Of a stretch of DNA of 64,000 nt, positions 1-64,000 are shown in pieces. The DNA is from Actinomycetota bacterium (lineage in GTDB: Bacteria; Actinomycetota; CADDZG01; WHSQ01). How positions within the stretch are numbered: position 1 is the stretch's first letter; each line of letters starts with the position of its first letter. Below the pieces are notes generated by a model. It worked only from the letters and a program-made list of their open reading frames with translations, ran no database searches and was not told the origin of the DNA. Made by a program: the position numbers and the translations under genes. The stretch covers positions 289,834 through 353,833 of the forward strand of contig JAUJPD010000001.1 of assembly GCA_030447315.1 (NCBI GenBank), written 5' to 3'.

Positions 1-7
1 AATCCTC

Positions 8-406
8 CTACCAAACGTACGCGAGCACTTCGCCGCCTACCCGCGCGCGTCGTGCCTGCTTGTCGGTCATTACTCCCTGGGACGTGGAGATGATGGCCAC
101 ACCCAGCCCCCCCAATACGCGGGGAAGCTCCTGAGCTCCCCGGTAAACGCGCCGCCCAGGCTTCGAGATCCTGCGGATGCCCGAAATCGCCCGCTCGCGT
201 TCCTCCGAATATCGCAGATTGATCTTGATCATCGGGTGCACGCCTTCTTCGAGCACCTCGAGCCCGTTGACGTAGCCCTCATCCAGCAGGATCCGGGCGA
301 TGTTCTCCTTGATCTTGGAGGCCGGGATCAGAACATCGTCGTGCATCGCGGTCGAAGCGTTGCGGATACGAGCCAGCATGTCGGAGATGGGGTCGGTCAT
401 CGTCAT
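8..406 (-). CDS. rpsH: 30S ribosomal protein S8
   Basis: ORF contains [15 protein letters not shown]...GEVLAYVW, typical S8; start trimmed to MTMTDP. Confidence 0.97.
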
Positions 407-422
407 CGTGAGTTCACCATCC

Positions 423-608
423 TTACCAGCTCGCTTTCGTGATGCCGGGAATCTCGCCGTTATGGGCCATCTCACGGAAACAGAGACGGCACAGCCCGAA
501 ACGCTTGTACACGGCGCGCGGTCGTCCACAGCGCGCGCATCGTGTGTACTGGCGAACCTTGAACTTCGGCCTCGCCTTTGCTTTGTTGATCAATGCCTTC
601 TTAGCCAT
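423..608 (-). CDS. rpsN: 30S ribosomal protein S14 type Z (zinc-binding form, CxxC...CxxC)
   Basis: 61 aa [48 protein letters not shown]. Confidence 0.97.
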
Positions 609-621
609 GCGCCATCGCTCC

Positions 622-1194
622 CTAAGACCTGTCGCCCTCTTGCCTGAACGGGAACCCCAGCGCGTTCAACAGCGCTCGGCCCTCCGCGTCGTTCTTTGCC
701 GTCGTAACTATCGTGATGTCCATGCCTCGGGTTTGATCGATGTCGTCGTAGTCGATCTCCGGGAACACCAGCTGCTCCGTGAGCCCGAAGTTGTAATTGC
801 CGCGCCCGTCGAAAGACTTGGGGTTCAATCCCCGGAAGTCCCTGATACGGGGCAGCACGATCGACGTGATCCGGTCGATGAAGTCCCACATCCGATCACC
901 CCGGATCGTCACGCTGGCCCCAAGGGGCATCCCCTCGCGGATCTTGAAAGTGGCGATCGACTTGCGGGCACGCCTCAACGACGGCTTCTGACCCGTGATG
1001 CTCGTGAGGTCCCGGACGGCCCCCTCCAGGAGCTTGGCGTCCTTGGATGCTTCGCCCACACCCATGTTCACAACCACCTTCTGGGGCTTGGGAACCTGCA
1101 TCACGTTGTCGAGGCCGAGCTCGTCCTTCAGACGCGGATGTAGCTCCGTGCTGAAGCGCTCCTTCAGTCGTGGTGAGTAAGTGCTGGTTGCCAT
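622..1194 (-). CDS. rplE: 50S ribosomal protein L5
   Basis: 190 aa L5 signature and operon context. Confidence 0.97.
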
Positions 1195-1197
1195 CGT

Positions 1198-1521
1198 CTA
1201 TATCTCCGTTCCACACTTCTTACAGATCCGCACCTTGCCGCCGCCTTCTTCCATCCGATAGCCAGCGCGAGCAGCTCCATCGGTGGGGCACAACAGCGCT
1301 ACGTTCGAGATATCGATCGCCGCCTCTTTGTGCTCGATGCCGCCTTCCTGGGAGCCACGCCGAGACATGCGGACCTTTTCATGACGGGTGACCGTGTTGA
1401 CGCCTTCGACTATCACGCGTCGCTTCTTGGGGATGACCTCGAGGACTCGACCATCCGCGCCCTTGTCTTTCCCGCCGATGATGCGGACCGTGTCGCCCTT
1501 CTTGATGATCAATCCTGGCAC
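1198..1521 (-). CDS. rplX: 50S ribosomal protein L24
   Basis: KOW-type [23 protein letters not shown]; operon context. Confidence 0.96.
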
Positions 1522-1890
1522 CTACAACACCTCCGGAGCAAGCGAGATGATCTTCATGAAACGCTTATCGCGTAGTTCGCGTGCCACAGGGCCAAAGATG
1601 CGAGTGCCGCGAGGCTGCATCTGACCGTCCACGATGACCACCGCGTTGTCGTCGAACTTTATGTACGAACCGTCGCCACGCCGGCGCTCTTTGGCGGTGC
1701 GGACGACAACCGCCTTGACCACGTCGGATTTCTTAACGGCGCCGCCGGGGATCGCGTCCTTGACAGTACACACCACGAGATCGCCCACCCCCGCGTAGCG
1801 GCGCCTGGACCCACCCAGCACTTTGATGACGAGCACCTCTCGAGCGCCCGTGTTGTCTGCCACCCTGCATCTGGTCTCTTGTTGGATCAC
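1522..1890 (-). CDS. rplN: 50S ribosomal protein L14
   Basis: [28 protein letters not shown]. Confidence 0.98.
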
Positions 1891-2162
1891 TTCGCCCGTT
1901 CCAGGATCTCGACCACGCGCCAGCGCTTGGTCTTCGAAAGCGGGCGCGTCTCCGCGATCCGCACGGTGTCGCCGACGTGCGCATCATTAGCCTCGTCGTG
2001 TGCCTTGAGGCGCTTGGTACGTCGCACGATCTTCTTGTAGGTGGTGTGGGAAGCAGCGTCACGGACCTCGACGACGACCGTCTTGTCCATGCCCTCGGAC
2101 ACGACTCGGCCGGTCTCGCCCTTCCGCTTGCCTCGAAGCTGCTCCGTCTCACTCATGCTCAT
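1887..2162 (-). CDS. rpsQ: 30S ribosomal protein S17
   Basis: [23 protein letters not shown]; 4-bp overlap with rplN. Confidence 0.96.
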
Positions 2163-2377
2163 GTCAGTTCCCTATCTCCACTGAGCTCTCGCTGCCGAAG
2201 GACCGTCTTGATCCGAGCCACGTCCCGACGCAGCTCGCCCAGCCGCTTGTAGTTGTCGAGCTGGCCCGTCGCGTTCTGGAAACGCAGGTTGAACAACTCC
2301 TCTTTGACCTCACCCAGCTTCGACTCGAGCTCGTCCACCGAGAGGTCCCTGATCTCCGCGCCCTTCAGGCCCGCCAC
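2159..2377 (-). CDS. rpmC: 50S ribosomal protein L29
   Basis: C-terminal part of ORF 2159..2683; GTG start overlapping the rplP stop (TAGTG). Confidence 0.93.
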
Positions 2378-2802
2378 TACTGCACCTCCAACACTTGTTC
2401 GCGTGCCACGAATCGACACTTGATGGGGAGCTTGTGGGCGGCCAGCCGGATGGCTTCCTTCGCCAAGGGCTCGGGGATGCCGGCGATCTCGAACATGACG
2501 CGGCCGGGCTTCACCACGGCCACCCAGCCCTCCGGGTTCCCCTTGCCGGAGCCCTGCCGGGTCTCGGCGGGCTTCTTCGTATAGGGCTTGTCGGGGAACA
2601 CGTTGATCCAGACCTTGCCTCCACGACGGATGTGGCGCGTCATGGCGATACGGGCTGCCTCTATCTGGCGGTTGGTTATCCAACCGGGTTCTAGAGCCAT
2701 CAGACCGTAATCACCGAAGTTGACGGTGGTCCCACCCTTGGCTTTGCCGCGCATGCGGCCCCGCTGCTGCTTGCGGTGCTTGACCTTCTTCGGCTGCAGC
2801 AT
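2377..2802 (-). CDS. rplP: 50S ribosomal protein L16
   Basis: [34 protein letters not shown]. Confidence 0.98.
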
Positions 2803-3806
2803 CAGCTCTCCCCTCCTTGCGGCGTGATGCCGCCGGGAGCAGTGGCGTCACGGGTGGGACTGGGCGTGCTGGTCTCGTTGGCGGCGGTGACGGAGACCCC
2901 TTCGGTTTTGGCTGTGCCCTTCTCGAGCTGGTCGCCCTGCTTGGCGCCGGCCGTTGCAGCTCCGGTCGCTACCGAACCCTTGCCACCACCGGCGGCTTTC
3001 TGTCCCGGTGACGGCGACGAGGCCGCGCCTCCCGTGGAGGTGGCTCCCGCCTTGGTCGTGCGCGCTTTGCGTGCTCGATCATCGGCTCCTCGACCGACGG
3101 TCTCGCCTGCAGCCAAGGCCGCTTCCCGACGGAGTCTCGCGGCGTCACGGGCCGAGGCATAGATGTCCTGGAAGGGTCCTCGGTAGATCCACACCTTGAC
3201 GCCGATGCGACCGAACGTCGTCTTGGCCTCCGAGAACCCGTAGTCGATGTCCGCGCGCAGCGTGTGCAGCGGCATCTGGCCTTCGATGTACCACTCGGTC
3301 CGGCTCATCTCAGCGCCGCCCAAACGTCCCGAGCACTGCACACGGATCCCCTTGGCGCCGTGGCGCATGGTGGTGCCGACGGCCTTCTTCATGGCGCGCC
3401 GGAAAGAGACCCTGCTTGCAAGTTGCTCCGCAACACCCTGGGCGATCAGCTGCGCATCCAGCTCCGGCTGCTTGACCTCGATGATGTTCAGACGAACGTC
3501 GGTCGGCTTGCCGTGGATCTTCGACTCCATCTCCTCGAGCTTCGAGCGCAGTCGCTCGGCCTCGGACCCACGCCGGCCGATGACGATGCCGGGCCGCGCG
3601 GTGTGAGCATCGATGCGGACGCGTTCACGGGTGCGCTCGATGTCGATGCGACTGATGCCGGCATGCGGCAGCTGTCCCAGGAGGTACTCGCGGATCCGCA
3701 GATCCGCCTCCAGATAGTCCCGATACTGCTTGTCCGTGAACCAACGCGACTTCCAATCGGTGTGGATCCCGAGGCGGAAGCCGTAAGGATGAACCTTCTG
3801 GCCCAT
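2802..3806 (-). CDS. rpsC: 30S ribosomal protein S3 with ~100-aa low-complexity C-terminal extension
   Basis: [23 protein letters not shown]; tail rich in A/T/G/S/P/K. Confidence 0.97.
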
Positions 3807-4372
3807 TACTCGTCCTTCCCCTCGGTCTTCTTCGTGGTCTTACCGGTCGTCTTCTTGGCAGTCGTTTTCTTGGAGGTCTTGGCGGGTGTGGCCTCACTGG
3901 CTTGGCTCGCCTCGGTGGCAGAAGCCTTGGGCGCGGGCTTGCCCGCGGTGTCCTTTCGAACCCGCCGTGCGGTCTGTTTCGTAGCCGGCCGCTCAGGCAG
4001 CGACAGCTCCGCGGGGCGGCCGACGACGACCGAGATGTGGCAGGTCCTCTTCCGGATGCGAGTGGCGCGTCCCTGAGCACGAGGGCGGAAGCGCTTCAGG
4101 GTGGGCCCTTCGTCGACCCACGCACGAGCAACCACCAGCTCGTCACCGGGCAGACCGCGGTTGTGCTCCGCGTTGGCGATCGCAGACTCCAGTACCTTGC
4201 CCACGACCGGGGAAGCGCCGCGAGGAGTGAACTGCAGTACCCGACGGGCGTCTTCGACATGACGACCACGGATCAGGTCCACCACCTGACGGGCTTTGGT
4301 GGGCGAGATGCGCACGAACCTGGCCGTGGCGGCGACCTCTTGGGCGTCGGGAGCTATGCGGTGCGCCATCAT
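3806..4372 (-). CDS. rplV: 50S ribosomal protein L22 with basic Ala/Lys/Thr-rich C-terminal tail
   Basis: [20 protein letters not shown]; start trimmed to MMAHRIAPD. Confidence 0.95.
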
Positions 4373-4418
4373 TTCGACTCCCGGCCGCGGTCGATCAGCG
4401 TGTGTGGGTCGTGGTGAC

Positions 4419-4703
4419 TCATTTAGCCCTCGTTGTTCTCTCGGCGCCTCCGCCGTGCGTGCGGAAAGCGCGGGTGGGCGCGAACTCGCCGAGCTTGTGC
4501 CCAACCATCGATTCGGTCACATACACCGGGACGTGTTTGCGCCCGTCGTGAACAGCGATCGTGTGGCCGACCATGTCGGGCGTCACCGTGGAGCGGCGCG
4601 ACCAGGTCTTGATGACACGCTTCTCGTTACGCTTGTTCATCTCGACGACCTTGACCATGAGATGGTCGTCAACGAACGGCCCCTTCTTCAGACTCCGCGG
4701 CAT
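4419..4703 (-). CDS. rpsS: 30S ribosomal protein S19
   Basis: [23 protein letters not shown]. Confidence 0.98.
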
Positions 4704-4767
4704 CAGCGGACCTCCTGGAGGTTTGCAGACGTCACGGCACCTACGCTTGTTGCGGGAAGACGCGCCA

Positions 4768-5601
4768 TTACCGGCCTCTTTTCTTGCTGCGACGTCGGCG
4801 CACGATCATCTGATCCGACGCCTTCTTCTTACGCGTCCGGCCCTCGGGCTGGCCCCACGGGGAGACCGGATGCCGTCCGCCCGACGACTTTCCTTCGCCA
4901 CCACCGAGAGGGTGGTCGACGGGGTTCATCGCGACGCCCCGGACCGACGGTCTCTTGCCCTTCCAGCGAGCACGACCCGCCTTTCCGACAGATATCAGCT
5001 CGGCTTCGGCGTTGCCCACTTCGCCGACGGTCGCCCGACATTCGATCTGGACCATCCGCATCTCGCCCGAGGGCAGACGGAGAGTAGCCCGGGCCCCCTC
5101 CTTGGCGATGAGCTGGACGGACGAGCCCGCCGAGCGCGCCATCTTGCCGCCGGCGCCGGGCTTGAGCTCGACGTTGTGCACCACGGTGCCGACCGGGATG
5201 TTCCGCAGAGGCAGGGCGTTGCCGGGCCGGATGTCCGCACCGGGGCCAGACTGGATCAAGTCCCCCACCTTCACCCGGTTGGGCATGAGGATGTAGCGCT
5301 TCTCGCCGTCCTTGTAATGCAGCAGAGCGATACGCGCGTTCCGGTTGGGGTCGTACTCGACGTGGGCAACCTTCGCCGGCACGCCATCCTTGTTGCGCTT
5401 GAAGTCGATGATGCGATAGCGGGTCTTGTTCCCTCCGCCCTGATGACGTGTGGTCACGCGGCCGTAGTTGTTGCGCCCGGCCTTCTTGGGATGGGGCTCG
5501 AGGAGAGACTTCTCGGGTTCGGCCCGCGTGAGCTCGGAGTAGGTCGAGGTGGACTGGAACCTGCGTCCTGGAGATGTCGGTTTGGCTTTACGGATCGGCA
5601 T
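4768..5601 (-). CDS. rplB: 50S ribosomal protein L2
   Basis: [27 protein letters not shown]...[29 protein letters not shown]; start at [12 protein letters not shown]. Confidence 0.98.
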
Positions 5602-5605
5602 ATGT

Positions 5606-5905
5606 CTACCCCTGTTGCTCGAAGATCTCGATCTTGTCGCCCTCACGGAGCTTCACTACAGCTCGCTTCGTGTCGGGGCGCTTGCCCTGGGTGTAGCGGA
5701 ACCGCTTCGTCTTGCCCTTGCGGTTGACCGTATTGACGCTCACGACCTTGACGTCCCAAATCGCTTCGACCGCTTGCCGGATCTCGGTCTTGTTCGCGCC
5801 GGGATGGACGTAGAAGGTGTACGAGTTCAGGTCAAGCAGCGAATAGGACTTCTCGCTCACAACCGGCGCCAAGATGACGTCTCGAGGATCGCTCTTGGTG
5901 CTCAT
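5606..5905 (-). CDS. rplW: 50S ribosomal protein L23
   Basis: 99 aa, [42 protein letters not shown]. Confidence 0.97.
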
Positions 5906-6531
5906 GTGGCCACCTTCTTGTTCGTGAGGCGCTCCAAAGACGAGCTCGTGAAGATGACCGCGTCCGCGACCAGAACGTCATAGGTCCCAAGCGAGCCGGT
6001 CAACGAGAACCCCGCACCGTCGAGGTTGCGGAAGGCGCGATCGATCGTGACCGACGCTTCATCATCGGGATCCAGAACGATGAGGATGCGTCCTCCGATG
6101 CCGGCCGTCTTCAAGGCAGTCGCGGCGGCTTTGGTCCTCGTCTCCGTGAAGCCGTCCAAGATCCAGATCCCGCCGTTGGTCGCCTTGTCGGCGAGCGCGC
6201 TCCTCAGGGCTGCCACCTTCATCTTCTTGTTGACCTTGACCGCGTAGCTGCGGGGCTTAGGTCCGAACACGACACCACCGCCGACCCATATGGGACTCCG
6301 GCTGGACCCATGGCGCGCGCGGCCCGTGCCCTTCTGACGCCACGGTTTCTTACCGCCGCCCCGGACCTCCGAACGCTTCTTGGTCGAAGCCGTGCCCGAG
6401 CGCGCCTCCGCCAACTGGGCCGTGACGACCTGGTGCATCAGAGGGAGGTTGACCTCGCCGCCGAAGATCTCGTCGGGAAGATCTCGGGTGCCGGTGCTCT
6501 TACCGGTGGCATCTATAACGGGAGCTTTCAT
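5902..6531 (-). CDS. rplD: 50S ribosomal protein L4
   Basis: start at [10 protein letters not shown] overlapping the rplC stop; [39 protein letters not shown]. Confidence 0.97.
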
Positions 6532-7193
6532 CAGCCGGCCTTCCTGTCGTTGCGCTGACGAAGGCGGACCGCGGACCGCACCATGACCAACGCGCCGCGG
6601 GGGCCGGGAACTGCCCCGCGGATGAGAAGCAGATTGCGGTCGGCGTCGGCCTTGATGATCTTTAGGTTCAACGTAGTGACGCGTCGATGACCCATGTGCC
6701 CGGCCATCCGCGTTCCTTTGAACACCCGGGCGGGGGTTGCACAAGCGCCGATCGAACCCGGCGAGCGGTGCTTGGCTTGGGTCCCGTGCGTAGCCGACTG
6801 ACCCTTGAAGTTGTGCCGCTTCATCCCGCCGGCAAAGCCCTTGCCTTTGGTGACCCCGATGACATCGACCCGCTCGCCCGGCTCGAAGACGTCGGCTTTG
6901 ATCTCGGTGCCGAGCTCGTAGCCCGCCATGTCCTCCAGGCGCAACTCGACGAGATGCCTCGCAGCATCGATGCTCGCCTTCCCCAAGTGACCCGCCATCG
7001 GCTTGTTCGTATTCTTGGCCGCGCCGAAAGCCAGCTGGATCGCGGAGTAACCATCGACATCAGGGGTCTTTATCTGCGCGACTCGACACGGCCCCGCTTG
7101 GACGACCGTCACCGGAACCGCGCGACCGGCGTCGTCAAAGACCTGGGTCATCCCGATCTTGTGACCGAGGATCCCTTTTGTCTCTGTGGCCAA
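6531..7193 (-). CDS. rplC: 50S ribosomal protein L3
   Basis: [26 protein letters not shown]...[33 protein letters not shown]. Confidence 0.98.
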
Positions 7194-7208
7194 CTTGTCT
7201 CTCTCTTC

Positions 7209-7523
7209 CTAGAGCTTGAGCTCGATGTCGACGCCCGCCGGTAGGTCGAGACGCTGAAGCGAGTCGACCGTCTTGGGTGTCGGGTTGACGATGTCGAGCA
7301 GCCTCTTGTGCGTGCGCATCTCGAAGTGCTCGCGAGAGTCCTTGTCCTTGTGCGGCGAACGGATCACGGTGTAAACGGACCGCTCGGTCGGAAGAGGGAT
7401 CGGGCCGTTGACGCTCGCGCCTGTACGCGTCACCGTCTCGACGATCTTCTTCGCCGACTGGTCGATGACCTCATGGTCATACGCCTTCAACCTGATCCTG
7501 ATCTTCATTCCGTTGTTCGCCAC
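7209..7523 (-). CDS. rpsJ: 30S ribosomal protein S10
   Basis: [30 protein letters not shown]. Confidence 0.98.
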
Positions 7524-7550
7524 GTCTCGTCCTTCTCTAGATGCTCTTGG

Positions 7551-8741
7551 CTACTCGATGATCTTGGTGACACGACCGGCGCCGACGGTGCGACCACCTT
7601 CGCGGATGGCGAATCGCAGGCCTTCGTCCATGGCGATCGGCTGGATCAGCTGGACCTCCATCTCGGTGTTGTCGCCGGGCATGACCATCTCGGTCCCCTG
7701 CGGCAACTGGATCGAGCCGGTGACGTCGGTGGTGCGGAAGTAGAACTGAGGCCGATAGTTGTTGAAGAACGGCGTGTGACGACCACCCTCGTCCTTGCTG
7801 AGGATGTAGACCTGCGAGTTGAACTTCGTGTGGGGCGTAACCGACCCGGGCTGCGCCAAGACCTGGCCGCGCTGAACTTCGTCCTTCTTGGTTCCACGCA
7901 GGAGGATCCCGGCGTTGTCTCCAGCCTGAGCCTCGTCGAGCATCTTGCGGAACATCTCGATACCAGTGACGACCGTCTTCGAGGTCTTCTCCTCGATCCC
8001 GACGATCTCGATCTCCGCGCCGACCTTCAGCTGGCCCTGTTCGACACGACCGGTGACCACGGTGCCACGACCCGTGATGGTGAAGACGTCTTCGATAGGC
8101 ATGAGGAACGGCTTATCGGTGTCGCGCTCGGGCTCGGGGATGTACTCGTCTACCGTCTTCATGAGCTCCAGGATCTGCGCGGCGGCGTCGGCGTCGCCCT
8201 CGAGACCCTTGAGAGCAGAGACGCGCGTAACCGGTGTGTCGTCGCCTGGGTACTCGTACTCGGTGAGGAGCTCCCGCACCTCGAGCTCGACCAGGTCCAG
8301 CAGCTCTTCGTCGTCCACCATGTCGGCCTTGTTCAAAGCGACCACGATGTAAGGGACGTTGACCTGACGAGCCAGCAACACGTGCTCACGGGTTTGAGGC
8401 ATGGGACCGTCTGCCGCCGAGACAACCAGGATGGCCCCGTCGATCTGAGCAGCACCCGTGATCATGTTCTTGATGTAGTCCGCGTGACCGGGCATGTCGA
8501 CATGGGCGTAATGACGGTTGTCGGTCTCGTACTCGACGTGCGCGATGGCGATCGTGATACCTCGCTCTTTCTCCTCCGGAGCCTTGTCGATCTGGTCGAA
8601 CGCCATGGCCTGCACGTTGGGGTTCGCGTCGCTAAGGACCTTGGTGATCGCGGCGGTCAAGGTCGTCTTCCCGTGGTCGATGTGACCCATCGTCCCGATG
8701 TTTACGTGAGGCTTGGTGCGCTCGAACTTCTGCTTAGACAT
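7551..8741 (-). CDS. tuf: Elongation factor Tu
   Basis: 396 aa; [18 protein letters not shown], full EF-Tu. Confidence 0.99.
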
Positions 8742-8755
8742 GGCCTTCTCTCCTC

Positions 8756-10921
<2,166 letters not shown>

Positions 10922-10935
10922 TTTCGTTCTATCCC

Positions 10936-11403
<468 letters not shown>

Positions 11404-11404
<1 letters not shown>

Positions 11405-11776
11405 CAGGCACCAGCCTTCTTGGCGCCGTACTTGGAGCGAGATTGAACCCGGTCCCGGACGCCTGCGGTGTCCAGCGCCGCTCGGATGATCTTGTAGCGG
11501 ACGCCGGGGAGGTCTTTGACTCGACCCCCGCGCACCAGCACGATCGAGTGCTCCTGAAGGTTGTGGCCGATCCCGGGGATATAGGCGGTGATCTCGATAC
11601 CAGAGGTGAGGCGGACGCGGGCGACCTTCCGGAGGGCGGAGTTGGGCTTCTTCGGTGTCGTCGTGTAAACGCGTGCAGACGCCGCGCCGTTGTGGCGAGC
11701 CCTTCAGAGCGGGCGACTTCGACTTCTCCCGCTTGGACTCACGTCCCTGGCGGACCAACTGCTGGATGGTCGGCAC
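11404..11776 (-). CDS. rpsL: 30S ribosomal protein S12, disrupted by one apparent frameshift
   Basis: (GTG)[35 protein letters not shown], then [27 protein letters not shown]... in another frame; stop overlaps the rpsG ATG (TGATG). Confidence 0.9.
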
Positions 11777-11797
11777 TAACAGCTCCTTCGTTCTCCG

Positions 11798-11846
11798 GCC
11801 GGGCTGAAGCCCGGCGATCACATCGCCTGCCGACAGAGCGCAGGCG
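11798..11846 (-). promoter_or_regulatory. Possible structured leader of the rpsL-rpsG-fusA-tuf operon (two hairpins)
   Basis: Inverted repeats GCCGGGC-TGAA-GCCCGGC (11798..11815) and CGCCTGC...GCAGGCG (11824..11846) just upstream of the rpsL start. Confidence 0.4.
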
Positions 11847-12172
11847 TACCTCACCTCTATGCACGCCAAAGGGCGCTTTTCTACGGTCTAGCCCGAAGAT
11901 AGGGGCCGGCGCAGCCGGTTTGTCCTCCGGACGACTCGTCGCTCAGCGATACACCCCAACCTCAGCGGTTCCCGGGGCGACCGGGCTCGCCGAAGCTCAC
12001 CGAGCTCGGGTTGTTGCTAGTCCGCGGGCGTTGTCACGGCGCGGATGACGCCCCCGGAGGGGCGCAGACGAGCAAGGATAAACGTGCGGACCGTCCCGGT
12101 CAAACAGGCAGGCCTGGTCAACCCGACTCGACCCCGACGCACTGCTTACTGCTTGACTGTTCGCCGTTACTC

Positions 12173-12305
12173 CCAGGGACCTGGCGATAGCCAGGGACCT
12201 GGCAGCACGAATGGTCGGCGCTAGCCGGCCATGACTACTCCTAGGCCCTGCCGACAGCCAGGGACCTGGCACGAATCGTCGGCCGTTAGCCCACCACGAC
12301 TACTA
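12173..12305. repeat. Intergenic imperfect repeats built on CCAGGGACCTGG (three copies), two within ~52-bp near-duplicate units
   Basis: CCAGGGACCTGG at 12173, 12191 and 12258; units ccagggacctggcagcacgaatggtcggcgctagccggccatgactact and ccagggacctggcacgaatcgtcggccgttagcccaccacgactact. Confidence 0.8.
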
Positions 12306-15300
12306 TTCGGCCGCCGACGTCGCCTCTTCCGGCACCCCTACCTCGCCGTTGCCGTCCTCCGACGGCACCGAGGTGAGTCCGATGAACGAAGCCATGTCCT
12401 CGTCGGCCTCCTCCCGAGGCGGCAGCCCGAACATCGCTCTCGCCTCGTCGTCGGACATCGCTCCCTCGCCCGTGGTTACCACTCGGATCGAGCGGTAGCG
12501 GCTCATCCCGGTTCCGGCGGGGATCAGCTTGCCGATGATGACGTTTTCCTTGAGGCCCAACAGCGGATCGGACTTCCCGTTGATCGCGGCCTCGGTGAGC
12601 ACCCTGGTGGTCTCCTGGAACGAGGCTGCCGAGAGCCAGGACTCAGTTGCCAGCGAAGCCTTGGTGATCCCCATCAGGATCGGACGAGCGGTGGCGGCCT
12701 CGCCGCCACCCGAAACCACGCCCTCATTCGTATCGGCGAAGGACTTCGCGTCCACCAGCTGGCCCGGCAGGAATTCGGTGTCGCCGGGCTCGATCACGTT
12801 CACCTTGCGCAACATCTGACGAACGATCAACTCGATGTGCTTATCGTGGATCGGCACGCCCTGGTTGCGGTAGACCCTTTGGACCTCGTTGACCAGGTAG
12901 AGCTGAACCTCGCGGGTACCCATCACCTCGAGCACCTCGTCCGGGTCCCGGGACCCCTCGGTGAGAGAAGCCCCCACCTCGACGGTCTGGCCGTCTTTGA
13001 CCAGCACATCATCGAAGCGGCCGATCTTGTATGTGACCGATTCGCTGCCATCGTCGGGGATCAACTCGATGGAGCGGGTCTTCTCGTCCTCGTGCATCTG
13101 GATGCGACCCGATGCCTTGGCGATCTCCGTCTTCACCTTGGGGGTGCGGGCCTCGAAGAGCTCGACCACTCTCGGCAGACCGCTCGTGATGTCGGAACCA
13201 CCGCGGAAACGCACACCACCAGTGTGGAAGGTACGCATCGTGAGCTGCGTTCCTGGCTCGCCGATGGACTGAGCGGCGACGATACCCACGGCCTCACCCA
13301 TCTCGACGAGGCGGCCCGTCGCCAACGAGACGCCGTAGCACTTCTGACAGACGCCGTACTTGGCCTCACAGGTGAGGACCGAGCGCACGACGACCCGCTC
13401 GACACCGGCTTCCGCGATCCGAGCCGAGAGCTCCGCCGATACCTCGGTGCCGGCCTCGGCCACCACGGTCCCGTCGGGGCTGGCTGCCTCTTCTAGAAGA
13501 ACCCTGGCGATGAGCTTCTGCTTCAGGTGGCCTCGCTCGACCTGCACGTCCAAGGAGATCCCGCGGTCGGTGCCACAGTCTTCTTGACGAACGATCACTT
13601 CCTGGGAAACGTCTACCAGACGGCGCGTCAGGTAGCCGGAGTCGGCGGTTCGCAGAGCGGTGTCGGCCAGTCCTTTACGAGCACCGTGAGTGGAGATGAA
13701 GTACTCGAGAACCGTGAGGCCCTCGCGGAAGTTCGAGCGAATAGGCCGCGGGATGATCTCGCCCCGGGGGTTGGCGACTAGTCCACGCATACCCGCGATC
13801 TGACGGATCTGCATGATGTTTCCTCGGGCTCCCGAATGCGCCATCATCCAGATCGGGTTGAGCTCATCAGACTCGAAGGACTTCTCCATCTCGTCCTTGA
13901 CCTGCTCGGACGCTTCGGTCCAGACCTCGATCAGCTCCTGACGACGCTCGTCGTCGGTGATGATGCCCTTCTGGTACTGGGTCTCGATCTTGTCGGCCAT
14001 CTTCTCGTGGGTTGCGATGATCTCGGGCTTCTTCGTCGGCGTGGTCACGTCTTCCAGACCCACGGTGACTCCGGCCTTGGTCGCATAGCGGAACCCGGTG
14101 TCCTTCAGGGCATCCAGCGTCTCGGACAGCTCCTTCTTGTCGTAGGTCCGAGCGATCCGGTCGATGAGTGCGGTCAGCTCCCTCTTCTTGAACAGGGAGT
14201 TCTGATAGGGGAAGTCGGCAGGGAATGCGTCGTTGAAGATGACCCTCCCGGCGGTGGTCTCCTTGAGACGCTTCGGGTTGGCGTCGAACTCCTCCTGCGA
14301 CTCGTCCTGGAATCGCTTGAGCCCCCGGACCTTGACGGTCGCATGGATCCCGACCACCTTCGCGTCGTAGGCCTTGTAGAGCTCGTCCGGCGACGAGAAG
14401 ATCTTGCCGTCGCCCGGCTCTCCCTCGTGGCTGACCGTCAGGTAGTAGACGCCCAGGATGATGTCCTGCGTGGGAGCCACGATCGGATCACCGTTCGCCG
14501 GCGACAACACGTTGTGAGCCGACAGCATCAACAGACGAGCCTCGGCCTGAGCCTCGGATGACAGAGGCACGTGGACGGCCATCTGGTCCCCGTCGAAGTC
14601 GGCGTTGAACGCAACGCAGACGAGCGGGTGCACCTGGATCGCCTTGCCCTCCACCAGCACCGGCTCGAAAGCCTGGATGCCGAGACGGTGAAGCGTAGGC
14701 GCACGGTTCAGTAGGACGGGGTGCTCGTGGATGATCTCCTCGAGAACGTCCCACACGTGGGCACGACTGCGCTCGACCATGCGTTTGGCGCTCTTGATGT
14801 TCTGGGCGTGACCCAGATCAACGAGACGCTTCATGACGAACGGCTTGAACAGCTCGAGCGCCATCTGCTTCGGCAGACCGCATTGGTGGAGCTTCAACGT
14901 GGGACCCGAGACGATCACAGAACGACCCGAGTAGTCGACGCGCTTTCCGAGCAGGTTCTGACGGAATCGACCCTGCTTGCCCTTGAGCATGTCCGAAAGT
15001 GACTTCAGGGGCCGGTTACCGGGTCCGGTTACGGGACGGCCACGACGACCGTTGTCGAACAGGGCGTCAACGGCCTCCTGGAGCATGCGCTTCTCGTTGT
15101 TCACGATGATCTCGGGGGCCCCCAGGTCGAGGAGCCTCTTCAGACGGTTGTTGCGGTTGATAACACGGCGATACAGGTCGTTCAGGTCGGAGGTTGCGAA
15201 GCGCCCGCCGTCGAGCTGCACCATCGGACGAAGGTCCGGTGGGATGACCGGAACACAGTCCAGGACCATCCCCATCGGGGAGTTCCTCTTGGCGGTGTCC

Positions 15301-16208
15301 GTGAAAGGAGCAACGACCTTCAGGCGCTTGATGGCCCGCTGGCGCTTCTGCCCCTTGCCCGTTTTGATCAGCTCGCGGAGCTCTTCGGCCTCTGCCTCTA
15401 GATCCAGGGAGCCCAGTAGGTCCTTGATGGACTCGGCCCCCATGCCACCTTTGAAGTAGTCGCCGTACCGGTCCTTCAGCTCACGCCACAGGACCTCGTC
15501 CTCGACGATCAGCTTCGGACCGAGGTCCTTGAACTTGTCGATCGTCGCCTGCACCAGACCGATGTTGCGGTCGGCGCGGTCACGCACCTCTTTCTGTTGG
15601 CGCTCCGACTGGTTCTTCGCCGCCGTCTTCTCCGAAGAGCGGGCCTTGCGAGCCTCCATCTCCTCGAGACGAACCTCGGTCTCTTTGAGGATCTCTTCGA
15701 GACGACGGTCGCGATCGCCCTCGATCTTGGCGATCTCCTTCCCCACCTCTTCCTCGAGACGAGGAAGGTCCTTGTGCCGCTTGTCCTCGTTGACCTCGGT
15801 CACGATGGAAGCCGCGAAGTAGATGACCTTCTCGAGCTCCTTGGGAGCGATGTCCAAGAGGTAACCGAGGCGGGAAGGAACGCCCTTGAAGTACCAGATG
15901 TGGGTTACAGGGGCTGCCAGCTCGATGTGGCCCATGCGCTCGCGCCGCACTTTGGCACGAGTGACCTCGACACCACAGCGCTCGCAGATGATGCCCTTGA
16001 AACGGACACGCTTGTACTTACCGCAGTAGCACTCCCAGTCCTTGGTGGGCCCGAAGATCTTCTCGCAGAAGAGTCCGTCCTTCTCGGGCTTCAGGGTCCG
16101 GTAGTTGATGGTCTCAGGCTTCTTTACCTCGCCGTTGGACCACGCTCGGATCTGATCTCCGACCGCGAGGCCGATCCGTAGCTCGTCGAAATAGTTGACG
16201 TCTAACAC
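12303..16208 (-). CDS. rpoC: DNA-directed RNA polymerase subunit beta'
   Basis: 1301 aa; [16 protein letters not shown] catalytic motif. Confidence 0.99.
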
Positions 16209-16223
16209 TATTCAGTGACCTCC

Positions 16224-19200
16224 TCAGACTTCTTCGACGGATGACGGCTCACGACGGGATAGATCGATCCCCAACTCCTCCGCGGTACGGAAGATGTCTT
16301 CGTCGATCTCTTTCATCTCGATCTCCTCGCCCTCGGCCGAGAGAACCTCGACGTTCAAGCACAGAGACTGCATCTCTTTGATAAGCACCTTGAAGCTCTC
16401 CGGGATGCCCGGCTCGGGGATGTTCTCGCCCTTGACCACGGCCTCGTACACCTTCACGCGGCCGAGCACGTCGTCGGACTTGATCGTGAGCAGCTCCTGC
16501 AGGCAGTAGGCAGCGCCGTAGGCCTCGAGGGCCCACACCTCCATCTCTCCGAACCGCTGCCCGCCGAACTGCGCCTTACCGCCGAGCGGCTGCTGCGTGA
16601 TCATCGAGTAGGGGCCGGTGGAGCGGGCGTGGATCTTGTCGTCGACCATGTGGCTCAGCTTCAAGATGTACTTGAAGCCGACCGTGATGAGCCCGTCGTA
16701 AGGCTCGCCGGACCGCCCGTCGTACAGCTGGGCTTTTCCGATCTCGTTGACCAGCGGGTACTCGGAGGGCTTGTTCGCGGTGGTGCGCATCGCGGCGAGC
16801 AACTCGTCTTCCTGAGCCCCGTCGAAGACGGGGGTCTCGACATGGGTCGCCTCGCGCTTCCGCCACGCGCCTGCGGGGGGAGCCTCGGTGACCTCCTCTT
16901 CCCAGCGTTGCTTCGCCACCCAGCCAAGGTGCGTCTCGAGCACCTGGCCGAGGTTCATACGCGAAGGAACACCCAGCGGGTTCAAGATGATGTCGACGGG
17001 GGTCCCGTCCGCGAGGAAAGGCATGTCCTGCTCGGGAAGGATCTTCGAGATGACGCCCTTGTTGCCGTGGCGCCCCGCCAGCTTGTCACCCTCGGAGATC
17101 TTCCGCTTCTGAGCCACGAACACCCGGACCAGCTCGTTCACGCCCGGAGGCAGCTCGTCCCCATTGTCTCGAGAGAACTCACGCACGCCGATGACCTTGC
17201 CGGTCTCACCGTGCGGCATCTTGAGCGAGGTGTCTCGCACCTCGCGAGCCTTCTCACCGAAGATGGCTCGCAGGAGACGCTCTTCTGGCGTCAGCTCGGT
17301 CTCGCCCTTGGGCGTGACCTTGCCGACCAGGACGTCTCCGGGTCCCACGTCGGCGCCGATGCGGATGATGCCGCGCTCGTCGAGATCGGCAAGAACGTCT
17401 TCGGAGACGTTGGGGATGTCCCGCGTGATCTCCTCGGCCCCCAGCTTGGTATCGCGGGCGTCCACCTCGTGCTCTTCGATGTGGATGGAGGTCAAGATGT
17501 CGTCTTTGACGAGACGCTGGGACAGGATGATCGCGTCCTCGAAGTTGTAACCCTCCCAGGACATGAACGCGACCAGCAGGTTCGCGCCCAGGGCGAGGTC
17601 TCCCTTGTCCGTCGAAGGCCCGTCGGCCAGGATGTCGCCCTTCTTGACCTTGGCCCCTTCACGCACGACCGGCCGCTGGTTGATGCAGGTGGACTGGTTG
17701 CTGCGACGGAACTTGTCGAGCTTGTAGACGCGGCGCTCGCCGGCGCCCGATCCACTAGGAGCGACCACGATGCGCTCCGCGGTGACCTCTTCCACGGTGC
17801 CGTTGAACTCGTTGACGATGACGTCACCTGCGTCAACGGCGGCGCGGTGCTCGAGACCGGTGCCCACGATCGGAGCCTGTGGACGCAACAACGGAACCGC
17901 CTGTCGCTGCATGTTGGCACCCATCAGAGCCCGGTTGGCGTCATCGTGCTCGAGGAACGGGATACAAGCCGTAGAAACCGAGACGATCTGCTTCGGCGAC
18001 ACGTCCATGTAGTCCACCTCGGACGGCTCCACGTACTCGACCTCGTTCAAGCGGCCCCGCACCAGCACCTTGGGCTCGGTGAAGTTGCCGTCGTCGTCGA
18101 TCGTGGCGTTGGCCTGAGCGATCACGGCCCGGCCCTCTTCATCGGCGGTCAGGTATTCGACCTTGTTCGATACCTTGCCGTCCTTGACGATCCGGTATGG
18201 GGTCTCGATGAAGCCGTAACGATTGAGCCGCGCGTAGGTGGAGAGGGAGCCGATGAGGCCGATGTTCGGCCCCTCGGGAGTCTCGATCGGGCACATACGA
18301 CCGTAGTGACTGGAGTGAACGTCTCGCACCTCGAACCCCGCCCGTTCGCGCGACAGACCGCCAGGCCCGAGCGCCGAGAGGCGGCGCTTGTGCGTCAGCT
18401 CCGCCAGCGGGTTGGTCTGGTCCATGAACTGGCTGAGCTGGGACGAACCGAAGAACTCCTTGATGGAGGCAACCACGGGACGGATGTTGATCAGCGTCTG
18501 CGGGGTGATGGCCTCGACGTCCTGGGTGGTCATGCGTTCGCGAACCACGCGCTCCATGCGGGAGAGGCCAACCCGGATCTGGTTCTGGATCAGCTCGCCC
18601 ACCGGACGGATCCGCCGGTTGCCGAAGTGGTCGATGTCGTCGGTCTCGTAGTCGTCGTTGCCGGCGTGGAGCTCGACCAGATAACGGATCGTCGCGAGGA
18701 TGTCGTCCTTGCGGAGAACCGATCCGTACTCCTGGATTGTTTTCTCGTCGCTCTTGAAACCGAGCTTCTTGTTGACCTTGTAGCGCCCCACCCGAGCAAG
18801 GTCGTAGCGCTTGGTGTTGAAGAAGAGATTGTCGAGGAGGGCGCGGGCGCTCTCTACCGTCGGAGGCTCGCCCGGACGAAGCTTGCGATAGATGTCCATG
18901 AGGGCGTCTTCCTCGGTCTGGATCGCGTCCTTCTCGAGGGTCAGGGCGATGGACTCGGCGCCATCGAACAGCTTGAGGATGTCGTCGTCACCGCCGTAAC
19001 CGAGCGCCTTGAGGAGAACGGTGACGTTCTGCTTGCGTTTGCGATCCACGCGGACCCCGACCATGTCCTTCTTGTCCGTCTCGAACTCGAGCCAGGCTCC
19101 TCGAGCCGGGATGATCTTGCAGGCGAAGATGTCCTTGTCCGAGGCCTTGTCGATCGAGCGGTCGAAGTAGACCCCGGGCGAACGGACCAGCTGCGACACC

Positions 19201-19586
19201 ACGACGCGCTCGGTCCCGTTGATGATGAAGGTGCCCTTCGCCGTCATCATCGGGAAGTCGCCCATGAAGACGGTCTGCTCTTTGATCTCGCCCGTTTCCT
19301 TGTTGATGAAGGCGGCGGTGACGAACAGCGGCTTGGAGAAGGTCATGTCCTTCTCTTTGCACTCGTCCTCGTCGAACTTCGGGTCCTCGAACCGGTGACT
19401 GAGGAACTGGAGCGCGAGGTTCCCGGTGAAGTCCTCGATCGGAGAGATGTCGTTCAGGGTCTCGCCCAAGCCCGTCTCGAGGAACCAATCGAAGGATTCC
19501 TTCTGAACGGAGATCAGGTTGGGGAGAGGGTGTACTTCCTTGAGCTTGGCAAAAGAACGGCGTTCGCGCAGCGCGTTAGACGACAA
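16224..19586 (-). CDS. rpoB: DNA-directed RNA polymerase subunit beta
   Basis: 1120 aa; full beta subunit. Confidence 0.99.
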
Positions 19587-19745
19587 ACGTGCCTCCTGTA
19601 GTTGCCTTCGTGGGGTCAGAGAACCGGGTCAAGAAGGGGCCCCGTTAAACCCTTCCTGGCCTGCCTCGATCGGCTCGCGATGGGCGGTTCTTAGCCGCGC
19701 GACAAGGCGAATCGAACGATCGGGGGCTGGACACAGCAGAGAGGC

Positions 19746-19774
19746 AGTATAGGGGCAGCGCCCTACGCCGTCAA
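19746..19774 (-). promoter_or_regulatory. Sigma-70/HrdB-type promoter for rpoB-rpoC
   Basis: Minus strand TTGACG-17 bp-TATACT (-35 at 19774..19769, -10 at 19751..19746), about 150 nt upstream of the rpoB start. Confidence 0.75.
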
Positions 19775-20029
19775 CCAGGGGTCTCACCCCCGGCGAGATG
19801 TCTATTCAGCTGTGAAGCGTGGTGCGGACGTTATCCCCCATCCCTGATGATTTCAAGCCTAAATATCCACAGGGCCCGGATGGAGCCCGCTCCAGGCGTC
19901 GGCACGGCCCCCGCTCCGGCGGCGTCGGCAGGGGAATCGCTGGAACGGTCGGGGGCGCCTGAACGGCGCGCTCCTCCCTCCGACGAGGCCCACTTCGCCC
20001 GCGTTCCTTCGATATCGAGCGCGTCGGTG

Positions 20030-20422
20030 TTACTTGAGCTCGACGCTCGCTCCCGCACCCTCGAGCTTGGCTTTGGCCTCCTCGGCCTGGTCCTTCGCGA
20101 CCTTCTCGAGCACCGCCTTGGGCGCCGAGTCGACCAGGTCCTTGGCCTCCTTCAGGCCCAGGCTGGTGAGGGCCCGAACCTCCTTGATGACCTGGATCTT
20201 CTTGTCGCCGGCACCGGTCAGGACGACGTCGAACTCGTCCTTCTCCTCCTCTGCTGCAGCGCCGTCTCCACCGGCTCCGCCGCCGGCGCCCATAGCTGCC
20301 ACGGCTACGGGGGCCGCCGCCGTGACGCCGAACTTCTCTTCGAACGCCTTGACGAACTCGGACAGCTCGAGAACCGTCCAGCCCGCTACCGCATCGAGTA
20401 CTTCGTCCTGGGAAATCGCCAT
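20030..20422 (-). CDS. rplL: 50S ribosomal protein L7/L12
   Basis: 130 aa, [40 protein letters not shown]. Confidence 0.98.
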
Positions 20423-20424
20423 CC

Positions 20425-21207
20425 CTACTCCTCCTTCTCGGTGCCGCCATCGGCGGCGGCTTCAGTGTCGGTCGAGTCCTGATCGGGTGCCTCGTTCGCT
20501 GCTTCCACGGAGTCGGCGGCCTCCGACGAGGTCTCGCCGGCCACGTCCGCGACCGCGTCGGCCACCTCGGCCTCCCCGCGATCGCCGCCTCCGGCGGGCT
20601 CTTCCTCTGGCGCGGGCTCGGCGCCGGGTGCGGTCGCCTCTGCGGCGGGCGGAGCGGCCGGTGAGTCGCCCGTGCCGCCGGGGAGCTCGCCGGACTCCTT
20701 CTTAGCGAGGACCTGGGCGAGCATGGAGCCGAGGTCGCGAAGGGCCGCCGCGAACACGTTCACGGTTTGCTGGAGCGGAGAGTTCATCATCATGGCGATC
20801 TTGGCCAGCTGGACCTCTCTGGGCTCGACGCTGGCAAGAGCCCGGGCCTGGTCGCCGTCGAGGATCTTGCCCTTGAGGATCCCGCCCTTGATGACCAGCA
20901 CCGGGAACTTCTTGGCCGCGTCGTCGAGAGCCTTGGCCGCGGCCACCGCGTCGCCCCTACAGAAGGCGATCGCGGTCGGGCCCTCCAGCATCCCGGCGAG
21001 ATCCTCCATGCCGACCTCTCGAGCGGCGATCCGGGCCAAGGTGTTCTTGAGAACCTTGTAATCGGCGTCGGCTTCTCGTAGCGCGACTCGTAGCTCGGCG
21101 AGGTTGGCGACGGAGAGGCCCCGGTATTCGGTCAAGAGAGCAGCGTTCGATTCCTGGAAGCGCCCGGCGATCTCTTCAACCGCCTGCGCCTTGCCTGCTC
21201 TGGCCAT
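20425..21207 (-). CDS. rplJ: 50S ribosomal protein L10 with ~85-aa acidic C-terminal tail
   Basis: [33 protein letters not shown]...; tail rich in E/A/D/G. Confidence 0.96.
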
Positions 21208-21230
21208 GAGGCTGTCCTTTCTCGGGCATC

Positions 21231-21350
21231 AAAAAAGCGGCCACCCCATAGAGGAGCGACCGCGCTTTGGATCTGCGCCGATCTCTCGCCTGCGCCGGTC
21301 CCGTGAGGGCTTAGGGGACAAAGGTCCCGCCGGCGGTCTGGGGCTTCGTT
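21231..21350 (-). ncRNA. Ribosomal protein L10 leader (autoregulatory 5' UTR) with terminator-like 3' hairpin
   Basis: Minus strand ...CGCAGGCGAGAGATCGGCGCAGATCCAAAGCGCGGTCGCTCCTCTATGGGGTGGCCGCTTTTTT directly upstream of rplJ; hairpin GCGGTCGCTCC/GGGGTGGCCGC plus T6 at 21231..21263. Confidence 0.75.
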
Positions 21351-21398
21351 ACGAAAGACAGATTACCAAACGAGCGAGACGCCTAGGGAGGGGCCCTC

Positions 21399-21944
21399 TC
21401 AATCCAGCGAGACGGTACCGCCTGCTCTCCAGTACTCCCCCGCCTCACGCTCCATGAAGCCTTCGTCGACCAGATGGCGCCGCAGGGAGGCGACGTCGGG
21501 GTGGTACTGAGCCAAGATCAGATTGACGTCGCTCTCCAGGTAGCGAAGACCGGGCTCGAACTCCTGCGCGAGGTGATCGAGTACGACCAACCTCTTGGAG
21601 CGGACGGCCGGGATCGTGACCAGGCGGCCGTGGCGGATGAAGGTGCGCAAGACGGCCGAGGAGCTGGGCGGATGCCCGAGTCCTTCCTCTGTGTCTCGTC
21701 GTTCGGATGCGGCGCGGGCGGTACCGAGGATCTCGTCGTGCTCGAACCGGTAACCCGTCCGAGCCTTGGTGACCAGGCCCGCGGCGATCAATCGGCTCAT
21801 CGCTTTTTCGATCGAGCGGGCGTCGAGCCCCGTGGTCACACCGATCTCGGCAACGGAAGAGGCTCCCAAGACCAGAGCGGCGGCGACCCGGAGGCGATCG
21901 CGATCGGCCAGAGCCGCCACGATCCGCTCGGCATCTCCGTCCAT
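21399..21944 (-). CDS. ArsR/MarR-like winged-helix protein with C-terminal DUF2087 domain
   Basis: N-term HTH (SVAEIGVTTGLDARSIEKAMSRLIAAGLV); C-term RLVTIPAVRSKRLVVLDHLAQEFEPGLRYLESDVNLILAQYHPDVASLRRHLVDEGFMEREAGEYWR. Confidence 0.8.
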   Translation of the reverse strand: MDGDAERIVAALADRDRLRVAAALVLGASSVAEIGVTTGLDARSIEKAMSRLIAAGLVTKARTGYRFEHDEILGTARAASERRDTEEGLGHPPSSSAVLRTFIRHGRLVTIPAVRSKRLVVLDHLAQEFEPGLRYLESDVNLILAQYHPDVASLRRHLVDEGFMEREAGEYWRAGGTVSLD

Positions 21945-21981
21945 CACTCGCTCGGTGAGACCTCGGGCGTGGGCTCCTCGG

Positions 21982-22713
21982 TCACCTGGGGGCGGAGGCG
22001 CTCTCTACCTCTTCGTCAACCAGGTCCTTGGACTTCTGGGGGTCGATGCGGACCCCCGGGCCCATCGTGGTCGAGATCGCGATCGCTTTGAGGTAGCGGC
22101 CCTTCGAGGCCGCAGGCTTGGCGCGGATGACCTCGTCGATGATCGCGGCGTAGTTCTCGATGATGTCGGCCTCGTCGAAGGACTTCTTGCCTACGATCAT
22201 GTGCAGGTTGCCGTGCTTGTCGGTGCGGTACTCGATCCGACCCCCTTTGATGTCGCCGACCGCGCGAGCCACGTCGTCGGTGACGGTGCCGGACTTCGGG
22301 TTCGGCATGAGGCCCCGGGGGCCCAGCACACGGCCCAGCTTTCCGACCGCCGGCATCATGTCCGGAGAGGCGACGATGGCGTCGAACTCGAGCCAACCTC
22401 CCGAGATCCGCTCGGCCAGATCGTCGTCACCTACGACGTCGGCCCCTGCCTCTTCGGCTTGCTTGGCTTTCTCGCCTTTCGCGAACACGGCGACGCGCAT
22501 GGTCTTGCCGGTGCCTTTCGGCAGCGTGACCGCGCCGCGCACCATCTGGTCGGCCTTACGAGGATCGACGCCCAGACGGATGCTCAGCTCGACGGTCTCG
22601 TCAAACTTCGAAGGCGGGAACTCCTTGACGAGCTTCACGGCTTCCCGCGGCGAGTAAAGACGCTCGCGATCGACCTTGGCGATGGCTTCCTTGTAACGCT
22701 TGCCTGCCGGCAT
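21982..22713 (-). CDS. rplA: 50S ribosomal protein L1
   Basis: [31 protein letters not shown]...; [13 protein letters not shown]. Confidence 0.98.
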
Positions 22714-22791
22714 GTGTAGGTCCTCCTTCGTGGTCGGCGGAGAGCTCAAAGGCGCTCCTCCCACTGGTCAAGGTGTGTCTGGACAGCCTCG

Positions 22792-23226
22792 TTACTTGAC
22801 GGTTATGCCCATGCTGCGGGCGGTGCCTTCCACGATCTTCATCGCGGCGTCGATGTCGTTGGCGTTGAGGTCGGGCATCTTGGTCTCGGCGATCTCGCGC
22901 ACCTGGTCCTTGGTCACCGTTGCGACCTTGGTCTTGTGCGGCTCCGCCGAGCCCTTGTCGACCCCGGCCTTCTGTCGCAGAAGAACGGCGGCGGGAGGGG
23001 TCTTGGTCACGAAGGTGAACGAGCGATCCTCGTACACGGTGATCTCGACCGGGATCGTGGTGCCGGTGTCCTGCTGGGTCGCGGCGTTGTACTGCTTGCA
23101 GAACTCCATGATGTTGATGCCCGCCTGGCCCAGAGCAGGACCGACCGGAGGGGCCGGTGTGGCCTGGCCCCCCGTGATCTGGAGCTTCAATACCTGTGCG
23201 ATCTTCTTGCGGCGTCCGCCACCCAT
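22792..23226 (-). CDS. rplK: 50S ribosomal protein L11
   Basis: C-terminal 144 aa of [51 protein letters not shown]. Confidence 0.97.
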
Positions 23227-23249
23227 CTGTCGTCTCCTCTTTCTCGGTG

Positions 23250-24254
23250 TTAGAGCTTGGCGACCTGGTCGAAGCCCAGCTCGACCGGCGTCTCTCGCCC
23301 GAAGATGTTGACGAGCACCTTGAGCTTGCTCTGGTCGACGTTGATCTCGGAGATGGATCCGGTGAAGTTGGCGAACGGTCCCGAGGTCACCCTGACGCTC
23401 TCTTGTTCCTCGAACTCGAGGCGCGGCTTGAGCTTCTTCTGATCGGCCTTGACCTGCAGGATGCGGTCGACCTCCTTGTCCGACAGAGGCGTGGGCTTGG
23501 CGCCGGAGCCGACGAATCCGGTGACGCCGGGCGTGTTCCGAACGACGTACCAGGAGTCGTCCTCCAGGTACATACGGCACAGCAGATAGCCCGGGAACAC
23601 CTTCTTCTGAACGATCTGTTTCTTGCCCTGCTTGATCTCCATGACGTCTTCCATCGGGATCACGACCTCGAAGACGCTGTCTTCTACGTTCATCGACTGG
23701 ATACGAGACTTGAGGTTCACCTTCACCTTGTTCTCGTAGCCGGCATAGGTATGGATCACGTACCAATCACCGGGGCGCTCGTTGGGCGGGATGCGTTGGT
23801 CGTCTTCGTAGAACTCGGCGGGTTGGTCCTCGTCGAGCTCGGCGACCGCGTCGTCGGCTGCCGGGTCGTCTGCCCCGCCCTCGTCGACCGCGGCCTCGGC
23901 CTCTTGCTTCTTGGTGGCGGGAAGAGCCGCCTCGGAGTCCGTTCCCGCGTCGGTGACGCCGACCGCGAGAGGACCCTGGTCCCGCGGCGCGTCGGCATCA
24001 GAGGGGATGTCATCGCCGCCGGTCTCGGCCGCGGCGGTGGCGGGATCGATAGTGGCGGTATCGGCGTCGGATCCGGCTGCGGCCTCGCTTGCATCGCGAT
24101 CGGGATCGGGTTGGGGCGCCACGACGTCGGCGGGATCGACGGCGCCCGGCTGCGGCGCGTCCTCGTTCGGCTGGCCCGTGTCGGTGGTCTCTTCCGAGAT
24201 GTCACCCACGAGCTCTGACGTAGTGGTGTCGGTCTCGGTGCTGGTTTCGGTCAT
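23250..24254 (-). CDS. nusG: Transcription termination/antitermination protein NusG with ~150-aa acidic N-terminal extension
   Basis: [26 protein letters not shown]...; N-term rich in T/D/E/A/P. Confidence 0.96.
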
Positions 24255-24544
24255 ACCTCGACTCCATAGAGAGCCAGCACCGCTTTGGTGAAGATGAAGT
24301 CCATCCCAAAGATGATCGCGGCGACGACGATGGAAACGACCAGAACCACCGTCGAGTAAGCAACGACCTCGGAGCGGGTCGGCCACGCCACCTTCTTCAG
24401 CTCGGCGATCACTTCCTTGAAGAACTGGCCCGGCTTCGTGCGCTCTTTCTTGGTAGGCGCGCCGGGAGGTTTGACGGCGGGACGCCCCGCGGTCTTCTTG
24501 CGGTCTTCTTCCTTCTTCATCATCCGCTTGTACTGCCTATTCAC
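24251..24544 (-). CDS. secE: Preprotein translocase subunit SecE
   Basis: [49 protein letters not shown]. Confidence 0.95.
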
Positions 24545-24650
24545 GGCCCAGACCCTTTCGTTATCGACCGCTGCCGGACGCGAGAAACCAGGGTCCGCTG
24601 CGGGGGGATGAGATGCAAGGTTAGCACGAGAAGGGGGCGAGCGTACGATC

Positions 24651-25504
24651 TCAACTCTCGGGCACGAGCTCGTCGAGCGGCAGAGGATCGGGCGGCTCCG
24701 GCACCTCGATCGGTCGGTTGGGCTCCGAGATGCTCATGTCCAAAGTGAAGCTCGCTCCTGAGAGGGGGCCGAGGATCTCGCTCAGGCCCACCTCTTCGCC
24801 TAGCGCGAGGTCCACCTCGATCAGAAGGCGGCGAAGCAGCCGGTCCTCGGCGCCCGTGATGACTTCGATGTGGGAGGACTGGACCGCGTTCTCGACCCGC
24901 TCGGCCTCGTCGTCCTCGATCGTTTGGAAGGCGGTGCCGGACCCGAACCTCTGGGCGATCGAGAAGAGATCGTTGAGAGCCGTCACCACATCCAGCTCGC
25001 CGGTGATCCGATCCACCTCCTCGCCGTCGAGGCCCTCGCCCTCTTCGAGCTGGGGATCCACGAGCCACGAGCCGATATCTGTGTCTTCGAAGGGACTGCC
25101 TCCCTCGCCGGACCCGCCCAAGAGGCCCTCGCTCTGGTCGGGGGGAGCTCGTAGGCCTGGTCGTCCACCTCGATGAAAGCGCGTTCGCCGGTGGAGACGA
25201 AACCCTGGGAGGCGCCGTCGGCTCCGAGATCGGTGTATTCGAGGTCCGCTATCGGAAGTTGCCCCTCTTCGGGTAGCTGGAAGCTCCCGATCAGCTCGAA
25301 CCCGGCGACCTGCGCATTGCGCGCGTCTTCACCCGGAGCCGCTTCCGCTTGCACGCGCAGCTCCAGGATGCCGCTTCGCAGCTCTTCGAGGTTCTGGGCG
25401 GTCTCTGCGACCACGTCCCCGGGACCGGTTGAGCAAGAGGTCAAGATCAAGATCAAGCCGAGCCCCAGCGAGACCGCCAGCCGCTTCCTGCCGGTGGTGG
25501 GCAC
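24651..25504 (-). CDS. Secreted lipoprotein (LppX/LprAFG-like), split by one apparent frameshift
   Basis: N-term MPTTGRKRLAVSLGLGLILILTSCSTGPG lipobox; reading continues from ORF 24983..25504 into ORF 24651..25121 at a C6 run (~25137..25146). Confidence 0.65.
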
Positions 25505-25626
25505 TAAGGCGATTCCTCGGGCGGCGGCGAGCTCTCTTGCGAGTGGTGGTCGCGGAGGCCGGGCTTCTCTATAGGTGAAGTCGCCCCCGGTTCATAACCG
25601 GAGGCCGCGGGTGTAAACGCAGTGAG

Positions 25627-26775
25627 TTAGCGAGGAACCGCGGAGAGCGTTCCGAGGCTGGCGTCGGTAACGTAGTAATACCGCCCCACCACCTCCACGT
25701 CGATCGCGTAAGGAGAGCCCATCACGCCGGCGAGCTCGTTGCGCGCGCCCCTGGCCCGGTAGCCCTCCCGCGGGAGCAATCCGGCCCGAGCCAACATCGA
25801 AGACGCCCACACCAAGCGACGACTGAGCCACATAGAGACGGCTGCCCACGAGGTCCATCCCCTGGAGGAACAGATGTTCGGCGGGGTCGACACCGACATG
25901 CAGTCGCCCCGTCCTCTTCACATCCCCGAGGTCGCCGGCGTCGAGCACCATCACCTGCGGCGGGATCTGGTCGTTGAACCAGTATTCGGTCGCGGCATAG
26001 ACCGTTCGGGACGTCTTGGTCGAAGCCACCTCTATCTCGGCGAGGCCGACCTCGCTCCAGGACCCGACCTCGACCGGATGGGCGGGGTTGGAGAAGTCGA
26101 AGATCTGTAGCCCGGTCCTCCCGGTCGAGACGTAGAGCAACGGTCGTCCGGTCATGGGGTCCTTCGGGTCGTAGAACAGACCCGCCGAAGCCGGGCCCCC
26201 GACCTTGAGGGCCGGAAGGGCATCGACGTGCACGGGAACGAGAGCTCCGGTCGTCGCCTCGAAACGGCTGACCACCATCCCGTCGATCGCGTCCAGGAGC
26301 ACGACATACTCGGCGCCCCCCTGGCTGAGGTGCTGCACCCGGTAGGAGCCGCCGGCGGGAAGGTAGAAGGCCAGCTTCGGGTCCTTCGGGTCAGAGACGT
26401 CTAAGACGTGCAGTCCCTCCTCGTCGAAGGTCTTGGTCTGCCGGGCGTAGAAAAGCCACTTCCCGTCGTCCGAGAACGACAGATCACCGTCGAGGGAATC
26501 CTTGGCGGTGTCATAGCGGCCGACCACTTTGGGAGACCGCGGGTCGCTGGTGTCGAGGATCGCGACGGTGCCCTCATCCCGCTGCAGGACGGCCCCGATA
26601 TCGCCATGAACCTCGACGCGGCCGAGACCGGCTTTCTTGGAGACCTCGATCACACGGGGCCGGGACCGGATGGAGCTGAACGGGAGTTTCGCTTCGAAGC
26701 AGCAGCGTAGGGAGCCTGCAGCAACATCAGCGACAGCAGCAGGGCGAGGGCTGAGCGCGGATGGGTTCGGGTCAT
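25627..26775 (-). CDS. LVIVD-repeat (beta-propeller-like) secreted protein with apparent frameshifts near both ends
   Basis: Repeats VAILDTSDPRSPKVVGRYD, LHVLDVSDPKDPKLAFY, LQIFDFSNPAHPVEVGSW; signal peptide MTRTHPRSALALLLSLMLLQAPYAAA in one frame, C-term ARAGLLPREGYRARGARNELAGVMGSPYAIDVEVVGRYYYVTDASLGTLSAVPR in another. Confidence 0.65.
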
Positions 26776-26845
26776 GCCGAAGGATTCGCCCCCACGAGCC
26801 CGGTTCCTTCGTGGGGGGCAGGGACCTCGGCGAGGCGCGACCCCT

Positions 26846-27232
26846 CTACTGCGGGGCCGGAAAGCCGACGACCTCGGCGAGGGTATCGACCACCTCTTCC
26901 ATGGGTCGATCCTTCGGGAGGAATCCGTCCGCGCCCAGCTCGCGCGCCAGACCCCGATGGTGCTCGTCGTCGATGCCCGACAGGACGAGGATCTTCGTCT
27001 TCGGGCAGCACTGTCTGATTTTGGATACGGAGGTCAAGCCGTCCATCTGCGGCATGGCGACATCCAGGACGACCACGTCGGGGTTCAGCTGTTGGACAAG
27101 ATCAACGGCTTCGAGGCCGTTCGTCGCCTCACCTACCACCTCGAAGCGGCCGTCAAACTCGAGGTTCGTGCGGATCAGCGTACGAAGGTTGGCCAGGTCG
27201 TCGGCTATCAGCACCCGGATCCGTCCAAGCAT
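26846..27232 (-). CDS. Single-domain response regulator (receiver)
   Basis: IRVLIADDLANLRTLIRTNLEFDG...DVVVLDVAMPQMDGL...LVLSGID. Confidence 0.85.
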   Translation of the reverse strand: MLGRIRVLIADDLANLRTLIRTNLEFDGRFEVVGEATNGLEAVDLVQQLNPDVVVLDVAMPQMDGLTSVSKIRQCCPKTKILVLSGIDDEHHRGLARELGADGFLPKDRPMEEVVDTLAEVVGFPAPQ

Positions 27233-27282
27233 GCCCTCATCATGACCTGTCCAGATCGGTGGCGGCGATCGATCCAGGAGGT

Positions 27283-27547
27283 GGAGCAGGGCGGAGGGAT
27301 TCGAATTTTCGAACCCCATGGGGCTGGAGGCTTTGGAGACCAGCGGGCTTTTTTAAGCAGGGCGGGAGGGATTCGAACCCCCGGCCCATGGGCGCGGCTG
27401 GAGACCAGCGCGGCTTTTTTAAGCAGGGCGGGAGGATTCGAACCCCCGGCCCATGGGCGCGGCTGGAGACCAGCGCGGCTTTTTTTAAGCAGGGCGGGAG
27501 GGATTCGAACCCCGGCCCATGGGCGCGGCTGGAGCAGCTTTTTTAAG
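27283..27547 (-). repeat. Tandem array of four degenerate tRNA-Trp 3'-half units (~58-75 bp each)
   Basis: Minus-strand units of the form CTTAAAAAAGCCGCGCTGGTCTCCAGCCGCGCCCATGGGCCGGGGGTTCGAATCCCTCCCGCCCTG, next to the intact tRNA-Trp. Confidence 0.85.
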
Positions 27548-27622
27548 CAGGGCGGGAGGGATTCGAACCCCCGGCCACTGGTTTTGGAGACCAGCGCTCT
27601 GACCAGACTGAGCTACCGCCCT
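27548..27622 (-). tRNA. tRNA-Trp (anticodon CCA)
   Basis: AGGGCGGTAGCTCAGTCTGGTCAGAGCGCTGGTCTCCAAAACCAGTGGCCGGGGGTTCGAATCCCTCCCGCCCTG; complete cloverleaf; CCA end not encoded. Confidence 0.92.
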
Positions 27623-27644
27623 ATGAGGCAGCAGTCTAGTCGCC

Positions 27645-27992
27645 CTAGGCGGTGGCGACGCGGCCGCGGCGGGTCTTCCACACCGCGGCGCCGGCACCGA
27701 CGGCGGCTACGGCGAGGCCCGCCGCGTACCTGTTGCGATGGCGGACCACATGGCTGCGCACGTCTTGCCCGCGAGAGGTCCGATAGGGGATCGAAGCGAG
27801 CTGGTGGAACAGCTCGGGAGGGGGAGTGACGGTCTCGCTCCTCAGCTGTTCGAGGGAGCTGAACAGTGTCTGGTAGTGGACAAGCTCGTCGGCGCAACCA
27901 GCGCACGAAGAAAGATGTCGCCGTACCCCGAGACCCGTGTCGCCGTCTCTCGTGTAGCTCGGAAGGGCCTCTCGCACCTCTTCACACCTCAT
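27645..27992 (-). CDS. Putative anti-sigma factor (zinc-finger HxxxCxxC type)
   Basis: MRCEEVREALPSY...RRHLSSCAGCADEL plus C-terminal TM-like segment; overlaps the ECF sigma gene by 4 bp. Confidence 0.8.
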   Translation of the reverse strand: MRCEEVREALPSYTRDGDTGLGVRRHLSSCAGCADELVHYQTLFSSLEQLRSETVTPPPELFHQLASIPYRTSRGQDVRSHVVRHRNRYAAGLAVAAVGAGAAVWKTRRGRVATA

Positions 27993-28582
27993 CGCTCTTC
28001 TCCTTCGAACAACATGCCTCTCAATCTCTTACGGCCTCGATGCACCCGGACCTTCGCTGCGGTCTCGCTGATCCCAAGTTGTTGCGCCATCTCCTCGATG
28101 CTCATCCCATAGACGTCTCTCAATGTGACTGCGGTTCGGTACTGCTCCGGCAACCGAGCCAACGCTGCCTGCAACGCCTGCACCTCGATACGTGCTCCTG
28201 CCGTGGCCTCGACGGATCCCGAAGATGGAAGCTCCGTCAAGACATCGTCTTGCGAACCCGACTCGTGACTCTGCCTACGCCTGCGGCTGCGGTGCTTGGA
28301 CAAGGCAGAGTTGCTGGCGACCCGATACAGCCACGTCTGAAACATGGCGTCTCCCCGGAACCCATGAAGACCTCGCCATGCCTTCAGATACGCGTCCTGC
28401 GTAGCCTCGGCGGCATCCTGCGGATCTCCCAAGATGCGGAGACACAACGTATAGACGTCCCGGTGCGTTGCCTTGACCAACTCGGCCCACGCTCGCTCGT
28501 CACCGTTCTTGCAACGTTCGACGATCTCTGCGGAGACACGTTCGGACGACGCTCCGTCCCGGTGATCGCTTGGACGCCTCAT
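27989..28582 (-). CDS. ECF-type RNA polymerase sigma factor
   Basis: DPQDAAEATQDAYLKAWRGLHGFRGDAMFQTWLYRVASNSALSKHR ... ALARLPEQYRTAVTLRDVYGMSIEEMAQQLGISETAAKVRVHRGRKRL. Confidence 0.9.
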   Translation of the reverse strand: MRRPSDHRDGASSERVSAEIVERCKNGDERAWAELVKATHRDVYTLCLRILGDPQDAAEATQDAYLKAWRGLHGFRGDAMFQTWLYRVASNSALSKHRSRRRRQSHESGSQDDVLTELPSSGSVEATAGARIEVQALQAALARLPEQYRTAVTLRDVYGMSIEEMAQQLGISETAAKVRVHRGRKRLRGMLFEGEER

Positions 28583-28646
28583 GTGGGCCGAGGTTACAGG
28601 GGCCCCTCCGACGTTGTCGCTCAAGGGGCCAGCCCGCGGGCGGCGT

Positions 28647-29099
28647 CTAGTCGGACTCGAAGATCGATTCGAGACGAGACAGCAGCCGGGCTTTGTCCAG
28701 CTCGGCCTCACGCCGCACACGCAGCTCCTCGTTGGAAGACGTCAGCAGGTCTTCTATCGAGTTCACGAGCTCGTCGTCGTCGAACGGCTTCGTGAGATAG
28801 GTGTCGGCACCCAGCTTGTAGCCGCGAACCCAATCGGACTCGGAGGTTTTCGCGGTGAGGATGAGCACCTTCACCCGATCCTTGATGCCGGACGACTTCA
28901 ACTCTTTCAAAACGGTGAAGCCGTCCATCTGCGGCATCATGATGTCGAGAACCAGGACGTCGGTGGGGTCATCGGCCAGCATGTCGAGAGCCTGGCGTCC
29001 GTTCTGAGCGACACTGACCTTGTGGCCTTCTTCGACGAGGATGGTGCTCAGCAAGCTCCTGATCGCGGGATCGTCTTCGGCGATGAGGATCCGGGTCAT
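28647..29099 (-). CDS. Response regulator (receiver domain, short C-terminal helix)
   Basis: RILIAEDDPAIRSLLSTILVEEGHKV...LVLDIMMPQMDGFTVL...LTAK...TKPF. Confidence 0.88.
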   Translation of the reverse strand: MTRILIAEDDPAIRSLLSTILVEEGHKVSVAQNGRQALDMLADDPTDVLVLDIMMPQMDGFTVLKELKSSGIKDRVKVLILTAKTSESDWVRGYKLGADTYLTKPFDDDELVNSIEDLLTSSNEELRVRREAELDKARLLSRLESIFESD

Positions 29100-29373
29100 A
29101 TCAGGCGCCTCCCTTCAAAGCCTCACTGGGTACTGCGGGTCGGGTCATCTCGTCGCCGGGTATGGATCCGAGGTTGGACCTGGGGCTCGCGCTCCTGCTC
29201 TCGACCGAGCGAGCCTAAGGCCTCCCTTCGATGACTCCAGTTCTCTCGGCGGCTGGGTGATCTGCTCGTCGCTGCGATCGCCGTAAACATCGGGACGCCC
29301 CCAAGCTCACTTGAGCCGCGCCCCGCGCCCATCGAGGCCATCCCGCCCAGGCGCACCGATTACGCTCGGAGAG

Positions 29374-30316
29374 GTGACCGAGCCCCGCTTGCCTTTCGTG
29401 TCTGCCACACCCTCTGGAGCAACCGCGGAGAGCCTCGTGAGGCAGAAGGAGCAACGGGAGCTCACGGTAACCGTCTGCCTGCCTGCGCTCGACGAAGCCG
29501 CCACCATCGCTTCCATCTGCGCATCGATCAGGTCGTCACTGCTCGAAAACGGATTGGTCGATCGCCTGTTAGTGGTGGATTCCGGCTCTACGGACCGCAC
29601 GCGGGAGCTGGCAGACGCCGCCGGCGCCACCGTCATCGGGGCCGGTGAAGACCTCGCCGACCGGCCCTTCGCCCCAACTGGGAAGGGCGGCGCGCTATGG
29701 AAGAGCCTCGCGGCGACGACCAGCGACATCGTGGTGTGGCTCGACTCCGATGTGCGGAACTTCTCGCCGGGGTCCGTGACGAAGCTGCTCGGCCCCCTGC
29801 TCATGGACCGCAAGGTCCGCTTGACCAAAGCTTTCTACGACCGTCCGATCCAAGCTCCCGACGGAAGCTTGACCGACGGGGCGCCCGCGTCACCGAGTTG
29901 GTCGTGCGCCCGTTGGCGCATCTGCTCTTTCCAGAGCTCATCGGTTTCCTCCAACCCTGTCCGGAGAGTGCGCCGGGTACCGCGGCGACCTGGCGGCGCT
30001 GCCCTTCTTCACCGACTACGGCGTCGAGATCGGGTTGATGATCGACTTCGTGACCCGCCACGGGCTGGATCCGGTGAGGCAGGTCGATCTCGGGGTGCGG
30101 GTACACCGCAACCGGGACCTGGCTGCTCTGGGACGGATGGCTTTCCAGGTCATGCAGGTCATGACCCGCCGCGCCGAGGACCTCGGCCGTATCAAGCTCG
30201 ACGCCGAGTGGCCCGCTCAGATGATCCAGTTCACGCCGGTGACGGCGCAGCCGCACGCTCACGATCTAAGCGTGACGGAGCTTCCTCCTATGAAGGACGT
30301 CCTCGCAATCGGTTGA
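29374..30316 (+). CDS. gpgS: Glucosyl-3-phosphoglycerate synthase-like GT81 glycosyltransferase, with two apparent frameshifts
   Basis: GTG start; LTVTVCLPALDEAATIASIC...LLVVDSGSTDRTRELA...VVWLDSDVRNF | RVTELVVRPLAHLLFPELIGFLQP | LSGECAGYRGDLAALPFFTDYGVEIGLMIDF...VDLGVRVHRNRDL. Confidence 0.75.
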
Positions 30317-31580
30317 ACAGGCTCTTCGTCTCCGGGGTGGCAGGCGGCGGTGACGCGTCCGGGCTGGTGACGGCCACGACCGGATCCCGCTCAGGGACCA
30401 CCGACGGAGGCGTGACGGCAGCAGTCGCTGCATGGGGTGAGGGCTGGTTGCCGAGAACGTGGACCAGAAGTGGCTCATCACGAGCTTGGCCACGGCCACC
30501 GCGGGCACCCCGAGAAGCACGCCCCAGAACCCGGCCACCGTGCCGCCCGCCAGGATCGAGAGCATCACGGTCACCGGGTGCAGCTTCACCGCCCTCTTCA
30601 TCACGTTCGGGCTGATGATGTGGTTGTCGATCTGTTGCACGATCAGAGCGACCAGCGCGGCTTTGAGTCCGAGCGCCACCTCCCGTGACCGATCCGATCA
30701 ACAGACCCAGGCCTCCCCCGATGAAAGGGCCGACCAGCGGGATCAGGTTGGTGAAGCCGGCGATCGCGCCGATCACCAACCAGAAGGGCAAACCGATGAT
30801 CGCGAACCCGGTGGCCGCCATGACCCCCACGAGCAAGGCCACGAGGAACTGACCCCGGAAGAAGCCCCCCACCGTGCGGCCCACCTTGGAACCCAGGTCG
30901 GCCAGCTCTTCTCGATGGGCGGGCGGCACGAGGTTCAGCAGGTCCCGTTGCAGGTGGGGCAGGTCGATGAGGAGGTACAAGGCGAGCAGGGGGCCGAGCA
31001 CGAATATGAAGAGGACCTCGAGCACCGAAGAACCGAGCTCGGTGAGTCGCGAAGTCGAGGCCGCGATGCGGTCGCGGAATCCGCTTGTTACCTCATCGCA
31101 CCGCTGGTGTGAGGGGGCGTCTGCATCTTCGGTGTCATCCGCACCCAGGAGACAGGTCACGCTCGCGGTATCCACCCTGACGCCGAAACGGTCCTCTACT
31201 CCCTCTCCCGCGCTGGTGATGGAATCCGCCAGCTCGACCTTGAACCGGGGCCACTCCTCGCTGAACCGATCGATCTGGCCCGACAGGAGCGGGCTCACCG
31301 CAAGGATCAGCAAGGTGAGGCTGCCGAGCACGAACACGTAGGCGATGAAGGTGGCCGCGGTGCGCGATACCCGTCTCTCTTCGAGCCGAGACACGATCGG
31401 GTTCAACAGATAGATGATGATCAGGGCGAGGACCAGCGGCGGGAAGATGATCTTGATCTTGAACAACACCCAGACCAGGATCGAGCCCAGGATCAGGAGG
31501 CCGATCAGCGACCAGGCCGCGATGCCGGCACGCCTCAGTCTTTCCCCTGCCGGCAACCTCGGGAGCTGTGACGTGGCCAT
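30288..31580 (-). CDS. AI-2E family (PerM-like) transporter with two apparent frameshifts
   Basis: Multi-TM N-term in frame 30288..31580; conserved IVQQIDNHIISPNVMKRAVKLHPVTVMLSILAGGTVAGFWGVLLGVPAVA in frame 30266..30679. Confidence 0.8.
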   Translation of the reverse strand: MATSQLPRLPAGERLRRAGIAAWSLIGLLILGSILVWVLFKIKIIFPPLVLALIIIYLLNPIVSRLEERRVSRTAATFIAYVFVLGSLTLLILAVSPLLSGQIDRFSEEWPRFKVELADSITSAGEGVEDRFGVRVDTASVTCLLGADDTEDADAPSHQRCDEVTSGFRDRIAASTSRLTELGSSVLEVLFIFVLGPLLALYLLIDLPHLQRDLLNLVPPAHREELADLGSKVGRTVGGFFRGQFLVALLVGVMAATGFAIIGLPFWLVIGAIAGFTNLIPLVGPFIGGGLGLLIGSVTGGGARTQSRAGRSDRATDRQPHHQPERDEEGGEAAPGDRDALDPGGRHGGRVLGRASRGARGGRGQARDEPLLVHVLGNQPSPHAATAAVTPPSVVPERDPVVAVTSPDASPPPATPETKSLFNRLRGRPS

Positions 31581-31616
31581 GCACGCAGTATCCCCCCCAA
31601 CGGGGCGGGAGAACCG

Positions 31617-32708
31617 TCACCAGGGCTGACGAGTGAACAACGAGCCGACCGCGTCGCGGAGAGCGCCGGCCGAAGCGAGGGCCGAGGACGACTCGGACCC
31701 GTCCAGCGCGATCACATCGCTGAACCCCGCCGTCAGCGGGGTCTTCTTCGGGACGTCGAGTTGCCCGAATACTCCGAGACAAGGCACCCCCAGTCGGCGC
31801 GACATCCGGGCAACGCCTACCGGTGCCTTCCCCTCCAGGCTCTGAGGATCGAACCGCCCTTCACCTGTGATCACCGCATCCACGTTCGAGATGAGGCGCT
31901 CCAGGCCCAGCCTCTGCGCGATGAAAGCGAACCCAGAGGTCAGCTCGGCCCCCAGAAAAGCGAGCAGCCCTGCACCCAGCCCGCCGCCGGCGCCCGCTCC
32001 GGGCACGTCTTCGACCTCGATGCCCAGCTGCTCGCGTATGACGGCGGCGAGATTTCGAAGGCCGCGCTCCAACAACTCAACCTGTTCGGGAGTGGCACCT
32101 TTCTGGGGGCCGAATCGGCGGGCGCTTCCGCCATCGCCGGTCAGGGGGGAATCGACGTCGCATAGCGCGACGACCTTCATCTGGCCCTCACCCGCGGGCG
32201 GCTGCACCCGGTGGATGTCGATCAGACCCGCTCCGCCGGGCGAGGTCTCACGGCCCTGTTGATCCAAGAAGCTCCACCCCAGCGCTCGGGCCACACCCGT
32301 TCCTCCGTCGGTAGAAGCCGTACCACCGACCCCGACGAGCACGGTGGCAGGAGCAAACATCTCGCCGACCTGCGCGATCGTTCGGCCGACGCCTTCCGAA
32401 CTCGCGTGCATCGGATCCCCGCGTCCCTCCGCAGCCGTCTCTACACACACGGAGCCGTCTGCGAGAACGGCAACCGCCGCTCTGCACGGCGCGCGCCAGG
32501 GATCGACCGTGGTCACGAACACCTTCCTTCCCCCCGACGCATCCAGCAGCGTGTCCGAGGTCCCTCCCCCTCCGTCGGCAACGGGAGACGAGGACAGAAC
32601 CGCGTCGGGATAGACGCCACGGATGCCGTCTGCGATCGCCAGGGCGGCCGCGGGAGCGGACAGCGTCCCCTTGAACTTGTCGGGAGCGATCAGGATGCGC
32701 ACGGCCAC
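31617..32708 (-). CDS. Glycerate kinase (GarK/GlxK family)
   Basis: RILIAPDKFKGTLSAPAAALAIADGIRGVYPDA...VADGGGGTSDTL. Confidence 0.92.
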   Translation of the reverse strand: MAVRILIAPDKFKGTLSAPAAALAIADGIRGVYPDAVLSSSPVADGGGGTSDTLLDASGGRKVFVTTVDPWRAPCRAAVAVLADGSVCVETAAEGRGDPMHASSEGVGRTIAQVGEMFAPATVLVGVGGTASTDGGTGVARALGWSFLDQQGRETSPGGAGLIDIHRVQPPAGEGQMKVVALCDVDSPLTGDGGSARRFGPQKGATPEQVELLERGLRNLAAVIREQLGIEVEDVPGAGAGGGLGAGLLAFLGAELTSGFAFIAQRLGLERLISNVDAVITGEGRFDPQSLEGKAPVGVARMSRRLGVPCLGVFGQLDVPKKTPLTAGFSDVIALDGSESSSALASAGALRDAVGSLFTRQPW

Positions 32709-32723
32709 CTACGATACGGACAC

Positions 32724-34211
32724 ATGGTCGAAGACATGAAGGTCGCGTTGGTCTCCAACCGCGGCCCGGTCTCGTTCGTGCAGACCTCCGATGGCTTCGA
32801 CAAGAAGAGGGGGGCGGGGGGCCTTGCCGGGGCGTTGGACCCCGTCGCCCGCCGGCTGGGTGAGAACGCCATCTGGATCTCTGCCGCGACCTCCGAGGCT
32901 GATCGCAAAGCTCTCGTGGCGGGTGAGGCAGAGGGGCTGAGCGATCTACTGGGATACCCCGTCCATATGCTGGACATCGAACCCGAGACCTACGGCCGCT
33001 ACTACGACGTGGTCTCGAACCGCATGCTGTGGTTCGCGAACCACTGCTTGTGGGATGAGCTCGACATCCGCGAGTTCGGTCAGCACGAGCTCGACGCCTG
33101 GGACGAGGCTTACGAGCCGGTCAATGAGAGGTTCGCCCACGCGGCCGCCGACTACGCCGACCCCGATTCGCTGGTCTTGTTCCAGGATTACCACCTGGCA
33201 ACTGCACCCCGCTACCTGCGCGGGCTCCATCCGGATCAGACGATCTTCCACTTCACCCACTCATCCTTCTGCGGTCCCGAGGGTCTCGAGCGGCTCCCTC
33301 GCCCGCTGCCCAGGCGCGTGATCGAGGGCATGCTGGGTGCGGACCTGGTCGGATTCCACGTTCCCGACTGGGCCAACGGCTTCCTGGATTGCTGTGAACG
33401 GATCGGGGCGAAGGTGGATCGCTCCGCGGCGTCGGTGCAGCACCTGGGCCGGCGCAGTTGGGTGCGCGCCTATCCGATCCCCATCGACGCTGCGGAGCTC
33501 CAAGAGCGGGCCCGCGATCAGGTGGCCGAGTCCTGGCGCGAACGTTTCCTCGCCGACCAGACCGAAGGGGGACCATCTAAGCGCCATGTCATCGTGCGAG
33601 CCGACCGAACCGAGCCATCCAAGAACATCATCCGCGGCTTCGAGGCGTTCGGCACCGTGCTGGACCGGCGTCCGGACCTGGCTGCCACCACCCGGTTCAT
33701 CGCCTGTCTCTATCCGTCCCGACAGTCGATGCCCGAATACCGTCGTTACAGCGAGGCGATCGAACGGGTCGTGGGCGAGGTGCAAGCTCGTCATCCCGGT
33801 TCCATCGAGTTGTTCATGCACGACGACTACGACAGGACGCTCGCGGCTCTGCGCATCTACGACGTCCTGCTCGTGAACCCCATCATGGACGGGATGAACC
33901 TCGTCTCCAAGGAGGGGCCCGTCGTGAACGAGGTCGGAGGCGTGCTCGTTCTATCGCGAGGAGCCGGTTCTTTCGACGAGCTCGGTGGCCACGCGGTGGA
34001 GATATCCGATGCCCTGGACGTCGATGCGACGGGTGAGGCTTTAGAGCGCGCCCTCGACATGGATCCGGCGGAGAAAGCCAGGCGGGCCGCGGCTCTGCGT
34101 GCCACGGCCGCCGCCCGAAGACCGGCCGATTGGATAGACCCGCAACTAGAGGACCTGAGTGAGATACAAGCCGGACGAGAGCCGGTTACCGAGCCCCCCC
34201 ACGGCCCCTAG
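32724..34211 (+). CDS. otsA: Alpha,alpha-trehalose-phosphate synthase (GT20)
   Basis: ALVSNRGPVSF...GGLAGALDPVARR...FQDYHLATAPRYLR...DRTEPSKNIIRGFEAF...NPIMDGMNLVSKEGPVVN. Confidence 0.92.
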   Translation: MVEDMKVALVSNRGPVSFVQTSDGFDKKRGAGGLAGALDPVARRLGENAIWISAATSEADRKALVAGEAEGLSDLLGYPVHMLDIEPETYGRYYDVVSNRMLWFANHCLWDELDIREFGQHELDAWDEAYEPVNERFAHAAADYADPDSLVLFQDYHLATAPRYLRGLHPDQTIFHFTHSSFCGPEGLERLPRPLPRRVIEGMLGADLVGFHVPDWANGFLDCCERIGAKVDRSAASVQHLGRRSWVRAYPIPIDAAELQERARDQVAESWRERFLADQTEGGPSKRHVIVRADRTEPSKNIIRGFEAFGTVLDRRPDLAATTRFIACLYPSRQSMPEYRRYSEAIERVVGEVQARHPGSIELFMHDDYDRTLAALRIYDVLLVNPIMDGMNLVSKEGPVVNEVGGVLVLSRGAGSFDELGGHAVEISDALDVDATGEALERALDMDPAEKARRAAALRATAAARRPADWIDPQLEDLSEIQAGREPVTEPPHGP

Positions 34212-35005
34212 AGCAACCGGCGCAACAGCTCCACCATCCCCGCGGGGCCCGGGACCGCCATGTCTGCACGCTGCGTGAGCTCGGGGGGTGCCTCGTCGGA
34301 CTCGACCCCCACACGCACGACCCCGACCCCCTCCTCTTCGAGCTGATCCAGCGCGTCGAAAGCGGGAAGGTCAACCCGATCATCGCCCGCGAACAAGACC
34401 GCGGTCAGGTGCGCCTCTCGCGCCACCTGAAGGATCACATCCTTTTTCGACACCTGTATAGGGGGGCGAAGCTCGAAAGCCATGCGGCCGCCCGCGCGGC
34501 GCAGGCCGTGTTCTTGCGCGAGACGAGCCGCGAGCTCGTCAAGGCATCGCTGAGCTTGCAACTGATCGCCCGCCGCCCTGAAGTGGAGGCCCACCATCAC
34601 GCCTTTGTCTTCGATCATCACTCCGGGATGATCGAGCTCCGCGACCGCCCGTGTCGCTTCCTCCAACACCGTTTGCATCAGGTCCACGTAGGGAGAGGCC
34701 ATGGGAGACAGAGTGACCACGCCGTCGATGACCCGCTCGGCCCCGTGCAAACCCCAGATGTCTAGCTCGGGACCCAGCCAGTCCAGCAGTTGGTGGGCGG
34801 AACGGCCCGAGACGATCGTCACCGTCCTATAGATCCGAGCCAGAACCGGCAGCAGTTCGGCCGCGCCGTCCACGGGACGCGCTTGAGAGGGCATGTCGAC
34901 GATGTTCGACAAGGTGCCGTCGAAATCGAGAAAGATCCCGGTCGTGCGGGCGTCTCTTTTCAGATCTGGGAGCGAAACCACCATCGAGTCAGCGTAGACG
35001 TTCAA
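34208..35005 (-). CDS. otsB: Trehalose-phosphatase (HAD family)
   Basis: GIFLDFDGTLSNIVDMPSQARPVDGAAELLPVLARIYRTVTIVSGRSAHQLLDWLG...LHGAE. Confidence 0.92.
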   Translation of the reverse strand: MNVYADSMVVSLPDLKRDARTTGIFLDFDGTLSNIVDMPSQARPVDGAAELLPVLARIYRTVTIVSGRSAHQLLDWLGPELDIWGLHGAERVIDGVVTLSPMASPYVDLMQTVLEEATRAVAELDHPGVMIEDKGVMVGLHFRAAGDQLQAQRCLDELAARLAQEHGLRRAGGRMAFELRPPIQVSKKDVILQVAREAHLTAVLFAGDDRVDLPAFDALDQLEEEGVGVVRVGVESDEAPPELTQRADMAVPGPAGMVELLRRLL

Positions 35006-35031
35006 CCCGCCACGGCTCTTAGACTCACCGG

Positions 35032-35856
35032 ATGAGACGGTGGTACTGGACGGCGGGATTGTTGGTCGTCCTGGCCACCGGAGGATGCAGACCCGATACC
35101 GTCGAGCTGGCGTATCGCTATCCGGCCGATGGTTCGGTCACCTATCGGATGCACGCCAACGCTCAGGCCAGTTGGGACATAGGCGGGCCGGGTCAGGGCT
35201 CGTACGACGTCACCTTCGAAGTGACCGAGACCGTGGAGTCCACCACCAGCGAAGACGTAGTGGTCTCGGTCGTGATGGTCCCGATCGAAGTTGAAGAGCG
35301 AGGTCTGCCGTCCCCCGGCTCGAGGGAGCGCGCGTTCGCACTTCGGATCGGCCCCGACGGCGAAGTCCTCGAGATCCTGGAGGTGGATGGTGTCCCGGCC
35401 GAAGCCCTGGACGCCGACGAGCTCGCGTTCATCGGCACCTACCGGCCTCCTCTTCCTACCGAGCGAGTGCGGCTGCGCGACACCTGGAACGCCGAGCAGG
35501 AGGTCGACCTGGAAGCGGTCTTCCAGCAGGTGATGACGACGGGGAAGCTGGAGGGGCTGCGGCGAGAGGAAGGACGCAGCGTCGCCCAGATCGCTTATGC
35601 CGGAGAGGGGCCGCTCGTATGGACGACGGACCTTCCACAAGGGGAGGCCGAGTTGACCGGGTCCGCTACAACTTCCAGCGATGCCGAGATGGACATCGAT
35701 CAAGGTCTCCTTCGTACGGCGTCTTCGTCCACGACCGGGGACTTCGATGTACGCGTCGCCCCTCCCGGGCAAACCGCGCCGATCGTGGGCCGCCTGACCC
35801 TAGATCTGGATGTCACGCTCGAACAGCTGCCCGCGGGTTCCGAGGTGGGTAGCTAG
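35032..35856 (+). CDS. Putative secreted lipoprotein of unknown function
   Basis: 274 aa, N-term WYWTAGLLVVLATGGC lipobox-like; no confident family. Confidence 0.7.
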   Translation: MRRWYWTAGLLVVLATGGCRPDTVELAYRYPADGSVTYRMHANAQASWDIGGPGQGSYDVTFEVTETVESTTSEDVVVSVVMVPIEVEERGLPSPGSRERAFALRIGPDGEVLEILEVDGVPAEALDADELAFIGTYRPPLPTERVRLRDTWNAEQEVDLEAVFQQVMTTGKLEGLRREEGRSVAQIAYAGEGPLVWTTDLPQGEAELTGSATTSSDAEMDIDQGLLRTASSSTTGDFDVRVAPPGQTAPIVGRLTLDLDVTLEQLPAGSEVGS

Positions 35857-36443
35857 AGCTCGTCTGCACCCACCACGACGTGGATGGCCACGGTGTCGGA
35901 AAGGTTGGACGGTTTCGACCGCGCGACCCACCCCAGTCGCTCGGCCAGGATCTCGGCGGCCTCTTGAGCCTCGGGATAAGACCAGAACACGGTGGTGTTC
36001 GTGTAGTCCACGGACGAGTCGTCGATGGCCTCGATCCGGAACCCGAGCCGGGCCAATCGCTCGGCCACCGCGTCGTCCAGGGCCCCGTCGGAGGTCCCGT
36101 TGAGAACCTGAACATTTATGTCCTGGGTGATCAACCGGGGCGGCTTCGGAGACCTCTTCTTAGACGCCTTGGTCTTGGATGCCTTGGGCGTGGGCGTGGG
36201 CTTTCGCCGGGGGGCTGGAGAGGCAACGACGACCTCCGGCTCGGTTTCGACCGCAGACGGACTCACACTGGGCGCGGGCGAAGCTTGGGTCGCCGCCGTC
36301 CGGGTTGCCTCGTCTCCCCCGAGGGCGTTGACCAGCAGCCACACCGCCACCCCCACCACCGCTGCGATCAGCAGCCAGGGCAGGAACCAACCCACGACGG
36401 AACGTATGAAGGGACCTTGTTCTCCTGCGGAATGCCGGCCCAC
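35853..36443 (-). CDS. Membrane-anchored LytR C-terminal domain protein
   Basis: TM near N-term; NVQVLNGTSDGALDDAVAERLARLGFRIEAIDDSSVDYTNTTVFW. Confidence 0.75.
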   Translation of the reverse strand: MGRHSAGEQGPFIRSVVGWFLPWLLIAAVVGVAVWLLVNALGGDEATRTAATQASPAPSVSPSAVETEPEVVVASPAPRRKPTPTPKASKTKASKKRSPKPPRLITQDINVQVLNGTSDGALDDAVAERLARLGFRIEAIDDSSVDYTNTTVFWSYPEAQEAAEILAERLGWVARSKPSNLSDTVAIHVVVGADEL

Positions 36444-36456
36444 CGGGCGGGAGGAC

Positions 36457-36726
36457 CTATCGCTTGCTGGGGGAGTATTCCCCGCCGAGCAAGCGAGCGA
36501 CCCGCTGCCGCTGCCGGTAAACCCGAAGCCTCTTCAACCTCTTCACCAGGATCGGGTCGTAGGCCATGGCGCTCTGCTTCTCGAGCAACTCGTTCAAGAG
36601 CTGGTAGTAGCGAGTGGCAGACATATCGAACCGTTCCTTGATCGCCTGCTCCTTGACCCCGGCGTGCTTCCACCAGGATCGTTCGAAATCAAGTACGGCT
36701 TTCTCTCGCGCCTCGAGCTCCTCCAT
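36457..36726 (-). CDS. DUF3263 family small protein
   Basis: 89 aa EREKAVLDFERSWWKHAG-like, KERFDMSATRYYQLLNELL. Confidence 0.8.
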   Translation of the reverse strand: MEELEAREKAVLDFERSWWKHAGVKEQAIKERFDMSATRYYQLLNELLEKQSAMAYDPILVKRLKRLRVYRQRQRVARLLGGEYSPSKR

Positions 36727-36767
36727 GAGGTCAGACTAGACCTAGGCTTTCGGACGAGGCTGGATTT

Positions 36768-38054
36768 CTAGGGAAAGAGGCCGCGGGTCAGATGCGCCTC
36801 GGCCACCCGGCCCACGCCGATCCAGTGTGCAGCCTGCCGCATGGACAGGCCCTTGGATGAAGCGAGCTCGTAAACCTCGCCGAACGCGCGTTCCATGATC
36901 AACCGGAGGCGGTCGTTCACCTCCTCCTCGTCCCAGAAATACGCCTGTATGTCCTGGACCCACTCGAAGTAGGACACGGTTACTCCACCCGAGTTGGCGA
37001 GGATGTCGGGGACCACGAAGACCCCGCGGTCATGGAGGATCTTGTCACCCTCGAACGTGATCGGTCCATTGGCCGCTTCACAGACCACGGTCGCCTTGAC
37101 CTTGTCGGCGTTCTTGACGGTAACGACACCTTCGATAGCGGCCGGGACGAGGACGTCGCAGTCGATCTCGAGCAAGTCCTCATTGGTCAAGGGCTCGGCG
37201 GCTCCGTAACCGACCACCGTGCCGGCCTCTTGGGCATGTCGATTGATGGCCTCTGGATCCAGACCCTTCTCCCGGTAGAGACCGCCTTCCGCGTCCGAGA
37301 CAGCAACCACCCGGCAACCCGCATCGTGCAGGAGCTGAGCGGCATGACCGCCGACCTTTCCGTAGCCCTGGATCGCAACCGAGACCTCGTCGATTCCGAC
37401 TCCGAGGGCCTTGAGCGTGGAGAAGATCATGTACATGACGCCGCGTGAGGTGGCACCACCACGGCCTTTGGAACCCCCGATGCTGACAGGCTTGCCGGTC
37501 ACCACTCCCGGAACCGAGTACCCGGAGTTCATCGAGTAGGTATCCATGATCCAGCTCATGATCTCTTCGTTGGTGTTCATGTCGGGGGCCGGGATGTCTT
37601 TCTCCGGGCCGATGAAGGGAAGGATCTCCGAGGCGTAGCGCCGCGTCATGCGTTCGAGCTCCGAGCGCGTCAATTCCTTGGGGTCTACGCTGACGCCGCC
37701 CTTGGCGCCGCCGAACGGGATGCCTGCGATGGCGCACTTCCACGTCATCCACATCGCGAGTGCTTTCACCTCGTCGAGCCCCACGGCGGGGTGATACCGG
37801 ATACCGCCTTTGGCAGGTCCGCGGGTCACGTTGTGATGAACGCGGTAGCCCTGATACACCCGCGTGGAGCCATCGTCCATCTTGAAAGGCACCGATACGC
37901 TGAGAGATCGTTTCGGGCTGCGGAGGATGGCGTGAACGCCGGGGGCCAACCCCATGAGCTCCGCTACCTCATCTAGCTGCGCCAGCGCGGTCTCCCACGC
38001 GGTGTCATGCGAGGAGTCGTCGGGCGCGGGTGCTGCCACTGTGTCGGGTGCCAT
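36768..38054 (-). CDS. Glu/Leu/Phe/Val dehydrogenase (glutamate dehydrogenase)
   Basis: YQGYRVHHNVTRGPAKGGIRYHPAVGLDEVKALAMWMTWKCAIAGIPFGGAKGGV. Confidence 0.95.
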   Translation of the reverse strand: MAPDTVAAPAPDDSSHDTAWETALAQLDEVAELMGLAPGVHAILRSPKRSLSVSVPFKMDDGSTRVYQGYRVHHNVTRGPAKGGIRYHPAVGLDEVKALAMWMTWKCAIAGIPFGGAKGGVSVDPKELTRSELERMTRRYASEILPFIGPEKDIPAPDMNTNEEIMSWIMDTYSMNSGYSVPGVVTGKPVSIGGSKGRGGATSRGVMYMIFSTLKALGVGIDEVSVAIQGYGKVGGHAAQLLHDAGCRVVAVSDAEGGLYREKGLDPEAINRHAQEAGTVVGYGAAEPLTNEDLLEIDCDVLVPAAIEGVVTVKNADKVKATVVCEAANGPITFEGDKILHDRGVFVVPDILANSGGVTVSYFEWVQDIQAYFWDEEEVNDRLRLIMERAFGEVYELASSKGLSMRQAAHWIGVGRVAEAHLTRGLFP

Positions 38055-38056
38055 AG

Positions 38057-38130
38057 AGCCGGGTGTCGGATTCGAACCGACGACCTACGGTTTACAAAAC
38101 CGTTGCTCTAACCAACTGAGCTAACCCGGC
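38057..38130 (-). tRNA. tRNA-Thr (anticodon TGT)
   Basis: GCCGGGTTAGCTCAGTTGGTTAGAGCAACGGTTTTGTAAACCGTAGGTCGTCGGTTCGAATCCGACACCCGGC; complete cloverleaf. Confidence 0.95.
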
Positions 38131-38183
38131 GTTCCAGAGATGATTGCGATCCAGCGTACGACAGCTCAACAACGCAGCAGGCG

Positions 38184-38816
38184 CTAGACGGCTTCTACGT
38201 CTCTCGTTGCTAGGTGCTGCTCGAGCTTCCGTTTGATCCGCTGTAGCGCGTTGTCTATCGACTTCACGTGGCGACCCATCATGTCGGCGATCTGCTGATA
38301 CGACTTCCCGTCCATGTAGAGCTGAAGAACCTCGGTCTCCAGGTCCGAGAGCAGGCGGCCCATCGATGACTTGATGTTCGAGATCTCTTCCGCCGAGATC
38401 ACCAGATCGGCCGGATCGAGGGCACCGTGCACGAGGGCTTCCTCGAGAGGGCGCTCGTCATCGTTACCAGCGGGTTTGTTGAGGGAGACGTAGGAGTTGA
38501 GCGGGATGTGCTTCTGGCGGGTCGCGCTCTTGATAGCGGTGATGATCTGTCTCGTGATGCATAGCTCGGCGAACACGCGGAAGGCTGTGCTCTTGTCGGC
38601 CTGGAAGTCCCGGATCGCCTTGAAGAGCCCGATCATGCCTTCTTGCACGATGTCTTCTTTGTCGGCACCAGCGAGGAAGTAGGTACGAGCTTTGGCCCGG
38701 GCGTAGTGGCGATAACGATTCAAGAGCTCGTCGATCGCTTTGTCTTGTCCGGCGCGAGCTAGCTCGACCAGAGCGTTGTCTTCGGTGTCTTTCAAGGAAA
38801 GCCCCGGATCTACCAC
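38184..38816 (-). CDS. sigH: SigH-like sigma-70 factor (Firmicutes sigma-30/SigH type)
   Basis: YRHYARAKARTYFLAGADKEDIVQEGMIGLFKAIRDFQADKSTAFRVFAELCITRQIITAIKSATRQKHIPLNSYVSLNKP. Confidence 0.85.
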   Translation of the reverse strand: MVDPGLSLKDTEDNALVELARAGQDKAIDELLNRYRHYARAKARTYFLAGADKEDIVQEGMIGLFKAIRDFQADKSTAFRVFAELCITRQIITAIKSATRQKHIPLNSYVSLNKPAGNDDERPLEEALVHGALDPADLVISAEEISNIKSSMGRLLSDLETEVLQLYMDGKSYQQIADMMGRHVKSIDNALQRIKRKLEQHLATRDVEAV

Positions 38817-38874
38817 GTTGCCCCTTTGATCCCCGTGGATCTAGTTCTAGCTCTCTGTGACTCAGCGCGATCGG

Positions 38875-39639
38875 TCACAGGTTATCGGAAGCAACGGAGC
38901 GCCGGGCGACTTCGAACATCGCTATGGCCCCTGCGACCGCCACGTTGAGCGAGCCGATATGTCCCCTTTGGGGGATGCGCACCAGGCCGTCACAGCGCTC
39001 GCGCACAGCCTTGGAGAGCCCGCGACCCTCCGCCCCCAGGACCAGCCCGATGGAAGGCTCCATCAGCTTGGAGGTCCACACATCTTCGCCGGCGTCGGCG
39101 TCCAGTCCCACTACCCACACCCCGGCCTCTTTCGCTTGATCTATCGCCCGGCCGAGGTTCGTCACTCGCGCCACCGGGAGGATCTCGGCCGCACCGGCCG
39201 AAACGCGACGGACCGATGGGGTCACTCCCGCCGACCGGTGAGCAGGAACCACGACGCCGTGGAACCCGCAACACTCCGCCGTGCGGATCAGAGACCCAAA
39301 GTTGTGTGGGTCTGTTACCCCATCGAGGAACACGACGCACGCCTCGGGCACAAGCAGGTTCTCGAGGGTCGCGTAGCGGAAGCGACCGGTCACGGCGACG
39401 ACACCTTGATGGTTCTCGCCCTCCGACAAGCGGTCTATCTCTGCCCGCGGCACAACCTTGACCGGGATCGCGGCTTCCTGGGCCCTCTTCCTTATCTCGG
39501 CCAAGACCGGCGACGGCGCCAATCCGCTGGAGAACATGACCCGCTCGGCCGGCCGTCGAGCGCGTAGCAACTCCACAACGGGCTGCCGGCCCGAGAGGAT
39601 CGACTGCCCGCTGCCGTCGCCCTTACCGGGGCGCGACAT
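38875..39639 (-). CDS. rlmB: 23S rRNA (guanosine 2'-O) methyltransferase, TrmH family
   Basis: LDGVTDPHNFGSLIRTAECCGFHGVVVP...LVLGAEGRGLSKAVRERCDGLVRIPQRGHIGSLNVAVAGAIAMFEV. Confidence 0.93.
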   Translation of the reverse strand: MSRPGKGDGSGQSILSGRQPVVELLRARRPAERVMFSSGLAPSPVLAEIRKRAQEAAIPVKVVPRAEIDRLSEGENHQGVVAVTGRFRYATLENLLVPEACVVFLDGVTDPHNFGSLIRTAECCGFHGVVVPAHRSAGVTPSVRRVSAGAAEILPVARVTNLGRAIDQAKEAGVWVVGLDADAGEDVWTSKLMEPSIGLVLGAEGRGLSKAVRERCDGLVRIPQRGHIGSLNVAVAGAIAMFEVARRSVASDNL

Positions 39640-41077
39640 CCACCCGCCAGCGGGCTCCGGTCGGAGTGTCTTCGATCACTACGCCGAGGGCGGTGAGCTT
39701 GTCCCTGATCTCATCCGCCTCGTTGAAGGCTCGCTCCTTACGGGCGCGCTCGCGCCGTTCCAGCAGGTATTCGATCAAACTCGCGGCTAGGTGTGAGCCA
39801 TCGGATGAGGATTCGGAAAAGCTAAAACCCAGCACCCGCGTGAGCTCCAAGAAGGTGGCGACGTAGTCCTCGAGGTCTTCTCGCGCGGAATCGTCGCCCT
39901 CCAGGGTGGAGGACAGAAGCTTGTTTCCCTCCGTTACCAATTCGTGGACGGAAGCGAACGCTTCTGCGGAATTCAGATCGTCATCCATCGCCGCGATGAA
40001 GGTGGTGATGTACCCGCTGGCAGCTCCACGGGGAAGTCCGTCATCCGATCCGCGCGTGGCCACCGGCGCTTCCGGTAGCTCGCCCAGCGCGTGACGCGAC
40101 GATTCCGCGAACGTGCGCCATCGTTCATAGCTCTGCACCGCGTCCTCGAGAGCGGCTTGTGAGAACACCACCTGGCTCTTATAAGACCCTTGCAGCATCC
40201 AATACCGAACGGGCCCTCCGGAGAATCTCTGCAGCACCTCGCGAGCCAGCGCCACGTTGCCCAGTGACTTCGACATCTTCTCTGCATCCATCTGCACCAT
40301 CCCTGCATGCAGCCAGTAGCGAGAGAAAGGCTGGTGTCCTGAAAGCGCCTCCGACTGGGCGATCTCGTTCTCGTGATGAGGAAAGATGAGGTCGCTCCCG
40401 CCCCCGTGGATGTCAAAGCCCATCCCCAGGTATCTCTCGGACATGACCGAGCACTCGATGTGCCACCCCGGGCGGCCCGGGCCCCAGGGGGACTCCCATG
40501 CGGGCTCTCCCTCCTTGGCGGCCTTCCACAACGAGAAGTCGAGAGGATGCCGCTTGCCGGGATGAGGCTCCACGCGCCCACCTGCCCGCATGTCTTCCAG
40601 GCTCCTTCCCGAGAGCTTGCCGTAGTCCGGGAAGCTCTCGACAGAGAACCACACGTTGCCGCCGGCTTCATATGCAACTTGCTTCTCCACCAACCCGGCG
40701 ATCGCCTCGATCATCCCCGCTATGTGCTCGGTCGCACGCGGAACCTCGCTCGGACGATCCGCGCCCAACTCGGCGAGATCCTCTTCGAACGCCGCGGAGT
40801 ACTTCGCGGTGACTTCCTCGGGAGCGATCCCTTCGATCTTGGCGCGCTCGATGATCTTGTCGTCGACGTCGGTGTAGTTCATGACGAACGTGACGTCGTA
40901 ACCCCGGTAGGTCAGGTACCGACGGATCAGATCGAACCAGAGGATCGTACGCATGTTGCCGACGTGCGCGTAGTTGTAAACGGTCATGCCGCAGCAGTAG
41001 ATCCCCACCCTGCCTTCGTCGCGCGGCTCGAAGGGCCGAACGCTCCGCGTCATGGAGTCGTAGAGCTGGATCGGCAT
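39623..41077 (-). CDS. cysS: Cysteinyl-tRNA synthetase
   Basis: YCCGMTVYNYAHVGNMRTILWFDLI...HIHGGGSDLIFPHHENEIAQSEA-like...KMSKSLGN; start trimmed to MPIQLYDS. Confidence 0.96.
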   Translation of the reverse strand: MPIQLYDSMTRSVRPFEPRDEGRVGIYCCGMTVYNYAHVGNMRTILWFDLIRRYLTYRGYDVTFVMNYTDVDDKIIERAKIEGIAPEEVTAKYSAAFEEDLAELGADRPSEVPRATEHIAGMIEAIAGLVEKQVAYEAGGNVWFSVESFPDYGKLSGRSLEDMRAGGRVEPHPGKRHPLDFSLWKAAKEGEPAWESPWGPGRPGWHIECSVMSERYLGMGFDIHGGGSDLIFPHHENEIAQSEALSGHQPFSRYWLHAGMVQMDAEKMSKSLGNVALAREVLQRFSGGPVRYWMLQGSYKSQVVFSQAALEDAVQSYERWRTFAESSRHALGELPEAPVATRGSDDGLPRGAASGYITTFIAAMDDDLNSAEAFASVHELVTEGNKLLSSTLEGDDSAREDLEDYVATFLELTRVLGFSFSESSSDGSHLAASLIEYLLERRERARKERAFNEADEIRDKLTALGVVIEDTPTGARWRVDVAPR

Positions 41078-41082
41078 GCGGT

Positions 41083-41556
41083 TCAGACTAAAGGTTTGAT
41101 CAAAGCAACGGCCGTGGCGGCGATGCCCTCGCCACGGCCGATGAAGCCCATCCCATCGGTGGTCGTCGCCTTGACCGAGACGGTGTTGCCGTCGACGTGC
41201 AGAGACCGGGCCAGGTTCGCCCTCATCTCTGGCGCATGGGGTCCGATCCGGGGAGCCTCGGCGATGACGGTGGAATCGATGTTCACCACTTCGTATCCCC
41301 CCTCTCGCAGGGCGCCCGCTATGTGTTCCAGGAGCGACAGGCTCGACACGTCCTTCCATCGTTCTGAACCGGGAAACATGACACCCAGATCGCCAAGTCC
41401 CGCCGCGCCCAAGATGGCGTCGCCCACGGCATGACTGAGGACATCGGCGTCGGAATGACCTGCTAAGCCTCTGGGATGACGGAGATCGACGCCCCCGATG
41501 ATGAGGGCGCGATCATCCGCGAACCTGTGCGCGTCGTAACCGAAACCGATCCTCAC
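41083..41556 (-). CDS. ispF: 2-C-methyl-D-erythritol 2,4-cyclodiphosphate synthase
   Basis: (GTG)RIGFGYDAHRFADDRALIIGGVDLRHPRGLAGHSDADVLSHAVGDAILGA. Confidence 0.95.
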   Translation of the reverse strand: MRIGFGYDAHRFADDRALIIGGVDLRHPRGLAGHSDADVLSHAVGDAILGAAGLGDLGVMFPGSERWKDVSSLSLLEHIAGALREGGYEVVNIDSTVIAEAPRIGPHAPEMRANLARSLHVDGNTVSVKATTTDGMGFIGRGEGIAATAVALIKPLV

Positions 41557-42233
41557 CGCCCCACCTCGCGTGCGTGCGCCTCTGCACGCTGCAGATCGTC
41601 GGGATCCGTGATCTTGAAGGACAGGCTCGATCCGACAGCTACTGCCACGGTCCCGCCGTAATGCTCTATCAGCTGGGCGTCGTCGGTGCCCGTGACACCT
41701 TCGGCCGCGGCACGCTGATGAGCGTCGAGCAGGAACCGGGTTCTGAATGCCTGGGGGGTCTGCACGTTCCACACCTGTTCACGTTCCAAGGTCTCGACCA
41801 CGTACCCATCACGAACGAGCTTCACCGTTTCCTTCATCTGTAACGCGGGAACGGCCGCGTCACCATGCTGCAGCGCCTCGATCACCGCCGCGAACACCTG
41901 CGGGGGAGCGAACGGTCTGGCGGCGTCGTGGACGATCACCACGTCCGAGACGACATGCTCGAGACCCGCACGAACGCTTTCCTGACGCGTGGCTCCACCG
42001 GCGACGACGTGAGTCGCCTCGGGAAGCAGGCGGGTGGCTTCGTCGACTCGATCGGCGGGAACCACCACCGTGATGTCATGGATCTCCGCGGCCAAGATCG
42101 CATCGAAGCTCCATCGAAGCACGGGACGTCCGGCGAGGTTCAGGAACTGTTTCGGGGCACCGCCGGCGACGCGACGGCCGCTTCCACCTGCAGCGAGAAG
42201 CGCTGCCGGCGCGTGGTCTGGATCGTGGGCTAT
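41553..42233 (-). CDS. ispD: 2-C-methyl-D-erythritol 4-phosphate cytidylyltransferase; start codon uncertain (no upstream ATG/GTG)
   Basis: Frame open upstream of the ORF-track start: (ATA)AHDPDHAPAALLAAGGSGRRVAGGAPKQFLNLAGRPVLRWSF...VIVHDAARPFAPP. Confidence 0.85.
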   Translation of the reverse strand: MAHDPDHAPAALLAAGGSGRRVAGGAPKQFLNLAGRPVLRWSFDAILAAEIHDITVVVPADRVDEATRLLPEATHVVAGGATRQESVRAGLEHVVSDVVIVHDAARPFAPPQVFAAVIEALQHGDAAVPALQMKETVKLVRDGYVVETLEREQVWNVQTPQAFRTRFLLDAHQRAAAEGVTGTDDAQLIEHYGGTVAVAVGSSLSFKITDPDDLQRAEAHAREVGR

Positions 42234-42727
42234 CCGAGAACCTCGTCGAGCATCTTCTCGGCGGCCTCTTCGTCGCAGTTCTTGGAGAAGGTCAGCTCCG
42301 AGACAAGGATCTGACGCGCTTTGGTCAACATCCGCTTCTCGCCGGCCGCAAGACCCTTCTCTTTATCTCGTTGATGAAGACTACGAACGACGTCGGCAAC
42401 TTGATAGATGTCCCCCGACCGCAGCTTTTCGACGTTCGCTTTGAACCGGCGCGACCAGTTGGTCGTGTTGGTGGTGGGCTCGTTCTTCTTCAAGACCTTG
42501 AGCACCTTCGGGACCTCTTTGGCCGGAGTGACCTGTCGCAGACCCACTTCCTCGGTGGAGTCGGTGGGAACCATGAGGGTCAACTCGCCGTAAGCCAGCT
42601 TCAAGATGAAGTAGTCGCGTTTCTCGCCAAACATCTCTTTGACTTCGAGCTTCTCGATGATGGCTGCACCGTGATGGGGGTAGACGACCTTGTCGCCTAC
42701 ACGAAAAGAACGCGTCACTCTGAACAT
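42230..42727 (-). CDS. carD: CarD family transcriptional regulator
   Basis: FRVGDKVVYPHHGAAIIEKLEVKEMFGEKRDYFILKL...WSRRFKANVEKLRSGDIYQVADVVRSL. Confidence 0.95.
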   Translation of the reverse strand: MFRVTRSFRVGDKVVYPHHGAAIIEKLEVKEMFGEKRDYFILKLAYGELTLMVPTDSTEEVGLRQVTPAKEVPKVLKVLKKNEPTTNTTNWSRRFKANVEKLRSGDIYQVADVVRSLHQRDKEKGLAAGEKRMLTKARQILVSELTFSKNCDEEAAEKMLDEVLG

Positions 42728-42850
42728 CCCTCCCTGCGAGCAGTACCTTTAACGCCTGAAGAGGCGGTCAGACACGGAAAAGGGCCCTGAGAAGAGCTTG
42801 TGTCTAGGCTCAAGGGTAGCACGCGGCGTCCCAGAGCCTCTTTGAAGCGG

Positions 42851-44203
42851 TCACGCTGCGGCCGGGCTACCGGCGACGCGGATAGCTTCCGGAAGGTCCG
42901 CCACCTCGATCACGCGTATCCGGTCCGAGCTTGCTTGCGCTCCCCGCGGAACGATCGCCCGAGTGAACCCCAGACGTTCCGCTTCGGTGAGTCGCCGCTG
43001 GATGCCTGGAACGCGACGTACTTCGCCCGCAAGTCCGACCTCGCCCACCGCCAGAGTCCGATGATCGACCGGTCGGAGACTCTTTGATGACAACAGCGCC
43101 AAACACAGAGCCAGATCCGCGGCTGGCTCTTTGATGTGCAAGCCCCCGGCGGCCGCAACGAACACGTCGTCCTCCACCAGCTTGCAGAGCCCTCTCTGGG
43201 TGAGGACGCCGATCAAGAGAGACAGCCGCTTCGCGTCGTAACCGATGGCCACCCGTCGAGGTTGAGGGAGGCCGGAAGCAGCAACGAGGGCCTGCACTTC
43301 GATCAGCACCGGCCGGACGCCCTCGAGAGCAGGGAACACCGTGGAACCTGCAACGTCTGGCAAACGATCCGCGAGGAACATCGCAGAAGGATCCTGAACG
43401 CCCTGGAGCCCTTTCTCATCCATGATGAAAACACCGGCTTCATCACATGAACCGAACCGGTTCTTCAAGGCGCGGAGAAGTCTGAAGGTCCCGCTGCGTT
43501 CCCCCTCTAAAGAAAGAACCGTGTCTACGAGATGTTCTAAGGTCCGCGGCCCCGCGACCGTCCCTTCCTTGGTCACGTGACCGATCAAGACGACCGCGCT
43601 GCCGGTGGTCTTCGCGAATCGGACCAGGGCTCCTGCGCACTCTCGCACCTGGACCACCGAGCCCGGCGCCGAGTCATGGTCGGGATCCTCCAGGGTTTGT
43701 ATCGAGTCAACGACGAGCACGGCGGGGTTCTGTTGGACAGCCGCACTGAGGATCGCCGGAAGAGAGGATGACGCGGCGGCGCTCAGTCGCTCGCCCGCGA
43801 TGCCAAGGCGACATCCACGCATCGCTACCTGATCGAGCGACTCCTCGCCGGTTACCAACAAGGTCTGGTTGCCGCCTGTTTGGATCGCGTCGATCATCTG
43901 AAGCACCAGGGTCGACTTTCCAACGCCGGGATCGCCCGAGAGCAGGATCACGGATCCCGGAACGATCCCACCACCAAGCGTTCGATCGAGCTCGGAGATG
44001 TTGGTACGGATACGCGGAGCCGGACCACCCGGACGATCCAACCGGCATATCTCGGCAGCGGTGACCGCGCCGGGTCGCGCGCTGGAGACGCCGGGAGCAG
44101 GCGCAGACGCCGTTCCCCACGAGTCACAGGCCGGACAGCGCCCGAACCATCGCGGCGAGCTGTGCCCACATCCGTCACAGGAGAAACAGGTTGCCGTCTT
44201 CAT
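42851..44203 (-). CDS. radA: DNA repair protein RadA/Sms
   Basis: CDGCGHSSPRWFGRCPACDSWGT zinc finger; SGDPGVGKSTL; KNRFG motif; start trimmed to MKTATCFSC. Confidence 0.95.
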   Translation of the reverse strand: MKTATCFSCDGCGHSSPRWFGRCPACDSWGTASAPAPGVSSARPGAVTAAEICRLDRPGGPAPRIRTNISELDRTLGGGIVPGSVILLSGDPGVGKSTLVLQMIDAIQTGGNQTLLVTGEESLDQVAMRGCRLGIAGERLSAAASSSLPAILSAAVQQNPAVLVVDSIQTLEDPDHDSAPGSVVQVRECAGALVRFAKTTGSAVVLIGHVTKEGTVAGPRTLEHLVDTVLSLEGERSGTFRLLRALKNRFGSCDEAGVFIMDEKGLQGVQDPSAMFLADRLPDVAGSTVFPALEGVRPVLIEVQALVAASGLPQPRRVAIGYDAKRLSLLIGVLTQRGLCKLVEDDVFVAAAGGLHIKEPAADLALCLALLSSKSLRPVDHRTLAVGEVGLAGEVRRVPGIQRRLTEAERLGFTRAIVPRGAQASSDRIRVIEVADLPEAIRVAGSPAAA

Positions 44204-44292
44204 TAGGGCCGACGCTAACGACCGACTGAGATTTGGACCAACTCGTTGCAGGGAGCGGAGCGGGCGCCACCGTCGCCGGAGCGGACGCAACG

Positions 44293-44475
44293 AGCGGAGC
44301 GGGCGAGCCGACGTCGCCGAGTAGTTGTGAGGCGGAGGGACGGAGCGGGGTCGCGCCCGCGGGCGGCGGCGGTCGACCGGCGGAGCGGAACGAGCGGAGG
44401 CGGGACGTGTTCGATCCCGGAGGAGCCTCCGCGCAGCGAGCGGAGCCGGGCGAGCCGACGTCGCCGGAGCGGGGC
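44293..44475. repeat. GC-rich intergenic repeat region between clpC and radA
   Basis: gagcggagc(c)gggcgagccgacgtcgccg occurs twice; also ggcgggacgtgttcgatcccggaggagcctccgc and gagtagttgtgag, both shared with 52.85-52.97 kb. Confidence 0.75.
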
Positions 44476-44610
44476 TCTGGAGGCGCACGGCGTCGATACC
44501 GAAGCGACCCTGTCGCCGTGCGCCGGAAGGAGCAGGCCCCCGCCGATCAGGCGGCGGCCGTCGCGCCCCCGCGGGGCGGCGGCGGTCGGCCAGCGGAGCG
44601 GAGTGGGCGC

Positions 44611-44640
44611 GAAAAGACCCGGCCCCCTCGAGGACCGGGT
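44611..44640 (-). terminator. Rho-independent-like terminator downstream of clpC
   Basis: Minus strand GACCCGGTCCTCGAGGGGGCCGGGTCTTTT. Confidence 0.65.
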
Positions 44641-44663
44641 CTAAGTCGCCTTGGCTTGGTGGT

Positions 44664-47185
<2,522 letters not shown>

Positions 47186-47418
47186 TCCAGGCCTCCTTCG
47201 TTTTCTTCCGGAGAGGGCTGACCATCAGCCGTCTCCTGTTTCCCATTATAGGAAGAGGGAGTCTTTACCCTCGGTCTCTAGTCGCCACCCATAAGAACGT
47301 CGAAACGACCAGAAACGTTCCGGGTCTCCATCCCCGAATGGGCACACTTCAGGCCTCCCGAAGTAGCTCGTGGCGGGTCAGTGGACCGGATCCGAGCGCG
47401 GCGTCGTCACGCCGAAGA

Positions 47419-48807
47419 TCATGCCGCCGATAGTGGGCGCGGGGCCATCGGCGCGGGGTGCGCGCGGAACAGAAAGCGCCGGTCGCGACCGGAGATCTGG
47501 GTCCTGCCGCCGGACGTGGAGAAACCCCTGGCCAGCGGCACCCACGGAAGCGCGCCGGGTAGCCGGCGACTCTCGCGCGCGGCGCCGCGCTTCGGCACCA
47601 CCCACAGCCCTACGTTGATGGGCTCGACCGAGGTGTGGTCACCCGGTCCGAAGGTGACATCGAGGCCGCCGAACCGGCCTCCGGACAGTGCTTCCAGAGT
47701 CAGTGCGGCGTCACCCCCCGGCTCCGTCCTGCGAGCCGCCCACCCGATCATCTGAACAGCCTCATAGGCACGGCGCTCCCACCCCAAAGGTGGGCTCTCC
47801 CACCAGTTCGCGTACGCCGTCTGAAGGACTGGAGACTCGGGATCGGCAGGTAGTGGGCTCCGCGGGCATAGCTATCCGCCGCGATGGTGCCGGGAGCCGG
47901 GATCGAGCCCGTGGGGAACGAGGTGAGCAAGGAGTCGAATCCCACCACCTGGGGCCGCCACTGCCGGGCGTTCAGGCGGGTCTTGCGGCCCGAGGGGGCC
48001 GACGCGATGCGTGCGAGAGCCGTGGATCGGTAGGCGCTGCCTTGCCGGCGTAGGGCGTCGATGGTGGCCACCATGGCCGTGGGAGGGCCCTCCAGCACGA
48101 GCGCTTCGACCTTCTGACGCCGAAGCCGCCGAAGTTGCACAGCCAGGTTCTGCGGCGACTCCGGGTAGGTCTCGGACGCAACCAGACGCCGACCCGATCC
48201 TGCCAACGCCTCCGTCAGCGACCGGCGCGCCACCTCGCCCGACAGTGAATCGGTCGTCAGGGCACCTATCTTCCGATAGCGACGGTCTCGCAACGCGTAG
48301 TCGACGATCCGCTGAGCCTCCCAGACGTACGACGGCGACACCTGGAAGACGTGCTGGCTCAAAAGCCCGGCGCCAAAGAGGTCTCCGAAGCACAGCAGGG
48401 CCGGGATCCCGGCCTCGGCCAACACCTCCTCCGCCGGGGGCAGAGCCTCGGGGGACCCGCGTAGACGATGCCGAGCGTTCGCTGGGAGGCGGCCTGGAGC
48501 GCGACCAACTCGGTCGCCTTGCGCGGATCGCCCTCGTCGTCGACCGTGACGAGCTCGACCGCCGGCTCCCCTCGGAACGATCGCGGTTCAAGAGATGGAC
48601 GCCCAGGTGCGCGCCCTCGAAGGCATCGTCACCACGCCAGGAGTCGGGGCCGGAGAAAGTCCCGACCAACGCGACGACCAGGCTCTCGGAGCTGGTCGGC
48701 GACGCCTCGGGTGAGCGCGAGGGGAAGGTGACGGCGCCACCGTCGTTCGCCTGACACGAGGCCATGAACAAGACGGCGCAGGCCGCCGCGAGCGGTCTCG
48801 GTCGCAT
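47419..48807 (-). pseudogene. Branched-chain amino-acid-type ABC substrate-binding lipoprotein, at least three apparent frameshifts (pseudogene or sequence error)
   Basis: MRPRPLAAACAVLFMASCQANDGG...VVALVGTFSGPDSWRGDDAFEGAHLGVHLLNRD, then continuations in different frames (LAEAGIPALLCFGDL..., GWERRAYEAVQMIGWAARR...). Confidence 0.65.
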
Positions 48808-48865
48808 GGAGGCATCCTGCCATCGGCTCCGCACTATGCCGGCGAGGTCGCCTACGAGGAAGAGG

Positions 48866-50289
48866 CTAGGTTGCCTCCGGCCGGAGGGTCGGGAACAGAA
48901 CGACCTCGCGGATCGAATCGGCCTGCAGCAGCAGCATCAGGAGGCGGTCTATCCCGAGCCCGAACCCGCCGGCGGGCGGCATCCCGTACGCCAGCGCCTC
49001 CAGGAACTCCTCGTCTTTGACCGTGGCCTCGTCGTCGCCGGCCTCGCGAGCCTCCGCCTGCTGCTCGAAACGACGCCGCTGCTCGGTGGGATCGTTCAGC
49101 TCCGAATAGATCGGTGCGATCTCGAGCCCGCCCAGGATGAGGTCGGCGTGCTCGGTGAACCCCGGGATGCTGCGGTGGTCTTTGGCCAGCGGAGACACGT
49201 CCGTGGGGAATCCCGTTACAAAGGTGGGAGCGATCAGCGTCTTCTCGCTCGTCTGTTCGAAGATCTCGGCGAGCACCTTTCCCCGCGACCATCTCTCGTC
49301 GATGCGGACGCCCAGTTCGGTGGCAGCCGTCGACAAGGCGGCGGCGTCGCCGTCGTTCCAGATAGCCATCAGGTCCCGGCCGGTGGCCTGCCCGATGATC
49401 TCGAACATGGTGGAGCGTTCGAAGGGAGTCGCGAGATCGATCTGCCGCCCAGAGATCTCGATCACGAGTCCACCCGTTACCGCTTGCGCGATAGAGCGCA
49501 CGAGGTCTTCGACCACGGCCATGGTGTCCTCGTAGTCGACGTACGCCTCGTACGCCTCCAGCATCGTGAACTCGGGATTGTGCCGCGGGAGACCCCCTCG
49601 TTGCGGAAGCTCCTGTTGAGCTCGTAGACCCGCTCCATCCCGCCGATCAGGAGCCTCTTGAGATACAGCTCCGGCGCCACCCGCAGGAAGAGGTCCATGT
49701 CGAGGGCGTTGTGGTGCGTGACGAAAGGACGGGCTACGGCTCCCCCGGCGAGCGGCTGGAGAAGAGGCGTCTCGACCTCCAGGAAACCTCTTTCCCCGAA
49801 GAAGGTGCGCACCGCGGAGTTGGCCGCGGAGCGGGCCTCGACCGCACGACGCGCGCCATCGTTGAGCAACAGATCCAGGTACCGCTGGCGGTATCTCGAT
49901 TCGATGTCGCTGATGCCGTGCCAGTTGTCCGGCATGGGTCGCGTGCACTCAGCGAGCAGCGTCGTCTCTGCGACCTTCAACGAGAGCTCTCCCCGGCGCG
50001 TGACGACCACCTCGCCACCGGCCCCGACGATGTCTCCGACGCCGAGGGCGCTGAACGCCGCCAGGCCCTCGTCTCCCAGAACCGCGTGCTGTGCGAACAG
50101 CTGGATGCGACCCGATGCGTCCATCAGATCTGCGAAGGCGACCTTGCCGTGAGTCCTGATCGTCATGATGCGTCCGGCCAGACGCGCCTCTGTTCCGGTC
50201 TCGGTCCCCGGCTCCAGCTCGGCGAAGCGGTCTCTGACGTCTCCGATCGAAAAGGTTCGCTCGTAACGGTACGGGTACGCCTGCGTCAT
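48866..50289 (-). CDS. lysS: Lysyl-tRNA synthetase (class II), with one apparent frameshift
   Basis: [26 protein letters not shown]...RQRYLDLL...[16 protein letters not shown] | [22 protein letters not shown]...[14 protein letters not shown]; break at ~49595. Confidence 0.93.
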
Positions 50290-51071
50290 CCCGCTTCTCC
50301 CACCGGGTTGCGCTCGAATATCAAGCGCAGGCCGAGCAGGGTCAGGGTCGGTTCGACCCTCTCGATCGTCCTGCAGTGTTCGATCACGGTCTCGGCATGT
50401 CCTCCCGTCGCCACCACCCGCGCATCGTCGTCCAGCTCCTTCATCGTGCGCTCCACCAGTCCGTCGACCAGTGCAGCAACGCCGAAGACGATGCCAGACT
50501 GGATCGCGAAGACGGTGTTCTTGCCGATCGCCGTCGGCGGAGCGACCAGCTCCACGCGCGGCAGGCGAGCTGTGGCCTGGAACAGCGCGGTCGCCGAGCT
50601 CTCTAGCCCGGGAGCCAAGGCGCCCCCGATGTATTCGCCGGCCCCGGTGACTACATCGAAGTTGATCGCGGTTCCGAAGTCGACAACGATCACAGGTTCA
50701 TCCGGAAATAGCTCGTGCGCTGCGACCGAGTTGGCCACCCGGTCCGCCCCGACCTCCTTGGGATTGTCGATGCGTATCACGATCCCGGTTCTGACCCCGG
50801 GTTCGACTACGACGGGCGGAAAGCCGAAGTACTTGAGCGCCATCGCGCGCAGTTGCTGGGTGGCCCGAGGCACAACCGAAGCGATCGCTACTCCCGTTAT
50901 CTCATTCGAGAAAGAAAGCTCAGCGAGTCGTAAGAACTCGCCGAACATCAGCGCGAGCTCGTCGGCGGTCCGTCGCTGCTCGGTGGACGCCCGCCACTCG
51001 TGTATCAGCTGCCCGCGGTCGAAGACGCCGAGGTGGGTCTGGGTGTTCCCTACATCGACGGCAAGCAGCAC
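50286..51071 (-). CDS. coaX: Type III pantothenate kinase
   Basis: (GTG)[17 protein letters not shown]...[12 protein letters not shown]...GGALAPGLE; stop/start overlap with panC. Confidence 0.93.
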
Positions 51072-51913
51072 TACGCCTCCGAAACCGGAAGGTTGTCGAT
51101 CAGCCGGGTCGAACCGACACGAGCGGCGATCACCAGCAGGATGGGGCTGGTTCCGTCGGAGGGCCCGAAAGTAGTGGGGTCTACGGCGCGCGCGTATCCA
51201 AGGACCACTCCCGTCTCGGATTCCACGACGTCCTCCATCACCTTTTCGGCCACCTCTTGCGCAGCCCCTTCGGACAAGGCCGCGTGCCCTGCCTCCAGAG
51301 CTCTCCACAGAACCGTGGCACGCTCGCGCTCCTCGCTCGAAAGGTACGCATTGCGGCTGCTCATCGCCAGCCCGTCGGGCTCGCGCACCGTCGGGCATAC
51401 AACCACCTCGACCGGGATCGACAGGTCCCGGACCATGGCTTGTATCACCGCCACCTGCTGGGCGTCCTTCTGGCCGAAGTACGCCTTGTGTGGCTGGACC
51501 TGGTTGAAGAGCTTCGCGACCACGGTCGCTACCCCGTCGAAATGGCCGGGGCGAGCCTCGCCTTCGAGCGGGAGGGCGACGTCCGCAGCCGTAACCATCG
51601 TCGAGGTTCCCGCGGGATACATCTCCTCCGTGGTGGGCGCGAAGACGATATCGGTCCCCGCGCCTTCAGCCAGGTGCAGATCTCGCTCTTCAGAGCGGGG
51701 ATAGGCCGCAAGATCTTCGCGGGGGCCGAACTGCAGCGGATTGACAAAGATGCTGACGACGACGACGTCGCACTCGAGGCGCGCGGCTCGAAGCAAAGAC
51801 AGGTGACCCTCGTGCAACGCTCCCATCGTGGGAACGAACCCGATCGAGTGGTCCGCCCGCCGGTGTGGGGTAAGCGCATCCCGCAGGGCGCCCTCGGTGC
51901 GAACGACCTTCAT
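51071..51913 (-). CDS. panC: Pantothenate synthetase (pantoate-beta-alanine ligase)
   Basis: GFVPTMGALHEGHLSLLRAAR...YFGQKDAQQVAVIQ. Confidence 0.96.
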   Translation of the reverse strand: MKVVRTEGALRDALTPHRRADHSIGFVPTMGALHEGHLSLLRAARLECDVVVVSIFVNPLQFGPREDLAAYPRSEERDLHLAEGAGTDIVFAPTTEEMYPAGTSTMVTAADVALPLEGEARPGHFDGVATVVAKLFNQVQPHKAYFGQKDAQQVAVIQAMVRDLSIPVEVVVCPTVREPDGLAMSSRNAYLSSEERERATVLWRALEAGHAALSEGAAQEVAEKVMEDVVESETGVVLGYARAVDPTTFGPSDGTSPILLVIAARVGSTRLIDNLPVSEA

Positions 51914-52776
51914 CCGGTCTGCAGCGCGTCTTGAAGCGCCTCCTGATCCTCCGGCCCGATACGACCGCTTAGGAGCGCCGCCGCCACGATGGTGTTGATC
52001 GTGTGCACATATCCGTTCAGCAGGTGAGGGGAACGCGCGGCAACCGCTCCGGCGTGCTGCCGGACGACCTCGATCTCCCTGCGCACGACGGGCCCGGTGA
52101 GGGCCAGGGCCGCTCGCTCTGCCCGGCCCGCGTTGGCGACCGTACCGGCCGCGATCGGACCGAGCACTCGAGAAGGCGCCTCGACGCCTATCGAGGCGAG
52201 CATCTCTTCGCCGAGGGCCATGAGGGCCGCGATGCCGTTAGAGGTGGTGACGGCAGCCGCGTGCCACAACACCCGATCATCTTCGGCCACGTCGAGCGGT
52301 ACACCGTAAAGGTCCTGTTCGATCAGGACATGGGCCCACTCGCGGGCTCCCTCCGAGCAAGTCACGCCCCACGCCGAGCCCGGTAACCGTGCGACGGCGG
52401 TATCGACGTCGGGACACGCCTGGACGGGATGCAAAGCACAGCGCGCACGAGCAAAGGGAGCCGCGGCGAGAGGCTGGATCCCGGCCGAGCCGGCGAAGTG
52501 CACGACAACGGCATCCATACCGGGAAGCTCGGCCGCGACGTCCGCCACCGCGGCGTGCGGAACCCCAATCAATACGAGGTCCACCGCGGGGATCTCTCCG
52601 AGCGTGCAGGCCGGGGCGTCGAGACGCCGTGCCGCGGCCTCGGCCGAGGACGAGGTACGAGAAGACACCGAGACGATCTGGTGGTCCCGGGCGCGGAGAA
52701 GGAGGGCCACGGCGGTACCGACCGGTCCGGCCCCCACCAGCGCAACGCGCAAGGGGGCCGCGGGAAGAGACGTCAT
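51910..52776 (-). CDS. Rossmann-like/DUF2520 oxidoreductase-like protein
   Basis: LRVALVGAGPVGTAVALLLRARDHQIVSVSSR; position next to panC. Confidence 0.85.
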   Translation of the reverse strand: MTSLPAAPLRVALVGAGPVGTAVALLLRARDHQIVSVSSRTSSSAEAAARRLDAPACTLGEIPAVDLVLIGVPHAAVADVAAELPGMDAVVVHFAGSAGIQPLAAAPFARARCALHPVQACPDVDTAVARLPGSAWGVTCSEGAREWAHVLIEQDLYGVPLDVAEDDRVLWHAAAVTTSNGIAALMALGEEMLASIGVEAPSRVLGPIAAGTVANAGRAERAALALTGPVVRREIEVVRQHAGAVAARSPHLLNGYVHTINTIVAAALLSGRIGPEDQEALQDALQTG

Positions 52777-52852
52777 CGCAAGATCGCTCCAGTCCTGGGG
52801 GGGTACCGGTCGAGACCGAGAGCATAAGAGGGTGAGTCACTGCCTCCCTGCT

Positions 52853-52969
52853 GGAGCGCAGGCGAGACGTGTTGCACCCGGAGGAGCCTCCCCGCTCTTG
52901 GAGCGCAGGCGAGACGTGTCGCATCCCGGAGGAGCCTCCGCAGCAACTACTCGCTTCAGCGAGTAGTTG
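52853..52969. repeat. Two tandem copies of an intergenic repeat plus a perfect 12-bp inverted repeat
   Basis: ggagcgcaggcgagacgtgttgcacccggaggagcctcc / ggagcgcaggcgagacgtgtcgcatcccggaggagcctcc; CAACTACTCGCT-TC-AGCGAGTAGTTG at 52944..52969. Confidence 0.85.
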
Positions 52970-53076
52970 TGAGGACCGCGACGGAGGGGTGCGGCCGGCT
53001 CGCCGGAGCGGACCCCGCCGCTCTTGTCGCGACCTGGGTCGCCTGGAGGTGGCAGACGCGAAAAGAGGCGGGCTGG

Positions 53077-53562
53077 CTAGAAGGGTTCGAGCAGCTCCAC
53101 GTCTCCCTCGGCCTCGTCCAGGGAGTCGGCCAGCGGCGTCTCCCACGGGTCGGTCAGGCCGGGGTCGATCTCGAGCAGGGGGACGAGGGCGAAGCGGCGC
53201 TCCCGCAGGCGGGGGTGAGGGATCTCCAGGTCGGGCTCGCTGATCTTTTCGTTGTCGTAGAGAAGGATGTCGAGGTCAACAACGCGGGGCCCCCACCGGA
53301 TATCGCTCGGCTCGCGTCCCAGTCTCTGCTCGATGCGCTGACAGGTCTCGAGCAGAGCGCGCGGCTCCAACGCGGTGTCGATCCTGGCCGCGACGTTGAC
53401 GAACGAACGTTGAGGAGGACCTCCTAGGGGAGCCGTGGCGTAGAGGCTGGAGGTAGCTAGGACCGACACACCTGCGGCGGCATCGAGCGCGGAGACGGCG
53501 GAGCGGCAGAACCCGGCGCGGTCGCCGACGTTGGAACCGATGCCGATGTAGGAGATCCTCAT
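53077..53562 (-). CDS. folK: 2-amino-4-hydroxy-6-hydroxymethyldihydropteridine diphosphokinase
   Basis: YIGIGSNVGDRAGFCRSAVSAL...RWGPRVVDLDILLYDN...IPHPRLRERRFALVPL. Confidence 0.95.
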   Translation of the reverse strand: MRISYIGIGSNVGDRAGFCRSAVSALDAAAGVSVLATSSLYATAPLGGPPQRSFVNVAARIDTALEPRALLETCQRIEQRLGREPSDIRWGPRVVDLDILLYDNEKISEPDLEIPHPRLRERRFALVPLLEIDPGLTDPWETPLADSLDEAEGDVELLEPF

Positions 53563-53565
53563 CGT

Positions 53566-53919
53566 CTACAGCCTCTCGATCCTTACCGCGATCCTGCCCA
53601 CGTCTTGCTCGATCGGTGGTGCATCTTTCGCCACCTCCACGCTAACCCCATTCACGCCGGGGATCGCTGCAATGTGCCCGGCTATCTTCTCCGCGAGATT
53701 CTCCAGCAGCGCGCAGGTCGTGGTGGCCACCACCTCCTCGATCTCGCGGGTGACGGTGCCATAGTCGACCGTGTCGTTGAGGTCGTCGGTCTTTCCGGGC
53801 CGTCGAAGATCCAATGCGATCTCTATACCCACCAGAAGGAGCTGCTCTTCAGAGCGCTCCTCTTCGGTCGCGCCGACATGACCTTTCACTCGCAGATCCC
53901 GAACGATGATCGAATCCAT
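53566..53919 (-). CDS. folB: Dihydroneopterin aldolase
   Basis: DSIIVRDLRVKGHVGATEEERSEEQ...LNDTVDYGTVTREIEEVV. Confidence 0.94.
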   Translation of the reverse strand: MDSIIVRDLRVKGHVGATEEERSEEQLLLVGIEIALDLRRPGKTDDLNDTVDYGTVTREIEEVVATTTCALLENLAEKIAGHIAAIPGVNGVSVEVAKDAPPIEQDVGRIAVRIERL

Positions 53920-54776
53920 CAGAGTGTTCTACCTCGCGCTGCGATGGCCGCGGACATACGAGCAACCCTGGCCATCTCCGGGACATCGTGCACCCGCACG
54001 ATGTGCGCGCCTCGAGCGATCGCCCACGCCACCGTGGCCGCCGTTCCCTCCATACGTTGTGTCTCCGGCAGATCGAGAACAGCGCCGATGAACGACTTGC
54101 GAGAGGTCCCGGCCAGCACCGGGTAGCCGAGCCCAACGATCTCGTCGAGCCTGTCCAGCAGCTCCAGGTTCTGCCGCGGGGTCTTGGCGAACCCGAAGCC
54201 GGGGTCGAGAACGATGGAATCGCGAGCGATACCACGCGCCAGGAACCGCTCCGCGGCCGCAGCCAAGACGGAGGAAACGTCCGTGACGACGTCGTCGTAG
54301 CGGGTCAGGGAACGCATCGTGGCGGGGGTCCCGCGGGAGTGCATGAAGATCATCGCGGCCCCCGTGTGGGCCGCTACAGAGGCCATCTCTGGATCCGCTT
54401 CTTCCCCCGACGTGTCGTTGACGATGGAGGCGCCTGTCTCCACCGCCCGGCGAGCAACGGATGCCTTGCGGGTGTCGATCGAAACCGGCACCTGGGTTCG
54501 TGCGGCCACTGCTTCGATGACGGGCAGCACACGGCGCAGCTCTTCTTCTTCGGAGACGTGTTCGGCCCCCGGGCGCGTGGACTCACCTCCGACGTCGAGG
54601 ATGTCCGCGCCCTGTTCCACCATCTCGAGCGCATGCGCCACAGCCTCTCCGGTCTGGAACCAAAGGCCCCCGTCGGAGAAGGAGTCCGGAGTGACGTTGA
54701 GCACACCCATGATCAGCGGCCTATCGAGAAGCAAGGTATGGGAGCCGCAGCGGAGCTCGAGGGGCACGGGGCTCAC
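53919..54776 (-). CDS. folP: Dihydropteroate synthase
   Basis: [16 protein letters not shown]...[17 protein letters not shown]. Confidence 0.96.
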
Positions 54777-55375
54777 CCGCGCCGGATGAAGCCCATCGCT
54801 TCGGCACGCGTCGCTTCGCTACTGCGGAACTGTCCCCGTACGGCAGACGTGACGGTTCGGCTACCGGGCTTGCGCACCCCACGCATGCTCATGCAGAGAT
54901 GCTCGGCTTCGATCACCACGAGGACTCCGCGAGGATCGAGCTCGGTCTCGATCGCGTCCGCGATCTGCGTCGTCAACCGTTCCTGTACCTGAGGCCGCTT
55001 CGAGAGCGTGTCCACCAACCGGGCGATCTTCGACAGGCCGGTGATCTTGCCGCTCTTGTTCGGTATGTAGGCGACATGAGCTTTACCTATGAAGGGGATC
55101 AGATGATGCTCGCAGATGCTGTGCAGATCGATGTCGCGCACCATGATCATCTCGTCGTGACCCGCCTCGAACAGAACGTCTAGCTCCTGGGTCGGCTCTG
55201 TGAGCAACCCGGCGAAGACCTCCTCGTACATATCCGCCACCCGCCGAGGCGTGTCCACGAGACCGTCTCGCTGGGGATCCTCACCGATGGCGATCAGGAT
55301 CTCTCGGATGGCGCGCTCGATGCGCGCCTTATCCATACCTTCATGGAGCGGATGAACCCTTTCGGCATCACTCAT
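54773..55375 (-). CDS. folE: GTP cyclohydrolase I
   Basis: [42 protein letters not shown]. Confidence 0.96.
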
Positions 55376-55413
55376 GGCCCAACCCTAGTGGGCACGTACA
55401 GGGTGAGAAGAGA

Positions 55414-57366
55414 CTAGGCCTCGCCGAGTCGTGGCGTGGGTCGTGGGCGCGGCAGCCGCTTGCGTTCCGGGACCACGCCGGCCGCGTCGGCGTCGGCCTC
55501 GTCACGGGCCTGGCGACGGATGCGGGTTCGCTCGAGCGGATTGTTGGGAGACTGCTTTGCAACCTCGGCCAGGATCTCCGCGACCTCCGCCTTCTCCAGC
55601 GACTCTTGCTCGATCAGCTTCTGCACCATCAGATCGAGCTTGTCCCGGTACTTGGTCACGATCTCGCGGGCTTCGTCGTGTGCCTCCTCGACCAGACGGC
55701 GGATCTCCTCGTCGATCTTGGCGGCCACCACGTCGGAGTAGTCCTTCACGTGGCCGAAGTCACGTCCAAGGAACGGCTGTGACTCGTTCTCCCCGAGAGC
55801 CAGGGGCCCGAGCCGCGACATGCCGAACTGGGTGACCATCTGCTTCGCGATGCGCGTGCAGCGCTGGATGTCGTCCTGGGCGCCGGTGGTGGGCTCGTCG
55901 AAGACGAGCTCCTCGGCCACCCGGCCCCCGAGAAGCATCGCCAGTTCGTCGATGAGCTCCGAGCGGGTAACCAGGAAGCGGTCTTCGGTCGGAAGGGTGA
56001 GCGTGTAACCGAGGGCCCGTCCACGAGAGACGATCGAGACCTTGTGCACGGGGTCGGCGTTGGGCAGCGCATGTGACACGAGCGCGTGACCTGCCTCGTG
56101 GTAGGCGATGACCTTCTTCTCTTTCTCCGAGATGATCCGGCTGCGGCGTTCGGGCCCCGCCAGTACCCGATCGATCGCCTCTTCTAGCTCCTCCATGCCG
56201 ATCTCGCTCTTGCTGAACCGAGCCGCGAGCAACGCTGCCTCGTTCACGACGTTCGCGAGGTCAGCTCCGGTGAACCCGGGGGTACGGCGGGCGAGCACCT
56301 CTATGTCGATCTCTTTGTTGATGGGCTTGCCGCGCGTGTGAACCTTCAAGATGCCGGTGCGACCGTTGAGGTCGGGACGGTCCACCACGATCTGACGATC
56401 GAAACGGCCGGGACGCAAAAGTGCCGGATCCAAGATGTCGGGACGGTTCGTAGCTGCGATCAAGATCACGCCGCTCTTCACGTCGAAGCCGTCCATCTCG
56501 ACGAGCAACTGGTTCAGCGTCTGCTCACGCTCGTCGTGGCCGCCGCCCATGCCGGCGCCGCGGTGACGCCCCACGGCGTCGATCTCGTCCATGAAGATGA
56601 TCGCCGGGGAGTTGGCTTTCGCTTGCTCGAACAGATCACGGACCCGCGAGGCGCCGACACCGACGAACATCTCGACGAAATCTGAACCCGAGATCGAGAA
56701 GTACGGGACCCCCGCTTCACCGGCGACCGCACGAGCCAACAACGTCTTGCCGGTTCCGGGGGGGCCGAACAGGAGAACGCCCTTGGGGATCTTGGCGCCC
56801 ATCGCTTGGAACTTCTGAGGCGCCTCCAGGTACTCCTTGATCTCCTGGAGCTCCTCGACGGCTTCGTCGAGACCGGCCACGTCGGCGAAAGTGATCTTCG
56901 GCTGGTCCTTGGTGACCAACTTCGCACGCGATTTCCCGAACGACATGACGCGGTTGCCACCGCCTTGCATCTGCTGCATGAGGAAGAAGAAGAATCCGAC
57001 GATGATGATGATGGGAAGGAACTGGAACAGGAAGGAGAGCCACGGCGAACCTTGTTGTGGATCGGCGCTGACGGAGACGTTGTTCTCGAGCGCCACCTGC
57101 TGGTACTCGTCGATCGTGTCCTTGGGCAGCGCGACCTCGTAGCGGCCCTCACTGCCCTCGAGCTCGCCCACGACCCTCTCGTCGCGGGTCAAGAACTCCG
57201 CGGTGGCGATCTCGTTCGCTTCGACCCTCTGGATCCAGTCGTTGACGGACTCCAGCTCTTGAGGCTTGTCCGCGCCGCCCCGGTAGATGCTGAAGACCCA
57301 AACGACCGCGACGATGAGAACGAGATAGAAGACGGCGGATCGGAAGATGCGATTCATGGTTAGCAA
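55414..57366 (-). CDS. ftsH: ATP-dependent zinc metalloprotease FtsH
   Basis: [46 protein letters not shown]...[10 protein letters not shown] (HEAGH). Confidence 0.98.
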
Positions 57367-57421
57367 AGGGTAGCAGGGCTGCGTAGCTACGAAACCGACA
57401 GATACGGCTGTGAAAGGCGCC

Positions 57422-57973
57422 CTACAAAGCGCTTGCTTCGTGCTTCAGGACACCGATATAGGGAAGGTTCCGGTACTTCTCGTCGTAGTCGAGCCCGTAG
57501 CCGACGACGAAGACGGGAGGGATCTCGAAGCCCGGGTACTTGACGTCCATCGGTACCGCTTGCTCGCCCTTCTTCCAGAACAACGAGCAGATCTCGAGCG
57601 ACCTCGGTCGGCGCGCCTCGAGGTATCGAAGCAAGTACGAGATCGTCAGCCCGGAGTCGATGATGTCTTCGACCAGGAGGACGTCCCGGTCGGTGATCTC
57701 GTAATCGAGATCCTTGAGGATGCGCACGACTCCGGACGACTTGGTCGCCGAACCGTAAGAGGACACCGCCATGAAGTCGAACTCGATCGGCAGCTTGATC
57801 CCACGCGCGAGGTCGGCCATGAACACGAAGGCGCCCTTCAGCACCCCCACCAGAAGCAGGTCGCGACCCCGGTAGTCCTCGGTGATCTGCTTGGACAGCT
57901 CGTTGATCTTGTCCTGGATCTCGTCCGCGCTGATCAGCACCTCTGCGACGTCGGGGTGGACCTCGAAGCTCAT
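57422..57973 (-). CDS. hpt: Hypoxanthine phosphoribosyltransferase
   Basis: [40 protein letters not shown]. Confidence 0.95.
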
Positions 57974-58043
57974 GGCCGCATCCTAGTGTCCACTCCCTCT
58001 CCAAGGTCCCGTCCGCGTGGCCCGGTCGAGACGGGCCCGAAGC

Positions 58044-59033
58044 TCAGCCGTGGCTGGGGTCCAGAACGGTCAGGTGGTCCTTGTCGAGCACGATCTGTTT
58101 GCCGGACGCGACCGAGAACCGCAACGGCGGGACCGCATGTTCGTCATCGAGCGCGTCGAGCGCGGCATCGATCCCGCCGGATCGATCCCGTACCCGTCCG
58201 ATGGCCGACTCCAGCACCCGTCGTCGCAGAGCCCGCGGCAGGCCCCTCAACAGATCGAGCTTGATGACGGGACCGTCTTGACCGGACTGGATCAGGTCGG
58301 CCGAGAGCCGTTCGCCCAGCAGCGTGAAAGCCGCAGCATCCTCAGCCAGACGCTCCGCGGAAGTAGCGATCGCCTTGACCGCTCCGGCGCCCCAATGGGA
58401 TTCGATCGTCTCGACGAGGTGCGACCTGATCCGTACGCGATCGAAGCGGTGGTCTTCGTTCGCGGGATCCTCGTAGAACTCCAGACCCACCTCTTCGCAG
58501 TAAGACTTCGTTTCTGATCGCCGCACGTCGATCAACGGCCGAATCCTCGGCCCCTCTACGGGCCGAAGACCCGCGAGTCCCGAGGTTCCCGAGCCATGAA
58601 GCAACCGAGCCAGCGTCGTCTCCACACGGTCGTCAAGGGTGTGGCCGGTCACGATGGGGGCCGCCCCTATGTCTCCGGCGATCGAAGCAAAGAAGGCGTA
58701 GCGGAAGTCGCGAGCGCGGGCCTGCAGGTTGGGGCCTGCGAGATCGTGAGCACGAGCGACGTGTACGTCGTACCCGAGAGCTGCAGTGTCGCGAGCGACT
58801 CGGGCCGCTACTTCAGACGACTCAGGCGACAGACCATGATCGACGTGCGCGACGGCGATCTGCAGATCGAGCTTCTCTTCGAGGCGGGCCAGCACGTCCA
58901 ACAAACATGTCGAATCCGGCCCCCCCGACACGGCCACCAGCACGGACTCGCCACCGTTCAACATCCGGCGGCGCAGGATGGAGGCCAGGACCCCGTCGAC
59001 CAGGTCGAACCCGGCCCCCCCGAGGCTGCGCAC
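58044..59033 (-). CDS. tilS: tRNA(Ile)-lysidine synthase
   Basis: ESVLVAVSGGPDSTCLLDVLARL...AVAHVDHGL...TGHTLDDRVETTLARLLHGSGTSGL. Confidence 0.94.
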   Translation of the reverse strand: MRSLGGAGFDLVDGVLASILRRRMLNGGESVLVAVSGGPDSTCLLDVLARLEEKLDLQIAVAHVDHGLSPESSEVAARVARDTAALGYDVHVARAHDLAGPNLQARARDFRYAFFASIAGDIGAAPIVTGHTLDDRVETTLARLLHGSGTSGLAGLRPVEGPRIRPLIDVRRSETKSYCEEVGLEFYEDPANEDHRFDRVRIRSHLVETIESHWGAGAVKAIATSAERLAEDAAAFTLLGERLSADLIQSGQDGPVIKLDLLRGLPRALRRRVLESAIGRVRDRSGGIDAALDALDDEHAVPPLRFSVASGKQIVLDKDHLTVLDPSHG

Positions 59034-59043
59034 TAGCCGATCG

Positions 59044-60132
59044 CTAGGCCGCTACGCGCGTCAGCCACGACTCCGGCCTGCGCAGCTCTTCCATCGAGGG
59101 AAGGTGTGCCGGATCCACCCATAGGTGGCTGAGAGCGCTTACACCTCCCTGCGCGGCCACGCCCTCGCAGAAGGATTGCCCGAGCTCGTATTGACGAAGC
59201 TTCATCTCGAGTCCGATCGCCTGAGCCACGATGCGCTGGGCCACGTTTTGTTGCTGGCGGCGTCGCTGGAAGATGTGACGCATCTGGGGGAACGAAGGGA
59301 TGACCTTGGCGCCCACGCTGTCCATGACGAAATTGCCATGTCCCTCGACCACCGCCATCAACGCTTGGATCTGGTTCAGCACTACCTTCTGCTCCTCGTT
59401 GGCGAACAGATACATCGGGCTCTTCTCCTCCGCGGGAACCGACCTCGAAACAAGCTTTCTCCCCGCGACGGCAAGCCTTTGCGCCAAACCCTTCGCGTCG
59501 ATGTCGACCGAATCCAGGTAGTCGTGCACCAGCGACAGGAAGCGGGGGCGCAGCCAGGGGACGCCTTCGAACTGGAACCGATGGGTCACCTCGTGCAGAG
59601 CCACCCATAGCGCGAACTCTTCCGGGACGAAGCCGAAGCGACGCTCGGTCTCGACCATGTTCGTCCCCACGAAGAAGAGGGCCGCGTGAGAGTCGCGCCC
59701 CAGCGCTCGCCGAGACGCAGACCGCGGAGCCGACTCCTCGGAGACCAACAGGTCGTACTGACCCAACACCCTCCGAGACAGATAGCCCAGCAGAGCCCCT
59801 ACCTCGACCGAAACCGCGGTCGTTTGCAGCAACCTCGCCGGAAGCGGCACCTGATCGAGCCGCTTGCTGATCTTGTCGTGGATCGGGCCGAGCATCGCCG
59901 TCATGCCTTTGATGTTGATCTCGGCCCACCGGGCGCGGTCGATGATCTCCCACTCGACGGGGGCCGGAGCGGGGATCCCGCTGAACTCGCCCACCAGCTG
60001 CTCCGAACGGGGCACCGCTACCTCGAGGCCGCGCCGGAGTCGTTCGAGCAGGTAGGAGTCGTCGGCATCGCCGGCCCCCGCTACGCGGCGGGCGACGGCC
60101 ACCGCGAGGCGCGGTTCGATCAGATTAGCCAT
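59044..60132 (-). CDS. Zinc-dependent metalloprotease/DUF2342-type protein (F420-biosynthesis-associated family as annotated in Actinobacteria)
   Basis: EFALWVALHEVTHRFQFEGVPWLRPRFLSLVHDYL (HExxH)...AVVEGHGNFVMDSVG. Confidence 0.85.
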   Translation of the reverse strand: MANLIEPRLAVAVARRVAGAGDADDSYLLERLRRGLEVAVPRSEQLVGEFSGIPAPAPVEWEIIDRARWAEINIKGMTAMLGPIHDKISKRLDQVPLPARLLQTTAVSVEVGALLGYLSRRVLGQYDLLVSEESAPRSASRRALGRDSHAALFFVGTNMVETERRFGFVPEEFALWVALHEVTHRFQFEGVPWLRPRFLSLVHDYLDSVDIDAKGLAQRLAVAGRKLVSRSVPAEEKSPMYLFANEEQKVVLNQIQALMAVVEGHGNFVMDSVGAKVIPSFPQMRHIFQRRRQQQNVAQRIVAQAIGLEMKLRQYELGQSFCEGVAAQGGVSALSHLWVDPAHLPSMEELRRPESWLTRVAA

Positions 60133-60174
60133 GGGTCGATCCTCATCACGCTGGGGTGCCCGCGGCGGGGGCGG

Positions 60175-60591
60175 CTAAAACCCGCGGCGCTGGCGGCTGG
60201 CGATCATCTTGTAATAGAGACCGCCCATCGCGAGGAACAGCATGAGGAGCATGACCAGGACGATCTTGGACATCTGGTAGGTCCATTGAGGCCCCTCTTC
60301 CTCGACGGCCTCTGCTTGCTCGCCCTCGCCCGCGCCGGTTTCCGCGTCGGGGTCGCCCTCACCGCCTTGGAAGTCGTCCGATTGGCCGCCGCCTTCACCT
60401 TGGTCGGTATCGGTTCCAGGATCCGCTTGACTGCCGCCCTCGTTCTCGACCTCGGTCCCTTCCTCGGATTCGACCTGAGCCAAGCTGACCGGAGCGGCGT
60501 ATGCGAAGGGAGCGGCCGCCACCACCAGCGAGATGGCACACAAGAGCAGTCGGGCCAGCCGGCAACGCATCCGGTGAGATCCTCCGGTCAT
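60175..60591 (-). CDS. Small secreted/single-pass membrane protein with acidic Gly/Glu-rich region
   Basis: Signal-like ARLLLCAISLVVAAAPFAYAAP, acidic linker, TM KIVLVMLLMLFLAMGGLYYKMI, RQRRGF tail. Confidence 0.6.
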   Translation of the reverse strand: MTGGSHRMRCRLARLLLCAISLVVAAAPFAYAAPVSLAQVESEEGTEVENEGGSQADPGTDTDQGEGGGQSDDFQGGEGDPDAETGAGEGEQAEAVEEEGPQWTYQMSKIVLVMLLMLFLAMGGLYYKMIASRQRRGF

Positions 60592-60704
60592 AGGGAAGCT
60601 TGGACGGCGACAGGATATCTCGCGGGCTTGGGGGCCGGGCAGGACAGGACCGTGGAGAAGCGTCCTCTCATTCGCCCGGCCGGCGGTGCGAGGGAAGGGG
60701 GGAG

Positions 60705-60908
60705 CTAGGCGGAGCCGGCTGCGGGCTTGCGCCCTCTGAGCCGGGGCACCTTCATCTCCGCGTGGGCCCAGCACTTGTCGCGTTTGTTGTAGGTGGACAG
60801 CCGGGTCACGCAGTCTGGTGCGGCGCACTTCCGGCCTTTGGCGAACTTCTGCGACGCCCGGGGCACAGCCTGGGGCCTCGATCCCCGGATGGCGTTGTCC
60901 TTGCTCAT
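60705..60908 (-). CDS. Small basic protein with a C-x4-C...C-x2-H motif
   Basis: MSKDNAIRGSRPQAVPRASQKFAKGRKCAAPDCVTRLSTYNKRDKCWAHAEMKVPRLRGRK. Confidence 0.6.
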   Translation of the reverse strand: MSKDNAIRGSRPQAVPRASQKFAKGRKCAAPDCVTRLSTYNKRDKCWAHAEMKVPRLRGRKPAAGSA

Positions 60909-61030
60909 CTCACGAGCTCCTCTCCAGACCGCCGGCCGGTGCCCTGGGGGCGATCGGAACGTCCGGATGTCTGTGTCTCGACATCTATTCGGTTCGACGG
61001 CGCCGGGCGGTTTGGAGTTCCTTATTAAAT

Positions 61031-62383
61031 GTGTCTTACGTGAAGCCTCCCCGTCCACCTCGCCTGACCCGGCTCCCGGTTCCGATCCGGTGGCTGGGCG
61101 CTGCCGTCCGAGCAGTGGTGGGGACGCCGGCGAGGGCCGCTCGAGGGACCACCCGTGCCGTATCGGATCCGGCCCGCCAGGTGGTGGACTACTGGTCCTC
61201 GGAGCGAGTGACGATGAAGCAGGGATTCATCGCGGTCTGCATAGCGTCGCTGACGTCGCTGATCGCGGGGGTCACGCTGGCCGGCATGAGCGGGCGGATC
61301 GACGCTGTCGACGGCCTCTTCATCCTGATCCCGGTATCGATCGGGATGAGGGGAAACATCTTCGGCGCGCTGGCCGCCCGCCTCGGCACCTCGATCCACT
61401 CCGGCTTGTTCGAGGTCTCCCGAGACAGGAACGGGATGCTCTACCAGAACGTCTACGCGGCCGCGCTCCTCACGATGGGCACCTCGGCCACCATGGGGGT
61501 GCTGGGCCGTGCCATCGGGGGCCTGCTCGGCCTCGATACCGTCTCGGTCTGGGACTTCATCCTGATCGCGGTAGTCGGTGGGTTGCTGTCTTCAGCCGTG
61601 GTGCTGGCGGTGACGGTTCGCCTCTCGATCACGTCTTACGAACGAGGCTGGGACCTGGACTCGGTCGGCTCTCCTCTGATCACGGCGATGGGAGACGTCG
61701 TGACCCTCCCGTTCCTCTTGCTCGCCTCGTACCTGGTGGGGATCCGGTTCCTCACCCCGATCCTCGGTGGGATCGCGCTGGCGGTCGCGATCGTCGCCCT
61801 CGTCCGGGGTTGGACCAGCGTCAGGCTGGTCTCCAAGCGCATCGTGCGGGAGAGCTTCCCGGTCTTGTGCATCGCCATCCTGCTGGACATCCTCGCGGGT
61901 GCCGTGGTCGAGCCGCGCGTCGACGAGGTGTTCCTCGTGTTCCCCGCGCTCTTGATCGTAGTACCGGGCTTCCTGGAGAACACCGGAGCCTTGGGGTCGA
62001 TCTTGGCCGCCCGCTTGGGCTCGAAGCTGCACCTGGGCGCGGTCACTCCCAGCGCTCGTCCCGACGCCGCGGCGTTGCTGGACGGGAGCATCGTGCTGGT
62101 TCTGGGCCTGACCGTGTACACGATCACCGCGGTGGCGACGCTGCTGCTGGCCGAGCTACTGGGAGTGAACTACCCCGGCGTCCTCAGGTTCATAGGGATC
62201 ACCTTGCTGGGGGGCTTGATGGCCACCTTCCTTGCAGCCTTCATCGGTTACTACGCGGCAACCACCACCTACCGTTTCGGTCTCGATCCCGACAACCACA
62301 CGATCCCACTCGTGACCTCGGGGATGGATCTGTTGGGCGTGATCTGCCTGGTGATAGCGCTGGTCGTGTTCGGAGTAGCCTGA
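61031..62383 (+). CDS. MgtE/SLC41-like divalent cation transporter (duplicated membrane domain, no obvious CBS region)
   Basis: GLFILIPVSIGMRGNIFGALAARLGTSIHSG and LLIVVPGFLENTGALGSILAARLGSKLHLG, internally repeated MgtE-type segments; GTG start. Confidence 0.8.
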   Translation: MSYVKPPRPPRLTRLPVPIRWLGAAVRAVVGTPARAARGTTRAVSDPARQVVDYWSSERVTMKQGFIAVCIASLTSLIAGVTLAGMSGRIDAVDGLFILIPVSIGMRGNIFGALAARLGTSIHSGLFEVSRDRNGMLYQNVYAAALLTMGTSATMGVLGRAIGGLLGLDTVSVWDFILIAVVGGLLSSAVVLAVTVRLSITSYERGWDLDSVGSPLITAMGDVVTLPFLLLASYLVGIRFLTPILGGIALAVAIVALVRGWTSVRLVSKRIVRESFPVLCIAILLDILAGAVVEPRVDEVFLVFPALLIVVPGFLENTGALGSILAARLGSKLHLGAVTPSARPDAAALLDGSIVLVLGLTVYTITAVATLLLAELLGVNYPGVLRFIGITLLGGLMATFLAAFIGYYAATTTYRFGLDPDNHTIPLVTSGMDLLGVICLVIALVVFGVA

Positions 62384-62420
62384 AAACGCCCCGGCAGGGG
62401 GAAAGGGGAACAAGACACAG

Positions 62421-63626
62421 ATGGATCACGGAGAGGGTCGAAGTACCAGCACCGTAAAAGGGCTCCTGGCGGAGATCAAAGACTCCTCGGAGCTGATGGT
62501 GGACCTTGCGTACGCGGCGGTCTTCTACGCGGACGCAGATCTGGCCAAAGAGGTCGTGCGCCTCGAAGAACGGATGTTCTCGGACCTCCGCCAATTGCGG
62601 AAGCTCGTCATCTTGTCGGCGCGCAGCCCCGAGGATGCCGAGCACATGGCCGGCGTTCTGGAGATAGCTTCCGCCGTGGAGAAGATCGCCGATGCCGCCG
62701 AGGACATCGCTCACGTCGTGCACTCAGGCCTGGGCATCCTGGACGACCTTCGCAAGGACCTGCGCTACGCGGACGAGATCGTGTCGCGCGTGAAGGTTCG
62801 AGAAGGCGCTCCCGCGGGCGGGCGCTCGCTGCGCGACCTATCACTGCCGGTCGAGATCGGCATGTGGGTCATAGCGACGCGAAGAGGCGGGGACTGGGAT
62901 CTCGATCCGGGTCCGGACTATGTCGTGGCGACCAACGACGTGATGCTGATCAAAGGGCCCGAGGACGGGGTTCGGCTCGCGCGGGAGCTATTCGGTGCTC
63001 CGGAGCTGCCCGACACGCCCGAGCCGTCCACCGTGGTGCTGTCCGACCTCGATCGCGCCGTCGACCTGTTGGTCGAGATGAAGAACTCGGCAGAGGTTGC
63101 CGTCGGTCTTGCGTACTCGGCTTTGTTATTCAACGATCCTGCGCTGGCGGCCGAGGTGGGGAACCTCGAGGCCCGGTCCGACGCGGTACACGACGAGCTC
63201 GAATCGTGGGTGCTCAGAAGCTCGCAAGAAGCTCGCAACCCCGACGACCTGCGGGGACTGCTTCATCTGGCGCACGCATCCGAGATCATCTTCGACTCCG
63301 CTCGCGAGATGACGCGCCTCGTCGAACAGGGACAAGAGCTTCATCCGGTGATCGCAGCCGCTTTGGTCGAATCCGATGAGTTCGGTCACGAAACCGTCGT
63401 GGGCGAGGGCTCGGCCGCGCAGGGAAAGACCATCAAAGAGCTGTCGATCGAGACGGAGACGGGGATGTTCGTCCTCGCCGTCCAGCGGGGACGGCGCTGG
63501 ATGTATCGCCCCAAGCCGGGGCTGACGCTCTGCCCGGGCGATCGGATCATCGCGGTGGGTCCCGCCGAGGGGGCCGAGGAGCTCGATGAGCTCGTGGGCA
63601 TGAAGCGCGAGCTCGCGGAGGCGTAG
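62421..63626 (+). CDS. Duplicated PhoU-like/TrkA-C domain protein (two PhoU+TrkA_C modules)
   Basis: Repeats SSELMVDLAYAAVFYADADLAKEVVRLEERM / SAEVAVGLAYSALLFNDPALAAEVGNLEARS, and SLPVEIGMWVIATRRGGDWDLDPGPDYVVATNDVMLIKGP / SIETETGMFVLAVQRGRRWMYRPKPGLTLCPGDRIIAVGP. Confidence 0.85.
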   Translation: MDHGEGRSTSTVKGLLAEIKDSSELMVDLAYAAVFYADADLAKEVVRLEERMFSDLRQLRKLVILSARSPEDAEHMAGVLEIASAVEKIADAAEDIAHVVHSGLGILDDLRKDLRYADEIVSRVKVREGAPAGGRSLRDLSLPVEIGMWVIATRRGGDWDLDPGPDYVVATNDVMLIKGPEDGVRLARELFGAPELPDTPEPSTVVLSDLDRAVDLLVEMKNSAEVAVGLAYSALLFNDPALAAEVGNLEARSDAVHDELESWVLRSSQEARNPDDLRGLLHLAHASEIIFDSAREMTRLVEQGQELHPVIAAALVESDEFGHETVVGEGSAAQGKTIKELSIETETGMFVLAVQRGRRWMYRPKPGLTLCPGDRIIAVGPAEGAEELDELVGMKRELAEA

Positions 63627-63670
63627 GGGCAACCCGGGGCGGGCATACTGCTCGAACGGAAGGAGCAGTG

Positions 63671-63985
63671 ATGGCGAAAGACAAGATCGGTAAGAACAAG
63701 ATCAAGTGGAACGAAGACATCCAGCCCGACGGCTCGATCCCGGTCAAGCCGACGCTTGGCCAGACGATGGGAGCCATGATCGCCGGCATCCTGGCCGTGA
63801 AGCTGGCGACCTACGTCGTCACCACGCTGTGGCGCTTGGTCACCCGTGAGGACCCGCCCCAGATCGACATGGATGTCGCTCCGGGAAAGAAGGCCGCGTG
63901 GATCGCGTTGGTCGGCGCGGCGTCGGGGGCGGCCCGACAGATGGCGCGCGACAAGATCAAGCCGCCGACCGGAGGCGCGGCCTAA
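63671..63985 (+). CDS. DUF4235 family small membrane protein
   Basis: MAGILAVKLATYVVTTLWRLVTREDPPQID-like segment and GAASGAARQMARDKI; RBS aaggag upstream. Confidence 0.75.
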   Translation: MAKDKIGKNKIKWNEDIQPDGSIPVKPTLGQTMGAMIAGILAVKLATYVVTTLWRLVTREDPPQIDMDVAPGKKAAWIALVGAASGAARQMARDKIKPPTGGAA

Positions 63986-64000
63986 CCCCGTTCTCTTCGC

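Follow-up and report, generated by a model that had tools for sequence, protein, structure and literature searches.

Tandem copies of a tRNA-Trp 3' half directly downstream of the intact gene in an Actinomycetota genome, and arrays of similar design behind other tRNA genes in the phylum

The tRNA-Trp locus and its array

The window (the whole stretch of 64,000 nucleotides that was analyzed) contained an intact tRNA-Trp(CCA) gene followed, with zero gap, by four head-to-tail units on the minus strand at 27287-27547, as assembled in this metagenome-assembled genome (MAG). Every unit had a remodelled anticodon arm and retained the greater part of the final ~29 nt of the gene (Table 1). The 3' boundary of the tRNA was called at 27547/8, and unit limits were counted past the discriminator base. 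A first-pass annotation made from the sequence alone had described a tandem array of tRNA-Trp 3' halves beside an intact gene, and this was confirmed by ARAGORN, Rfam, and Tandem Repeats Finder. The latter reported a single array at 27334-27576 (period 66, 3.8 copies, 92% match) with a score of 407, while the next-highest repeat score in the window was 60. ARAGORN and Rfam called one tRNA-Trp at the locus and no complete cloverleaf in any unit; the D-arm and 5' acceptor strand were lacking from the units, as it had stated. A 22-nt T-arm/3'-acceptor string, searched for with up to 3 mismatches and with indels disallowed, was present at the tRNA, U1, and U3 only, each time exactly, with 0 occurrences expected by chance; U2 and U4 have small indels.

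U2 and U3 were near-identical and the flanking units were diverged, U4 most of all, in agreement with the earlier description of the distal unit. U4 retained CTCCAAA of the tRNA loop, but its T-loop was duplicated and one acceptor C was gone; homology past this unit ended ~2 nt beyond the tRNA 3' end. An anticodon remnant had been claimed for every unit, but its fuller form was confined to U2-U4, that of U1 having collapsed to GCTGCTCCAGC. Unit ends read CCCTG-CTTAAAA, with CCA absent. The segment described as novel in the middle units (GCCGCGCTGGTCTCCAGCCGCGCCCATGGGC) was indeed shared between them, but in the predicted folds of U2 and U3 its ATGGGC is able to base-pair with GCCC of the acceptor strand copy, replacing the absent 5' strand. 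U2 was predicted by folding to form the same T-arm/acceptor minihelix as U3. Because the terminator scan gave no sense-strand intrinsic terminator ahead of the array, the array is probably transcribed as the 3' trailer of pre-tRNA-Trp.

Table 1. Features at the tRNA-Trp(CCA) locus of the window
Feature	Position	Strand	Remarks
tRNA-Trp(CCA), intact, donor of the copied 3' half	27548-27622	-	ARAGORN; Rfam RF00005, 71.7 bits; identical in same-genus G001
Unit 1 (U1), 58 nt	27490-27547	-	acceptor 3' strand whole; T-stem minus one G
Unit 2 (U2), 66 nt	27424-27489	-	anticodon-derived hairpin; GGGC/GCCC-capped T-arm; T-stem minus one C
Unit 3 (U3), 66 nt	27358-27423	-	best preserved; final 29 nt as in tRNA-Trp
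Unit 4 (U4), 71 nt	27287-27357	-	most diverged
Predicted T-arm/acceptor minihelix of U3 (GGGC-C-T-arm-CC-GCCC)	27360-27387	-	fold, z about -2 vs shuffles
Terminator-like hairpin with T-run	27397-27409; alike at 27462-27474 and 27527-27539	+	consensus match only

The genes upstream of tRNA-Trp encoded an ECF sigma factor and a short protein whose zf-HC2 match was below threshold, and the order sigma factor, zf-HC2-like protein, tRNA-Trp was conserved in several relatives. Downstream of the array were a response regulator, an LVIVD-repeat protein, and an unassigned ORF, followed by secE-nusG. The LVIVD-repeat gene (25592-26653 and 25627-25899, minus strand) was apparently frameshifted, its C-terminal part running on in another frame. 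In several relatives secE was the downstream neighbour of tRNA-Trp, at most about 300 bp past it at loci L007, L009, L011, and L037, whereas in the window 2.7 kb (24545-27286), with the response regulator and the LVIVD-repeat protein, separated the two. In relative G007, tRNA-Trp and a copy of its 3' half (attR) were separated by a 4.9-kb element that encodes an integrase (PF00589, E = 1.7e-19). The 4.9-kb integrative element in tRNA-Trp at locus L041 had its integrase at one end, and a strong hairpin with runs of A and T came after its attR. Since secE spacing varies among relatives and the G007 element sits at this position, the tRNA-Trp 3' flank is an insertion-prone site within the family.

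When 60 relatives were compared with the array region, the match spanned the tRNA only, besides the attR copy in G007 and other tRNAs. The array was absent from all of the relatives' tRNA-Trp loci that were read, including that of same-genus G001, whose tRNA is 100% identical, so that as sampled the array at tRNA-Trp is specific to this lineage. In the genome of the window (G000), the T-arm-pair pattern described below matched this array alone.

Copies behind other tRNA genes in Actinomycetota

Genomes were surveyed for the pattern GGTTCRANTCC occurring twice (or with RR) with the T-arms 41-71 nt apart, a spacing that excludes two whole tRNAs. Raw matches were found in 17 of 397 genomes of the phylum set, 19 of 296 in the class of G128, and 18 of 299 in the class of G204. 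Matches were kept if at least 21 of 24 bases were identical over the T-arm and 3' acceptor and if a tRNA ended at the first T-arm. After this filter, 20 distinct genomes of about 917 Actinomycetota (~2%) had 3'-half copies behind a tRNA: 8 of the 397 genomes of the phylum set, behind an intact tRNA, and the rest from the two classes. The tRNA genes with such copies included Arg, Met, Ser, Ala, Leu, Asn, Trp, and others.

Multi-unit arrays comprised six units behind tRNA-Arg(CCT) in G128, five units, one of them degenerate, behind tRNA-Met in G427, and multiple units behind tRNA-Arg(TCT) in G204, tRNA-Ala in G156, and tRNA-Ser(GCT) in G807. Like the window array, these carried the T-arm and 3' acceptor of the adjacent tRNA in tandem units, here of 45-69 bp; unlike it, they had unrelated spacers and followed different tRNA genes, which points to independent origins, save within one genus or genome. 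Arrays of the same design have thus arisen repeatedly behind different tRNA genes in Actinomycetota. No description of arrays of this kind beyond rtT was found in the open-access papers searched.

The tRNA-Met array was kept in four species of one genus (G427, G592, G657, and G424), with flanks 88-91% identical, and its units were homogenised within species yet diverged between species; those of G424 and G592 end at contig ends. G807 had two more copies, one behind tRNA-Ser(GGA) and one (L234) with no complete tRNA predicted adjacent. In the genus of G807 and G881 (L241, L242, and L246), tRNA-Ser(GCT) and (GGA) of the former and tRNA-Ser(TGA) of the latter were followed by ~67-bp units in which the spacers were related and the T-arm and acceptor matched the local tRNA. 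The copies in G696 and G552 look like simple tandem duplications of 41-43 bp, with short stretches of homology at the junctions.

Two other kinds of locus were seen in the course of this work. At L055 (G076), a tRNA-Ser 3'-half copy adjoined a gene with a weak match to Y1_Tnp (IS200-like transposase), just below the curated cut-off. Five loci (L254, L255, L257, L260, and L261) carried a short palindrome, GTAGCTCAGGGCTTTAGCCCTGA or its inverse, which is dispersed in genomes of one family (f20) and has the D-arm motif inside, yet bears no relation to tRNA.

Copies in these arrays reached the 3' end of their own tRNA, while the 5' limit was variable, 22-48 nt upstream. The contiguous match to the tRNA was 22-48 nt in 21 of 22 tabulated units, the exception (G630) being a 9-nt match shortened by a one-base indel. 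No tRNA-linked arrays of 5' halves with the D-arm motif were found in 397 genomes. This control is less sensitive, as the D-arm motif occurred in 29 of 91 local tRNAs and the T-arm motif in 81 of the same 91, a set already enriched for T-arm matches; a looser D-arm pattern was too noisy for use. Because the control motif covers fewer tRNAs, the 3' bias of the copied halves is only suggestive.

In all five arrays that copied an anticodon-loop UAA (U36-A37-A38), this triplet was altered (L059, L048, L050, L198, and L211), sometimes as the sole change in the anticodon arm. The changes were A37 to C in Arg-TCT, Arg-CCT, and the Met array of G322, U36 to C in Asn, and remodelling in the Met arrays of the G427 genus. 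Loops without UAA were intact in Arg-ACG (G744) and in the window's U4. The pattern was spotted post hoc in a small sample; it could reflect avoidance of integrase overlap, disabling of free anticodon hairpins, or chance.

Origin of the array

Recurrence, 3' anchoring, tandem structure, and species-level homogenisation in one genus were all observed. The explanation we favour, with a probability of roughly 0.6, is that the window array is a partial duplication at the 3' end of the tRNA gene that was subsequently amplified, that it is probably a tRNA trailer, and that it is mostly passive. A single event at the tRNA-Trp 3' end would have placed a second copy of the 3' half downstream, attached to a remodelled stretch of about 37 nt; the two candidates are template switching during replication and a scar of site-specific integration. 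The unit would then have multiplied head-to-tail through slippage or unequal crossing-over between copies, as suggested by the near identity of U2 and U3 between diverged flanking units. The array is probably read through as part of pre-tRNA-Trp and cleared by 3' processing, and self-folding of U2 and U3 would limit disturbance of tRNA folding. Purifying selection on the units seems to be weak or absent, given the single-base indels in their T-stems and acceptors, and no specific function would be needed. Slippage suffices to make the arrays of G696 and G552, because these look like plain tandem duplications with short junction homology. The window-type array looks more like an insertion of "spacer plus 3' half", compatible with an att-scar origin, because the last unit has no spacer after it. 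Against a passive origin, persistence in four species and the related Ser spacers of G807 suggest that some arrays may have outlasted chance decay, and random slippage leaves the repeated UAA alteration and the exact 3' limit unaccounted for.

An account in which integration scars make up the whole array is possible, though the odds are well against it. A tyrosine-recombinase element would have used the tRNA-Trp 3' half as its att site and left serial attR-like halves after element loss, the spacers being element-end sequence and only the att cores remaining. Integration of AICEs with tyrosine recombinases in actinobacteria is mostly into tRNA 3' ends (PMC3218068), and in G007 the integrase-bearing element has this same tRNA-Trp as its attachment site. 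The variable distance to secE in the family, and the fixed 3' end with a variable 5' limit, as expected for identity from the crossover to the 3' end, are also in its favour. However, such elements are kilobases long, whereas the copies here are 58-72 bp apart with much the same spacer repeated. The window array is not an element flanked by direct repeats of the tRNA 3' half, and there was no second 3' half near secE and no far-end copy in the window. PF00589 integrases were absent from the contig of the array (C15), and an integrase was found at only 1 of 19 array loci (L043), with one downstream ORF scanned at each.

It is improbable that the array encodes functional RNA in the manner of rtT, the trailer being cut into small tRNA-like RNAs (T-arm minihelices and remodelled anticodon hairpins) that would act as a sponge, decoy, or signal. 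The layout is the same as that of rtT, for which PMC4986893 reports a released RNA, the predicted folds of U2 and U3 are self-contained, an array persists in the tRNA-Met genus, and the UAA alterations were without exception. On the other hand, three of the four window units have T-stem or acceptor indels, the predicted fold of U1 is not above its shuffles (z = 0.06), the array is missing in sister species, and there was no RtT match in the window or in relatives. It is comparably doubtful that arrays of 3' halves behind tRNAs form a recurrent actinobacterial RNA class, evolved and homogenised repeatedly, whose units are cut from the trailer into tRNA-mimicking sRNAs with an anticodon loop disabled by loss of UAA, which might serve, for instance, as decoys for proteins that bind or cleave tRNA. 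Tandem terminators that shield the tRNA from antisense transcription on the plus strand can be given hardly any credence. The plus strand had 4 terminator-like sites in 1.6 kb, 3 of them inside the array (in U1-U3), against 1.2 expected, each built from an anticodon-derived hairpin and T-run, but the support is a consensus match only, the identified neighbouring genes are all on the minus strand, and the other arrays do not share the T-run after the hairpin.

A chimeric or collapsed repeat produced by MAG assembly is very unlikely, even though the genome is in 22 contigs and 92% complete, the named relatives are MAGs, and contigs of G424 and G592 break within such arrays. Several indels and substitutions distinguish the units, the array is interior to a 460-kb contig, and similar arrays occur in many independent assemblies, for example at 3.85 Mb of the single contig C1 of G128. 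The first-pass annotation had held that absence from close relatives would count against the array, and at tRNA-Trp the array was absent from every relative examined; similar arrays were found independently at other tRNAs and persist across species in one genus, so the absence is taken as a lineage-specific event and not an artefact. Among the options that the annotation had listed, a tRNA-derived repeat and scars at the tRNA 3' end are still live.

Several other candidates were rejected. Reverse transcription of a tRNA was set aside because the copies lack CCA and the genome, 92% complete, gave no match to PF00078. A phage or plasmid origin was likewise set aside: the array had no match in 50,697 phage and 72,556 plasmid records, and the 26-nt unit core was not in IMG/VR. 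Close T-arm pairs occurred at 80 viral loci; two of these had alike copies, one an N-interrupted tRNA-Glu pair and one without a tRNA, and neither was such an array. An inverted tRNA copy in the spacer is not a universal trait, as it exceeded shuffles only at a SeC locus and at the Ser loci of one genus. A coding array on the plus strand was also discarded: its 95- and 351-aa frames had no Pfam match, and unit lengths of 58, 66, 66, and 71 are not all in frame.

The window array is real, lineage-specific at its locus, and one of a recurrent class, and it is most likely a passive product of tRNA 3'-end duplication. What was a one-locus curiosity of enteric bacteria thus becomes a recurrent outcome behind many different Actinomycetota tRNA genes. 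Whether tRNA 3' ends are hotspots of short tandem duplication, whether integrase or replication is the cause, and whether any such array is a functional RNA thereby become testable questions. It is also a warning for annotation, as the repeats yield spurious frames (GGRDSNPRP-like peptides on the plus strand) and break assemblies.

Comparison with known systems

AICE and prophage attachment sites resemble the window in having the tRNA 3' half duplicated downstream, and G007 uses the same tRNA-Trp; they differ in that the window has no element between copies, and its four units are short, in tandem, and share one spacer. REP/BIME palindromic repeats are likewise short, tandem, and hairpin-bearing, but the window array is not dispersed, and its genome had no second array-like match.

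The first-pass annotation had found no standard feature type that fits, which is not quite right, as the rtT repeats of E. coli tyrT/tyrV (tpr; RF00391) are an analogue in layout. In both cases head-to-tail repeats on the same strand directly follow a tRNA, each unit ends in the 3' terminus of that tRNA, and the array is a probable trailer of the tRNA transcript. In E. coli MG1655, about 3.1 units of 178 bp come after tyrV, and each closes with no more of tRNA-Tyr than its last ~20 nt. The window units, in contrast, are 58-71 bp with the tRNA-Trp T-arm, 3' acceptor, and anticodon remnant, and no Tpr-like frame was assigned. The RF00391 (RtT) covariance model gave four matches in the E. coli locus (L210), and none in the window at 26000-29000 or in six loci from other array genomes, so that the window array shares the layout of rtT yet is outside the rtT family. 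According to PMC4986893, which cites Bosl and Kersten (1991), the rtT RNA is freed from the tyrT transcript and affects the stringent response; for Salmonella, a VNTR of 175 bp is listed at rtT RNA (PMC2658671). By analogy, the known instability of rtT would support amplification as the source of the tandem units behind tRNA-Trp.
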